A stretch of DNA of 41,442 nucleotides from Dethiobacter sp. (GTDB taxonomy: Bacteria > Bacillota > Dethiobacteria > Dethiobacterales > Dethiobacteraceae): positions 1-41,442 of the forward strand of contig DYEY01000072.1 of NCBI GenBank assembly GCA_020725465.1, in the 5' to 3' direction. Shown in pieces: positions 1 through 41,442 of the stretch. Under the pieces are notes generated by a model. It worked only from the letters and a program-made list of their open reading frames with translations. It had not been told where the DNA came from and did no database searches. Made by a program: the position numbers and the translations under genes. Each line of letters opens with the position of its first letter. Within the stretch, counting starts at the first letter, position 1.

Positions 1-81
1 ATAACATCTTCCTGCTCTCTTTATTTACGCATTATGTCAAATTCGGTTAAATTACGAATTGAAGATCAATAAACCTCTTCG

Positions 82-110
82 TTGACAAAGGACTTTGTTT
101 GTCCTATACT
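82..110 (+). promoter_or_regulatory. Consensus sigma-A promoter of the aro leader
   Basis: TTGACA at 82-87, a 17-base spacer and TATACT at 105-110. Transcription would start near 117, about 24 bases before the leader peptide and 220 bases before the chorismate mutase-shikimate kinase gene, leaving room for the attenuator described below. Confidence 0.8.
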
Positions 111-140
111 GATTTTAATATCAATAAACGGGTGATTGTT

Positions 141-218
141 GTGGCGGACCGTAAGACAGCTTCTTTTGGCTATTATTTCGGCTGCTGGTGCTATTTTGGC
201 ACCTTTGCTTCAGAGTGA
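141..218 (+). CDS. Aromatic-rich leader peptide (25 aa), attenuation control of aro gene
   Basis: A 25-codon frame starts with GTG at 141 and stops with TGA at 216-218. GGTGA at 131-135, five bases before the start, can serve as ribosome site. The peptide reads MADRKTASFGYYFGCWCYF then GTFASE: eight of 25 residues are aromatic (Phe, Tyr, Tyr, Phe, Trp, Tyr, Phe, Phe), packed in codons 9-22. It lies between a consensus promoter and an intrinsic terminator that precedes a shikimate-pathway gene, which is the classical layout of a ribosome-mediated attenuator. A GGTGC/GCACC hairpin can form inside the coding part at about 187-203. The role as a sensor of charged aromatic tRNAs is inferred; no homologue was searched. 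A GTG at 132 is a possible but less well placed start. Confidence 0.7.
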   Translation: MADRKTASFGYYFGCWCYFGTFASE

Positions 219-239
219 AAATAATAGCTTTTCAGATCC

Positions 240-297
240 CTTTCTAAGATAACAGGTTCAGGCTCCAAAGAGGCTCTTAGAAAGCGCCTCTTTTTTT
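240..297 (+). terminator. Intrinsic terminator with overlapping antiterminator (aro attenuator)
   Basis: The terminator stem is AGAGGC (269-274) with GCCTCT (286-291), followed by T residues 291-297. An alternative perfect 10-bp stem pairs CTTTCTAAGA (240-249) with TCTTAGAAAG (275-284). The second arm is the loop of the terminator hairpin, so the two structures exclude each other. This is what an attenuator governed by ribosome position on the upstream leader peptide needs. The segment that would sequester 240-249 when the ribosome does not stall is not obvious by eye. Confidence 0.75.
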
Positions 298-337
298 ATA
301 CAGTTTATACAGGTAGAACGGTAGGAGGTACAAAAAA

Positions 338-1159
338 ATGGAAGAGTTAAAACAGCTGCGGGAAGAAATCGACGAATGCGATAAGGCTCTGGTGGAGATT
401 TTTTTGAAAAGGCTGTCCCTGGTGGACCAGGTGCTGGAAGTCAAATGCAAGTACGGGCAGTCGATCCTGGATCCTGAAAGGGAAAGGGAAATCCTGGAGA
501 AAGCAAAGGCCAACGCTGAGAAAAACGGCCATGTGCCGGAGGCACAGGATTTTTTACGGCAGATACTGAAGATCAGCAGAAAGTACCAGTCGCGTAAACT
601 ATTCCCTTATAATATTGTGTTGACCGGCTTTATGGGTGCCGGTAAAACGGCGGTGGGCTGTGAGCTGGCGAGGATCCTGGAGATGGGCTACCAAGACTGC
701 GATGCCCTGATTGAACAGGAGGCGGGTATGACCATCAGCGAAATTTTTCAAAAGTACGGAGAAGGTCATTTTCGGGAACTGGAAAAGGATATGATACAGA
801 AACTGAGCCAGCTTAGCAATACCATTATTATCTGCGGCGGCGGGGCGGTGATGAACCCGGAAAATGTTAAAGCGCTAAAAAACAACGGCATATTGGTTTT
901 TTTAAAGGCCACTCCGGAAAATATTTATGAGAGAATCAGAAACGACGGGAACCGGCCGGTTCTGAAGGGCAACATGAACATAGACAGCATCACCGAGCTA
1001 TACCAAAAGCGTATGCCCACCTATTTCGAAACTGCCGATATCATAATCGATGCCAACGGCAGTTCTCTGGAATGTATTTCCGGCGAAATAATAAACAGGC
1101 TTTACCAGATAAAAAACCCTCTTTTTAGCCGTGAATTAAGATGCCTGGCCGGCAACTGA
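338..1159 (+). CDS. aroK: Chorismate mutase (AroQ type)-shikimate kinase fusion protein
   Basis: A 273-residue bifunctional enzyme of aromatic amino acid synthesis. Residues 1-85 have the helical AroQ chorismate mutase pattern (LREEIDECDKALVEIFLKR, then a YGQSILDPEREREIL segment). Residues from about 92 are shikimate kinase: Walker A GFMGAGKT at 97-104, the DCD shikimate-binding Asp region, GHFRELE, a CGGGAV loop and the NRPVL lid region. Shikimate kinase phosphorylates shikimate with ATP; chorismate mutase makes prephenate, the step toward Phe and Tyr. Both activities are cytosolic. The start has a GTAGGAGGT ribosome site about ten bases upstream. Expression is probably set by the leader peptide and attenuator at 141-297. 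Fusions of AroQ with other shikimate-pathway domains are known; the pairing with shikimate kinase is less usual. Function is confident, physical fusion is read directly from one open frame. Confidence 0.92.
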   Translation: MEELKQLREEIDECDKALVEIFLKRLSLVDQVLEVKCKYGQSILDPEREREILEKAKANAEKNGHVPEAQDFLRQILKISRKYQSRKLFPYNIVLTGFMGAGKTAVGCELARILEMGYQDCDALIEQEAGMTISEIFQKYGEGHFRELEKDMIQKLSQLSNTIIICGGGAVMNPENVKALKNNGILVFLKATPENIYERIRNDGNRPVLKGNMNIDSITELYQKRMPTYFETADIIIDANGSSLECISGEIINRLYQIKNPLFSRELRCLAGN

Positions 1160-1228
1160 AAAGCAGGCCAGTCTATCTGGCTGTGGTAGCAGCTTGTAGT
1201 ATAACAAAATTAAACCGGAGGGACAAGG

Positions 1229-1762
1229 ATGAAGCATCTTGGGCAAATACCAGCCGGGTTTGCAGGCACTGCCATCGAAAAACTGGTCCGTTATCATAAT
1301 TTCCTTGAACCTGCTGCCGCGTACCTACATCCGGAGTTGCTGGTCTGTATGTGTATGGATTACCGTATCAATCTGGCCCTGCCGCCGGGATTTGCCTATG
1401 TGCTGCGCACTGCCGGCTGCAACATAAGCCGTCATCACTTCCAGGTGGCTTATGCTGTGGCTGTGGGTGGGGTAAAAGCCATCGCGTTGATCGGCCATAC
1501 TGACTGCGGCATGGTTACTCTTCCTGCCAAGAGGGAAAAATTTATACAGGGTCTCACCGGCAGCTTGGGCTGGAAACAGGAAGAAGCGGAACAATTCTTC
1601 GACAGGTACGCGCCGGAAAACACCATCTGCAATGAAACGGAGCAACTTTTTAAAGAAGCAAAGCTGTTTCGCGCCTGGTTTCCTTCTTTGCCGGTGGCAG
1701 TATTGATTTATCAAGTAGAAGATGGGATGCTCGTTTTTCCCGGCAGTAACGATGATTTTTAA
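1229..1762 (+). CDS. Beta-carbonic-anhydrase-like zinc protein
   Basis: A 177-residue protein with the zinc-binding pattern of beta-class carbonic anhydrases: CMDYR (Cys42, Asp44, Arg46) and GHTDC (His90, Cys93). The Asp-Arg dyad expected for catalysis is present. Members of this family hydrate CO2 to bicarbonate, but several short relatives have no proven activity, so the exact reaction is open. The length is slightly shorter than usual. GGAGGG lies about eight bases before the ATG. It follows the aro gene by 69 bases in the same direction and is closed by the terminator at 1777, so it may be cotranscribed with it; no functional link is evident. Confidence 0.8.
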   Translation: MKHLGQIPAGFAGTAIEKLVRYHNFLEPAAAYLHPELLVCMCMDYRINLALPPGFAYVLRTAGCNISRHHFQVAYAVAVGGVKAIALIGHTDCGMVTLPAKREKFIQGLTGSLGWKQEEAEQFFDRYAPENTICNETEQLFKEAKLFRAWFPSLPVAVLIYQVEDGMLVFPGSNDDF

Positions 1763-1776
1763 CAATAGTGGCTGTG

Positions 1777-1797
1777 CCCCCTAAAAGGGGGTTTTTT
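1777..1797 (+). terminator. Intrinsic terminator after the carbonic anhydrase gene
   Basis: Five C residues (1777-1781) pair with five G residues (1787-1791) across a TAAAA loop, followed by six T residues. It separates the upstream unit from the cadmium-resistance operon. Confidence 0.85.
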
Positions 1798-1798
1798 G

Positions 1799-1851
1799 TT
1801 GACACAATTGGGCTGTGACAATATAATATAAACAATTAAGCATATGTTTAA
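1799..1851 (+). promoter_or_regulatory. cadCA promoter and CadC-type operator
   Basis: A near-perfect promoter: TTGACA at 1799-1804, 17-base spacer, TATAAT at 1822-1827. Just downstream lies the near-palindrome TTAAGCATATGTTTAA at 1836-1851, which spans the expected transcription start and ends 12 bases before the cadC start. AT-rich inverted repeats in this position are the usual operators of ArsR/SmtB metal sensors, so autorepression by the adjacent cadC product is likely. The binding itself is inferred. Confidence 0.8.
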
Positions 1852-1863
1852 ATGAGGTGGCCA

Positions 1864-2229
1864 ATGAGAAACGATGATGTCTGCCAGGTATATTCGGTTA
1901 ACAGCGAGGCAGTAGCCGCCGCCAGGAAAAATATCGGGCAGGAGGAGGTTCTGGAGGTGCTGTCCAGGACATACCAGGCGCTGGGGGAGACCAACCGCCT
2001 GAAGATACTTTTGTCCCTGCGGGCATATGAACTTTGTGTCTGTGACATCTGCGAAGTTTTGGGGATGACCGCTCCTGCTGTTTCGCACCACCTGCGCCGC
2101 CTGCGCGACCTTGGGCTTGTCAGGTCGCGACGTGCCGGGAAACTGGTGTACTATTCCCTTGACGACCAACATATTTCCGAACTGCTTGATATTGGTCTCG
2201 TGCATGTGAGGCACAGGTTTAATTTGTGA
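1864..2229 (+). CDS. cadC: ArsR/SmtB-family metal-sensing repressor, CadC type
   Basis: A 121-residue winged-helix repressor. The ELCVCD motif in helix alpha-3 plus an N-terminal Cys (DDVCQVYSVN) are the thiolate ligands typical of CadC sensors for Cd, Pb, Bi or Zn. The recognition helix region reads TAPAVSHHLRRLRDLGLV. The start at 1864 is preferred over an in-frame ATG at 1852 because GAGGTGG (1854-1860) is placed correctly for 1864. Metal binding should release the protein from the palindrome at 1836-1851. The cadA pump gene follows after 31 bases, forming a two-gene detoxification operon. The metal preference cannot be settled from the sequence. Confidence 0.9.
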   Translation: MRNDDVCQVYSVNSEAVAAARKNIGQEEVLEVLSRTYQALGETNRLKILLSLRAYELCVCDICEVLGMTAPAVSHHLRRLRDLGLVRSRRAGKLVYYSLDDQHISELLDIGLVHVRHRFNL

Positions 2230-2260
2230 GAGGCAGTCAGGAGTAAACATAGGAGGGGGG

Positions 2261-4402
2261 ATGGGTCAAATGGCGACAGATGCTGAGGCATTGCCGGGGG
2301 ATTTGCAGCGGAAAGCTTTCAGGGTGTCGGGTCTTGACTGCGCCGATTGCGCGGGTAAATTCGAAGAGACGCTAAGAAGGCTGGATAATGTGGAAGAGGC
2401 CTCACTGGGTTTTGCTTCCGGGAAACTGTATATCAGCTACCGGGGCAGCCTGGAGGAAGTGCACCGGCTGGCAGCGTCACATGGTTTCCGGTTGATGGAA
2501 GAGGGGAGCAAAGTGAGGTTGCCCTTTGACCCGGTTAAAACAAGAGCGGTTTTTGCCCTGTTATCGGCAATTTTCTTGGCCCTGGCTGTTGTTTTTGTCA
2601 GGATCAGTGACGCTGTGTCCGGTATCCTGTTGCTGGCGGCCACTGCCGCCGGAGGGTTTAACACTTTCAGGAAGGGGATTTTATCCCTGGCTTTGCGCCG
2701 GTTTGACATGAATGTGCTGATGACTCTGGCGGTGGCCGGGGCTTTGTTCATCGGCGAATGGTGGGAGGCGGCGGTGGTTGCTTTTCTCTTTGCTGCCGGC
2801 AATGCCCTGGAAACTTACACCGCGGAAAAAAACAGGCGCTCCATTCATGCCCTGATGGATACCATCCCCGGGGAAGCCAACCTGCTGGAGGGAGGGATTC
2901 CCCGTACTGTCCCCCTGTCCTCTGTCAGGGCCGGAGACCTGATTCTGGTCAGGCCGGGTGAGAGGGTCCCCCTGGACGGCTTGGTCCAGGCCGGATCGTC
3001 GTATGTAAACGAGTCTGCCGTCACCGGGGAACCGCTGCCGGCTGCCAAGAAAGAGGGAGATAGGGTGTTTGCCGGCACTTTGAACGGTGACGGTTCTCTT
3101 ACCGTTCAGGTTACCTCGCTGGCTTCCGACAGCACCCTGGCCAGGATTGTGCGCCTGGTGGAGGAAGCCCAGGCGCGCCGGGCGCCTTTTCAACGCTTTG
3201 TAGACCGTTTTGCCCGGGTCTACACCCCAACCGTTATCCTGCTGGCCATGTTAATTTTGGCAGCAGGTTTTGCCATTTCGGCCGGTGACTGGCGTCCCTG
3301 GCTCTACCGCAGCCTGGCTTTGCTCATAGTGGCGTGTCCCTGCGCGCTGGTGGTTTCCACCCCGGTGGCGGTGGCAGCCGCCCTGGCCAATGCCGCCCGT
3401 CACGGTATACTGGTTAAGGGAGGGGCTTACCTGGAGGCAGCGGGCCGGGTAAAAGCCATAGTTTTTGACAAGACCGGCACACTTACTGGCGGCAGCCCAG
3501 GCATAAGCGGTATCGTGACTTTTAACGGCTTGGGCAGGGAAGACGCCCTCCGTATTGCCGCCAGTCTGGCCGCCCACTCGGGTCACCCGCTGGCACGGGC
3601 GGTATCGCTGTACGCCCAAACCGAGGGTATGACGCTGTTGCCTGCCTTGGACTTTGTTTCTTACCCCGGCAAAGGGATTTCCGGCTGGGTTGGCGGCGAT
3701 ACTTACCTGCTGGGCAGTCCGGCCTACCTCGCAGAAGAAGGCGTGAACCTGGATCTGGCGGAGCTAAGCCTGGCGAATGGCAACAGCACGCTTTGCCTTG
3801 CTTCCGGCGGCCGGTTGCTGGCGGTCATCACCCTGACTGACGCCCTGCGTCCCGGTATACGCCGGCTTCTCAATGCTTTGCGGGAGCTTGGTATCGGGCA
3901 CCTGGCCATGCTGAGCGGTGACAGGGAGACAGCGGCACTGGAAACTGCCAGGGGACTTGGCCTGGATTATGTAAAAGGAGGACTGTTGCCCGGAGACAAA
4001 GAGGAGGAGGTGGCCCGCATCCGCAGGCAGTTTGGCCGGACTGCCATGGTGGGTGACGGTATTAACGACGCTCCCGCCCTGGCTTTGGCAGACCTTGGTG
4101 TGGCCCTGGGTGCCGCCGGCAGCGCCACCGCGCTGGAGACCGCCGATGTGGCCCTGATGGGGGATGAACTGTGGGGGTTGCCCTACCTGATCTCCCTTTC
4201 CCGGCGTACGGTGGGTGTTATCCGCCAAAACATTATTCTTTCCCTTGTTATCAAAGGACTGGCCATCCTCCTGGTCTTCCCGGGTTGGCTGACCCTGTGG
4301 CTTGCCATCCTGGCCGATATGGGCGCATCGCTGCTGGTTACCGTCAACGGGATGAGGCTGCTCTATGCAGGGGATAAAAAGGACTTTAATTTTTTAAAGT
4401 AA
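2261..4402 (+). CDS. cadA: P1B-type heavy-metal-exporting ATPase, CadA type
   Basis: A 713-residue membrane pump that uses ATP to export soft divalent metals such as Cd, Zn or Pb. In order: an N-terminal HMA domain with GLDCADC, transmembrane segments from about residue 90, the actuator loop with VTGEPL, the CPC metal-transport motif at Cys359-Pro-Cys361, the phosphorylated Asp403 in DKTGTLT, an SGHPLARA nucleotide-binding motif and GDGINDAPALA before the last helices. CPC with one HMA domain fits the CadA/ZntA branch rather than copper pumps. An AGGAGGGGGG ribosome site directly precedes the ATG. It is cotranscribed with cadC. No defect is visible. Confidence 0.93.
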   Translation: MGQMATDAEALPGDLQRKAFRVSGLDCADCAGKFEETLRRLDNVEEASLGFASGKLYISYRGSLEEVHRLAASHGFRLMEEGSKVRLPFDPVKTRAVFALLSAIFLALAVVFVRISDAVSGILLLAATAAGGFNTFRKGILSLALRRFDMNVLMTLAVAGALFIGEWWEAAVVAFLFAAGNALETYTAEKNRRSIHALMDTIPGEANLLEGGIPRTVPLSSVRAGDLILVRPGERVPLDGLVQAGSSYVNESAVTGEPLPAAKKEGDRVFAGTLNGDGSLTVQVTSLASDSTLARIVRLVEEAQARRAPFQRFVDRFARVYTPTVILLAMLILAAGFAISAGDWRPWLYRSLALLIVACPCALVVSTPVAVAAALANAARHGILVKGGAYLEAAGRVKAIVFDKTGTLTGGSPGISGIVTFNGLGREDALRIAASLAAHSGHPLARAVSLYAQTEGMTLLPALDFVSYPGKGISGWVGGDTYLLGSPAYLAEEGVNLDLAELSLANGNSTLCLASGGRLLAVITLTDALRPGIRRLLNALRELGIGHLAMLSGDRETAALETARGLGLDYVKGGLLPGDKEEEVARIRRQFGRTAMVGDGINDAPALALADLGVALGAAGSATALETADVALMGDELWGLPYLISLSRRTVGVIRQNIILSLVIKGLAILLVFPGWLTLWLAILADMGASLLVTVNGMRLLYAGDKKDFNFLK

Positions 4403-4476
4403 AAGGACTTTTTATTATTAAAGCGAATATTTAGCCTGAATATGCAAATGAAAAGGTGCCTGTTGGGGGTGTACTA

Positions 4477-5742
4477 TTGAACAAAAAAAAGAAATTCCTT
4501 TTGGTCTGTATATTATTCACTTTGGCTTTGCTTGTTGCCTGGGCAGAGAGTGCAGGAGAAGTAACCGTGGGTTGGGACCTAATCCGGCAGCTAAACAGGC
4601 TGTTTGCGGTTTTTGGTTTGTGGTTTTTCTTTTTGCAGTTTGTGCTCAGTTGGCGGATCAAGTTTATTGAAGAAGGAATTGGCCTTGACAGGATGATCCG
4701 GTTCCACCGTATTTTGGGGCGCGCTGCATTTGGCCTGCTGCTCCTGCACCCGGTATTTTTCTACCTGTACTCCGGAGAGGCCAGTTTTGATTCTGTATTC
4801 AGGATTATAGGAATCATTGTGCTTATTGGCCTTGCTTTGACTGCTTCAGTGGCGGCGCTGCACAAAAAACTGAATCTTGCTTACGAAATATGGCTTAATA
4901 TTCACAAAGCCAACTATCTGCTGTTTCCGCTGGTGTTTATCCACGTTTTTCATAACGCTGCCGTCGGTTCCCCGCTCTTTTATGCCTGGGTTCTGCTGGG
5001 TTTAGCCTTTACAGGGATAATGGTACATAAGCTGCTGCGAGAGAAGGATATCCGTCGCAATCCGTACCAGGTGGTTGAGGTCCGGCAGGAAGCCGGAGAC
5101 ATCTGGACCCTTTGCTTTAAAGGGCGCTCACTGGTCTATCGGCCCGGGCAGTTTATGTACCTGCGGCTGGTACGGGACGGGAAGGTTTCGTCCTCACACC
5201 CTTTCACCATTTCCTCCAGCCCTACAGGAGAGCTGCTGGCGGTTACACCAAAGGAACAGGGTGACTTCACAGCCACCGTTAAATATACCAAACCGGGAGA
5301 TCAGGCCTTGGTGGATGCTCCCTATGGGGTTTTCAGCTTTTTAAATTACAACTGTGAAAAAATCGTGTTTATAGCCGGAGGCATTGGAATTACGCCTTTT
5401 ATCAGCATGCTCCGTTACATGTATGACAAAAAATCCGAGATACCGGTGACATTGCTGTGGGGCAACAAAGATGCCAGTTCTCTCTGCTTTATGGAAGAAC
5501 TGGATCTGATGAGTCGTGAGATGCCAAAGCTGCAGGTGGTCCTGGTGATGTCCCGGCAGGAAGGGTGGCACGGCGAAAAAGGCCGCATAGACCGCGGCCT
5601 TCTGGCAAAATACGTACCGGAACCTGCTGGCTGTGACTTTTTTGTCTGTGGGCCACCGGCCATGAGTAAAGCTGTCATCCTGGCTCTCAGAGGGCTGGGG
5701 GTGCCGGCTGGCCGGGTTCACCACGAACTGTTTGAGTTGTAA
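4477..5742 (+). CDS. Ferric-reductase-like membrane flavocytochrome oxidoreductase
   Basis: About 421 residues. The N-terminal half has roughly six membrane segments of the ferric-reductase/NADPH-oxidase domain, with His residues in the membrane helices (RFHRILG, LLLHPVF, NIHKANYLLFPLVFIHVFHN) that could hold b-type haems. The C-terminal half is a ferredoxin-reductase-type domain: RPGQFMYLR and SSHPFTISSSP for FAD, IAGGIGITPF for the nucleotide and FVCGPPAMSKAV near the end. It probably moves electrons from NAD(P)H through FAD and haem across the membrane; the acceptor is unknown. TTG at 4477 is chosen because GGGGGTG precedes it at normal spacing; GTG at 4456 is the alternative and has no good ribosome site. 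It ends 15 bases from the convergent gene at 5758. Confidence 0.82.
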   Translation: MNKKKKFLLVCILFTLALLVAWAESAGEVTVGWDLIRQLNRLFAVFGLWFFFLQFVLSWRIKFIEEGIGLDRMIRFHRILGRAAFGLLLLHPVFFYLYSGEASFDSVFRIIGIIVLIGLALTASVAALHKKLNLAYEIWLNIHKANYLLFPLVFIHVFHNAAVGSPLFYAWVLLGLAFTGIMVHKLLREKDIRRNPYQVVEVRQEAGDIWTLCFKGRSLVYRPGQFMYLRLVRDGKVSSSHPFTISSSPTGELLAVTPKEQGDFTATVKYTKPGDQALVDAPYGVFSFLNYNCEKIVFIAGGIGITPFISMLRYMYDKKSEIPVTLLWGNKDASSLCFMEELDLMSREMPKLQVVLVMSRQEGWHGEKGRIDRGLLAKYVPEPAGCDFFVCGPPAMSKAVILALRGLGVPAGRVHHELFEL

Positions 5743-5757
5743 TCATGTCTAAAGACC

Positions 5758-6909
5758 TTACCTGTTTTCCCCGGTAACAGGGTAACCGCCGCTGATCCAG
5801 CTAAGCATGCCGCCTTCCAGGTTCCTTACGTTACGGTAACCAAAGGCACGCAGGTACATGGCGGCGTAGGCAGACCTGCTGCCGCTCCTGCAGACGGTAA
5901 CGAGAGGGGTTTCCCTGTCGGCTGGCAGCGCTTTGATATTTTGAGGCAACTGCCGCAGCGGAACAGGCAAAGCCCCTTTGATATAGCCGTCTTTTACCAG
6001 TTCCTGAGGTTCGCGCACGTCAATAACTTTCAGGAGAGAATTTTCTGAGAGTTCCCGGAAAAGTTCAGTGCTGCTGACGGCATTAAAATCGCTGGGAGAT
6101 TCCCGGATAAAGCTCTCCAGATGAAAGCAGAAATCCTGCATCAGCGGCGATGTCTGTGGCGGGGAGTAGATGTTACTGTGCTGGTCTCCTGTAATGGAGC
6201 ATTGGAGTTTACCTCCTTCTGTGTCCAGGGGAGGAAAAAAGGAGCCGGCAAACTGCTGGAATGCGGCAAGGTCACGCTTTTGCAGAAAAGGGTTGTGTAC
6301 TTTCTCATAGCCCAGTACGGTATTTATATTCTCCTGATAATCGTGGGAGGGGTAAATAACCGTATCATCCCTGAGACTAAGCAAAAAGGCAAAGATACTC
6401 TTAAACAGAGCAGAGCTGCTGCCGCCCGGCAGGTCAGTTCTCCCGCATTGGTTAACCAGCAGAAAATCCCCGGTAAAAAGCAAATGTCCGGCTTTTAAAC
6501 TTATGCTGTCCGGGGTATGCCCCGGCGTCAGGAAGGTATTGCATGTTATCCGGCCCACGTTAAAAGACTCTTTGTCCTGCAGAAACCTGTCTATGGGTTG
6601 GGAACGGTTATTTTCAATGATTTGTTTTATGTTGGAGGGAATGCGTTCCGGTATCTGGAGTTCAGCGCGGGCTTTTTCGTGCATAAGATAAGGGGCGCCG
6701 GTTAAAGCAGCCAGCCTGGCGCCGGCGCTGGCGTGGTCGGCGTGGGTGTGGGTATCAATAATGTACCTGGGGGTCAGGTTTCTGTCCGACAGGGCCCGCA
6801 AAAACCTTTCTTCCGGAAAGGTAGGGTCAATGACCAGCGCTTCCCTGTCCTTTGGGCAAAAAAGCAGGTAAGACAGGCATCCGTCGGTGTTAAAACGTAC
6901 AAGTTCCAT
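5758..6909 (-). CDS. Metallo-beta-lactamase-fold / rhodanese fusion, persulfide dioxygenase-like
   Basis: A 383-residue fusion. Residues 1-220 are a glyoxalase-II/ETHE1-type metallohydrolase domain with THTHADH metal ligands, a TPGHTPDS His, TGDFL and the GRTDLPGG segment typical of the persulfide-dioxygenase branch. Residues from about 285 are a rhodanese domain with DVREPQE and the catalytic Cys loop CRSGSRS. Such proteins handle sulfane sulfur: the first domain oxidises glutathione-type persulfide to sulfite and the second transfers sulfur to an acceptor. In an anaerobe the substrate and need for oxygen are uncertain. A GGAGG ribosome site lies just upstream on the minus strand. A linker of about 60 residues between the domains is unassigned. 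Confidence 0.82.
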   Translation of the reverse strand: MELVRFNTDGCLSYLLFCPKDREALVIDPTFPEERFLRALSDRNLTPRYIIDTHTHADHASAGARLAALTGAPYLMHEKARAELQIPERIPSNIKQIIENNRSQPIDRFLQDKESFNVGRITCNTFLTPGHTPDSISLKAGHLLFTGDFLLVNQCGRTDLPGGSSSALFKSIFAFLLSLRDDTVIYPSHDYQENINTVLGYEKVHNPFLQKRDLAAFQQFAGSFFPPLDTEGGKLQCSITGDQHSNIYSPPQTSPLMQDFCFHLESFIRESPSDFNAVSSTELFRELSENSLLKVIDVREPQELVKDGYIKGALPVPLRQLPQNIKALPADRETPLVTVCRSGSRSAYAAMYLRAFGYRNVRNLEGGMLSWISGGYPVTGENR

Positions 6910-7015
6910 TTGGCTCCTCCCTTTTTTAGCTGTACTAAAGGTGGCGACCGGCAGGAAACAAAGCTTTCTTGGCGTAATGTAATTTTAGCTGCGATTCACG
7001 GGGGGGAAGTTTTTT

Positions 7016-7228
7016 ATGTTTATCTTTGGATACCGCCTCATTATCTGGACTGGTTTGCTGGCCGCCGTTTTTATTTTCCCGGCTGTGGCCGCTGTGTACC
7101 TGGGTCGCAGGTACAGGCAAATTACCCGGGGACGTTGGCATCAGAAGCTGGCCCGTATAGGGATGATTTTCGCTTTCCTGCACGTGGTGTTGGCTGTACT
7201 GCAGGTGTTTTTCTTTATCTACATATGA
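7016..7228 (+). CDS. Small two-helix membrane protein, unknown function
   Basis: A 70-residue hydrophobic protein. Two strongly hydrophobic segments (about residues 5-28 and 48-69) flank a basic loop with RRYRQITRGRWHQK, so the loop should face the cytoplasm. The start at 7016 has a run of G residues (GGGGGGG) about eight bases upstream. It is convergent with the haem lipoprotein at 7233, only four bases away. His42 and His56 could serve as ligands but no haem motif is recognised. I do not recognise a family; it could also be a chance frame, but the helix-loop-helix pattern and ribosome site favour a real gene. Confidence 0.55.
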   Translation: MFIFGYRLIIWTGLLAAVFIFPAVAAVYLGRRYRQITRGRWHQKLARIGMIFAFLHVVLAVLQVFFFIYI

Positions 7229-7232
7229 CCGA

Positions 7233-7532
7233 TCACCTGCTGTGGTTCTCCTGCAGGTAGAGCACTACCGCCGCTGTTTCACTTTCTGTGAGTAAGCCGG
7301 GGGATTTTTGGATCATCTGCTGCACCGTTTCAGGCCACTTTTCCCTGCTTTGGGCCCGGGTGGCCTGACTCAGGTTATGGCAGCGCACGCAGCGTGTCTC
7401 CACCAGCTTTTTACCGTCGGGCGCGGGCTCAGGTTCTGGTTGCGAACCTGGCGACACATTTTTACCGCCGCACCCGGCTGCAATGAATAAAGCCAGAATC
7501 AGCAGCGCAAACCAAAAGAATATTCTTCTCAC
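7233..7532 (-). CDS. Monohaem c-type cytochrome lipoprotein
   Basis: A 99-residue exported protein. It begins with a signal peptide of lipoprotein type (MRRIFFWFALLILALF then IAAGC at the cleavage site), so it should be anchored by its lipidated Cys outside the membrane. A short Pro-rich linker follows, then one haem-binding motif CVRCH and a compact helical C-terminal part (KWPETVQQMIQKSP, ETAAVVLYLQ) like small class I cytochromes; no clear Met axial ligand is placed as in the textbook domain. It is likely an extracytoplasmic electron carrier. The start codon is GTG with AGGGG upstream. Its partner enzyme is not evident; the nearby ferric-reductase-like protein is a possibility only. Confidence 0.8.
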   Translation of the reverse strand: MRRIFFWFALLILALFIAAGCGGKNVSPGSQPEPEPAPDGKKLVETRCVRCHNLSQATRAQSREKWPETVQQMIQKSPGLLTESETAAVVLYLQENHSR

Positions 7533-7667
7533 TTACATTCGCCCCTTGTTGTGTAGCTTAATAAGAATTATTTCTGTATTGCCTGGTACAAATCCTTCTC
7601 TCCTGGCAGAAATTTTTTGTTTGAACAGCAGAGTCACTTTCTGCCCATTGTATTTTTAGAATAAGTT

Positions 7668-7695
7668 GCTCCGGGATTATGAACCGGGGCTTTTA
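7668..7695 (+). terminator. Terminator-like hairpin in the 7533-7729 intergenic stretch
   Basis: GCTCCGG (7668-7674) can pair with CCGGGGC (7684-7690) using one G-U pair, followed by TTTTAATTTT. It lies in the 197-base divergent gap between the haem lipoprotein and the GH18 gene, which otherwise shows only AT-rich sequence likely to contain both promoters. Confidence 0.4.
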
Positions 7696-7729
7696 ATTTT
7701 AATAATATAAAAGAAAAAGGCGTGGTACA

Positions 7730-8707
7730 GTGCAACATTTTGTAACCTGGCAATGGTTATCCGGTTTTGACTCCAGGTATTTGCACAGAACCCCCAACCG
7801 GTCCGGTTTCAATGTTTACGCCCCGGTGATGTATGGGGTGGGCAGTAGCGCGCTGCATGTTATAAAGGATTTTACCTGCAACATGGCGCTGGCAAAACGA
7901 AACGGCTACCGGGTTTGGCTTACCTTTCAGCAGTTTGGCACCAGCCCTAACCTGGAGAGCAGTGTTATTGACGAAATTCTCAGTAAGGCCATTAAACACA
8001 GAGTGGCTGGTATTAATATTGACTTTGAGGGTATGGGCCAGGCCAACCGGGACAGATTCACCGGTTTTATCAGAAACCTGTACCGGTATACACGAAAGCT
8101 CGGTCTGGTTTTGTCAGTGGATGTGGTCCGGCCTGCTGTCAGCCTGTATTCACTGTGCTATGACCGGAGGGCCCTGGCCGAAGCCTGTGACTATCTGGTT
8201 CTGATGGCTTATGACCAGCACTGGGCTACCAGCCCGCAGGAAGGTTCGGTTGCGGAACTGCCCTGGACCGAAGATTCTGTTAAGAGCCTGGTGCAAAACC
8301 AGAATGTACCCCCGCACAAGCTTATCCTGGCAGTGCCTTTTTACAGCCGCAACTGGAAGATAAAAACCGAAGGGAACAGGCGTCTTGTTTCCTCAACCGC
8401 CGTCGGGCTGCAGGCGGGACTGGAAATTATGGCAAACTATAACAGTCAAAATAAAACCAGTTCGTTCGGAGGCAACCGGATGTTTAACGTTGAAATCAGC
8501 TATGACAGTAAGGCGGAGCAGGTCCTTGTCACGTACAGGGACGGGGAAGGACACTTAAACAGGATCTGGGTGGAAGATTTTCAGTCACTGGCCAAAAGAT
8601 ACCGGCTGGCACAAAAATACGGCCTGGCCGGGATGGCGGCCTGGAGCCTGGAGTGGCTGGATAAAGACCAAAAAGCCTGGGTGGAGATGCGAAGATCAAA
8701 TGATTAG
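7730..8707 (+). CDS. Glycoside hydrolase family 18 protein
   Basis: A 325-residue protein made almost entirely of a GH18 barrel. The catalytic strand reads AGINIDFEGM: the last Asp and the proton-donating Glu of the DxxDxDxE motif remain, while the two earlier Asp are replaced by Ala and Asn, as in several spore-associated GH18 enzymes. Further barrel signatures are VLMAYDQHW and GMAAWSLEW. Family members cleave chitin or peptidoglycan N-acetylglucosamine links; the spore lytic enzymes YaaH/SleL are the nearest pattern. There is no signal peptide and no LysM or other wall-binding module, so a role inside the spore or mother cell is possible. The GTG start is uncertain because its ribosome site is weak. 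Confidence 0.8.
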   Translation: MQHFVTWQWLSGFDSRYLHRTPNRSGFNVYAPVMYGVGSSALHVIKDFTCNMALAKRNGYRVWLTFQQFGTSPNLESSVIDEILSKAIKHRVAGINIDFEGMGQANRDRFTGFIRNLYRYTRKLGLVLSVDVVRPAVSLYSLCYDRRALAEACDYLVLMAYDQHWATSPQEGSVAELPWTEDSVKSLVQNQNVPPHKLILAVPFYSRNWKIKTEGNRRLVSSTAVGLQAGLEIMANYNSQNKTSSFGGNRMFNVEISYDSKAEQVLVTYRDGEGHLNRIWVEDFQSLAKRYRLAQKYGLAGMAAWSLEWLDKDQKAWVEMRRSND

Positions 8708-8737
8708 GGGGAGGTGGCAGAGCATGTCACCTCCCCC
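8707..8737. terminator. Symmetric hairpin between convergent genes
   Basis: GGGGGAGGTG (8707-8716) pairs perfectly with CACCTCCCCC (8728-8737) over an 11-base loop. It begins on the last base of the GH18 gene and lies before the end of fprA. There is no T run, but the position suggests bidirectional termination or message protection. Confidence 0.6.
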
Positions 8738-8752
8738 GTCCCTCCGGCACGG

Positions 8753-9934
8753 TTATTTCAGGAATGTTTCGCCGAATTCACGGCATTTGGCTATCATGTC
8801 CCGGTCGGGGTTCCAGTAGGACTTCAGGCCGTCGTTTACCACCTGAAAGCCGGCTTCTTTCAGCCTGGTGGTAACGATATTCACCGATTCCCCGCTCCAG
8901 CCGTAGCTGCCGAAAGCAGCGGCTTTCTTGTTTTTAAAACCCAGTCCTTTGATTTCCTCCAGGAAACCGGCAACGGCGGACAGTACGGTGCGGTTGATGG
9001 TGGAGGAACCCACAAGCAGACCTTTGGATTTGAATACTTCGGTGACTACGTCATTCTTATCGGATGCACTGAGGCTGAACAGCTTGATTTTCATGGTGGG
9101 ATCAAAATTGCGCAGTCCGGCCGCTATAGCCTCAGCCATTCTCCTGGTGGAATTCCACATCGTCTCATAGGCGATGGTTACCTGATTTTCCTGGTAATCG
9201 TCGGCCCACCTGGCGTACTGCTCCACTATCTGCAGGGGATTGTCACGCCAGATAACACCGTGGCTTGGGCAGATAAACCGGAGGGGCAGGTTCAGCCCCA
9301 GGAACTCGTTAATTTTTTTGGGTACCAGTTTGCTGAACGGTGTAAGGATGTTGGCGTAATATTTTATGGCTTCCTGGTACAGCTCATCGCGGTCCGCCAA
9401 GTCGTTGAAAAGCACTTCGGTGGCGTAATGCTGGCCGAAAGCGTCGTTGCTGAACAGGATGGCGTCTCCGGTCAGGTAACAAAACATGCTGTCCGGCCAG
9501 TGCAGCATCGGCGCTTCAATAAAAATCAGCTGCCTGCTGCCAAGGTCAAGTTTGTCACCTGTTTTTACTATCTTAAAGTTCCAGTCCCGGTGCATCTGGG
9601 CTTTCAGCATTTTTGCCCCGTTGGCGGAACAGTAAACCGGCTTGTCCGGTATTCTTTTCATCAGCTCAGCCAGGGCGCCGCTGTGATCAACCTCTGAGTG
9701 GTTGGCCACCACGAAGTCAATGTCATTTAAATCAATCTCTTCGGCCAGACTGTCTACGTATTCTTGGGCATACGGTGTCCAGGCCGTATCAATTAATACG
9801 GTTTTTTCATCTCTCACCAGGTAAGAGTTATAGGTGGAGCCCCTGTGGGTGGACAACTCATGCCCGTGAAAACGCCTCAGTTCCCAGTCGACTTTACCGA
9901 CCCAGGTTACACTGTCAGTAATTTTTACGCCCAT
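8753..9934 (-). CDS. fprA: Flavodiiron protein (type A flavoprotein, O2/NO reductase)
   Basis: A 393-residue cytosolic enzyme that reduces oxygen to water, or NO to N2O, protecting anaerobes. The N-terminal beta-lactamase-like domain carries the diiron ligands: His79, Glu81, Asp83 and His84 in NHSEVDHSG, a His in LHWPDS, an Asp in FSNDAFG and a His in CPSHGVIW. The C-terminal flavodoxin domain starts at about residue 250 (AYETMWNSTRRMAEAIA) and binds FMN. The start at 9934 is chosen over an ATG seven codons earlier because AAGGAGG lies eight bases before it. Domain content is class A with no rubredoxin tail, so a separate electron donor is needed. The 215 bases to the divergent gene at 10150 should hold both promoters; none is clear. 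Confidence 0.93.
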   Translation of the reverse strand: MGVKITDSVTWVGKVDWELRRFHGHELSTHRGSTYNSYLVRDEKTVLIDTAWTPYAQEYVDSLAEEIDLNDIDFVVANHSEVDHSGALAELMKRIPDKPVYCSANGAKMLKAQMHRDWNFKIVKTGDKLDLGSRQLIFIEAPMLHWPDSMFCYLTGDAILFSNDAFGQHYATEVLFNDLADRDELYQEAIKYYANILTPFSKLVPKKINEFLGLNLPLRFICPSHGVIWRDNPLQIVEQYARWADDYQENQVTIAYETMWNSTRRMAEAIAAGLRNFDPTMKIKLFSLSASDKNDVVTEVFKSKGLLVGSSTINRTVLSAVAGFLEEIKGLGFKNKKAAAFGSYGWSGESVNIVTTRLKEAGFQVVNDGLKSYWNPDRDMIAKCREFGETFLK

Positions 9935-10149
9935 CTTAAAACCTCCTTGGTTCATTATTTTTCCCCGGTTGGGTTAATTATTTGTATATTGGCTATTTCT
10001 GCATAAATGTGGGTATCCCTTCCGCTAGCAAACCAACCATGAAAACTATGGGACAAACATTCCAGTGGCATATGTCACCCTGGGGTTTGGCTTGCAAAGG
10101 AGTCGTAAAAAAGGGTATTATTAAGGAAAAGGTGGAGCCGGAGGAGATT

Positions 10150-10785
10150 ATGGCCACGGGAAAAAAAGAGATAGTTATCCCCGCTTTGACGGAAGAGGAA
10201 ATTATTGAGAAAAGCATCAGGTTGACGGACCGGTACCTGACTGAAGAGCGCTGGCCCAGCCACCAGAGCGTATTTAAGGGAGTGGCGGAGGTTTTTGCTG
10301 TCAGTTACCCGCCGGAGGCTCTGCGCCTGTTAAGCGGGTTTACCGCCGGGGGAGGTTTTACAGGGCATCTTTGTGGCGCGCTCTGCGGTGGGATTGCCCT
10401 GCTTGGCTATATCTACGGCAGCGGGGAGCCGATGCCGGAGGAGAAATACTCGGCTTTTGTCGCCGCCATAACGGCGGAGGGGAAAACTTCTCCCCAAAAG
10501 ATAAAAGCAGTGCTGGACAGTTACCTGTATCCATCGTATATTTTTAACCTGCTCATCAACAGGTTCAGGCAGGAATACGGCCATTGCAACTGTGCTGAAC
10601 TGATCAGCCCCTTTGCGGATGACCTGGTCTCCCGGCGCCGGTTTGGCACCTGCCGCCGCATTGTCAGGGGTACCGCGGGGCTGGTTTCCGGGGTGATCCT
10701 GGGCGTTGAGAGAGGCCAAATAACCCCGGCACTGGGGGAAAACATTTACAGTAATGTTCTCAGCGCACATGAATCACAGGGGTGA
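10150..10785 (+). CDS. C_GCAxxG_C_C family redox-type protein
   Basis: A 211-residue protein of the C_GCAxxG_C_C family, named after conserved Cys and Gly positions. Here the core reads HLCGALCGGIALLG with the first Cys pair, followed by CNCAEL and a Cys in FGTCRRIV. Family members are cytosolic, often encoded near redox genes, and are thought to bind a metal or use redox-active Cys; no reaction is established. The ATG at 10150 follows GGAGGAG with a short spacer. The frame stays open for 56 codons upstream (from 9982) but that part has no ribosome site and low-complexity composition. It is divergent from fprA. Confidence 0.75.
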   Translation: MATGKKEIVIPALTEEEIIEKSIRLTDRYLTEERWPSHQSVFKGVAEVFAVSYPPEALRLLSGFTAGGGFTGHLCGALCGGIALLGYIYGSGEPMPEEKYSAFVAAITAEGKTSPQKIKAVLDSYLYPSYIFNLLINRFRQEYGHCNCAELISPFADDLVSRRRFGTCRRIVRGTAGLVSGVILGVERGQITPALGENIYSNVLSAHESQG

Positions 10786-10924
10786 TTCCGGCGGAATGGA
10801 ACAGGGCCCCGACCCCTTTTGGCAGCGCAGCAAAGACGTGGCGGGCGGTGGAAAGTGTGGCGCAAGCGCGGTATGTATACCGGAGCAAAATATATATCGG
10901 GCACAGGTTAAAGGCTCCCATAAA

Positions 10925-12259
10925 CTAACAGGCGGGGGCGTCTTTAAACGGCCGCGGTTTTTCCAGGCCGGCGGTCTTTTTTTTCCAGTAATGGCGGAAG
11001 AAGAGGCCGCCTTTTATGTTCGGCCGGCCGGTGGCGGAGTTTAGTGTTTGTTCGATGAGTTCAGTTTCAGCGGCAGAGGCCTGTTCCATAATTTCAAGTA
11101 ACTTGCCGTGGTCGGTATAGTCCAGTGCGGCTATGGCACGGTCAAAGCTTTCTTCCAGTTGGTCTCTGGCTGCCAGGTATGACTGCAGGCTGGGGATTTG
11201 GTTTTGGATAACAAGCCGGTGCAGCATTTCTCTCCTGCGCCAATAAAGTACGGCTTGGTCGGTTTCAGATTCATTGAAAGCAAAGGTTTCGCCCGGTACC
11301 AGCCAGTAGGGCTTGAAGACGGCCAGGCAGGGTGTGGAGGAGCCGGTAATCAGGTAGGTACAGGCTTTTTCACTGAGTGAAGCGATATAGCTGCCGGTGG
11401 TGTGGTCTCCGATCAAGAAGCCGCCATGCATGCAGACACTGGCCAGGCAGTGCCTGGTGAACTGCTTTCCTTCGGTTTTAGCGTCATGGCTTCTCAGGAT
11501 TTTTTTCATGGTGGTGGTGGTGATCCGGCCTTTTTCCCCGTCCAGGACTTTTGCGCCGGCGGTTTGTCTTGACAGTGAACCGCTGAACCTGGTAAAAAGC
11601 GGGTCGCTGTAACAGCGGGCAAAATCAAAATCCGCCTCGTTTTTGCACCAGCCTTTTTTGACGGCATGGCTGACCAGGTCCGGGTGGGCGCGGTCGAATC
11701 TGCCACCGATGCTCAGGCGGTTGGATATGTTCCGTATGTCTCTGACTTGCTCCGCCGCCCAGTACTGGCCAGCCGTCTCCAAAACCCAGGCGGAAGTTTT
11801 ATCTGCTATAAGGAAGGAGTTATGGTAGGTAAAATTTTTGTCGTAGCCGCAGTTACCGCCCTGGCCGTATTTTGCCAGCAGCAATATGAGCATGTCAAGG
11901 GCCTCTTCACTGGTTTGGCATCTTTCCAGGGCGATACGCAGCATATCCATGCCGGTCAGTCCTGTTTTGGCATATTTCTCTTTGGTGAAAACCGCTTCGT
12001 TCCCGATGTTGAGGCCGAATTCATTGCAGCCCATTTCAGCGCCCCACAGCCAGGAAGGCTTCAGGAGGAGAACCTCGTAGGTTTCCTCGGCTTGGTCCAC
12101 TTCAATATAGGTACACCTTAACTTTTCGCCTTTGCGGTACTTTTTGCGGGGTACCCTGACCGTAATCAGCGGTTCATTGGGGCTGCGGTCGCTGTTCTTG
12201 GCAAAGATGACGGAACCGTCATGGGTGGAATTGCCCAGGGCTACCATGGTATCGCACAT
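10925..12259 (-). CDS. Peptidase family C69 / secernin-like N-terminal nucleophile hydrolase
   Basis: A 444-residue Ntn hydrolase. It starts MCDTMVALG, so removal of the Met exposes Cys2, the expected catalytic nucleophile; this sets the start at 12259 although the frame stays open another 24 codons upstream. The next block, GSVIFAKNSDRSPNEP, is the hallmark of C69 dipeptidases and secernins. The family cleaves amide bonds of dipeptides or similar compounds in the cytosol; the substrate here is unknown. GGGAG lies about ten bases upstream of the ATG. It follows the glutamate synthase operon in the same direction with a 105-base gap containing a possible terminator, so it is probably a separate unit. 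Confidence 0.85.
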   Translation of the reverse strand: MCDTMVALGNSTHDGSVIFAKNSDRSPNEPLITVRVPRKKYRKGEKLRCTYIEVDQAEETYEVLLLKPSWLWGAEMGCNEFGLNIGNEAVFTKEKYAKTGLTGMDMLRIALERCQTSEEALDMLILLLAKYGQGGNCGYDKNFTYHNSFLIADKTSAWVLETAGQYWAAEQVRDIRNISNRLSIGGRFDRAHPDLVSHAVKKGWCKNEADFDFARCYSDPLFTRFSGSLSRQTAGAKVLDGEKGRITTTTMKKILRSHDAKTEGKQFTRHCLASVCMHGGFLIGDHTTGSYIASLSEKACTYLITGSSTPCLAVFKPYWLVPGETFAFNESETDQAVLYWRRREMLHRLVIQNQIPSLQSYLAARDQLEESFDRAIAALDYTDHGKLLEIMEQASAAETELIEQTLNSATGRPNIKGGLFFRHYWKKKTAGLEKPRPFKDAPAC

Positions 12260-12337
12260 ATAATCAACTCCCTGCCTGAAGTTGCAGTATGTTTTCCATA
12301 AATACCCCGGAAATCCTTCACATGCCGGCAAATAAAG

Positions 12338-12358
12338 GGCGCCCGCTGCTGCAGGCGC
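12338..12358 (-). terminator. Possible terminator of the glutamate synthase operon
   Basis: On the minus strand GCGCC and GGCGC can pair over a ten-base loop, followed by CCTTTATTT. The stem is short, so termination is probably partial. Confidence 0.4.
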
Positions 12359-12364
12359 TTTCGG

Positions 12365-14557
12365 TTATCTTTGAACCATGCTTATCACCCCGCCCCGGCA
12401 GGCGGCGGCACAGCTGCCACAGCCGCCGCACAGGTCCAGGTTGACGGTAAAGTCGTTGCCTTGGCGGGTGCGGGCCTGGCGCGGGCAGGCTCTGATACAG
12501 TGGTCGCACTGCACGCAAACTCCGCAGTGCAGGCAGCGCCGGTGTTCCTCCTGAACCGGGATGCCGGCAGGGGTTTCCAGGGGAGTGTTCCAGTCCAAAT
12601 GCAGGTCATGCCGGTTTACCACCTCCCGAACGGGAGGAACGTAGGGAACGCCTCTGAGCATGGCGTCCACTTCTCTGGCACAGTTCCTGGCCTTGGCGAT
12701 GCTATGGGCCACCAGCCCCAGGCCCGTGGCGTCGCCAATGATGGAAACCCGGGGGTTGCAGGTAAGGCAGGACCCATCCGCCGGAAAAAAGCCGCGCCGG
12801 TCGAGCTGCGCCTGGATTTGGTCAGGCAGGAAATCAAGCTGTGGGGTCTCGCTGATAAAGGCGATGGCGCCGCCCGGGATGAAGACGGGGCGGCCGGCGG
12901 CATCATCTGCTACAATACCTTCAGGAGTGGCTTCCCGCAGAAAGAGGGGGTAGCGGAATGTTACGCCCGCCTCCTCCCACCGGCGGCGGTCCGCCGGTCT
13001 TGCAGCGGGGGTTTTGATGTCGATAACGGTGATATGTTCCGGCTTCATGCCCAGCTCAGTCAGGGCTTCAATGCCGTCGATGGCCACGTCACCGCCGCCG
13101 ATGAGGACAGCCCGTTGTCCGGCGACGATTTTTTCGCCGCGGTTGAACTTTTTTAGGAAGTCAAGGCCGGCAATTATATTTTCTTTGCCCGGTACCTGTG
13201 GGATAAGGGGGCGGTGGGCGCCGGTGGCCACCACCACATGATGGGAGTCGGACAGGATATAATTAAATTCAATGGCACCCACCTTGGCGTTGAAGTGGAA
13301 TTTTATGCCCAGGGAGGCGATCCGTGACAGGTCCTGTGCCAGGTCAGCCGCCGGCAGGCGGCGGCGCGATACCACCTGGTGCAGCTTGCCCCCGGCCTGG
13401 GATGCCGCCTCGAAAATTTCCACGTTGTGCCCTGCCCTGGCCAGGAACCAGGCAGCGGTGAGGCCGGCCGGGCCAGCTCCGATTACGGATATCTTTTTGC
13501 CGGTTTTTGCCTCCGGCGACGGTGGTTTGGCGGCGGCGCGGAACAGGCGGGCCAATTCCGCCGTGCGCACCGGAAAATCAACTTTGCCCCGGCTGCAGCC
13601 CTCCATGCAGAGGTGGGGGCAGATAAAGCCGCAGTTGCTGTAACGGAAAGGGGAGTAGTCGTCAATTAAGGCAGCCGCCTGTTCTGTTTCTCCCAGGCGC
13701 AGGTGGCGCAGGAAGCGTCCGGTAGGGATGCCCACGGGGCAGGATGCTTCGCAGGGGGAGGCTTTCTCCGCCTGAGCCGGCTTTTGGCCGGTATGCACCG
13801 GGTAGGAGGGGTAATAAAACTTACTGAAGGGCCGGCTGCCGGTGGGGACGATTTTCACCGCTTCCCGGTTGAGGAGCGGGCCGGGCTCGCAGTTGAAGTG
13901 GGAGCAGTACTCTTCCACCAGCGCCCTGACACGCTCCAGATCGCTTGCGGCCGGTTCGGTGATGGTGGCGCCGATTCCCGGCAGGTGGGAGGGAACCTGG
14001 TAATTAAAGATGAAGATTTCACCGCCGTGGATGCCGGTGGCCAGGGTTTTATCGGCCTGGCCGGCCACGCTGACGGTTTCGTTGTACCGGTTCAGCACCA
14101 CCAGGGTGCCGCCGGCCATATATTCACCCAGGAAGTCGCCGCTGGTGGCCCCTATCACCACAGCGGGTTTTTGGTCACGGTACTCTTTCATGTGGATGCC
14201 GACCCGGTAGCCCACCCGGTCGCGCACGAACAGGCGCCCGCCGCGCATACCGTAGGCCAGGGCATCGCCGGCCAGCCCGTGGACCACGATGGTGCCGCTG
14301 TCCATGGTGTTGGCCACGGCATTTTGGCCGTGCCCGCGCACCACGATGGTGGGGCCGCCCAGGCAGAAGCCCAGGTCTTCGCCGGGGATGCCTTCGATTT
14401 CGAGGACCAGGTCTGGTTCGGTCAGGCCGGCGCCGATATAGCGCTGGCCGCGCACATTTTTTAAAATTATGTGGCGGGCGCCGGCTTCGACCTGCTCCCG
14501 GACAGTTTCATTCAGCTCACGGTAATGCATGCTCCTGGCGTTAATAACCACAGTCAC
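12365..14557 (-). CDS. Glutamate synthase GXGXG domain / GltD-like oxidoreductase / ferredoxin fusion
   Basis: A 730-residue three-part protein. Residues 1-240 are the GXGXG beta-helix domain that normally ends the large subunit of glutamate synthase (GGPTIVVRGHGQNAVANTMD, GMRGGRLFVRD, GGTLVVLNRY). Residues 275-630 are a GltD-type small subunit: Cys clusters CEASCP and CGFICPHLCMEGC for FeS, FAD site VIGAGPAGLTAA, NADPH site LIGGGDVAIDG and IIGDAT. Residues 660-728 are a ferredoxin module with two four-Cys clusters (CLHCGVCVQC, CIRACP, CGGCGSCAAAC). It should feed electrons from NADPH or ferredoxin to the FMN synthase subunit encoded just upstream. The GTG start is 15 bases after the stop of the preceding gene and has AGGTGG upstream. 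Domains are clear; electron flow is inferred. Confidence 0.88.
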   Translation of the reverse strand: MTVVINARSMHYRELNETVREQVEAGARHIILKNVRGQRYIGAGLTEPDLVLEIEGIPGEDLGFCLGGPTIVVRGHGQNAVANTMDSGTIVVHGLAGDALAYGMRGGRLFVRDRVGYRVGIHMKEYRDQKPAVVIGATSGDFLGEYMAGGTLVVLNRYNETVSVAGQADKTLATGIHGGEIFIFNYQVPSHLPGIGATITEPAASDLERVRALVEEYCSHFNCEPGPLLNREAVKIVPTGSRPFSKFYYPSYPVHTGQKPAQAEKASPCEASCPVGIPTGRFLRHLRLGETEQAAALIDDYSPFRYSNCGFICPHLCMEGCSRGKVDFPVRTAELARLFRAAAKPPSPEAKTGKKISVIGAGPAGLTAAWFLARAGHNVEIFEAASQAGGKLHQVVSRRRLPAADLAQDLSRIASLGIKFHFNAKVGAIEFNYILSDSHHVVVATGAHRPLIPQVPGKENIIAGLDFLKKFNRGEKIVAGQRAVLIGGGDVAIDGIEALTELGMKPEHITVIDIKTPAARPADRRRWEEAGVTFRYPLFLREATPEGIVADDAAGRPVFIPGGAIAFISETPQLDFLPDQIQAQLDRRGFFPADGSCLTCNPRVSIIGDATGLGLVAHSIAKARNCAREVDAMLRGVPYVPPVREVVNRHDLHLDWNTPLETPAGIPVQEEHRRCLHCGVCVQCDHCIRACPRQARTRQGNDFTVNLDLCGGCGSCAAACRGGVISMVQR

Positions 14558-14572
14558 CTGATGCCACCTGCC

Positions 14573-16075
14573 TTATTCGCCGGCGTGCCTGACGCCGAGT
14601 ATTTCCAGCTCTTTTTCCGACAGGCCCACGCCACGCAGTATCAGGCGGTTGCCGCGGAAGGAGCCGATATCGTAAATGCCGTTTAAACCCATAATTTCTT
14701 TCATTTCGTGGTGCCAGCCGTCCACCAGGTTGGAGAGTCGCTCCACCGCCCAGTCTTCGTCCAGGCGCTCGCCGATAACCGGGTCGTTGGTGGTAAGGCC
14801 CCAGGGGCACTTGCCGCTGTGGCAACGCTGGCAACCGTGGCAGCCGCAGGATACCAGGACAGCGCTACCGATGGCCACAGCGTCGGCACCCAGGGCGATG
14901 GCCTTCATGATGTCGGCGCTGTTGCGGAAACCCCCGGCGATGACGATGGAAGCCAAGTGGCGGATTCCTTCCTCGCGCAGGCGCTGGTCCACGGCGGCCA
15001 GGGCCAGTTCAGCGGGGAGCCCCACATTGTCGCGGACCACGGAGGGAGTTGCACCGGAGCCGCCGCGGTAGCCGTCCAGGTAGACCATGTCGGCCCCGGC
15101 GCGGACGATGCCGGTGGCGATGGCGGCCACGTTGTGCACCGCGGCGATTTTGACGCAGACCGGCCTGTAGTGGCTTGCTTCCTTGATGGCATAAATGAGG
15201 AGGCGCAGGTCCTCGATGGAGTAGATGTCGTGCTGAGGCGCCGGGGAGATGGCGTCGCTGCCTTCGGGAATCATCCTTGTCTTCGATATGCCGGGCAGCA
15301 CCTTTTCGCCGGGCAGGTGGCCGCCGATGCCCGGCTTGGCGCCCTGGCCGATTTTAATCTGGTAGGCGCGGGCGCGGCTAAGATACGACGGATTGACTCC
15401 GAAACGGCCTGAGGCCACCTGGAGCACCGCCCAGTCGGCGTAGGGGTAAAGGTCTTCGTGCAAGCCGCCCTCCCCGGAGTACCAGAGCATCCCTTTGGCT
15501 TTGGCAACACGGGCTACCGCTTTCTGCAGCCTCAGGTTAATGCTGCCGTAAGACATGGGGGCGAAGACCAGGGGTAGGCTCAACCTGAGCAGACTGTTTT
15601 GAGCCAGAGTCTTGGCCGGGCGGTCGGTTTTCCGACCCAGGTGGGTGATGGTTTCCATGGGTTCCCGCTGCGGATCGATGGAGGGGTTGGTGACCTGGCA
15701 GGCGTTAAACAGCAGGCGATCCCAGTAAACGGGGATGGCGGTGTCGGCGCCGAAACCAGTAAGGGCCACGGCGCCGGAAGCTGACTGCAGGTGGACCCGG
15801 GCTATGTCGGGCTGTTTCCAGACGCCGTGGGAGCGGAGGCTAAGCGGCCTTTCCGCCACGTAAATGGCACCGCGCGGGCAGGTGGCCTCGCAGCGGTGAC
15901 AGGCACCACAGGCCCGGCCGGAGGCGGCGGGAACGGTTTTATCTCGCCGCGGCTCCATCCGTATTTCGCTGAAAGTGCACTCTCTGGCACACTGCCCGCA
16001 GCCATCACACAAGGAGAGGTCAAAGACAGGACGAAAAAGGGAACGCAGGCCCGGTTGGCTGACGGCGGTTTGCAT
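14573..16075 (-). CDS. Archaeal-type glutamate synthase, FMN-binding synthase subunit with ferredoxin domain
   Basis: A 500-residue protein holding the central domain of the glutamate synthase large subunit. The N-terminus (about 20-85) has two ferredoxin clusters, CDGCGQCARECTF and CGACHRCEATCP. The rest is the FMN barrel: FAPMSYGSINLRLQKA, GEGG, GQGAKPGIGGHLPGEKV, YLDGYRGGSGATP for FMN phosphate, and a Cys-rich loop CGCHGCQRCHSGKCPWG that supplies the 3Fe-4S ligands. It condenses ammonia, delivered by the separate glutaminase subunit, with 2-oxoglutarate and reduces the product to glutamate. The start at 16075 is selected because CAGGAGGT precedes it; the upstream in-frame ATG eight codons earlier lacks a site. 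It begins five bases after the glutaminase gene and is followed after 15 bases by the GltD fusion. Confidence 0.9.
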   Translation of the reverse strand: MQTAVSQPGLRSLFRPVFDLSLCDGCGQCARECTFSEIRMEPRRDKTVPAASGRACGACHRCEATCPRGAIYVAERPLSLRSHGVWKQPDIARVHLQSASGAVALTGFGADTAIPVYWDRLLFNACQVTNPSIDPQREPMETITHLGRKTDRPAKTLAQNSLLRLSLPLVFAPMSYGSINLRLQKAVARVAKAKGMLWYSGEGGLHEDLYPYADWAVLQVASGRFGVNPSYLSRARAYQIKIGQGAKPGIGGHLPGEKVLPGISKTRMIPEGSDAISPAPQHDIYSIEDLRLLIYAIKEASHYRPVCVKIAAVHNVAAIATGIVRAGADMVYLDGYRGGSGATPSVVRDNVGLPAELALAAVDQRLREEGIRHLASIVIAGGFRNSADIMKAIALGADAVAIGSAVLVSCGCHGCQRCHSGKCPWGLTTNDPVIGERLDEDWAVERLSNLVDGWHHEMKEIMGLNGIYDIGSFRGNRLILRGVGLSEKELEILGVRHAGE

Positions 16076-16079
16076 AGTT

Positions 16080-17174
16080 TTACCTCCTGTGGTCGGCACT
16101 CTTGGCTGTGGCGGCAGCCCCCTGGTCGTAGAGGGCGATTACCGGCTCCCCGGCGCGGGGGGTGGTTACGGTTTCCGGGTTTTCTTCCATTTCGTAAAGA
16201 GCCGAAATCTCGCTGGCAAAATAAGTGTAGCCGCCCCCGGTGGCAATGGTCATGGGGCGGAGCTTGGTGTTGTCGGTGAGGCTGAACATGCCACCCTGAT
16301 GAGCGATGAGCACGGCGAACGGCCCGTTCAGCATGGCCTGCTCGTATATGACTTTCAGCATGGTCAACCGCTCTTTTTCAGCGGTGTCCGCCATGCGTTC
16401 CACTGTGGCCCAGTAGGGAGGGGCCAGGACGGTGGCGGCCTCGGCAATGCTCAGGCCGTGCCGCCGGATCAGGTGGTCGATAAGATAGGCGATGACTTCA
16501 CTGTCGGTCTGCAGGTGGCAGTGGTAGCCGTAAGACTCCAGGTAACGCCTGTTTATCCCGTAAGAAGATATCTCTCCGTTGTGGACGACTGACCACTCCA
16601 CAATGTTGAAGGGGTGGGCGCCGCCCCACCATCCGGGAGTGTTGGTGGGGAAACGGTTGTGGGCCAGCCAGCAGTAACCCTGGTAGTTGTCAAGCAGAAA
16701 GAAATCGTAAATGTCCATGGGGGTGCCCACGCCTTTGAAAACGCCCATATTCTTGCCGCAGGAGGCGGCGTAGGCGCCTTTAACCTGTTTGTTTAGCAGC
16801 ATCATTTTGGCCACCACGTAATCGTCGTCCGACTTCTCACCGGCCGACCTGTGGGCTGGCGATATCCCCGGTTCCACGAAAAAGCGCTGGAAGTACGGGT
16901 GGTCACCGATGCGCCGGTTCCAGACCGGAATCGCTTCCTGGTGGTGGAGGCGAAACCAGTGCCTTATGAAAGAGGACGCCTGCTCCAAGGCGGTGTCGGT
17001 GGCGGCCATAATATGCAGGGCGTAAAGTTCTTCGTGCGCCGGGTAAATGCCGTAAGCGGCGTACCCCGCGCCGAGGCCGTTGCCCCGGTCGTTTTGCAAC
17101 ACGATGGCTTTTTTGATGCGGCGCCCGTCTTCTTTCCGGTAACGGTGGCTGATCAGCCCGGCTATTCCACACAT
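16080..17174 (-). CDS. Glutamate synthase glutaminase subunit (class II amidotransferase)
   Basis: A 364-residue stand-alone glutaminase domain. It begins MCGIAGLISH, with Cys2 as the nucleophile after Met removal. HNRFPTNT, VVHNGEISS and TDSEVIAYLIDHL are the Arg, Asn/Gly oxyanion and Asp substrate motifs of class II amidotransferases. It releases ammonia from glutamine for the FMN subunit. In most bacteria this is the N-terminal part of one long GltB polypeptide; here, as in archaea and some Clostridia, it is its own gene and the first of three. GGAGCAGC provides a weak ribosome site. A promoter lies at 17265-17293 and a terminator hairpin at 17199-17239 in the leader. Confidence 0.9.
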   Translation of the reverse strand: MCGIAGLISHRYRKEDGRRIKKAIVLQNDRGNGLGAGYAAYGIYPAHEELYALHIMAATDTALEQASSFIRHWFRLHHQEAIPVWNRRIGDHPYFQRFFVEPGISPAHRSAGEKSDDDYVVAKMMLLNKQVKGAYAASCGKNMGVFKGVGTPMDIYDFFLLDNYQGYCWLAHNRFPTNTPGWWGGAHPFNIVEWSVVHNGEISSYGINRRYLESYGYHCHLQTDSEVIAYLIDHLIRRHGLSIAEAATVLAPPYWATVERMADTAEKERLTMLKVIYEQAMLNGPFAVLIAHQGGMFSLTDNTKLRPMTIATGGGYTYFASEISALYEMEENPETVTTPRAGEPVIALYDQGAAATAKSADHRR

Positions 17175-17198
17175 AGTTGCTGCTCCTTTCAGCGGATG

Positions 17199-17239
17199 AA
17201 AAAGGCGCCCGCGCGTGAACTGCAGTCCCGCGAGGCGCC
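17199..17239 (-). terminator. Leader terminator (candidate attenuator) of the glutamate synthase operon
   Basis: On the minus strand GGCGCC plus CGCG (17239 down to 17229) pairs with CGCG plus GGCGCC (17215 down to 17204), followed by five T residues. It sits between the promoter and the first codon, about 20 bases downstream of the likely transcript start. Most transcripts should stop here unless something prevents it. I saw no leader peptide and no clear antiterminator arm. Confidence 0.65.
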
Positions 17240-17264
17240 GTTGCCCGCCAGTGTTAGTGATTTA

Positions 17265-17293
17265 ATTGTATTAACGGTAAAACCTTTTGTCAA
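17265..17293 (-). promoter_or_regulatory. Promoter of the glutamate synthase operon
   Basis: On the minus strand TTGACA (17293-17288), 17-base spacer and TACAAT (17270-17265). Both boxes are close to the sigma-A consensus. Transcription would start near 17258, giving a leader of about 84 bases that contains the hairpin at 17199-17239. Confidence 0.8.
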
Positions 17294-17370
17294 CGGCAAA
17301 TTCCTCATGGTGAAAGAAAATTTCATATAATGAAATTATAGCGGCGCAACCGGGAGAACACCTGTTTTGT

Positions 17371-17399
17371 TTGACACCGCAGTCGGGTTATAGGATAAT
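17371..17399 (+). promoter_or_regulatory. Promoter of the DUF512-der-plsY-gpsA unit
   Basis: TTGACA at 17371-17376, 17-base spacer and GATAAT at 17394-17399, placed about 30 bases before the DUF512 start. It is divergent from the glutamate synthase promoter. Confidence 0.7.
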
Positions 17400-17432
17400 G
17401 TTATAAGCATTGAAAAGTAGGTGCCACTGTTG

Positions 17433-18752
17433 GTGAAGGGTAAGCTGGTGGACGGGGTGGAACCGGGCTCCATCGCTGCGGAAATCGGGATTGTTCCCGG
17501 CGACCGCGTCGTGGCTGTCAACGGCAATGAGCCGGGAGATGTCCTGGACTGGCGCCTGGCGGAGGCGGGCGAGTTCCTGTTGCTGACGGTGCAGGAACGG
17601 GACGGCAAGCTGGTAGAGTACGAGATTGAAAAAGAATATGACGAACCGCTGGGTATAATTTTTACTTCCCCCACCGTGGACCGGATACGCTCCTGCCGCA
17701 ACCGCTGCCTGTTCTGTTTTGTGGACCAGATGCCGCCGGGCTTACGTAAGTCCCTTTATATCAAAGACGACGACTACCGGCTGTCGTTTGTTTCCGGCAG
17801 TTACATAACGCTGACCAACCTGGCTGAAAAGGACCTGGCAAGGATAGAAAGCCTGCGCCTGTCGCCGCTGTATGTTTCCGTCCATGCCACCGATCCCGGT
17901 CTGCGGGAGCGCCTGCTGGGCAGCCGGAAGGCAGGTTTGCTTATGCCACTTCTGCGCAGGCTGACGGCCGCCGGGATTTCTTTTCATACTCAGGTGGTGC
18001 TCTGCCCGGGGTTAAATGACGGTGAACAGCTGGAAAAAACGGTGGGCGACCTCTACAGCCTGGGGCCGGGGGTCAGGACACTGGCGGTGGTACCGGTGGG
18101 TCTCACCGGGCACCGGGAAGGTCTTAGCCATCTTTTACCGTGCGGCAGGGAGGATGCCGAATCCGTACTGGCGCTGGTGGAGCGCTGGCAGGGGAAATCG
18201 CTCACCGCTCGGGGAAGCCGGTTCGTGTTTGCCTCCGACGAATTCTACCTGCTGGCTGACCGAACAGTGCCCGCAGGCGAAGAATATGAGGGTTACCCGC
18301 AGCTGGAAAACGGGGTAGGGCTGGTCCGCCTGCTTTTAAATGACTGGGAGGACTGGCGGCCAAGGCTGCCCCGGTCCCTGAAGCGGGAAACCGGCGCCAC
18401 CGTGGTTACCGGTGTTGCCGCCGCCCGTTGCCTGGAGACGGTGGTGGCGGAACTGAACCGGATTAAAGGGCTGAATGTGAAACTGGTCCCGGTGGTAAAC
18501 GACTTCTTTGGCCGCTCGGTGACGGTGGCCGGCTTGCTGACCGCGCGCGACCTGGCGGCCGGGTTGAAAGCAGCGGGCGTCAGCGGCACAATCTACCTGC
18601 CGTCCGTGATGCTCCGGGCAGGCAAAAACCTTTTCCTTGACGGGCTAACTGTAGATGAGCTGAAAGCGGAGCTGGGTGCGGAAATCGTGGTGGTGGCAAG
18701 CCTGGACGAATTCCTGCGCCGCCTGCTTTATGAAACAAACGGGGTGACCTGA
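17433..18752 (+). CDS. DUF512 radical-SAM-like FeS protein with PDZ domain
   Basis: About 439 residues. The first 60 residues resemble a PDZ domain (GVEPGSIAAEIGIVPGDRVVAVNG). A Cys-rich segment SCRNRCLFCFVDQMP at about residue 90 and the following barrel (SYITLTNL, SVHATDP, TQVVLCPGLNDG) resemble the radical SAM fold, and the C-terminal part is the DUF512 domain. It probably binds a 4Fe-4S cluster and S-adenosylmethionine; the reaction is not known to me. This family is commonly found next to der in Clostridia. AGGTG at 17419-17423 suits a start at TTG 17430 or GTG 17433; a GTG at 17421 overlaps it and is less likely. It overlaps der by one base (TGATG), so translation is probably coupled. 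Confidence 0.82.
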   Translation: MKGKLVDGVEPGSIAAEIGIVPGDRVVAVNGNEPGDVLDWRLAEAGEFLLLTVQERDGKLVEYEIEKEYDEPLGIIFTSPTVDRIRSCRNRCLFCFVDQMPPGLRKSLYIKDDDYRLSFVSGSYITLTNLAEKDLARIESLRLSPLYVSVHATDPGLRERLLGSRKAGLLMPLLRRLTAAGISFHTQVVLCPGLNDGEQLEKTVGDLYSLGPGVRTLAVVPVGLTGHREGLSHLLPCGREDAESVLALVERWQGKSLTARGSRFVFASDEFYLLADRTVPAGEEYEGYPQLENGVGLVRLLLNDWEDWRPRLPRSLKRETGATVVTGVAAARCLETVVAELNRIKGLNVKLVPVVNDFFGRSVTVAGLLTARDLAAGLKAAGVSGTIYLPSVMLRAGKNLFLDGLTVDELKAELGAEIVVVASLDEFLRRLLYETNGVT

Positions 18753-20074
18753 TGATACGTCCGGTGGTAGCCATTGTGGGGCGGCCCAACGTGGGCAAAT
18801 CCACCTTATTTAACCGCCTGATCCAGAAAAGACTGGCCATAGAAGAACCGACTCCGGGTATAACCCGTGACCGTATTTACGGGCGGGTGGAATGGCTGGA
18901 TAAGGAATTCTGGCTGGTTGACACCGGCGGGCTGACCTTTGAAGAGGATAAAATTTCCCGGGAAATCATGCAGCAGGTAAGGCTGGCGCTGGCTGAAGCG
19001 CAGGTGATCCTGATGGTGGTTGACGTGCGCAGTGGCCCGGTGCCGCTGGATGAGGAAGTGGCGGCACTGCTGCGCCGGACGGAAAAACCGGTGCTGCTGG
19101 TGGCCAACAAGGCGGAAACCGGGTTTCCCACCGGCGCTGAGACGGAATTTTACGGCCTCGGCCTGGGGGAGCCGCACCTGGTGTCCGGCGCCCACGGACT
19201 TGGCACCGGTGACCTCCTGGACGAAGTGGTCCGCCTCCTGCCTGAAGCTGTGCTGGAGGAAGAAGAGGAAGACCTGAAGGTGGCGGTAATCGGCCGGCCC
19301 AATGTGGGCAAATCTTCCCTGGTGAACCGGTTGGCCGGGGCGGAGCGGGTCATCGTCAGCGACCTTCCGGGCACCACCCGGGACGCCATTGACCTGCTGA
19401 TAACCCGGGGGGAACGCCGCTACCGCCTGGTGGACACCGCTGGTATAAGGCGCAAGAGCAAGGTGGAGCAGGCGGTGGAGTATTATTCAGTCCTGCGGTC
19501 TATCCGTGCGGCGGAGGAAGCTGACGTGGTACTGATGCTGCTGGATGCAACGGAGGGCGTCACCGAGCAGGATAAACGCATCGCCGGCATCGCCCATGAA
19601 GCGGGCCGGGCGATCCTTATTGTGGTAAACAAGTGGGACAAGGTGGAGAAGGACGATAAGACCATGGACGCTTACCGGATAAAAATCAGGGATGAACTGG
19701 TCTACCTTAGTTACGCGCCGGTAATTTTTATTTCCGCCCGGACCGGCCAGCGGGTGGAGCGCCTGTTTGAACTGATTGACTACGTGGCCGAGCAGCACGC
19801 GCTGCGGATCAGTACGGCCCGCCTGAATGAGCTGCTGGAGGACGCCATGGCGGTAACGCCGCCGCCCGCCAGGAAAGGGAAGAGGCTGAAAATCTACTAT
19901 ATGACGCAGGTCAGGGTCAAACCGCCCACCTTTGCCCTGTTTGTCAACGAACCGGAACTGGCTCATTTTTCCTACCTCAGGTACCTGGAAAACAGGCTGC
20001 GGGAAACCTACGGCTTTGAGGGCACCCCGCTCCGCATCCTGGTACGCGGCAGGAGCAAGGAGGAAAGGCCATGA
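18752..20074 (+). CDS. der: Ribosome assembly GTPase Der (EngA)
   Basis: A 440-residue protein with two tandem GTPase domains and a KH-like C-terminus, the diagnostic build of Der. G1 loops GRPNVGKS occur twice (about residues 9-16 and 180-187), with DTGG and DTAG as G3 motifs and NKAE and NKWD as G4 motifs. It acts in maturation of the 50S ribosomal subunit in the cytosol and is essential in most bacteria. The start overlaps the stop of the DUF512 gene and its own stop overlaps plsY by four bases (ATGA), showing tight coupling. Length is normal and no defect is seen. Confidence 0.97.
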   Translation: MIRPVVAIVGRPNVGKSTLFNRLIQKRLAIEEPTPGITRDRIYGRVEWLDKEFWLVDTGGLTFEEDKISREIMQQVRLALAEAQVILMVVDVRSGPVPLDEEVAALLRRTEKPVLLVANKAETGFPTGAETEFYGLGLGEPHLVSGAHGLGTGDLLDEVVRLLPEAVLEEEEEDLKVAVIGRPNVGKSSLVNRLAGAERVIVSDLPGTTRDAIDLLITRGERRYRLVDTAGIRRKSKVEQAVEYYSVLRSIRAAEEADVVLMLLDATEGVTEQDKRIAGIAHEAGRAILIVVNKWDKVEKDDKTMDAYRIKIRDELVYLSYAPVIFISARTGQRVERLFELIDYVAEQHALRISTARLNELLEDAMAVTPPPARKGKRLKIYYMTQVRVKPPTFALFVNEPELAHFSYLRYLENRLRETYGFEGTPLRILVRGRSKEERP

Positions 20075-20688
20075 AATCAGCATTGGCTATGGTGATCTCT
20101 TACTTAATCGGTTCGCTTTCCTTTGGTTACCTGGCGGGAAGACTGCTCAAAGGCATTGACATCCGTGAATTCGGTAGCGGCAACACCGGCAGCACCAATA
20201 TCCTGCGTACGCTGGGTGTGGGGCCGGCCGCAGTGGTGTTTATCCTGGATGTGAGCAAAGGTCTGGCCGCTGTTTACCTGGCAAAGGCGCTGGGGCTTGG
20301 CCCCTCCCTGATTATGCTGTCTGGGGTGGCGGTGGTGGTCGGGCATAACTGGCCGGTTTTCTTTAATTTCCGCGGTGGCCGCGGTATCGCTACCAGCTTG
20401 GGTGTGCTGTTTGGGCTGGCGCCCGGTGTGATGCTGATTGCCCTGGCAGCAGGGGTCGCTGTTATTGCCGTTACCCGTTATGTTTCCCTGGGGTCGATTA
20501 CCGGGGCTGCGCTGGTGCCGTTTCTGATGCTGGCCTTCCGCCTGCCGCCGGCATATCTTTTCTTTGGCGCTTTGCTGGCAATACTGGCTGTTTTCCGCCA
20601 CCGGCAGAACATAAAGCGCCTGCTGAACGGCACGGAAAACAAACTGGGCAAAAAGGTGGTAATCGGCGAAAAAAGGGAGAATAGATAA
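20071..20688 (+). CDS. plsY: Acyl-phosphate:glycerol-3-phosphate acyltransferase PlsY
   Basis: A 205-residue membrane enzyme that moves the acyl group of acyl-phosphate to glycerol 3-phosphate, making lysophosphatidic acid, the first step of phospholipid synthesis in Gram-positive bacteria. Five or so hydrophobic segments carry the three conserved motifs: EFGSGNTGSTNILRTLG, HNWPVFFNFRGGRG and RYVSLGSI. The start overlaps der by four bases and the stop overlaps gpsA by one. Pairing with gpsA makes sense because GpsA supplies the glycerol 3-phosphate. Compare the degenerate PlsY-like domain in the protein at 23492. Confidence 0.96.
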   Translation: MKSALAMVISYLIGSLSFGYLAGRLLKGIDIREFGSGNTGSTNILRTLGVGPAAVVFILDVSKGLAAVYLAKALGLGPSLIMLSGVAVVVGHNWPVFFNFRGGRGIATSLGVLFGLAPGVMLIALAAGVAVIAVTRYVSLGSITGAALVPFLMLAFRLPPAYLFFGALLAILAVFRHRQNIKRLLNGTENKLGKKVVIGEKRENR

Positions 20689-21713
20689 TGGAGAAAGTAG
20701 CTGTAATCGGTGCGGGGAGCTGGGGTACCGCCCTGTCAGTGGTCCTGGCGGAAAACCGCCCGGAAGTAATGCTGTGGGCCAGGCGGCCGGAACTCTGCGC
20801 CGCCATCCGGGAGACCCGCCAGAACCCGGATTATTTGCCGGGGCTTACTTTGCCCGGAGCGGTGAGAGTCACGTCGGACTTGGAAGAAGCTGTCAGAGAC
20901 AGGGATGTTTTGGTCCTGGTTATGCCTTCTCACGCTGTACGCTCCATAGTGCGCCGGCTGGCCGCTTGGATTGGCCGGGACACGGTGCTGGTCAGCTGCT
21001 CCAAGGGCCTGGAGGAAGGTACCCTGGCCAGGATATCCGAGGTGTTGCGGGAGGAGGCGCCGTTTTCACCGGTGGCCGTCCTGTCCGGTCCCAACCACGC
21101 GGAGGAAGTGAGCTGCCGCGTTCCTTCCGCCACGGTGGTTTCCGCCCAGACCAGGGCTGTTGCTGAACAGGTGCAGGAACTGTTTATGACATCTTTTTTC
21201 CGGGTGTACACCAACCGGGATATGGCAGGGGTGGAGCTGGGCGGGGCGCTGAAGAACATCATCGCCCTGGGAGTGGGTATTACCGAGGGGCTGGGCTATG
21301 GGGACAATACCAGGGCGGCGCTGATGACCAGAGGCCTCACCGAAATAGCTCGTTTAGGCGTCCGCGTCGGCGCCAACCCGCTGACCTTCGCCGGGTTGTC
21401 CGGCATCGGCGACCTGATGGTGACCTGCGCCTCCCGACACAGCCGCAACCGCAACCTCGGCATCGCCCTGGGCCAGGGCGGTAAACTTCAGGACCTCCTG
21501 GCCGGCATGCGCATGGTGGCCGAAGGCGTCCGTACCACCCAGGCGGCTTACCAGCTTTCTCTGAGGCATGGCGTGGCCATGCCCATCACCGCGGAAATCC
21601 AAAAGGTGCTTTTTGACGGCAAGGACGGTCGCGCCGCCGTGGAAGACCTGATGCGCCGCGGCAGAACTCACGAACACGAAGATATCCTTTACTACCGGCA
21701 TGATGCCTGGTAA
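20688..21713 (+). CDS. gpsA: NAD(P)-dependent glycerol-3-phosphate dehydrogenase GpsA
   Basis: A 341-residue cytosolic enzyme reducing dihydroxyacetone phosphate to glycerol 3-phosphate for phospholipid synthesis. The N-terminus has the nucleotide-binding loop VIGAGSWGTALSV; LSGPNHAEEV, the catalytic Lys region GGALKNIIALGVGI and GLSGIGDLMVTC are family signatures. It is the last gene of the DUF512-der-plsY-gpsA unit and is followed directly by a terminator. The ATG overlaps the plsY stop by one base (TAATG). Length is typical. Confidence 0.96.
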   Translation: MEKVAVIGAGSWGTALSVVLAENRPEVMLWARRPELCAAIRETRQNPDYLPGLTLPGAVRVTSDLEEAVRDRDVLVLVMPSHAVRSIVRRLAAWIGRDTVLVSCSKGLEEGTLARISEVLREEAPFSPVAVLSGPNHAEEVSCRVPSATVVSAQTRAVAEQVQELFMTSFFRVYTNRDMAGVELGGALKNIIALGVGITEGLGYGDNTRAALMTRGLTEIARLGVRVGANPLTFAGLSGIGDLMVTCASRHSRNRNLGIALGQGGKLQDLLAGMRMVAEGVRTTQAAYQLSLRHGVAMPITAEIQKVLFDGKDGRAAVEDLMRRGRTHEHEDILYYRHDAW

Positions 21714-21714
21714 A

Positions 21715-21736
21715 ACACCCGGGAGGGTGTTTTTTT
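21715..21736 (+). terminator. Intrinsic terminator after gpsA
   Basis: ACACCC (21715-21720) pairs with GGGTGT (21725-21730) over GGGA, followed by a run of T. It starts within two bases of the gpsA stop. Confidence 0.85.
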
Positions 21737-21911
21737 CTGCCGTTTTTTCCCTGTGTAAAGTAATAATCACTGGACTGCCTCATATAAATATATTGTTAAA
21801 GCCTGCCTCCGTCCTGCCGCTTTTGCCTCCGGGGCTTAAAAACATAAAGTTTGGAGGAGGAGGGATTGATGTTACCTTTAACCGCATTAACTGAAAGGAG
21901 GGAGAGAAAAC

Positions 21912-23390
21912 TTGGTACAATCCGAACTGTTGCAAAACATTGTGGAGCGGACGGGCGGAGACATTTATCTTGGTGTTGTGGGCCCTGTCCGTACGGGAAA
22001 ATCTACCTTTATCAAAAAATTCATGGAACTGGTTGTATTGCCTAATATCACAGATCCTGCAGACCTGGAAAGGGCGAGGGATGAACTGCCGCAAAGCAGT
22101 GCCGGCCGCACCATCATGACAACCGAGCCGAAGTTTATCCCCGACGAGGCCATAGAAATTACCGTTCGTGACAACATCACCATGCGCGTACGGCTGGTGG
22201 ACTGTGTCGGTTACACCGTGCGCGGCGCCGTCGGTTACGAGGACGAAGGCGCCCCCCGCATGGTTACCACACCCTGGTTCGATTACGATATTCCCTTTGA
22301 AGAGGCAGCGGAGACAGGAACCCGCAAAGTTATCAACGACCACTCCACCATCGGTATTGTTGTCACCACCGACGGCAGTATCACCGATATTGCCCGCTCT
22401 GAGTACCTGGAAGCCGAACAGCGGGTTGTGGATGAGTTGCGAGAGCTGGGAAAACCTTTTATCATGCTGCTTAATTCCACCCGTCCCTATTCGCAGGAGA
22501 CACTGAACCTGAAGGAAGAACTGGCCGAAAAGTATGACGTTCCGGTCATACCGCTTAACGCCCAGCAGCTGATGGAAGAAGATATCAACGTAATCTTTCA
22601 GGAAGTCCTTTATGAATTCCCGGTCCGCGAAGTTAACATCAACCTGCCCGGCTGGGTGGAAGTCCTGGAGGAAGACCACTGGCTACGCCAGCAATATGCC
22701 GCCAGCATCAGGGAAAACATCGGGCAGATTCAGCGGTTGCGCGATGTCGACGGGCTGGTTGAGGCTCTTTCCACCTACGAGATAGTTGATTCCATCCATC
22801 TCAAAGACATGAACCTGGGCACCGGACGCGCCGTTATAGAAATCCAGGCACCGGACCTTCTGTTTGAGCAGATCGTTACCGAGATCTGCGGTGTTGAGGT
22901 GAAGGACCAGGCCGACCTGCTGCAGGTGCTTAAAGCCAGCACCCATGCCAAGCGTGAATACGACAAGCTGGCTGAAGCGCTGGAACAGGTCCGTGAAACA
23001 GGTTATGGTATCGTGCCTCCCATGCTGGAGGAAATGGCCCTGGATGAACCCGAAATCATCCGCCAGGGCGGCCGGTTTGGTGTGCGCCTCCGGGCCAGCG
23101 CCCCTTCGCTCCATATCATCCGTGTTGACGTTAAGTCGGAGTTTACGCCCATCGTTGGCAGTGAAAAGCAAAGTGAAGACCTGATCAATTACCTGTTGGG
23201 AGAATTCGAGGAGAACCCGGAAAAGTTGTGGCAGGCAGATATTTTCGGCAAGTCGCTCCATGCCCTGGTTAAAGACGGCATCGCCAACAAGCTGGGCAAC
23301 ATGCCGCCCAATGCCCAGGAAAAACTGCAGGAGACACTGGAGAAAATTATCAACGAAGGCAGCGGTGGCCTGATAGCCATCATACTTTAG
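21912..23390 (+). CDS. spoIVA: Stage IV sporulation protein A (spore coat morphogenetic ATPase)
   Basis: A 492-residue protein matching SpoIVA over its whole length. It assembles on the forespore surface by ATP hydrolysis and forms the base on which the spore coat is built; it is a marker of endospore formation. The N-terminal ATPase has Walker A GPVRTGKS, the sensor block LPQSSAGRTIMTTEPKF and VDCVGYTVRGAVGYE. The start is TTG at 21912; it places the N-terminus (MVQSELLQNIVERTGGDIY) as in other SpoIVA proteins. Its ribosome site is AAGGAGGG, about 11 bases away. A second, stronger ribosome-like site at 21852-21862 precedes an out-of-frame ATG at 21869. CATAAAGT at 21843-21850 resembles a sigma-E -10 box, but no -35 was found. 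Confidence 0.96.
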   Translation: MVQSELLQNIVERTGGDIYLGVVGPVRTGKSTFIKKFMELVVLPNITDPADLERARDELPQSSAGRTIMTTEPKFIPDEAIEITVRDNITMRVRLVDCVGYTVRGAVGYEDEGAPRMVTTPWFDYDIPFEEAAETGTRKVINDHSTIGIVVTTDGSITDIARSEYLEAEQRVVDELRELGKPFIMLLNSTRPYSQETLNLKEELAEKYDVPVIPLNAQQLMEEDINVIFQEVLYEFPVREVNINLPGWVEVLEEDHWLRQQYAASIRENIGQIQRLRDVDGLVEALSTYEIVDSIHLKDMNLGTGRAVIEIQAPDLLFEQIVTEICGVEVKDQADLLQVLKASTHAKREYDKLAEALEQVRETGYGIVPPMLEEMALDEPEIIRQGGRFGVRLRASAPSLHIIRVDVKSEFTPIVGSEKQSEDLINYLLGEFEENPEKLWQADIFGKSLHALVKDGIANKLGNMPPNAQEKLQETLEKIINEGSGGLIAIIL

Positions 23391-23400
23391 CGAAACCCCA

Positions 23401-23429
23401 AAATGCGTGTAATTCACGCATTTTTTTTT
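23401..23429 (+). terminator. Intrinsic terminator after spoIVA
   Basis: AAATGCGTG (23401-23409) pairs with CACGCATTT (23415-23423) over TAATT, followed by T residues to 23429. Confidence 0.9.
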
Positions 23430-23491
23430 GTATACGCAAACCGGGTATATGCTTTATAATCAAATTGATTAAAGCAAACGGGGGAATGCCG

Positions 23492-24775
23492 TTGTTTGCC
23501 AGGGATACATTTGTCTTCGTGGCTTTGGCCGGATATTTCCTTGGCTCCCTGCCCACCGAAAAAATGGCCAAGCAGCTTTTTTGCCGCCATGCATTTCCCT
23601 GTCACTGGGAATTTCCCGGCGACAGGCGGGCTTTGTCTTTTTTTCTGGCCAACACTGTCAAGGGCCTGCTGGCTGTGTTAATCGCCCGCCTCTTCATCGG
23701 CACGGCTATGGCCATGGCCCTGGCCGGCCTTACCGTGTTGTGTGGCCACTACTGGTCCTGCTTCACCCGTTTTGCCGGCGGCACCGGTGTGGGTGTCCTC
23801 TTTGGCGTACTGCTGGTACTGGCACCGCAGGTATTGCCGTACCTGATTATTATCTGGGCTGCCACTTGGCTGTCATACGGCAAAGCAGTTCCCAGCCACA
23901 TGGTAACCACGCTGACTCTGCCCATTGCCATGTGGCAGGTCAAACGCCATGACCTGTATATCGTCTTCGGTTTCCTGGCCGCCCTGCTGGTCGGCTACCA
24001 TTTGCTTGGCAAAAACGGCAGCCAACGGAGGGTGGCCCGGCAGCTCACCCTGGTAATAGTTGTGGGTTCGCTTTTGACCACCGGCTTTTTTACCCGTTAC
24101 GTTTACCGCGGGTTTGGCTGCCAGATTGATTTGATCCGCAGCGGCAACCCTGACCTGCCTTTTGTGGCTATCACCTTTGACGACGGCCCGGACCCCGCCT
24201 ACACTCCCGCCATACTGGATATCCTGGCCTCCTACGACGTTAAGGCTACTTTCTTCATGGTGGGACGGCACGTAGAGATGTACCCGGACATTGCCCGCCG
24301 CATCGTGGCTGAAGGGCATGATATTGGCAACCACACCCACACTCACCGCAGCCTGGTTCCACTCCACCCCGACAAGGTTTTGGAAGAGATAATCCTGTGT
24401 GAAGAAATTATTGAGTCAGTCACCGGCCAACGCCCTTACTTTTTCCGGCCGCCCCGGGGCGTATACAGCCAGGCTGTGCGTGATATCGCTGTTGCCAGGC
24501 AGTACACCATTGTCCTCTGGTCCATCAGTTCCAAAGACTGGCGTGAAGCCAGCAGCCGCTCCATCACCAGGTCTATCCTGGAAAACGTCAGGGGCGGTGA
24601 CATCCTGCTTTTCCATGACAGCGGCAACCTGATCTCAAGCCAGGGAGGCAACCGTTACAACACGGTTAAAGCTCTCCCGCACATACTGGAAGGCCTGGCG
24701 GACAGGAACCTCATCCCCGTTACCATGCAGGAAATGATGATTATCAAGGGACTGACCCATGTGGAGGAGATGTGA
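23492..24775 (+). CDS. PlsY-like membrane domain fused to NodB polysaccharide deacetylase
   Basis: About 427 residues. Residues 1-180 form several membrane segments with a recognisable but eroded PlsY pattern (YFLGSLPTEKMAKQLF, ANTVKGLLAVL, CGHYWSCFTRFAGGTG). The PlsY GSGNxGxxN motif is absent and the GGKG/GGRG motif is GGTG, so acyltransferase activity is doubtful. From about residue 220 there is a NodB deacetylase: ITFDDGPDP with the catalytic and metal Asp pair, GNHTHTH with two metal His, RPPRGVY and LLFHDS. This domain removes N-acetyl groups from peptidoglycan or another sugar polymer; the topology puts it outside, or in the space between the spore membranes. The start is uncertain: TTG at 23492 fits the GGGGGA site, ATG 23486 and TTG 23465 are alternatives. 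It follows spoIVA after a terminator. Confidence 0.8.
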   Translation: MFARDTFVFVALAGYFLGSLPTEKMAKQLFCRHAFPCHWEFPGDRRALSFFLANTVKGLLAVLIARLFIGTAMAMALAGLTVLCGHYWSCFTRFAGGTGVGVLFGVLLVLAPQVLPYLIIIWAATWLSYGKAVPSHMVTTLTLPIAMWQVKRHDLYIVFGFLAALLVGYHLLGKNGSQRRVARQLTLVIVVGSLLTTGFFTRYVYRGFGCQIDLIRSGNPDLPFVAITFDDGPDPAYTPAILDILASYDVKATFFMVGRHVEMYPDIARRIVAEGHDIGNHTHTHRSLVPLHPDKVLEEIILCEEIIESVTGQRPYFFRPPRGVYSQAVRDIAVARQYTIVLWSISSKDWREASSRSITRSILENVRGGDILLFHDSGNLISSQGGNRYNTVKALPHILEGLADRNLIPVTMQEMMIIKGLTHVEEM

Positions 24776-24783
24776 TTTATAAA

Positions 24784-24822
24784 GCGCCGGAGCGCCGGAG
24801 GCATTTGCCTCCGGCGCTTTAT
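24784..24822 (+). terminator. Hairpin terminator after the deacetylase gene
   Basis: GCGCCGGAGGC (24792-24802) pairs perfectly with GCCTCCGGCGC (24807-24817) over ATTT, followed by TTTATT. A partial copy, GCGCCGGA, at 24784-24791 could pair in place of the first arm. Confidence 0.7.
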
Positions 24823-24869
24823 TGGTGGTGGCGCGCACATATTTACTGTTGTTTGCATAAGCTGTAGCC

Positions 24870-24916
24870 TGAAAAAAATCCAAAGGGGGGCAGCCGGTTT
24901 TCAGCGCTTTTTTTCA
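24870..24916 (+). other. A/T inverted repeat in a 167-base intergenic stretch
   Basis: TGAAAAAAA (24870-24878) and TTTTTTTCA (24908-24916) form a nine-base inverted repeat around a G-rich centre. It lies in the gap 24823-24989 between the deacetylase gene and a small gene. The second arm could also act as the T tract of a terminator. No riboswitch class or other known RNA was recognised. Confidence 0.3.
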
Positions 24917-24989
24917 AGGCAGGTGGGCTTAAGGGCATAGCTTAACTTCACAGTGCGGCAGATCATTTTAGCGGGAGGATTGAGGAGGG

Positions 24990-25211
24990 TTGCAAAAGAT
25001 TACGGTCCATAAGAAAGGCTGCCCGGATGCTTTTTCCGGGGAGCTTCATGTGACTGTGAAAAAGATGGATTACCTGGTTGAAGAAATTTATGCCCTGATG
25101 CGTAAACATAATATCCCTTTCTATAACGTGGTGGCACATGCCCGCGGGTGTCCGGAACTGTCTTTTCCGATGGAAGAGTTGGAACTGGTATTGTTCACTC
25201 TTGAACACTGA
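24990..25211 (+). CDS. Hypothetical small protein (73 aa)
   Basis: A 73-residue soluble protein with a TTG start; GGGAGG at 24973-24978 is at usable distance, while GAGGAGGG directly touching the TTG is too close to serve. It has two GCP motifs (KKGCPDAF and RGCPELSF), an amphipathic helix (DYLVEEIYALMRKHNIP) and an acidic hydrophobic end (MEELELVLFTLEH). The alternation suggests a small alpha-beta domain. I do not recognise the family. It is followed after 15 bases by a short membrane protein and precedes the catabolic cluster; whether it belongs to it is unknown. Confidence 0.55.
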   Translation: MQKITVHKKGCPDAFSGELHVTVKKMDYLVEEIYALMRKHNIPFYNVVAHARGCPELSFPMEELELVLFTLEH

Positions 25212-25226
25212 CAGGGAGGTATAAAA

Positions 25227-25328
25227 GTGAAAACTGAATCCACCAATATATACCTGGTGGGTGGTCTGATATGGACCACGATACTGTTTTTGCTGGCTTG
25301 CTGGGCAGGCGGGGTAAAATTATTCTAA
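25227..25328 (+). CDS. Short single-pass membrane protein (33 aa)
   Basis: A GTG at 25227 with GGGAGGT seven bases upstream opens a 33-codon frame ending in TAA at 25326-25328. After a short polar start (MKTESTNIY) comes one hydrophobic segment, LVGGLIWTTILFLLACWAG, and a brief tail GVKLF. The strong ribosome site and the position 15 bases after the preceding small gene support a real product. Function is unknown; proteins of this size often modulate a larger membrane partner, which here is not identified. Confidence 0.5.
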   Translation: MKTESTNIYLVGGLIWTTILFLLACWAGGVKLF

Positions 25329-25407
25329 GGGATATAATACCGGAAAAATATTTTTCGGTTTTTTTTTGTTTTTTAAAGGATATCCGGTTTTTATGTAGAA
25401 TAATATG

Positions 25408-25422
25408 CTCATCAGTGATGAG
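25408..25422 (+). promoter_or_regulatory. Palindromic operator candidate, copy 1
   Basis: CTCATCAGTGATGAG is a perfect 7-1-7 palindrome 12 bases before the start of the gene at 25435, overlapping a possible -10 box TATGCT (25404-25409) and touching the ribosome site. The same box occurs at 34269-34283 before porG, with similar upstream sequence (TGTAG then A/T-rich). Confidence 0.6.
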
Positions 25423-25434
25423 GAGCGAATCTTT

Positions 25435-25890
25435 ATGGATCCATACCAGGCCACAATATTCAGGAGAAGTCCCTATAAGTCTAAGGTCACCCTGAGGGGA
25501 AAACTGGTGGTTGTGCTGCAAGGTCAGGTGAAAAACCGTGGACTTGAATTAATTGTGCAACCGTCCCGGGTGATATGTAAAAACCAGGTCCATGAGCTGA
25601 TTTTAACAGAGCAGTCGGCTTATCCTGGAGACCTGGTCAATGACATTCTTTACCTGGGTTTTGTCGAATTTGAGAACGGAGGTGTCCTGGTTACCGGGGA
25701 CAAGCTGTTGATAGGAGGCCGGGAAATCGGGCATGTCTGCGGCTTCGACGAAACTCATATGCCTAACCACCTGAACATTGTTCTCCACGGCCCCATTGCC
25801 CGGGGGGAAACCGAACTCCTCATCGGGCAGGATGTGGTTTTTGAAGGAGGAGAATTGGGCAGCATCCACGCTGCCCGGTACCACGTCTGA
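25435..25890 (+). CDS. Conserved-looking protein of unknown function (151 aa)
   Basis: A 151-residue soluble protein rich in beta-strand pattern with repeated Gly turns (VTLRGKLVVVLQGQV, GGVLVTGDKLLIGGREIGHV, GETELLIGQDVVFEGGELG). No catalytic motif is visible; one Cys in VICKNQ and one in HVCGFDETHMPNH. The start at 25435 is chosen because GAGGAG (25420-25425) lies nine bases upstream; an ATG at 25405 would place the operator inside the gene. It is the first gene after the palindrome and is 28 bases from the PLP enzyme, so it should belong to the catabolic operon. It could be a small binding or structural subunit; I do not recognise the family. Confidence 0.75.
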   Translation: MDPYQATIFRRSPYKSKVTLRGKLVVVLQGQVKNRGLELIVQPSRVICKNQVHELILTEQSAYPGDLVNDILYLGFVEFENGGVLVTGDKLLIGGREIGHVCGFDETHMPNHLNIVLHGPIARGETELLIGQDVVFEGGELGSIHAARYHV

Positions 25891-25918
25891 CACATTTTAA
25901 CAGACAGGAGTGATTGGA

Positions 25919-27364
25919 TTGTTTAAGTTCCAGATGTACAAAAAACTGCAGGCCAAAACGAGCGCCATCTACCAGGAGGCAAGGGAAGCCGCCTCTGCCA
26001 TCGGCATTCCGGACGGGCTGAAAGGCAAATTCGGCCTTACCGGCGCTATCTCGGGTTGTCCTGCGCCACTGCGTGACGATATACAGCGTTACTGCGAAGA
26101 GGGCGGCAAAGAGGTTATACCCCTGGCCAGGCTGGTGGATGAAATCCGCGAGCTGGTAAAAACTTATTACGGCGACCAATACGACGCTGCGCCGGTCAAC
26201 ACCTGTGAAGCCGGCCTTTGGGTAACATTCGATACCCTTTTCACTCCGCCGAACCTGGGCAGGGGTGACAACTACCGTTCCCGGTACCTGGTCCCCATGG
26301 AGAAACACCTGCATCATCACGGCGGTTACGGCCGTCCTTTCCCGCCCCGCTACAAAGACATCTTTGCTGACCGCGGCTCCACCGCGGGTGAATTCGGTTT
26401 CTACGGCAAGCGACAAAACAATATGGACACCCTGATGGTTCCCATGGTTGGCGCCGAGTACCCGGTTCACGGTATCAAGTACTGGCCGGTACCGTTGCTG
26501 ACAGGGGTGGACGCCGGGAAAACAGCGGCTAAAATGGCTGAAGTGGCTGCCCGTCACGCCGGACAGCTGACCGGCATCACTTCACTGGGCTACGAAACAC
26601 CAGGTTACGGTTACGCCGAAAAGGACGAAAATGGTACGCCGCTGTTGCAGAAGTACCTGGCTGCCCTGGCTGAACAGTATGATATTCCCTATGTCATAGA
26701 CAACGCCTGGGGCATTCCGTTTGTCGGGTGCGATATCCGCAAGACCGGCGCCCATGTGGTTATCTTCAGCATGGACAAGGCCAGTGGCTCCACCACCAGC
26801 GGCCTGATTATCGGCCGGGAAGAATATATGGTACCCATCCGGCGGGCACTGGGTATGCACGGTGACCGCTGGGGCACCACAGCCTCTTACGGCAAAGCTG
26901 CCTATGTAACGCAGGATCCGGGTAAGGAAGCGTTGCTTGGCCAGATTGCCGCGCTGCGCACACTGCTTGAGAATCCCGAAGTGGTTACCAGGCCGGTTGA
27001 TGACCTGTTCCGGATAGTGGAAGAGGAGTTTGCCGGGCTTGATCCAGAACTGCGCAAGGGCATTATCATCAGCAAGAGTTACAATTCCACGGCGGTGGAA
27101 GTCAACTACGAAGGCACCTGGGCCGGCGGCTGGGGGATACCCATCTTCACCATCGAGGACATGTATGCGGGCTCCAACCTCCTGCAATCAGGGCTGGCGC
27201 AAATGGGTGTAATACCAACCATCGCCTACGACGCCAATATTTATATCTCACCGGGCCTTGGTACAACGGATCAGCACGGGCAGCTGCTTGAAGACAGGGC
27301 ACGGCTGGCAGTCAGGGCGCTGGTAAAATTAATCGGTATTATCTGCAAGCACGCTTACAATTAA
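25919..27364 (+). CDS. Fold-type-I PLP-dependent enzyme, substrate unknown
   Basis: A 481-residue enzyme with the core of the aspartate-aminotransferase fold. DNAWG at Asp261 matches the Asp that holds the pyridine nitrogen and FSMDKASGS at Lys287 is the likely PLP lysine, the spacing of about 26 residues being as in cysteine-desulfurase and beta-eliminating relatives. TSLGYETPGYG and YVIDNAWGIPFVG lie in the large domain; a long N-terminal region (GLTGAISGCPAPLRDD, YYGDQYDAAPVNTCEAG) is specific. It could be a lyase, aminotransferase, decarboxylase or aminomutase partner. TTG at 25919 is preferred because AGGAG (25906-25910) is eight bases away; the GTG at 25910 overlaps that site. An FAD protein gene follows after 32 bases. 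Confidence 0.78.
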   Translation: MFKFQMYKKLQAKTSAIYQEAREAASAIGIPDGLKGKFGLTGAISGCPAPLRDDIQRYCEEGGKEVIPLARLVDEIRELVKTYYGDQYDAAPVNTCEAGLWVTFDTLFTPPNLGRGDNYRSRYLVPMEKHLHHHGGYGRPFPPRYKDIFADRGSTAGEFGFYGKRQNNMDTLMVPMVGAEYPVHGIKYWPVPLLTGVDAGKTAAKMAEVAARHAGQLTGITSLGYETPGYGYAEKDENGTPLLQKYLAALAEQYDIPYVIDNAWGIPFVGCDIRKTGAHVVIFSMDKASGSTTSGLIIGREEYMVPIRRALGMHGDRWGTTASYGKAAYVTQDPGKEALLGQIAALRTLLENPEVVTRPVDDLFRIVEEEFAGLDPELRKGIIISKSYNSTAVEVNYEGTWAGGWGIPIFTIEDMYAGSNLLQSGLAQMGVIPTIAYDANIYISPGLGTTDQHGQLLEDRARLAVRALVKLIGIICKHAYN

Positions 27365-27396
27365 CAGTTCCGTCAGGAAAAAAGGAGGCAGGCTGA

Positions 27397-28677
27397 TTGA
27401 CCAGGTTAATTGTCATCGGTGGGGGCTGGGCGGGTACCGCTGCAGCTGTGGCTGCGGCCAAAGCGGGAGCCTCGGTCAGTATCGTCGAGAGGACCGACAT
27501 GCTGCTGGGGACGGGTTTGGTGGGAGGAATAATGCGCAACAACGGCCGGTGGACGGCGACGGAGGAAGCCATCGCCCTTGGTGGCGGGGAACTGTTTGAG
27601 CTTGCTGACAAATGTTCCAGACACCGGAATATCGATTTCCCGGGCCATAAGCATGCCTCCCTTTACGACGTGGCCAAAATGGAACCGGCTGTGAAACAGC
27701 TGCTGCAGGAACTTGGCGTCAGGTTGGTTATGGCTAATACGGCGCGTGATGTGGAAATGGACGGCAAGAGGATCAAAGCGGTAAAACTGAAAGATGATAC
27801 GGTGCTGGAGGCGGACGTGTTTGTGGAGGCCACAGGCACTGCCGGTGGCATGGCCAACTGTACCAGGTACGGCAACGGTTGCGTCATGTGCATACTGCGC
27901 TGCCCCACCTTTGGTACGCGGGTCAGTATTGCCGGTAAAGCAGGTGTGGAGGAGTTTGTGGGTATCAAGCCAAACGGCGAAGTGGGGGCCATGAGCGGTT
28001 CGTGTAAGCTCTTAAAGGAGTCCCTGAGCCAGGAGATTATAGAAAAACTGGAAAGAGATGGCGTTGCGGTCATTCCCATCCCTGAGGAACTGCAAAAAGG
28101 CGATTCCCTGGACAAGAAGGCCTGCCAGCAGTACGCTCTGCCAGAATATGCAGCCAATGTTGTGCTGCTGGACACCGGGCATGCCAAGCTGATGAGCCCG
28201 TTTTTCCCGTTGGAGTTGCTGCGCGGGATTCCGGGCTTCAAAGAAGCGCGCTACGAAGATCCCTACAGCGGCGGTGTGGGCAACTCCATGCGCTACCTGG
28301 CGCTTTCTCCCCGTGACAACACCCTGAAGGTGGAAGGGGTGGACAACCTGTTCTGTGCCGGTGAAAAAGCCGGCCTGCTGGTAGGCCACACCGAAGCTAT
28401 CGTTACAGGCACCTTGGCCGGTTATAACGCGGTTTTGTGGGCCATTGGGGAAAAACCGCTGGCATTGCCGCGCAGCCTGATGGTGGGAGAGTCCATTGCC
28501 TGGGTGAAAGAGGAGATGGCGGCACCCGGCGGCCTTGGCAAAAAATATACATTCTCCGGTTCGGTGTTATTTGACCACCTGAAAGAGTTAAACCTTTACA
28601 CCACGGATAAAGAGGCGGTAAGACAGCGTGTGGAAGCCTGCGGCCTGACAGGAGTGTTCAACCGTCGCCTTGTCTGA
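27397..28677 (+). CDS. GidA/TrmFO-like FAD-dependent oxidoreductase
   Basis: A 426-residue flavoprotein. The N-terminal Rossmann loop is VIGGGWAGTAAAVAAAKAG with an acidic strand end (VSIVER), and the C-terminal FAD block is VDNLFCAGEKAGLLVGHTEAIVTGTLAGYNA, closely like the end of TrmFO and GidA. The middle has a cluster of Cys, CVMCILRC (CxxCxxxC), which could bind a metal or FeS centre, and GGMANCTRYG. As it sits in an operon with a PLP enzyme and a permease rather than tRNA genes, a catabolic redox role is more likely than tRNA methylation. TTG start with AGGAGG eight bases upstream. The substrate is unknown. Confidence 0.78.
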   Translation: MTRLIVIGGGWAGTAAAVAAAKAGASVSIVERTDMLLGTGLVGGIMRNNGRWTATEEAIALGGGELFELADKCSRHRNIDFPGHKHASLYDVAKMEPAVKQLLQELGVRLVMANTARDVEMDGKRIKAVKLKDDTVLEADVFVEATGTAGGMANCTRYGNGCVMCILRCPTFGTRVSIAGKAGVEEFVGIKPNGEVGAMSGSCKLLKESLSQEIIEKLERDGVAVIPIPEELQKGDSLDKKACQQYALPEYAANVVLLDTGHAKLMSPFFPLELLRGIPGFKEARYEDPYSGGVGNSMRYLALSPRDNTLKVEGVDNLFCAGEKAGLLVGHTEAIVTGTLAGYNAVLWAIGEKPLALPRSLMVGESIAWVKEEMAAPGGLGKKYTFSGSVLFDHLKELNLYTTDKEAVRQRVEACGLTGVFNRRLV

Positions 28678-28823
28678 CGGATTTGCTTAAGTGTTCCCTT
28701 TTTTTGCAGTAATTCTCAGAATTTAATTGAAAAGAGAATGGGAAAGAGGAGGGGTGTGGGGAGAAGCATAACCGGGAGAGTACCGCAGCCCAGAGAACAC
28801 AAAAAAAAGGAGGCAGAATCTGA

Positions 28824-30251
28824 ATGGAAGTCACATTGACTCTTTCCCACTGGCTTTATCTGTTGGTTGTAATTTCCGTTGTCGTAACCATGATCAAAAG
28901 GCGTGACGTTGTTGTGCCAAGTCTGGTGGGCATCTTTCTGCTCGGCCTGGTTTATGCCGAGGGTTCCTTTGTCAGCCAGATTATTTTTGCGATCCAGACA
29001 TCTTTCCGCGCTCTCCTGACTGCGGGTGAGGATTTGTTTGATATCATGCTGGTTATTGCACTGATGGTCGCTATGCTCAAAGCCATGTCGAAGATGGGTG
29101 CCGACAACCTGATGGTTGCACCCGCCCGGAGGCTTTTAACAAATCCGCACATCGGTTTCTTCGCGCTCGGCAGCGTAATGTATATCTGCGCGCTCTTTTT
29201 CTGGCCGACCCCCGCCACCGCCCTGGTCGGTGTCATGCTTGTCCCCATTGCCATCAGCGCCGGCCTGCCTGCCATGGCTGCCGCCATGGCTGTTAACATC
29301 TTCGGACACGGCATGGGCCTTTCCGGCGACCTGATTATCCAGGGCGCCCCCGGCCTCAGCGAGCGCTCCGCGGGCCTGGCTTCCGGCTCGATGCTCAGTT
29401 ACGTGGCCATCCTGTCCTGGGTGACAGGTATCGTTGCCATCGCTGTTGCCTACCTGATGATGCGCAAAGATATTTCCGCCAACTTCGCCAAGGTCAGGAG
29501 CGGCACCTATGTGGCTGAAACCAGTCTGATCGCCGCCACGACCGAAACCAAAGCCAGCCCCCGTGCCCGCACCATGGCTGTGGTCGTCCCCGTTACCTTC
29601 ATCTGTGTGGTAGCCGTCATGATTCTTTCCAGGTATATTCCCGGCATCCCACACCTGCGTGGCGGCGCCGCCACAGCTTTGCTGGGCGGAACAGCCGTAC
29701 TCATGCTGATCGTCAACACTCTTGCTGAAGATGGCAATAAGGGACTGGAAACCATCGTGGAACACCTTCGCTACGGCCTAAACTACGCCATTAAAATCTT
29801 CGCGCCCGTCATTCCCATTGCCGGTTTCTTCTTCCTTGGCGCCGGTGCCGCCAAGCAGATCCTGGGCGAAGGGGCTCCCGCCCTGCTTTTTGACCTGGGC
29901 AGAGCACTGGCTAACGCCCTGCCCATGAACAAAATAGCACTGTCTTTCGGTAACGTGATTGTGGGTATAATCACCGGCCTTGACGGCTCCGGCTTCTCCG
30001 GGCTGCCTCTGACCGCCAGCCTGGCCGCCGCTCTTGGCCCTATTGCCAACGTGCGCGTGGAAGCGCTGGCAGCCATCGGGCAGATGGGCGCCGTCTGGTC
30101 CGGTGGCGGTACCATCACCGCCTGGTGCTTCGGCCTGGTGGCGACTGCCGGTGTTGCCGGTGTTAACCCGCTTGACCTGGCGCGGAAAAACTTCATCCCT
30201 GTCATAAGCGGCCTGGCCGCAGCCGCCATAGTTGCCATATTCCTGATGTAA
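28824..30251 (+). CDS. Multi-pass membrane transporter, ion-transporter-like
   Basis: A 475-residue integral membrane protein with about eleven to twelve hydrophobic segments and two similar halves, each with helix-breaking Gly/Pro loops (FFWPTPATALVGVMLVP in the first; NVIVGIITGLDGSGFSGLPLT and GAVWSGGGTITAWCFGL in the second). This build resembles the ion transporter superfamily that includes GntP, citrate and dicarboxylate carriers, but I cannot name the family. It most likely imports the compound degraded by the surrounding enzymes or exchanges a product. AAGGAGG lies nine bases before the ATG. It is separated from the FAD gene by 146 bases that include a weak ATTCTC/GAGAAT repeat and no clear promoter. 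Confidence 0.8.
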   Translation: MEVTLTLSHWLYLLVVISVVVTMIKRRDVVVPSLVGIFLLGLVYAEGSFVSQIIFAIQTSFRALLTAGEDLFDIMLVIALMVAMLKAMSKMGADNLMVAPARRLLTNPHIGFFALGSVMYICALFFWPTPATALVGVMLVPIAISAGLPAMAAAMAVNIFGHGMGLSGDLIIQGAPGLSERSAGLASGSMLSYVAILSWVTGIVAIAVAYLMMRKDISANFAKVRSGTYVAETSLIAATTETKASPRARTMAVVVPVTFICVVAVMILSRYIPGIPHLRGGAATALLGGTAVLMLIVNTLAEDGNKGLETIVEHLRYGLNYAIKIFAPVIPIAGFFFLGAGAAKQILGEGAPALLFDLGRALANALPMNKIALSFGNVIVGIITGLDGSGFSGLPLTASLAAALGPIANVRVEALAAIGQMGAVWSGGGTITAWCFGLVATAGVAGVNPLDLARKNFIPVISGLAAAAIVAIFLM

Positions 30252-30282
30252 CCCGGCCAGGTAGTTTCTCCCCTGCCCCGAG

Positions 30283-30320
30283 GGGAAATAACCGCCGGCG
30301 GGTGCTGGCGGTTATTTCCC
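30283..30320. terminator. Long perfect hairpin between permease and regulator genes
   Basis: GGGAAATAACCGCC (30283-30296) pairs perfectly with GGCGGTTATTTCCC (30307-30320) over a ten-base loop. The position after the permease stop suggests a terminator or mRNA-stabilising stem; there is no T run. A DNA operator for the adjacent regulator is an alternative. Confidence 0.5.
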
Positions 30321-30394
30321 GATTCTGCTATACTTGTTATCAGGGTATTGGCAAATATAGTGCAAATTTTTTTTGTTGCATGAAAGGGGTAAAT

Positions 30395-31126
30395 ATGGAG
30401 GAGAAACAACAACTTTACTGTTTGCTTAAGTTTATCGGCGAAAGCGATAATCCGGTCGGCTCCGGTTCAGCCTGCCTTGCTCTGTGCAATGCCGGCCACC
30501 AGGTCAGTGAAGCTACCTGCGGCCGCCTGCTGCGTGAACTGGACGAAAGAGGGCTTACTGAGAAAATAGGTTTTAAGGGACGGGTGCTTACCAGTGCGGG
30601 CAGAGACTACCTGCACACACTGGTGCAGGAAAAAAAACGTTACCAGTTCAGCCAGCAGCTGGCCAAGCTGGTTAGGTCAAGAAACAAAGAAGAGCTGCTG
30701 GACATATTGGTGGCGCGCAAAGCGATTGAAAGGGAGCTGGCCCGGCTGGCTGCCCTGAAAATAAACAATGAGCAATGCCGCAGCCTGGAGAGAACGGTAA
30801 ACTTGTCCCTGAATTCCGACCAGAATGTGGAGGAAAGCGATCTCTCCTTTCACAATGCCATCACAGAAATCGCCGGCAACAGGGTTCTGAAGGCAGCCCT
30901 TAACCTTATCCGCCAGGACGCGCAGCTGTCACCGGTACTGGTATATATAAGACGGCAGGTTCACAGTAAAGTCTTTGCCGACCATTTTCAGATTTTTAAG
31001 GCCGTGGCCTCCCGCAACCCGGATGCCGCGGAAAAGGCAATGGTGGAGCACATAGAAAACCTAATTGTGGACGTAAACAAATACTGGTCTCATGTCCACA
31101 GCGGTGAAGAAGCGGAAAACAGCTAA
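30395..31126 (+). CDS. FCD-domain transcription regulator with NrpR/RNase-R-type winged helix
   Basis: A 243-residue DNA-binding protein. The C-terminal 150 residues are an FCD ligand-binding domain of the FadR/GntR type (ARKAIERELARLAAL, DLSFHNAITEIAGNRVL, HFQIFKAVASRNPDAAEKAM then VEHIE), whose Asp and His residues usually bind a metal and a carboxylate effector. The N-terminal 70 residues are not the usual GntR helix-turn-helix; they follow the winged-helix pattern found in NrpR and RNase R (FIGESDNPVGSGSACLAL, LLRELDERGLTEKIG, GRVLTSAGRDYL). ATG at 30395 is chosen because GGGG precedes it by six bases. It lies in the middle of the catabolic cluster and may control it, perhaps through the CTCATCANTGATGAG sites; that link is inferred. 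Confidence 0.8.
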   Translation: MEEKQQLYCLLKFIGESDNPVGSGSACLALCNAGHQVSEATCGRLLRELDERGLTEKIGFKGRVLTSAGRDYLHTLVQEKKRYQFSQQLAKLVRSRNKEELLDILVARKAIERELARLAALKINNEQCRSLERTVNLSLNSDQNVEESDLSFHNAITEIAGNRVLKAALNLIRQDAQLSPVLVYIRRQVHSKVFADHFQIFKAVASRNPDAAEKAMVEHIENLIVDVNKYWSHVHSGEEAENS

Positions 31127-31156
31127 AATCCGGCTTTTTTCAGGAGGTAGCAGCAT

Positions 31157-31387
31157 ATGGCTGAGGGTCTTGATCAAATTGCCGATGCCCTTGATATTGA
31201 AACATTTGTAATAGCAGAAGATGAAGCGGAGGCAATTAAAGCGATCCGCCAGATTATGACCGGTATGGGGCTGAAAGATATCGACGTGGTTTATTGTAGG
31301 CATCTTGGGCCGGGAGCAAGAATCAGGGCCCGGGGGTATATCTTTCGCGCAGGGGACAGGTACGGTTGGCTTGGGGAGGGTAAATGA
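31157..31387 (+). CDS. Small protein preceding the B12 mutase (76 aa), possible accessory subunit
   Basis: A 76-residue protein with an excellent AGGAGGTAG ribosome site. It has an acidic start, a helix (AEDEAEAIKAIRQIMTGMG), then DIDVVYCRHLGPGARIRARGYIFRAGD, a compact alpha-beta pattern. Its stop overlaps the ATG of the mutase gene by four bases (ATGA), so the two products are likely made in equal amounts and may form a complex. In known B12 aminomutases a small subunit accompanies the large one (OraS with OraE), but I see no sequence match to OraS. Function is unknown. Confidence 0.7.
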   Translation: MAEGLDQIADALDIETFVIAEDEAEAIKAIRQIMTGMGLKDIDVVYCRHLGPGARIRARGYIFRAGDRYGWLGEGK

Positions 31388-33204
31388 TGGGCGTGGCCAA
31401 AAAGGTTCTGCTGGCTCCCATGGACCCGGTGCACGATATCGGGCTTAAAATGATACGGCGCGGACTGGAAGAAGCGGGGCATACAACCTGGCTCTACCCA
31501 CCCGGTTATTCGCCACAAGAGATAATAAACGGTATTATTGAAAACCAGGCTGATACCGTGCTGATCAGCCGGACTCTGGGCTACGGGGTGGAAGAGGTTT
31601 TAGCCCGGTTTGTGGATTTGCTGGATGCCGCCGGTCTCCGGGATCGGGTTAAAACAGCCGTAGGTGGAATGGCCATCAGGCCTGAACTGGCGGCGGAACT
31701 GGGTTTTGACGGCGGTTTTGGACCGGGGACCACGGTGGAGGAAGCGGTGGCCTTTGTGGAGGGCCGTGACTATATCCCAGCCGGCCGTGCCGGCGGCAAA
31801 CAACGCTATGAATTGGTGGGCGATTACAGTTATGAGTTTAAAAACACAGCGATCAGGAGCCTGCTTGGCCGGATTACCGCCCAAATACTGGCGTGGGCCG
31901 GCGAGAGGACAAGCCCGGGCATAGAGCGGGCGTACCTGCGCCGCCAGATGCTTGCCTGCGCAAAAGAGGGCGGAAATTGTGCCTCGCTTAAAAAAGACTA
32001 TGCCCGCCTCTGTGACGGGGTAATCCGCGGTTACTACGAGACAGGAGGCCTTCACCCGCAAACAAGAAAGCTGGAAGCGGGTGAACTGTCCGCGCTCAGG
32101 CGTTATGTGGAGCAAACAAAGGCAAAGATGGATCCTGCCGCCCTGAGGCACACCAGGCAGAAACCGGGTGTTTTTGTTCAGTACGGCACCGGCTGCCCTT
32201 CCCTTGATGTGGCCCATATCAAAATAGCGGAGGCGTGGGGAGCCGACGGCGTGGTACATTTTGATCCTTCCTGGGGTGCCCGCGCCGAAGGTTTCATGGA
32301 AGGCTACCTGACCCACCAGGAAGACGGCTCTGTGATCACCCCGGAAAATTTAAGTATTATCAGGGAAGCGCTGCAGGACAGCACGCTCTGGCAGGTACGG
32401 GCCCACCGGGGCCTGAATACCCCGGAAACCGTATTGCTGGCAGCCCACACCGGCGCTGACCTGACCAAAATCAATATAGCCTACGGTTCACTTGGAGCAG
32501 GCACGGACCCGGAAAGAATGACTGTGGACGGCGTCCAGGCCATTAGATTTGCCGCTGAGTACGGCCTGCCCTTTGACGTGGTGACCAATGAAGAATTGTC
32601 CGGAGTCCCCGCGCACAAAGCTTTTGCCGGGATGCTGATCGTGGCTGATCTGGCGATTTCGCTTGGTGCCAGGCCGATTTTGCAACCACTCTTTTGCAAT
32701 TCGCCGGAAGTAATGATTAACGGGTATATGGCTGACAACTATGTTGATTTTAATGCCGCCAAAATCCTTGCGCTGAGGAACATCGTCAGCGCGCCGGTCT
32801 GGCCCGGGGCACCCATCGGTTTTCTGACCCAGACAGAAGAGCGGGTCCAGTCGTCAATGTCAACCGGGTTACATGCGGCCCTGGCTGCTTCCCTTGGTGT
32901 GGAGGCAATTTCCATCGCCTCCTCCGATGAAGCCTATTCCGGGGGACCAATTGCCGCCGCTTCCAGGACAGACACACTGCAGGCTGTCAAAGAAGCTTTC
33001 CGGTTCTTTGGGCAGGCCACCATTCTGCCCACACCCACCGCCAGCAAATGGGCACAAGCCCTGGAAGCCGGCATCGAACAGGTGCTTTACAGTGTGGCAG
33101 AGATGGGAGATTTTGTGCAGGCAGTGCACAACGGGCTGCTGGGCGGGCGGGAAGAAGGGGCCTACCCCGGCAGAGTGGGACGGGGGACCGTCCGCAGGGT
33201 ATGA
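31384..33204 (+). CDS. Cobalamin-dependent mutase: B12-binding domain fused to glutamate-mutase-E-like barrel
   Basis: A 606-residue protein. Residues 1-130 are a B12-binding Rossmann domain: PMDPVHDIGLKM with His17 as the lower cobalt ligand (the Asp two before it in the usual DxHxxG is Val/Pro here), ADTVLISRTLG and AVGGMA. Residues 150-265 are helical and unassigned. From about 265 a barrel domain shows GTGCPSLDVAHIKIAE, LWQVRAHRGLNTPETVLLAA, INIAYGSLGAGTDPER and EAISIASSDEAYSGGPIAA, reminiscent of the epsilon subunit of glutamate mutase and of lysine/ornithine aminomutase barrels. It should bind adenosylcobalamin and rearrange an amino acid or similar acid by a radical mechanism. GGGGAGGG precedes the ATG; translation is coupled to the 76-residue protein. 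The natural substrate is not deducible. Confidence 0.75.
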   Translation: MMGVAKKVLLAPMDPVHDIGLKMIRRGLEEAGHTTWLYPPGYSPQEIINGIIENQADTVLISRTLGYGVEEVLARFVDLLDAAGLRDRVKTAVGGMAIRPELAAELGFDGGFGPGTTVEEAVAFVEGRDYIPAGRAGGKQRYELVGDYSYEFKNTAIRSLLGRITAQILAWAGERTSPGIERAYLRRQMLACAKEGGNCASLKKDYARLCDGVIRGYYETGGLHPQTRKLEAGELSALRRYVEQTKAKMDPAALRHTRQKPGVFVQYGTGCPSLDVAHIKIAEAWGADGVVHFDPSWGARAEGFMEGYLTHQEDGSVITPENLSIIREALQDSTLWQVRAHRGLNTPETVLLAAHTGADLTKINIAYGSLGAGTDPERMTVDGVQAIRFAAEYGLPFDVVTNEELSGVPAHKAFAGMLIVADLAISLGARPILQPLFCNSPEVMINGYMADNYVDFNAAKILALRNIVSAPVWPGAPIGFLTQTEERVQSSMSTGLHAALAASLGVEAISIASSDEAYSGGPIAAASRTDTLQAVKEAFRFFGQATILPTPTASKWAQALEAGIEQVLYSVAEMGDFVQAVHNGLLGGREEGAYPGRVGRGTVRRV

Positions 33205-33205
33205 A

Positions 33206-34228
33206 ATGAAAGTGATCGGCATCGCCGGCACCGCCAAAAATACCGGTAAAACAACCGCTATCGCTGCTTTGATCAACAGCATAACCGGCGTGTCCGGCCT
33301 TTGTGTCACCAGCATCGGTTATGACGGTGAAGCGGTCGACAATGTCACAGGACTGCCAAAACCAAGGCTCCATTTGCCCGAAGGAGCGCTGGTGGTTACC
33401 GCGGACAGTTGCCTGCCGGCAGGAAGCGCAGTCATAACAAAGCTGGAAATAACAGGGCTGTCCACACCGCTTGGCAGGCTGGTGATCGGCAGGGTGCAGC
33501 GCCCGGGACTGGTGGTGCTGGCCGGGCCCAACAGCGAGAAAGCCCTGAGAACCGTAATTGGCTTCCTTAAAAAATACAACGTTTGCTTGCTGCTGGTTGA
33601 CGGCGCGTTAGGGAGGCTTGCGCCCATGAGCGCCGCCGCCGGCCTGGTTATCGCCACCGGGGCTTCCCGCAGCACAGACACCGACAAACTGCTTGCCGAA
33701 GTGAAAGCCTTTGAATTCCTGCTGTCGTTGCCTGTGTTGCCGGTGCAAGAACCGGTTCTGACCGTGCCGTCGCTGCTGGTTGATGATAACACCGGGGTTT
33801 TCCTGCCTGCCCTGGCGGGCGCCAATACCGTGGACTTTACCGGAGTGGTTGATATAAAGCCTTTCCTGAAGATCACAGAGGCGCTGGAGTGCCGCTCAGC
33901 CCTGCCGCTGCTGCTGTTCCGCGACCCGGTCAGGCTTCTCCTTTGCGGTGACCCCGAAAAAATGGCCCTGAAGTTACGGGCATACAATCAAAAGGGCGGC
34001 CTGGCGGGAGTGCGCTCGCCGCTAAAGCTACTGGCCGTTACGGTCAACCCGTTTTACCCGCGCTGCGACAAGGCAGGTAAGCACTATGCCGCGGCGATCG
34101 ACAGGGAAAAGCTGTATGAAACTTTCAGTGAGGGCCTTGGCGTACCGGTGGTTGATGTGGTGCGGCAAGGCGGGGAACGTCTGGCGAAAATACTGTGTAT
34201 CCAGCCGGAGCAGACTGATGTTAATTAA
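33206..34228 (+). CDS. KamB-like P-loop reactivase for a B12 aminomutase
   Basis: A 340-residue protein starting with a P loop of the form GTAKNTGKTT (residues 8-17), followed by TSIGYDGEAVDNVTGLPKPR, VLAGPNSEKALRTVIGF, LLVDGALGR and VIATGASRS. This series resembles KamB, the ATPase partner in reactivation of lysine 5,6-aminomutase, in which damaged cobalamin is exchanged. It therefore supports the reading of the gene just upstream as an adenosylcobalamin radical enzyme. The ATG at 33206 lies one base after the mutase stop, implying translational coupling. No KamC-like Hsp70-type partner gene is seen in the window. The assignment rests on recalled family patterns, not on a search. Confidence 0.68.
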   Translation: MKVIGIAGTAKNTGKTTAIAALINSITGVSGLCVTSIGYDGEAVDNVTGLPKPRLHLPEGALVVTADSCLPAGSAVITKLEITGLSTPLGRLVIGRVQRPGLVVLAGPNSEKALRTVIGFLKKYNVCLLLVDGALGRLAPMSAAAGLVIATGASRSTDTDKLLAEVKAFEFLLSLPVLPVQEPVLTVPSLLVDDNTGVFLPALAGANTVDFTGVVDIKPFLKITEALECRSALPLLLFRDPVRLLLCGDPEKMALKLRAYNQKGGLAGVRSPLKLLAVTVNPFYPRCDKAGKHYAAAIDREKLYETFSEGLGVPVVDVVRQGGERLAKILCIQPEQTDVN

Positions 34229-34268
34229 ATTTTGCTGTACAGAAACGAAGATTTGTAGTAAAGTTATA

Positions 34269-34283
34269 CTCATCAATGATGAG
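34269..34283 (+). promoter_or_regulatory. Palindromic operator candidate, copy 2
   Basis: CTCATCAATGATGAG, identical to the site at 25408-25422 except for the central base. It overlaps the end of a possible -10 box TATACT (34265-34270) and ends 26 bases before porG. No good -35 box is seen upstream, which would suit an activator-dependent promoter. Confidence 0.6.
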
Positions 34284-34309
34284 CACTAAGGTCAGGGAGG
34301 AAAGCCATT

Positions 34310-34888
34310 GTGGGAAAAAATGTAACAGAGATTCGCTGGCATGCCAGGGGCGGGCAGGGGGCAGTTACCGCCGCCAAAGTACTGGCGGAAATGGCCCTGA
34401 GCAAAGGATTATATTTCCAGGCCTTTCCTGAGTACGGCCCGGAAAGGATGGGTGCCCCCATCCAGTGTTTTAACCGCCTGAGCGAAGAGCCCATTTATAT
34501 GTACTGCGGAGTTACCTCACCGCAGGTAGTGGTGGTGGTTGACCCGTCGCTGTGTGACGTAGTTGACTTCAAAGCAGGTTTGACGGACAACGGCGATATT
34601 ATTGTCAACACCGGCGAATGCCCGGCAACCGTCAAAGAAAAATACGACCTGGAAGGTTACAGGGTGGCTACCGTGGACGCAACCAGGATATCCATGGAGA
34701 AACTGGGCCGGGCCATGCCGAACATACCCATGCTTGGCGCGCTCCTTAAAGTAAGCGGCCTGCTCACCGAGGAAGAGGCCCTGGAATTTATCAGGGAATC
34801 CTTCGGCCACAAGTTTTCGGAAAAAGTAGTCCGGGGTAACCTGGAAGCGTTAAAGACAGCTTTTGAGGAGGTGCAGGTAAGTGGCTAA
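34310..34888 (+). CDS. porG: 2-oxoacid:ferredoxin oxidoreductase, gamma subunit
   Basis: A 192-residue subunit of the four-part pyruvate (or related 2-oxoacid) ferredoxin oxidoreductase. It has the family start IRWHARGGQGAVTAAKVLAE, then FPEYGPERMGAP and VDPSLCDV, typical of the gamma domain. The complex decarboxylates a 2-oxoacid with CoA to acyl-CoA and reduces ferredoxin, or runs in reverse. The start is GTG with AGGGAGG about ten bases upstream. It overlaps porD by eight bases. The subunit order gamma-delta-alpha-beta is the one known from Thermotoga and Pyrococcus POR. Confidence 0.92.
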   Translation: MGKNVTEIRWHARGGQGAVTAAKVLAEMALSKGLYFQAFPEYGPERMGAPIQCFNRLSEEPIYMYCGVTSPQVVVVVDPSLCDVVDFKAGLTDNGDIIVNTGECPATVKEKYDLEGYRVATVDATRISMEKLGRAMPNIPMLGALLKVSGLLTEEEALEFIRESFGHKFSEKVVRGNLEALKTAFEEVQVSG

Positions 34889-35246
34889 GTGGGATTTCAG
34901 CAAAATCAAAGAATGGGGCTGGAAAGAACATCCCACCGGAGGCGTTATACCGGAGGCTGCCACCACCGACAGCTATGCAACAGGCGGATGGCGCTCAGTC
35001 AGGCCGGTTCTTGACAGTGGAAAATGTGTCCACTGCTATATCTGCTTCATTTTCTGCCCCGACTCGTCCATCGTCATCAAAGACGGGAAAATGACCGGAT
35101 TTAACCTAAGGCACTGCAAGGGCTGCGGCATCTGTGCGGAAGTGTGTCCCGCCAAAGCTGTCAGCATGATGAATGAGGCTGAGGCACAGGGCCTTGAGAA
35201 GTGTCACTTGGCCGGGCAAGATTTAGGGACAGAAAAAAGCGCCTGA
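34881..35246 (+). CDS. porD: 2-oxoacid:ferredoxin oxidoreductase, delta (ferredoxin) subunit
   Basis: A 121-residue ferredoxin-like subunit with two 4Fe-4S motifs, CVHCYICFIFCP and CKGCGICAEVCP, that passes electrons from the TPP site to free ferredoxin. The N-terminal stretch (WGWKEHPTGGVIPEAATTDSY) is typical of POR delta chains. GTG start with GGAGGTG just upstream, overlapping the end of porG. The C-terminal 20 residues beyond the second cluster are a polar tail. Confidence 0.92.
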   Translation: MAKWDFSKIKEWGWKEHPTGGVIPEAATTDSYATGGWRSVRPVLDSGKCVHCYICFIFCPDSSIVIKDGKMTGFNLRHCKGCGICAEVCPAKAVSMMNEAEAQGLEKCHLAGQDLGTEKSA

Positions 35247-35262
35247 GAGGAGGACATTAAAA

Positions 35263-36429
35263 ATGCCAAAGACAGTTGCCTTGGTGGGCACTGACGCTGT
35301 AGCGGAAGCCATGCGCCAGATTAACCCCGACGTAGTACCCGCTTATCCCATCACGCCTCAGACCTCCATCGTGGAGACGTATTCACAGATGATTGCCGAC
35401 GGCCTGGTTAAATCCGAAATGATAAACGTGGAAAGCGAGCACAGCGCCATGAGCGCTGCTATCGGCGCCGCCGCATCCGGTGCCCGGGTCATGACCGCCA
35501 CCTCGTCCCAGGGACTTGCCCTGATGTGGGAAATGCTCTATATTGCCTCGGGACTGCGCCTCCCCATAGTTATGACTAACGTCAGCCGCACCCTGTCCGC
35601 CCCAGTGAATATTCACTGCGACCACAGCGACAGCATGGGTGCGCGCGACTCAGGCTGGATCCAGCTTTACTCGGAGAATGCCCAGGAGGGCTACGACAAC
35701 ATCCTGCAGGCCATCCGCATTGCCGAGCACCCGGACGTGCAGCTGCCCGTGATGGTCATGATAGACGGCTTTATTATCAGCCACTCCATTGACCGGCTGG
35801 ACCTGATTGACGATGATGCTGCCAGAAAATTTGTCGGCAAACACAAACTGAAAAACTCGCTCCTGGACCATGAAAATCCCACCACCTGGGGCGCATTCGA
35901 CGGCCTCCACGGCTATTACTTTGAACTCAAGCGCGCTCAGGCCGAAGGGATGAAAAATGCGGCAGCCGTGGTAAAACAAATCGGTGAAGAATACGGGAAA
36001 ATTTCCGGCCGCTACTACAGCCATTTTGAAACCTACAGGCTGGAAGACGCTGAACTGGCTCTGATTGTCCTCGGATCTGCCGCCGGCACCATGAAAGCGG
36101 CGGTGGACCAGCTGCGCTCGCAGGGTGTCCGTGCCGGCCTGCTGAAGCTTCGCATGTTCAGGCCCTTCCCCGCCAAAGAGCTGGTATCAGCCCTCTCCCA
36201 TGTGAGCGACGTGTTGGTCTTCGACCGTTCCGACACCATTGCCGGTGAAATGGGTGGCCCTGTGTTTATCGAAGCCCGCTCTTCTTTCTATGATGAAATT
36301 AAACGCCCGCGGTTTAAGAACTTTGTCTACGGGCTGGGCGGGCGCGATCTCAACCTGGACATGATATTAAAGGCGGTTGCCTCATCACAGACAGGCAACC
36401 TGATCACTTACCTGGGTGTCCGCGAATAG
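35263..36429 (+). CDS. porA: 2-oxoacid:ferredoxin oxidoreductase, alpha subunit
   Basis: A 388-residue subunit. Family signatures include AYPITPQTSIVE, NVESEHSAMSAAIGAAASGARVMTATSSQGL with the catalytic Glu, and SAPVNIHCDHSDSMGARDSGW. These are close to the pyruvate-specific PorA pattern rather than to 2-oxoglutarate KorA, so pyruvate or a small branched 2-oxoacid is the likely substrate. GAGAGGAGG lies ten bases before the ATG. It is read together with porB, which starts 31 bases later. Confidence 0.93.
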   Translation: MPKTVALVGTDAVAEAMRQINPDVVPAYPITPQTSIVETYSQMIADGLVKSEMINVESEHSAMSAAIGAAASGARVMTATSSQGLALMWEMLYIASGLRLPIVMTNVSRTLSAPVNIHCDHSDSMGARDSGWIQLYSENAQEGYDNILQAIRIAEHPDVQLPVMVMIDGFIISHSIDRLDLIDDDAARKFVGKHKLKNSLLDHENPTTWGAFDGLHGYYFELKRAQAEGMKNAAAVVKQIGEEYGKISGRYYSHFETYRLEDAELALIVLGSAAGTMKAAVDQLRSQGVRAGLLKLRMFRPFPAKELVSALSHVSDVLVFDRSDTIAGEMGGPVFIEARSSFYDEIKRPRFKNFVYGLGGRDLNLDMILKAVASSQTGNLITYLGVRE

Positions 36430-36460
36430 CGGCAGTATTTATAATAACGGAGGGATATAC

Positions 36461-37399
36461 ATGGCTTTAAAGCTTTCCGAGCTAATCAATAAGACAGATC
36501 GCCTGGCCGGCGGGCACCGGCTCTGTCCCGGTTGCGGCGCTTCCATCGCCGTACGGCAGATACTCCTGGCCGTGCCTGAGGGCGCGCATGTGGTGGCCAC
36601 CGGTGCCACCAGTTGCCTTGCGGTTTCCACCGCCATCTACCCTTATAACTCCTGGCGGATATCCTTTATTCACAGCGCCTTTGAAAATGCCGGCGCCACC
36701 ATCAGCGGCATTGAGACAGCTTACCGTGCCCTGAAAAAACAGGGTGAAATAAGCAAGGAAACCTACTTCGTGGTATTCGCCGGCGACGGGGGCACCTACG
36801 ACATCGGTTTCCAGGCTCTCTCCGGGATGCTGGAGCGCGGCCACCGCGCCCTCTACGTCTGCTACAACAACGAGGCATACATGAATACCGGCATCCAGCG
36901 CTCCGGTGCCACCCAACTCGGCACCTGGACCACCACCTCCCCCTACGGTGAAAAAAGCTACGGTAAAACCGAAAACCGCAAAGACCTTACCGCCATCGCC
37001 GCCGCCCACAACGTCCCTTACGTAGCCCAGGCCAGCGTCCACAACTGGCGGGATACCGTATTAAAAGCAAAGAAAGCGTTCTCTGCCGACGGTGCCAGTC
37101 TTATCAACATCCTGGCGCCCTGCCAGCGCGGCTGGCGCCACCCCATGGAGAAAACCATTGAAATAGCCAAACTGGCCACCGAAACCGGCATCTGGCCCCT
37201 CTACGAAGTGGAAGAAGGTGAATGGCGTCTCACCTCCAAAGTCCGCACCAGAAAACCTATCCGCGAATACCTGCAGGCGCAGGGCCGCTTCAGCCACCTG
37301 TTTAAGCCGGAAAACCAAGACGTCATCGACCGGCTTCAGGCCTTCGTGGACAAACAGTACAGGCAGCTCTTGCTCCGCTGCGGCGAAAAACCTGAATAA
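36461..37399 (+). CDS. porB: 2-oxoacid:ferredoxin oxidoreductase, beta (TPP) subunit
   Basis: A 312-residue subunit that binds thiamine pyrophosphate and a proximal 4Fe-4S cluster. RLCPGCGAS holds the first two cluster Cys, ATGATSCLA the third, and GDGGTYDIGFQALSGMLERG with CYNNEAYMNTGIQRSGAT is the TPP/Mg site and the characteristic PorB loop. A late Cys in LAPCQRGW completes the ligands. The start at 36461 is fixed by ACGGAGGG eight bases upstream; an ATG at 36416 is inside porA. It is the last gene of the operon; no strong terminator is visible in the 100 bases that follow. Confidence 0.93.
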   Translation: MALKLSELINKTDRLAGGHRLCPGCGASIAVRQILLAVPEGAHVVATGATSCLAVSTAIYPYNSWRISFIHSAFENAGATISGIETAYRALKKQGEISKETYFVVFAGDGGTYDIGFQALSGMLERGHRALYVCYNNEAYMNTGIQRSGATQLGTWTTTSPYGEKSYGKTENRKDLTAIAAAHNVPYVAQASVHNWRDTVLKAKKAFSADGASLINILAPCQRGWRHPMEKTIEIAKLATETGIWPLYEVEEGEWRLTSKVRTRKPIREYLQAQGRFSHLFKPENQDVIDRLQAFVDKQYRQLLLRCGEKPE

Positions 37400-37499
37400 A
37401 AATACACTGGCCGGCTTAGCTAAAATGACCCATGGAAACAAAAACTGAACAAAAACTGTATGTCCACCATCGTCGCGCACACCATCGTCGCACTGGCCC

Positions 37500-37528
37500 T
37501 TGAAATTCAATCACGCATATTGTATAAT
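37500..37528 (+). promoter_or_regulatory. Promoter of tRNA-Pro
   Basis: TTGAAA at 37500-37505, 17-base spacer and TATAAT at 37523-37528, nine bases before the mature tRNA 5' end. Confidence 0.8.
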
Positions 37529-37536
37529 AACAAAGT

Positions 37537-37613
37537 CGGGGCGTGGCGCAGCTTGGTAGCGCGCTTGACTGGGGGTCAAGAGGTCGCAGGTTCAAATCCT
37601 GTCGCTCCGACCA
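37537..37613 (+). tRNA. tRNA-Pro (anticodon GGG)
   Basis: A complete 77-base cloverleaf with encoded CCA (37611-37613). Acceptor arms CGGGGCG and CGCTCCG (37537-37543, 37603-37609, one G-U pair), D stem GCGC/GCGC, anticodon stem CTTGA/TCAAG with loop CTGGGGG (anticodon GGG at 37571-37573, Pro CCC/CCU codons) and the TTCAAAT T loop. Its 3' part from 37567 onward is repeated at 39740-39792, marking it as an integration target. Confidence 0.96.
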
Positions 37614-37619
37614 TAAAAA
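37567..37619 (+). repeat. Attachment-site repeat, left copy (within tRNA-Pro)
   Basis: The stretch from the tRNA anticodon stem through CCA and the following TAAAAA matches 39740-39792 over 53 bases with a single T/C mismatch. It should be the left end of an element that integrated into the tRNA gene and restored its 3' end. Confidence 0.85.
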
Positions 37620-37631
37620 TGCTTTAACGCT

Positions 37632-37658
37632 GGGCCTTTTTAGGCCCTCTGTTTTTTT
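37632..37658 (+). terminator. Intrinsic terminator downstream of tRNA-Pro
   Basis: GGGCC (37632-37636) pairs with GGCCC (37643-37647), followed after TCTG by a run of seven T. It would end the tRNA transcript inside the left edge of the integrated element. Confidence 0.65.
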
Positions 37659-37755
37659 CGGGCATACCTAAAAATCCAAAAATAATGCAGTTTTAATGCA
37701 ATTGACGCCAAAAAAGAACAGGGGCCGCTGCCCCTGCCGTTCCTGAATCAATAGT

Positions 37756-38112
37756 TTAATCGCTGCCCTGTTCCATGCGGATAGGGCCTTTTTCTTTTTT
37801 CAGCAGCCCGTTCAGACTGGCCGCCGCCGCTTCCTGCAGCCCGGGCGCCAGGTGGCTGTAAAGGTCGAGGGTCATGGTAATCGAAGAGTGCCCCAGCCGT
37901 TCCTGCACCACTTTGGGGTGGACGCCCCTGGCGAGCAGGAGGGAAGCGTGGGTATGCCTCATGTTGTGCAGCCTTACCTTCGGCAGCCATGCCTTCTCCA
38001 GCAGCCGTTGGAACCGCCTCTGGGCCTGCCGCTTCCTGTGGGCTTTAAACTCCCGCACCGCGTCGTCCGTCAGGGCAACGCTCCGCCTGCTGATGTTCGT
38101 CTTTGTCGTTTA
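37756..38112 (-). pseudogene. Tyrosine recombinase (integrase) remnant, C-terminal half
   Basis: Only the C-terminal part of a phage-type integrase remains. Reading from about 38112 it gives KTNISRRSVALTDDAVREF, then MRHTHASLLLARGVHPKVVQ (HxxR box), GHSSITMTLDLYSH with the catalytic Tyr in the usual place. The N-terminal DNA-binding and core domains are missing; an in-frame stop lies at about 38113. The gene points toward the tRNA, next to the left repeat, which is the normal place for an element integrase. It cannot be active in this form. Confidence 0.85.
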
Positions 38113-38294
38113 AATGCCGATAGCGCTACCCATACATCTTCTTCTTTCGGAAGGTCTTTTCTTATTAATAGCGGGTAAAAAGCTTCTATGAGGTTTGAAG
38201 TAATAAACAGATGTTTACCGGATACAGGGCCTCCAGGCATCTCAGATGAGTTTAGAAGTTCTTCCCTGTCGTCTATTGCAAATACATACTCCAT
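38070..38294 (-). CDS. Truncated hypothetical protein gene (74 aa)
   Basis: A minus-strand gene with a strong GGAGGAG ribosome site seven bases before its ATG. The first 66 or so residues (MEYVFAIDDREELLNSSEMP, then SGKHLFITSNLIEAFYPLLI) look natural, but the last eight (SAGGALP region) are encoded by integrase DNA in another frame. The gene was probably cut by the deletion that removed the integrase N-terminus, at about 38110. Function is unknown; no family recognised. Confidence 0.5.
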   Translation of the reverse strand: MEYVFAIDDREELLNSSEMPGGPVSGKHLFITSNLIEAFYPLLIRKDLPKEEDVWVALSAFKRQRRTSAGGALP

Positions 38295-38481
38295 GCTGCA
38301 TCTCCTCCCCTATAAGTAAAACAGACACTAGCTAATTTTTTTATGTTTAATAAAGCTCATTATTGTTGGTATTATCGGTATTTAATAGCTATGTAAAACA
38401 AGCATTATTTTCGACTTTGTTTTAACCTTATGATACCATTTAATGCAGAACAATACAAGGCTAAGGGAGGCTTAAAAAAAG

Positions 38482-39567
38482 ATGTCCACTACGAAAAAGA
38501 CTTCTGGCCTTCCTTTCGTAGACCGACCTGTTACCCTTGAAGATTTGCCTGAAAGCATAAAGCTTTCCCTTGAACCGGAGGGTTGCCCTATTCCTAAACA
38601 TTTGCTTTTATTTGCCGAGGTCAAAGGGATAGCTTTTGCAATAATGGAATGGTTGGGGAAAAAGTACGGCGTGTCCCAGTCAGAGTCTTTAAAAAATGTT
38701 TGGGCTTCTCTCCTGTTAGCGGGCCTGCTTCGGCCAGACCCGTTCATGTTTGACGAAGCCTTCGCTGGTTATTGCCTTGGCTATCGTACCAAAAGAGCAA
38801 ACACCGTTCCTGAATTATCAGGCGATAGCATAGTCCGTTACCATGTTTTTCAGGGATTGCTGCCAGCCTGCTGGTTGGAAATATGGTACTGTGTAGAGCA
38901 TAAGATTCCGGCCAATTTTTGCGAGATGTGCGGTAAAGTATTCAAACTTAAATATCCCAGCCAGGTTAAAAAAATTTGTGGCAGTAAAAAATGCATAGCC
39001 GCAAGAGATAGAAAAAATAGAGAGGCAAGGGGGGCTGAATATAATCGTAAAGCTGTAAAGAAGGCTCGGGAGAAAAAGAGAAAGGAAAGGGAGGCCGCTC
39101 TTAAAATGGAACCTTTGTGGATTCAATCATCAAATTCTATCCAGGAGGAAGAGGCATTAATAAGTAAATTTGGAGACAGCCCTATTAACCTGCATACTGC
39201 TACTACCCTTTACAAATGGCTGAAAGAAACGCTGCCTTTTCGCTGTGGCGTCCGGCTGGGCAAGGACAGGATAACCTTCCTGGTAGGAAATTACCGCCCT
39301 GCCGCCATTAAGAAACAAAAGGGAAAGGTCCGCCTGGACATGGTTTTTGCCAACAAGCTGCCGGAAGGTTTCAAAGTAGCCAGCGATGTGTGGCGGAGCG
39401 TCCCCAATACCATTGAAGGATATACTTTGGTGGAGGAGGACTTGCCGCCGATAACGGAAGAAGACAAGGAGAACTTCGTTAAAGCCTGCAACGGAATGCT
39501 GGAGGTTGCTCCGAAAAGCAGGAGGCACGAATGTAACGTCCTGGCATCCTGGCCTGAGGGGAAATAA
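38482..39567 (+). CDS. Unknown 361-aa protein with zinc-ribbon motif, carried on the integrated element
   Basis: A 361-residue protein with GGGAGG 14 bases before its ATG, the only intact larger gene between the two attachment repeats. A central segment CEMCGKVFKLKYPSQVKKIC and a later Cys in GSKKC give a C-x2-C-x17-C-x4-C arrangement that could bind zinc, followed by a very basic helix (DRKNREARGAEYNRKAVKKA). Such a pair suggests nucleic-acid contact. Residues 1-140 and 215-361 show no motif I recognise. The codon use and base content are more A+T-rich than the flanking chromosome. The 187-base gap upstream is AT-rich and should carry its promoter. Could be a defence, regulatory or cargo protein. 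Confidence 0.75.
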   Translation: MSTTKKTSGLPFVDRPVTLEDLPESIKLSLEPEGCPIPKHLLLFAEVKGIAFAIMEWLGKKYGVSQSESLKNVWASLLLAGLLRPDPFMFDEAFAGYCLGYRTKRANTVPELSGDSIVRYHVFQGLLPACWLEIWYCVEHKIPANFCEMCGKVFKLKYPSQVKKICGSKKCIAARDRKNREARGAEYNRKAVKKAREKKRKEREAALKMEPLWIQSSNSIQEEEALISKFGDSPINLHTATTLYKWLKETLPFRCGVRLGKDRITFLVGNYRPAAIKKQKGKVRLDMVFANKLPEGFKVASDVWRSVPNTIEGYTLVEEDLPPITEEDKENFVKACNGMLEVAPKSRRHECNVLASWPEGK

Positions 39568-39739
39568 AAAAGCCGCCTTTAATCGGCAGCCTGGTAATGC
39601 AATTTGTAATGCAGTTGGGATTAAAATAGGTTTTGCAGGATTGCATGAGCTGGGATTTACTGCCAGGAAGAACCCTTAAAAACCTTGTTATTCTGGCCTC
39701 TCTTAAACAGGATAAAACAGGGCTGAAAGCAAAAAGAGG

Positions 39740-39792
39740 GACTGGGGGTCAAGAGGCCGCAGGTTCAAATCCTGTCGCTCCGACCATAAAAA
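39740..39792 (+). repeat. Attachment-site repeat, right copy (tRNA-Pro 3' fragment)
   Basis: A 53-base copy of the tRNA-Pro 3' half, including CCA and TAAAAA, differing from 37567-37619 by one base. It lacks the 5' half, so it is not a tRNA gene. It bounds the 2.2-kb element on the right and also lies directly before a second integrase remnant. Confidence 0.88.
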
Positions 39793-39800
39793 AACAAGTA

Positions 39801-39832
39801 ACCACGGGGGTTTTTGCCTCCCGTGGTTTTTT
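39801..39832 (+). terminator. Intrinsic terminator after the right repeat
   Basis: ACCACGGG (39801-39808) pairs with CCCGTGGT (39820-39827), followed by six T. It may be the original terminator of tRNA-Pro before integration, or serve the convergent integrase remnant. Confidence 0.8.
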
Positions 39833-39844
39833 CTTTGTGGTGCT

Positions 39845-40776
39845 TTATTTTGTTATTGGTGCCGAATTGGTGCCATTTTTAAAAACATGATTCAATTTGT
39901 TGATTGCGTTTCGTTCTAATTGTTCCGAGACGTGAGAGTAAATGTCTGCCGTAGTGGACATTTCCTCATGTCGCAACAGCTCCTGGACCTCCCGCATGGC
40001 CACCCCTTTTTCGATCAACCTGGTTGCAAAAGTGTGCCTCAAAGAGTGGACTGTAATGTCTTTGCCGATGCCGGCCTTCTTCCGGAGTTCCTCAAATTTG
40101 CGGTTAAAGTTCCGCGGGTTAATGGGTGTGCCTACCTTAGTACAGAACACAGGCTTGTCCCTGCCGTGGTAACCCTCTGACAGCATCCTTTCACGGTGAG
40201 TCTTCAACACCTCAATGATGAATGATGGGCTTAATAAGGGGTACACGACCCTGGGACTTCTCCGTTTTGGGCGGCTGGTATACTGCAGCTTTATTAGTCT
40301 ATACCAGGTTCTCTTCAACGGTTAAAAATTTGTTATCGAAGTCGATATTCCGCCAGCGCAGGCCCAGCAGCTCTCCCCGGCGCAGACCGGTAGCCATGAG
40401 AACGATGAACGCCGGTCCCAGACGTATGTCAGAATAGAGTTTTTGCAAATGATCCGGACGCAGTTCCTGGATGTTGAGCTGGCCGATAGCGGGAATGATG
40501 TGGGCGTCTGCTTGTATCCTGTAGCTTTTCCAGGTAGTAAGACGGAGCTCCATTTTTTGTAATCATTAAGCCAGGTGTTAAGCCAATCAGCGACAGTAAT
40601 CCGCTTTGGCTCAATATAGGTACCCTGCTTCAATTCCATGATAATCTGCGACATGAGCGCCTGGGCGTCAGGCTTGCGGCCCTCGATCCGGCGGACAATG
40701 CGCTTACGTTTACCTGTGGCCGGGTTTTTGCCGGCCTCGATGATGATTTTATATTTTTTGCCTTTAATGGAAACTC
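39845..40776 (-). pseudogene. Second tyrosine integrase, heavily degraded
   Basis: Pieces of one integrase can be read in successive frames on the minus strand. N-terminal part: IKGKKYKIIIEAGKNPATGK and ITVADWLNTWLNDYK; then a shift at the A6 run near 40554; then SYRIQADAHIIPAIGQLNIQ and MATGLRRGELLGLRW; then an in-frame TAG near 40316 and another shift; finally SLRHTFATRLIEKGVAMREV and ADIYSHVSEQ with the catalytic Tyr. Between QKLYSDIR and PAFIVLMATG about 80 residues normally present are missing, an internal deletion. The first few residues are cut off at 40776, where transposase DNA starts. The gene faces the right repeat, so it likely belonged to a second element at the same tRNA site. 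Confidence 0.85.
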
Positions 40777-41442
40777 ATGAAGTATTATGATGAAGTCGAG
40801 AACATCTTTAACCGGCTGGTGGATGAGATAAAGATACTGCTACCAGATTTTGGCCGGATTCTGGCCACGGACAGCAAGGCTATTCACAGCCTAGCCCGGG
40901 GACCAAAGCGGGATAAAAACGTAAGGCTCAAAAACCGGACGGGCGGCGGGACACCGATGCCGACTTTGGCAGGAAAGATTACCAAGGGAGTAAAGAAGAC
41001 GGCACCCTGTGGAAAAAAGTGGTTGCGTGGTTTGGGTACAAACTTCATCCCATAGTTGACGCTGTTTATGAGTTGCCTGTAATTTTTTCTGTAACAAAAG
41101 CAATCGTAAAAGCATCTGTCAGCGATGTAAAAGAAGGGCATAATTTAATCGACCAACTGGCGGAAAAACAGCCGGAGGTTGTGGCTCGCTTGAGGCATTG
41201 GTAGGGGACAAAGGATATGATGATACCAAATTAAATATGAAGCTATGGGATAATCACCAGATAAAGCCGGTAATCGACATTCGGAATATGTGGCGGGACG
41301 GCGAGGGAACACGGTTGTTGTCCGGTAGGGAGAATATTGTTTATGATTACAGAGGCACGGTCTACTGCCATTGTTCTTAGAGCATAAGCGCCTGGAAATG
41401 GCCTTTGGAGGGTTTGAAAAAGACCGTGAAACTTTGAAATAC
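40777..41442 (+). pseudogene. DDE transposase remnant, truncated and frameshifted, continuing past the window
   Basis: Three frames join to one transposase-like sequence: FGRILATDSKAIHSLARGPK, then after a shift near 40950 DADFGRKDYQGSKEDGTLWK and VVAWFGYKLHPIVDAVYELP, then after another near 41198 VGDKGYDDTKLNMKLWDNHQ. The Asp of ATDSK, the Asp of VGDKGYD and a downstream Glu expected beyond the edge fit a DDE transposase of the IS4/IS5-like group; I cannot name the family. The N-terminal part is missing because the copy begins abruptly at about 40777 against the integrase remnant. No terminal inverted repeat is visible at that junction. Confidence 0.8.

Follow-up and report, generated by a model that had tools for sequence, protein, structure and literature searches.

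A putative aromatic leader-peptide attenuator upstream of the aroQ-aroK fusion gene of Dethiobacter sp., a divergent member of a family shared with clostridial relatives

The aroQ-aroK fusion gene of Dethiobacter sp. appears to be controlled by ribosome-type transcription attenuation, in which clustered aromatic codons upstream of the gene would decide between an intrinsic terminator and an alternative stem. From sequence comparison and folding models, we put the probability of this reading at roughly 0.88. The element lies near the start of the 41,442-nt contig analysed here (the window) and, to judge from its sequence, is one divergent copy of an aromatic leader-peptide attenuator conserved in about a hundred genomes. 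This family is absent from Rfam. An attenuator had already been proposed in an initial annotation of the same DNA; the conservation of leader, codons, arm and terminator supports that reading, and from it we infer the regulatory role.

The individual elements named in the initial annotation were recovered by our analysis (Table 1): a consensus promoter, matching 11 of 12 bases in a consensus scan; a 25-codon frame with eight aromatic codons, confirmed by translation and unique in the window; a terminator before the gene, then given as 269-297 and placed by scan and folding at about 267-297; and a perfect 10-bp alternative stem using the terminator loop, all ten pairs being Watson-Crick. The start of a second frame (ORF 2), the pairing of 169-178 with 219-228 and the repeat at 1-64 had been overlooked. 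ORF 1 encodes VADRKTASFGYYFGCWCYFGTFASE, followed by a stop, and 8 of its 25 codons are aromatic (F, Y, Y, F, W, Y, F and F at 165, 171, 174, 177, 186, 192, 195 and 204); if translated as predicted, it carries the clustered end-product codons of a leader-peptide attenuator. Across both strands of the 41-kb window, ORF 1 is the only short ORF with at least eight aromatic residues in 16. A comparably dense short ORF was absent from 20 dinucleotide shuffles of the whole window, while shuffling of the leader only attained this density in 4 of 2000 trials. The terminator, AAAGAGGC-loop-GCCTCTTT followed by a T run, lies between ORF and gene and has a folding energy of -12.3 kcal/mol in isolation (z -2.3). 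Whole-leader folding is no better than that of shuffles (z -0.63), as expected for a switch that contains coding sequence. The 10-bp stem is on its own moderate evidence for an attenuator: shuffles of the upstream stretch gave a run of this length in 19 of 5000 cases, so conservation is needed as the deciding evidence.

Table 1. Features of the aroQ-aroK leader region (window coordinates).
Feature	Position	Strand	Basis
End of multicopy element, probably insertion-sequence	1..64		Repeat comparison and direct reading
Sigma-A type promoter, TTGACA-17-TATACT	82..110	+	Consensus scan, 11/12 consensus bases
Shine-Dalgarno-like GGTGA of leader peptide	131..135	+	Direct reading
Leader ORF 1, 25 codons, GTG start	141..218	+	Translation; alignment with other leaders; shuffles
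Accessory stem, 5' arm (Tyr-Tyr-Phe codons)	169..178	+	Direct complementarity with 219-228; fold of 117-300
P1 hairpin GGTGC-TATTTT-GGCACC spanning Trp codon	187..203	+	Same place as CUGGgGCU..AGCgCYGG in relatives
Candidate leader ORF 2, MKIIAFQIPF*, ending inside antiterminator arm	215..247	+	Direct reading; G011 counterpart
Accessory stem, 3' arm, directly after ORF 1 stop	219..228	+	Complementarity with 169-178; fold of 117-300
Antiterminator 5' arm CTTTCTAAGA	240..249	+	CTTTCTAAG conserved in G011 and many relatives; swap test
Intrinsic terminator, stem 267-274/286-293 and T run	267..297	+	Scan and folding; kept in G011
Antiterminator 3' arm TCTTAGAAAG, the terminator loop region	275..284	+	Perfect 10-bp complement of 240-249
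Shine-Dalgarno AGGAGG of structural gene	323..328	+	Direct reading
aroQ-aroK fusion, chorismate mutase type II and shikimate kinase, 273 aa	338..1159	+	Pfam CM_2 7.6e-20, SKI 3e-47

Among genomes that carry the fused gene, the nearest is the metagenome-assembled genome Dethiobacter sp. CROMO_A_105 (G011), whose gene product is 60% identical to that of the window. Upstream of this gene lie MLLSVKLSSLPSFYYFSTWSYYFSTGYSL, the arm CTTTCTAAGG and the terminator GAGGCACTTAGAAAGTGCCTC; direct alignment with the window reveals that the promoter (TTGACA at the matching position), the Shine-Dalgarno-like site, the aromatic block, the arm, the terminator and a stop/start overlap are all kept. GGTGATT is likewise found ahead of the leader starts in G011 and in one further leader (L116). 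Scanning the regions upstream of clostridial fusions added ten leaders with the pattern ..YYFNFYWGFYFYSAGYF.., and a terminator follows every one of them. A covariance model (R1) built from 12 leaders, window and G011 among its rows, matched 97 of the 297 Anaerovirgula-order genomes, several of them with two or three copies, 2 of 98 in the window's class (the window genome, G000, and G011) and 11 of 398 across the phylum. The window copy is a weak match (E 2.3e-4), the sole one in its genome and not an independent one, as the window is among the 12 rows. The alignment of upstream regions that had been suggested as a check thus finds leader frame, aromatic codons, arm and terminator preserved in G011 and about a hundred further leaders, almost all of which have a terminator and a gene of the aromatic pathway behind them.

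From the two group searches (Anaerovirgula order and the window's class) we parsed 94 matches, with a median leader length of 52 residues and Trp in 87. DAHP synthase lies downstream of 71 leaders, and another 10 precede genes that belong to the protein cluster holding aroQ-aroK and chorismate mutase-prephenate dehydratase (pheA). Sodium:solute symporters follow four, a dehydroquinase one and shikimate dehydrogenase (aroE) one; the remainder comprises three proteins with a weak PF00180 match, one LarA-like protein, one masked case and two that the script left unparsed, of which L126 precedes aroQ-aroK and L116 a shikimate kinase frame. Ten further phylum-level matches sit upstream of DAHP synthase-like starts. 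Because R1 is blind to the downstream gene, this gene set is strong independent evidence for a role in aromatic metabolism. A gene of the same pathway follows in the window (CM_2 and SKI domains) as in the relatives (DAHP synthase and others); the initially described placement before a chorismate mutase-shikimate kinase gene is correct here but is no specificity of the element, since most relatives precede DAHP synthase.

The position of four symporters (Pfam SSF; L177, L195, L197 and L203) behind an aromatic leader suggests that they carry aromatic amino acids or precursors. In L155, L159 and L170 the leader stands before proteins of about 220-250 aa, whose weak PF00180 match covers one short stretch (tested in L155); their assignment to aromatic metabolism is a guess based on the leader. 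In L232 an aromatic leader precedes a protein of the LarA-like lactate racemase family.

Across the family, conservation within the leader is highest in the aromatic codon block, and the non-coding part varies with its complementarity kept. Some 42-68 nt past the Trp codon, most leaders carry a stretch that pairs with the loop or the 5' half of the terminator, and the letters of arm and terminator vary by lineage while remaining complementary (CTTTCTAAGA/TCTTAGAAAG, TCTAATGAG/CTCATTAGA, AAATCCCTC/GAGGGATTT, CGGGAAACT/AGTTTCCCG). In a swap test on 90 leaders, which included G011 and left out the window (whose spacer falls short of the fixed distance), pairing of arms with their own terminators totalled 1588 against 1249.5 (sd 29.2) with swapped ones, and none of 10,000 permutations reached the observed total; the test ignores kinship among leaders, although in one respect it is conservative, owing to swaps between close relatives. 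From lineage to lineage, arm and terminator change in concert. The antiterminator, mutually exclusive with the terminator, is thus backed by the 10-bp stem in the window and by the evolutionary signal in these 90 leaders. Per-leader shuffles of the arm over the whole spacer were weak (40/94 in the top 5%) owing to the long search region, and the fixed-distance swap test was used instead. No convincing arm was found in L152 and L161 (type C). As for the P1 hairpin, 91.7% of cells are paired, compared with 24-48% when the pairing is slid. Its position fits, but its pairs never vary on both sides and compensatory changes are absent from the relatives, and we dropped it as a proven conserved structure.

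We propose that the leader would sense charged tRNA for all three aromatic amino acids (Phe, Tyr and Trp) at once. Under starvation, the leading ribosome would stall in the block 165-206 and leave the arm 240-249 free; on transcription of 275-284 the two would pair, blocking the terminator and allowing read-through into aroQ-aroK. In fed cells, a ribosome would cover the arm while the terminator is made, and transcription would stop near 297. Most relatives would achieve this with one long leader ORF that crosses the arm or extends right to it. Folding with ribosomes in place (footprint reaching some 14 nt past the A site; 246 was used for the ORF 2 stop, one base off, with no effect) is consistent with the scheme. 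With a ribosome on any aromatic codon or at the first stop, the predicted antiterminator probability was 0.95-1.00 when 286-288 was reached; placing the ribosome at the end of ORF 2 gave 0 for the antiterminator and 0.99-1.00 for the terminator. Inclusion of the upstream RNA made the picture less clean. For G011, the antiterminator reached 0.75-0.89 before terminator closure. At equilibrium, the fully transcribed terminator wins in almost every ribosome state; since it is the more stable structure once complete, the decision must be kinetic, taken during transcription.

The leader-peptide scheme as initially annotated is supported for the window, but calls for an amendment: a ribosome that completes ORF 1 halts at 216-218, short of the arm at 240, so that without a second ORF there would be no clear "off" state. 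Of the 94 parsed leaders, 88 enclose the arm within the ORF and 4 have it at most 12 nt past the stop; the sole two exceptions are the window, with a stop 22 nt short of the arm, and G011, 20 nt short. Both possess a second frame that overlaps the stop of the first. In the window, GTG 215-217 shares GTGA with the TGA of ORF 1 and opens the codons GTG AAA ATA ATA GCT TTT CAG ATC CCT TTC TAA (215-247); in G011, the frame ATG AAC ATA ATA GGA ATT CAT ATC TTT CTA AGG TAA, encoding MNIIGIHIFLR*, opens at an ATGA overlap. Either frame ends in the arm or immediately behind it, and solely via candidate ORF 2 would a ribosome in the window mask the arm. Two ORFs here stand in for the single long ORF of other leaders, and we infer from this layout a split single leader in which ORF 2 does the job of the tail elsewhere. 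After the end of ORF 1, the ribosome would restart at GTG 215, translate ORF 2 to 245-247 and thereby come to lie on the arm. Such a two-stage relay, with ORF 1 sensing Phe, Tyr and Trp and a reinitiated ORF 2 carrying the ribosome to the arm, is to us a tentative proposal with not quite an even chance of being right. ORF 2 has no clear Shine-Dalgarno sequence, a stop/start overlap by chance is not improbable, as any TGA preceded by A, G or T yields one, and the split form with ORF 2 was seen in just two related genomes, the window's and G011.

Early stops occur elsewhere in the family. The clostridial leader L157 stops early with a TTGA overlap, but its stop adjoins the arm. In family f83, before DAHP synthase, the leaders L235 and L238 stop directly behind the aromatic block, L235 with an ATGA overlap; f83 is possibly another split-leader lineage.

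A variant compatible with attenuation is that ORF 1 suffices, with structure formed after ribosome release and the timing of transcription favouring the terminator, and that ORF 2 is a chance frame. The stem 169-178/219-228 (partly kept in G011 as CTATTAT/ATAATAG) and a TGAA..TTCA hairpin spanning the stop (216-235) exist in both genomes and could serve this purpose, and without a ribosome, with the upstream RNA present, the antiterminator attained just 0.13 at 288. A ribosome at the ORF 1 stop, however, still gave 0.75-1.00, and 92 of the 94 leaders have an ORF that extends over the arm or right up to it, which would put the ribosome on or beside the arm; we regard the variant as possible, at somewhat under even odds. 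The split relative to other leaders could also be a sign of decay, an in-frame stop having broken an ancestral single-ORF attenuator, so that the terminator would merely damp expression and the mobile element, whose end sits some 18 bp ahead of the -35 box, would add noise. This is improbable given that G011, for all the divergence of its gene product, keeps the same split, promoter, arm and terminator.

Readings without a sensing ribosome fare worse. A terminator and an alternative stem by themselves leave the driver unspecified, and a riboswitch or a protein-controlled terminator (ligand-binding or TRAP-like) with an incidental ORF could operate them; yet there was no Rfam match at any meaningful score, and the codon block is better conserved than the non-coding part, which varies and stays complementary. 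We therefore consider such control very unlikely. A T-box, the usual solution in Firmicutes and present before a DAHP synthase gene of the same genome, is scarcely credible before aroQ-aroK: RF00230 had no match in the window at the gathering threshold, nor in 60-345 at E up to 5. Several observations weigh against the attenuator reading itself: a third genome, G033, has the fused gene with the leader absent, the window copy matches the model weakly despite being one of its rows, the terminator predominates at equilibrium, and the P1 hairpin lacks compensatory changes.

The fusion is carried by 3 of 98 genomes of the window's class, most others having ordinary shikimate kinases, and 76 of 297 genomes of the Anaerovirgula multivorans order match it at E <= 1e-45, some via the kinase part only. 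In the phylum sample it was found in the window's class only, owing to its concentration in the Anaerovirgula order, and no match was found in viral contigs. In protein searches of genome contigs, a single protein gave no match and a 3-protein alignment recovered the named relatives. The fusions of the window, G011 and G033 form one clade (100/100), and horizontal transfer of the gene into Dethiobacteria is possible; the clade's position among the clostridial fusions is not settled by the tree. On the 3' side of aroQ-aroK (1229-5742) lie a carbonic anhydrase-like protein, an ArsR-type regulator preceded by a perfect consensus promoter (1799-1827), a heavy-metal P-type ATPase and a ferric reductase-like oxidoreductase, genes outside the aromatic unit.

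The 2.9-Mb genome is assembled in 78 contigs, and the window begins at the end of one of them. The first 64 bp of the window recur in this genome as 64-66 identical bp at 4 other contig ends and as 38 bp at a fifth. The repeat terminates in GAATTGAAG, its five other copies lie at or near contig ends in L002, L003, L004, L005 and L006, and it is probably the end of a mobile element or insertion sequence. Next to the copy in L002, a partial ORF (1-240, minus strand) had no Pfam match. One copy lies directly upstream of the aroQ-aroK leader and another directly upstream of the T-box riboswitch before DAHP synthase (L004 1184-1435 and 3-1040, both minus strand). The same genome thus has a T-box at DAHP synthase and a leader at aroQ-aroK, both sensor types in one pathway.

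No Rfam family, including Phe_leader and Trp_leader, matched the element in the window, nor did a leader family at low score in 60-345, where snoRNA and BsrG matches were dismissed as chance. A scan of ten relatives returned solely T-boxes and tRNAs, outside the element. A search of open papers found no description of the family, which may have been noted elsewhere. Its absence from Rfam leaves its genes without annotated control, although it occurs in about a third of the sampled Anaerovirgula-order genomes and here and there across the phylum, in most cases before DAHP synthase, the pathway entry. The relay, if true, would mean that coupled short ORFs act in amino acid attenuation and can derive from the splitting of one ancestral leader; the split version would offer a simple test case for translational reinitiation as a working attenuator part.

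Mechanistically, the window attenuator belongs to leader-peptide attenuation, an already known kind, of which the split two-ORF form would be a variant. In Firmicutes, control of aromatic genes is usually attributed to T-boxes and TRAP, as the initial annotation also stated; leader-peptide attenuation is nevertheless not foreign to the phylum, with reported histidine, leucine and Phe examples and with the present family common in one clostridial order. The enterobacterial pheA and trp attenuators (Phe_leader, Trp_leader) combine an amino-acid-rich ORF, a terminator and a competing antiterminator. The window has the same short ORF rich in the regulated residue, terminator, antiterminator and aromatic gene, but mixes all three aromatics, pairs a separate arm with the terminator loop and has an apparently split leader. 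Within Firmicutes, histidine leader peptides provide attenuation in place of T-boxes (PMC2965389, PMC9413887), the same type with histidine codons before his genes. The mutant-supported leucine-rich attenuator peptide of Staphylococcus ilv-leu (PMC5794164) likewise joins leader and terminator, with branched-chain residues and a different antiterminator geometry. ErmBL and ErmBL2 also place two leader peptides in one attenuator, which is reported to be translational and induced by erythromycin and does not sense amino acids (PMC8274638). Closest, compared by description only, is the uORFC-13-1 motif of Acholeplasma, a low-GC Gram-positive relative, in which a Phe uORF with at least one Phe codon and a terminator likewise precede the DAHP synthase gene aroF (24 representatives including environmental sequences; PMC8632094).
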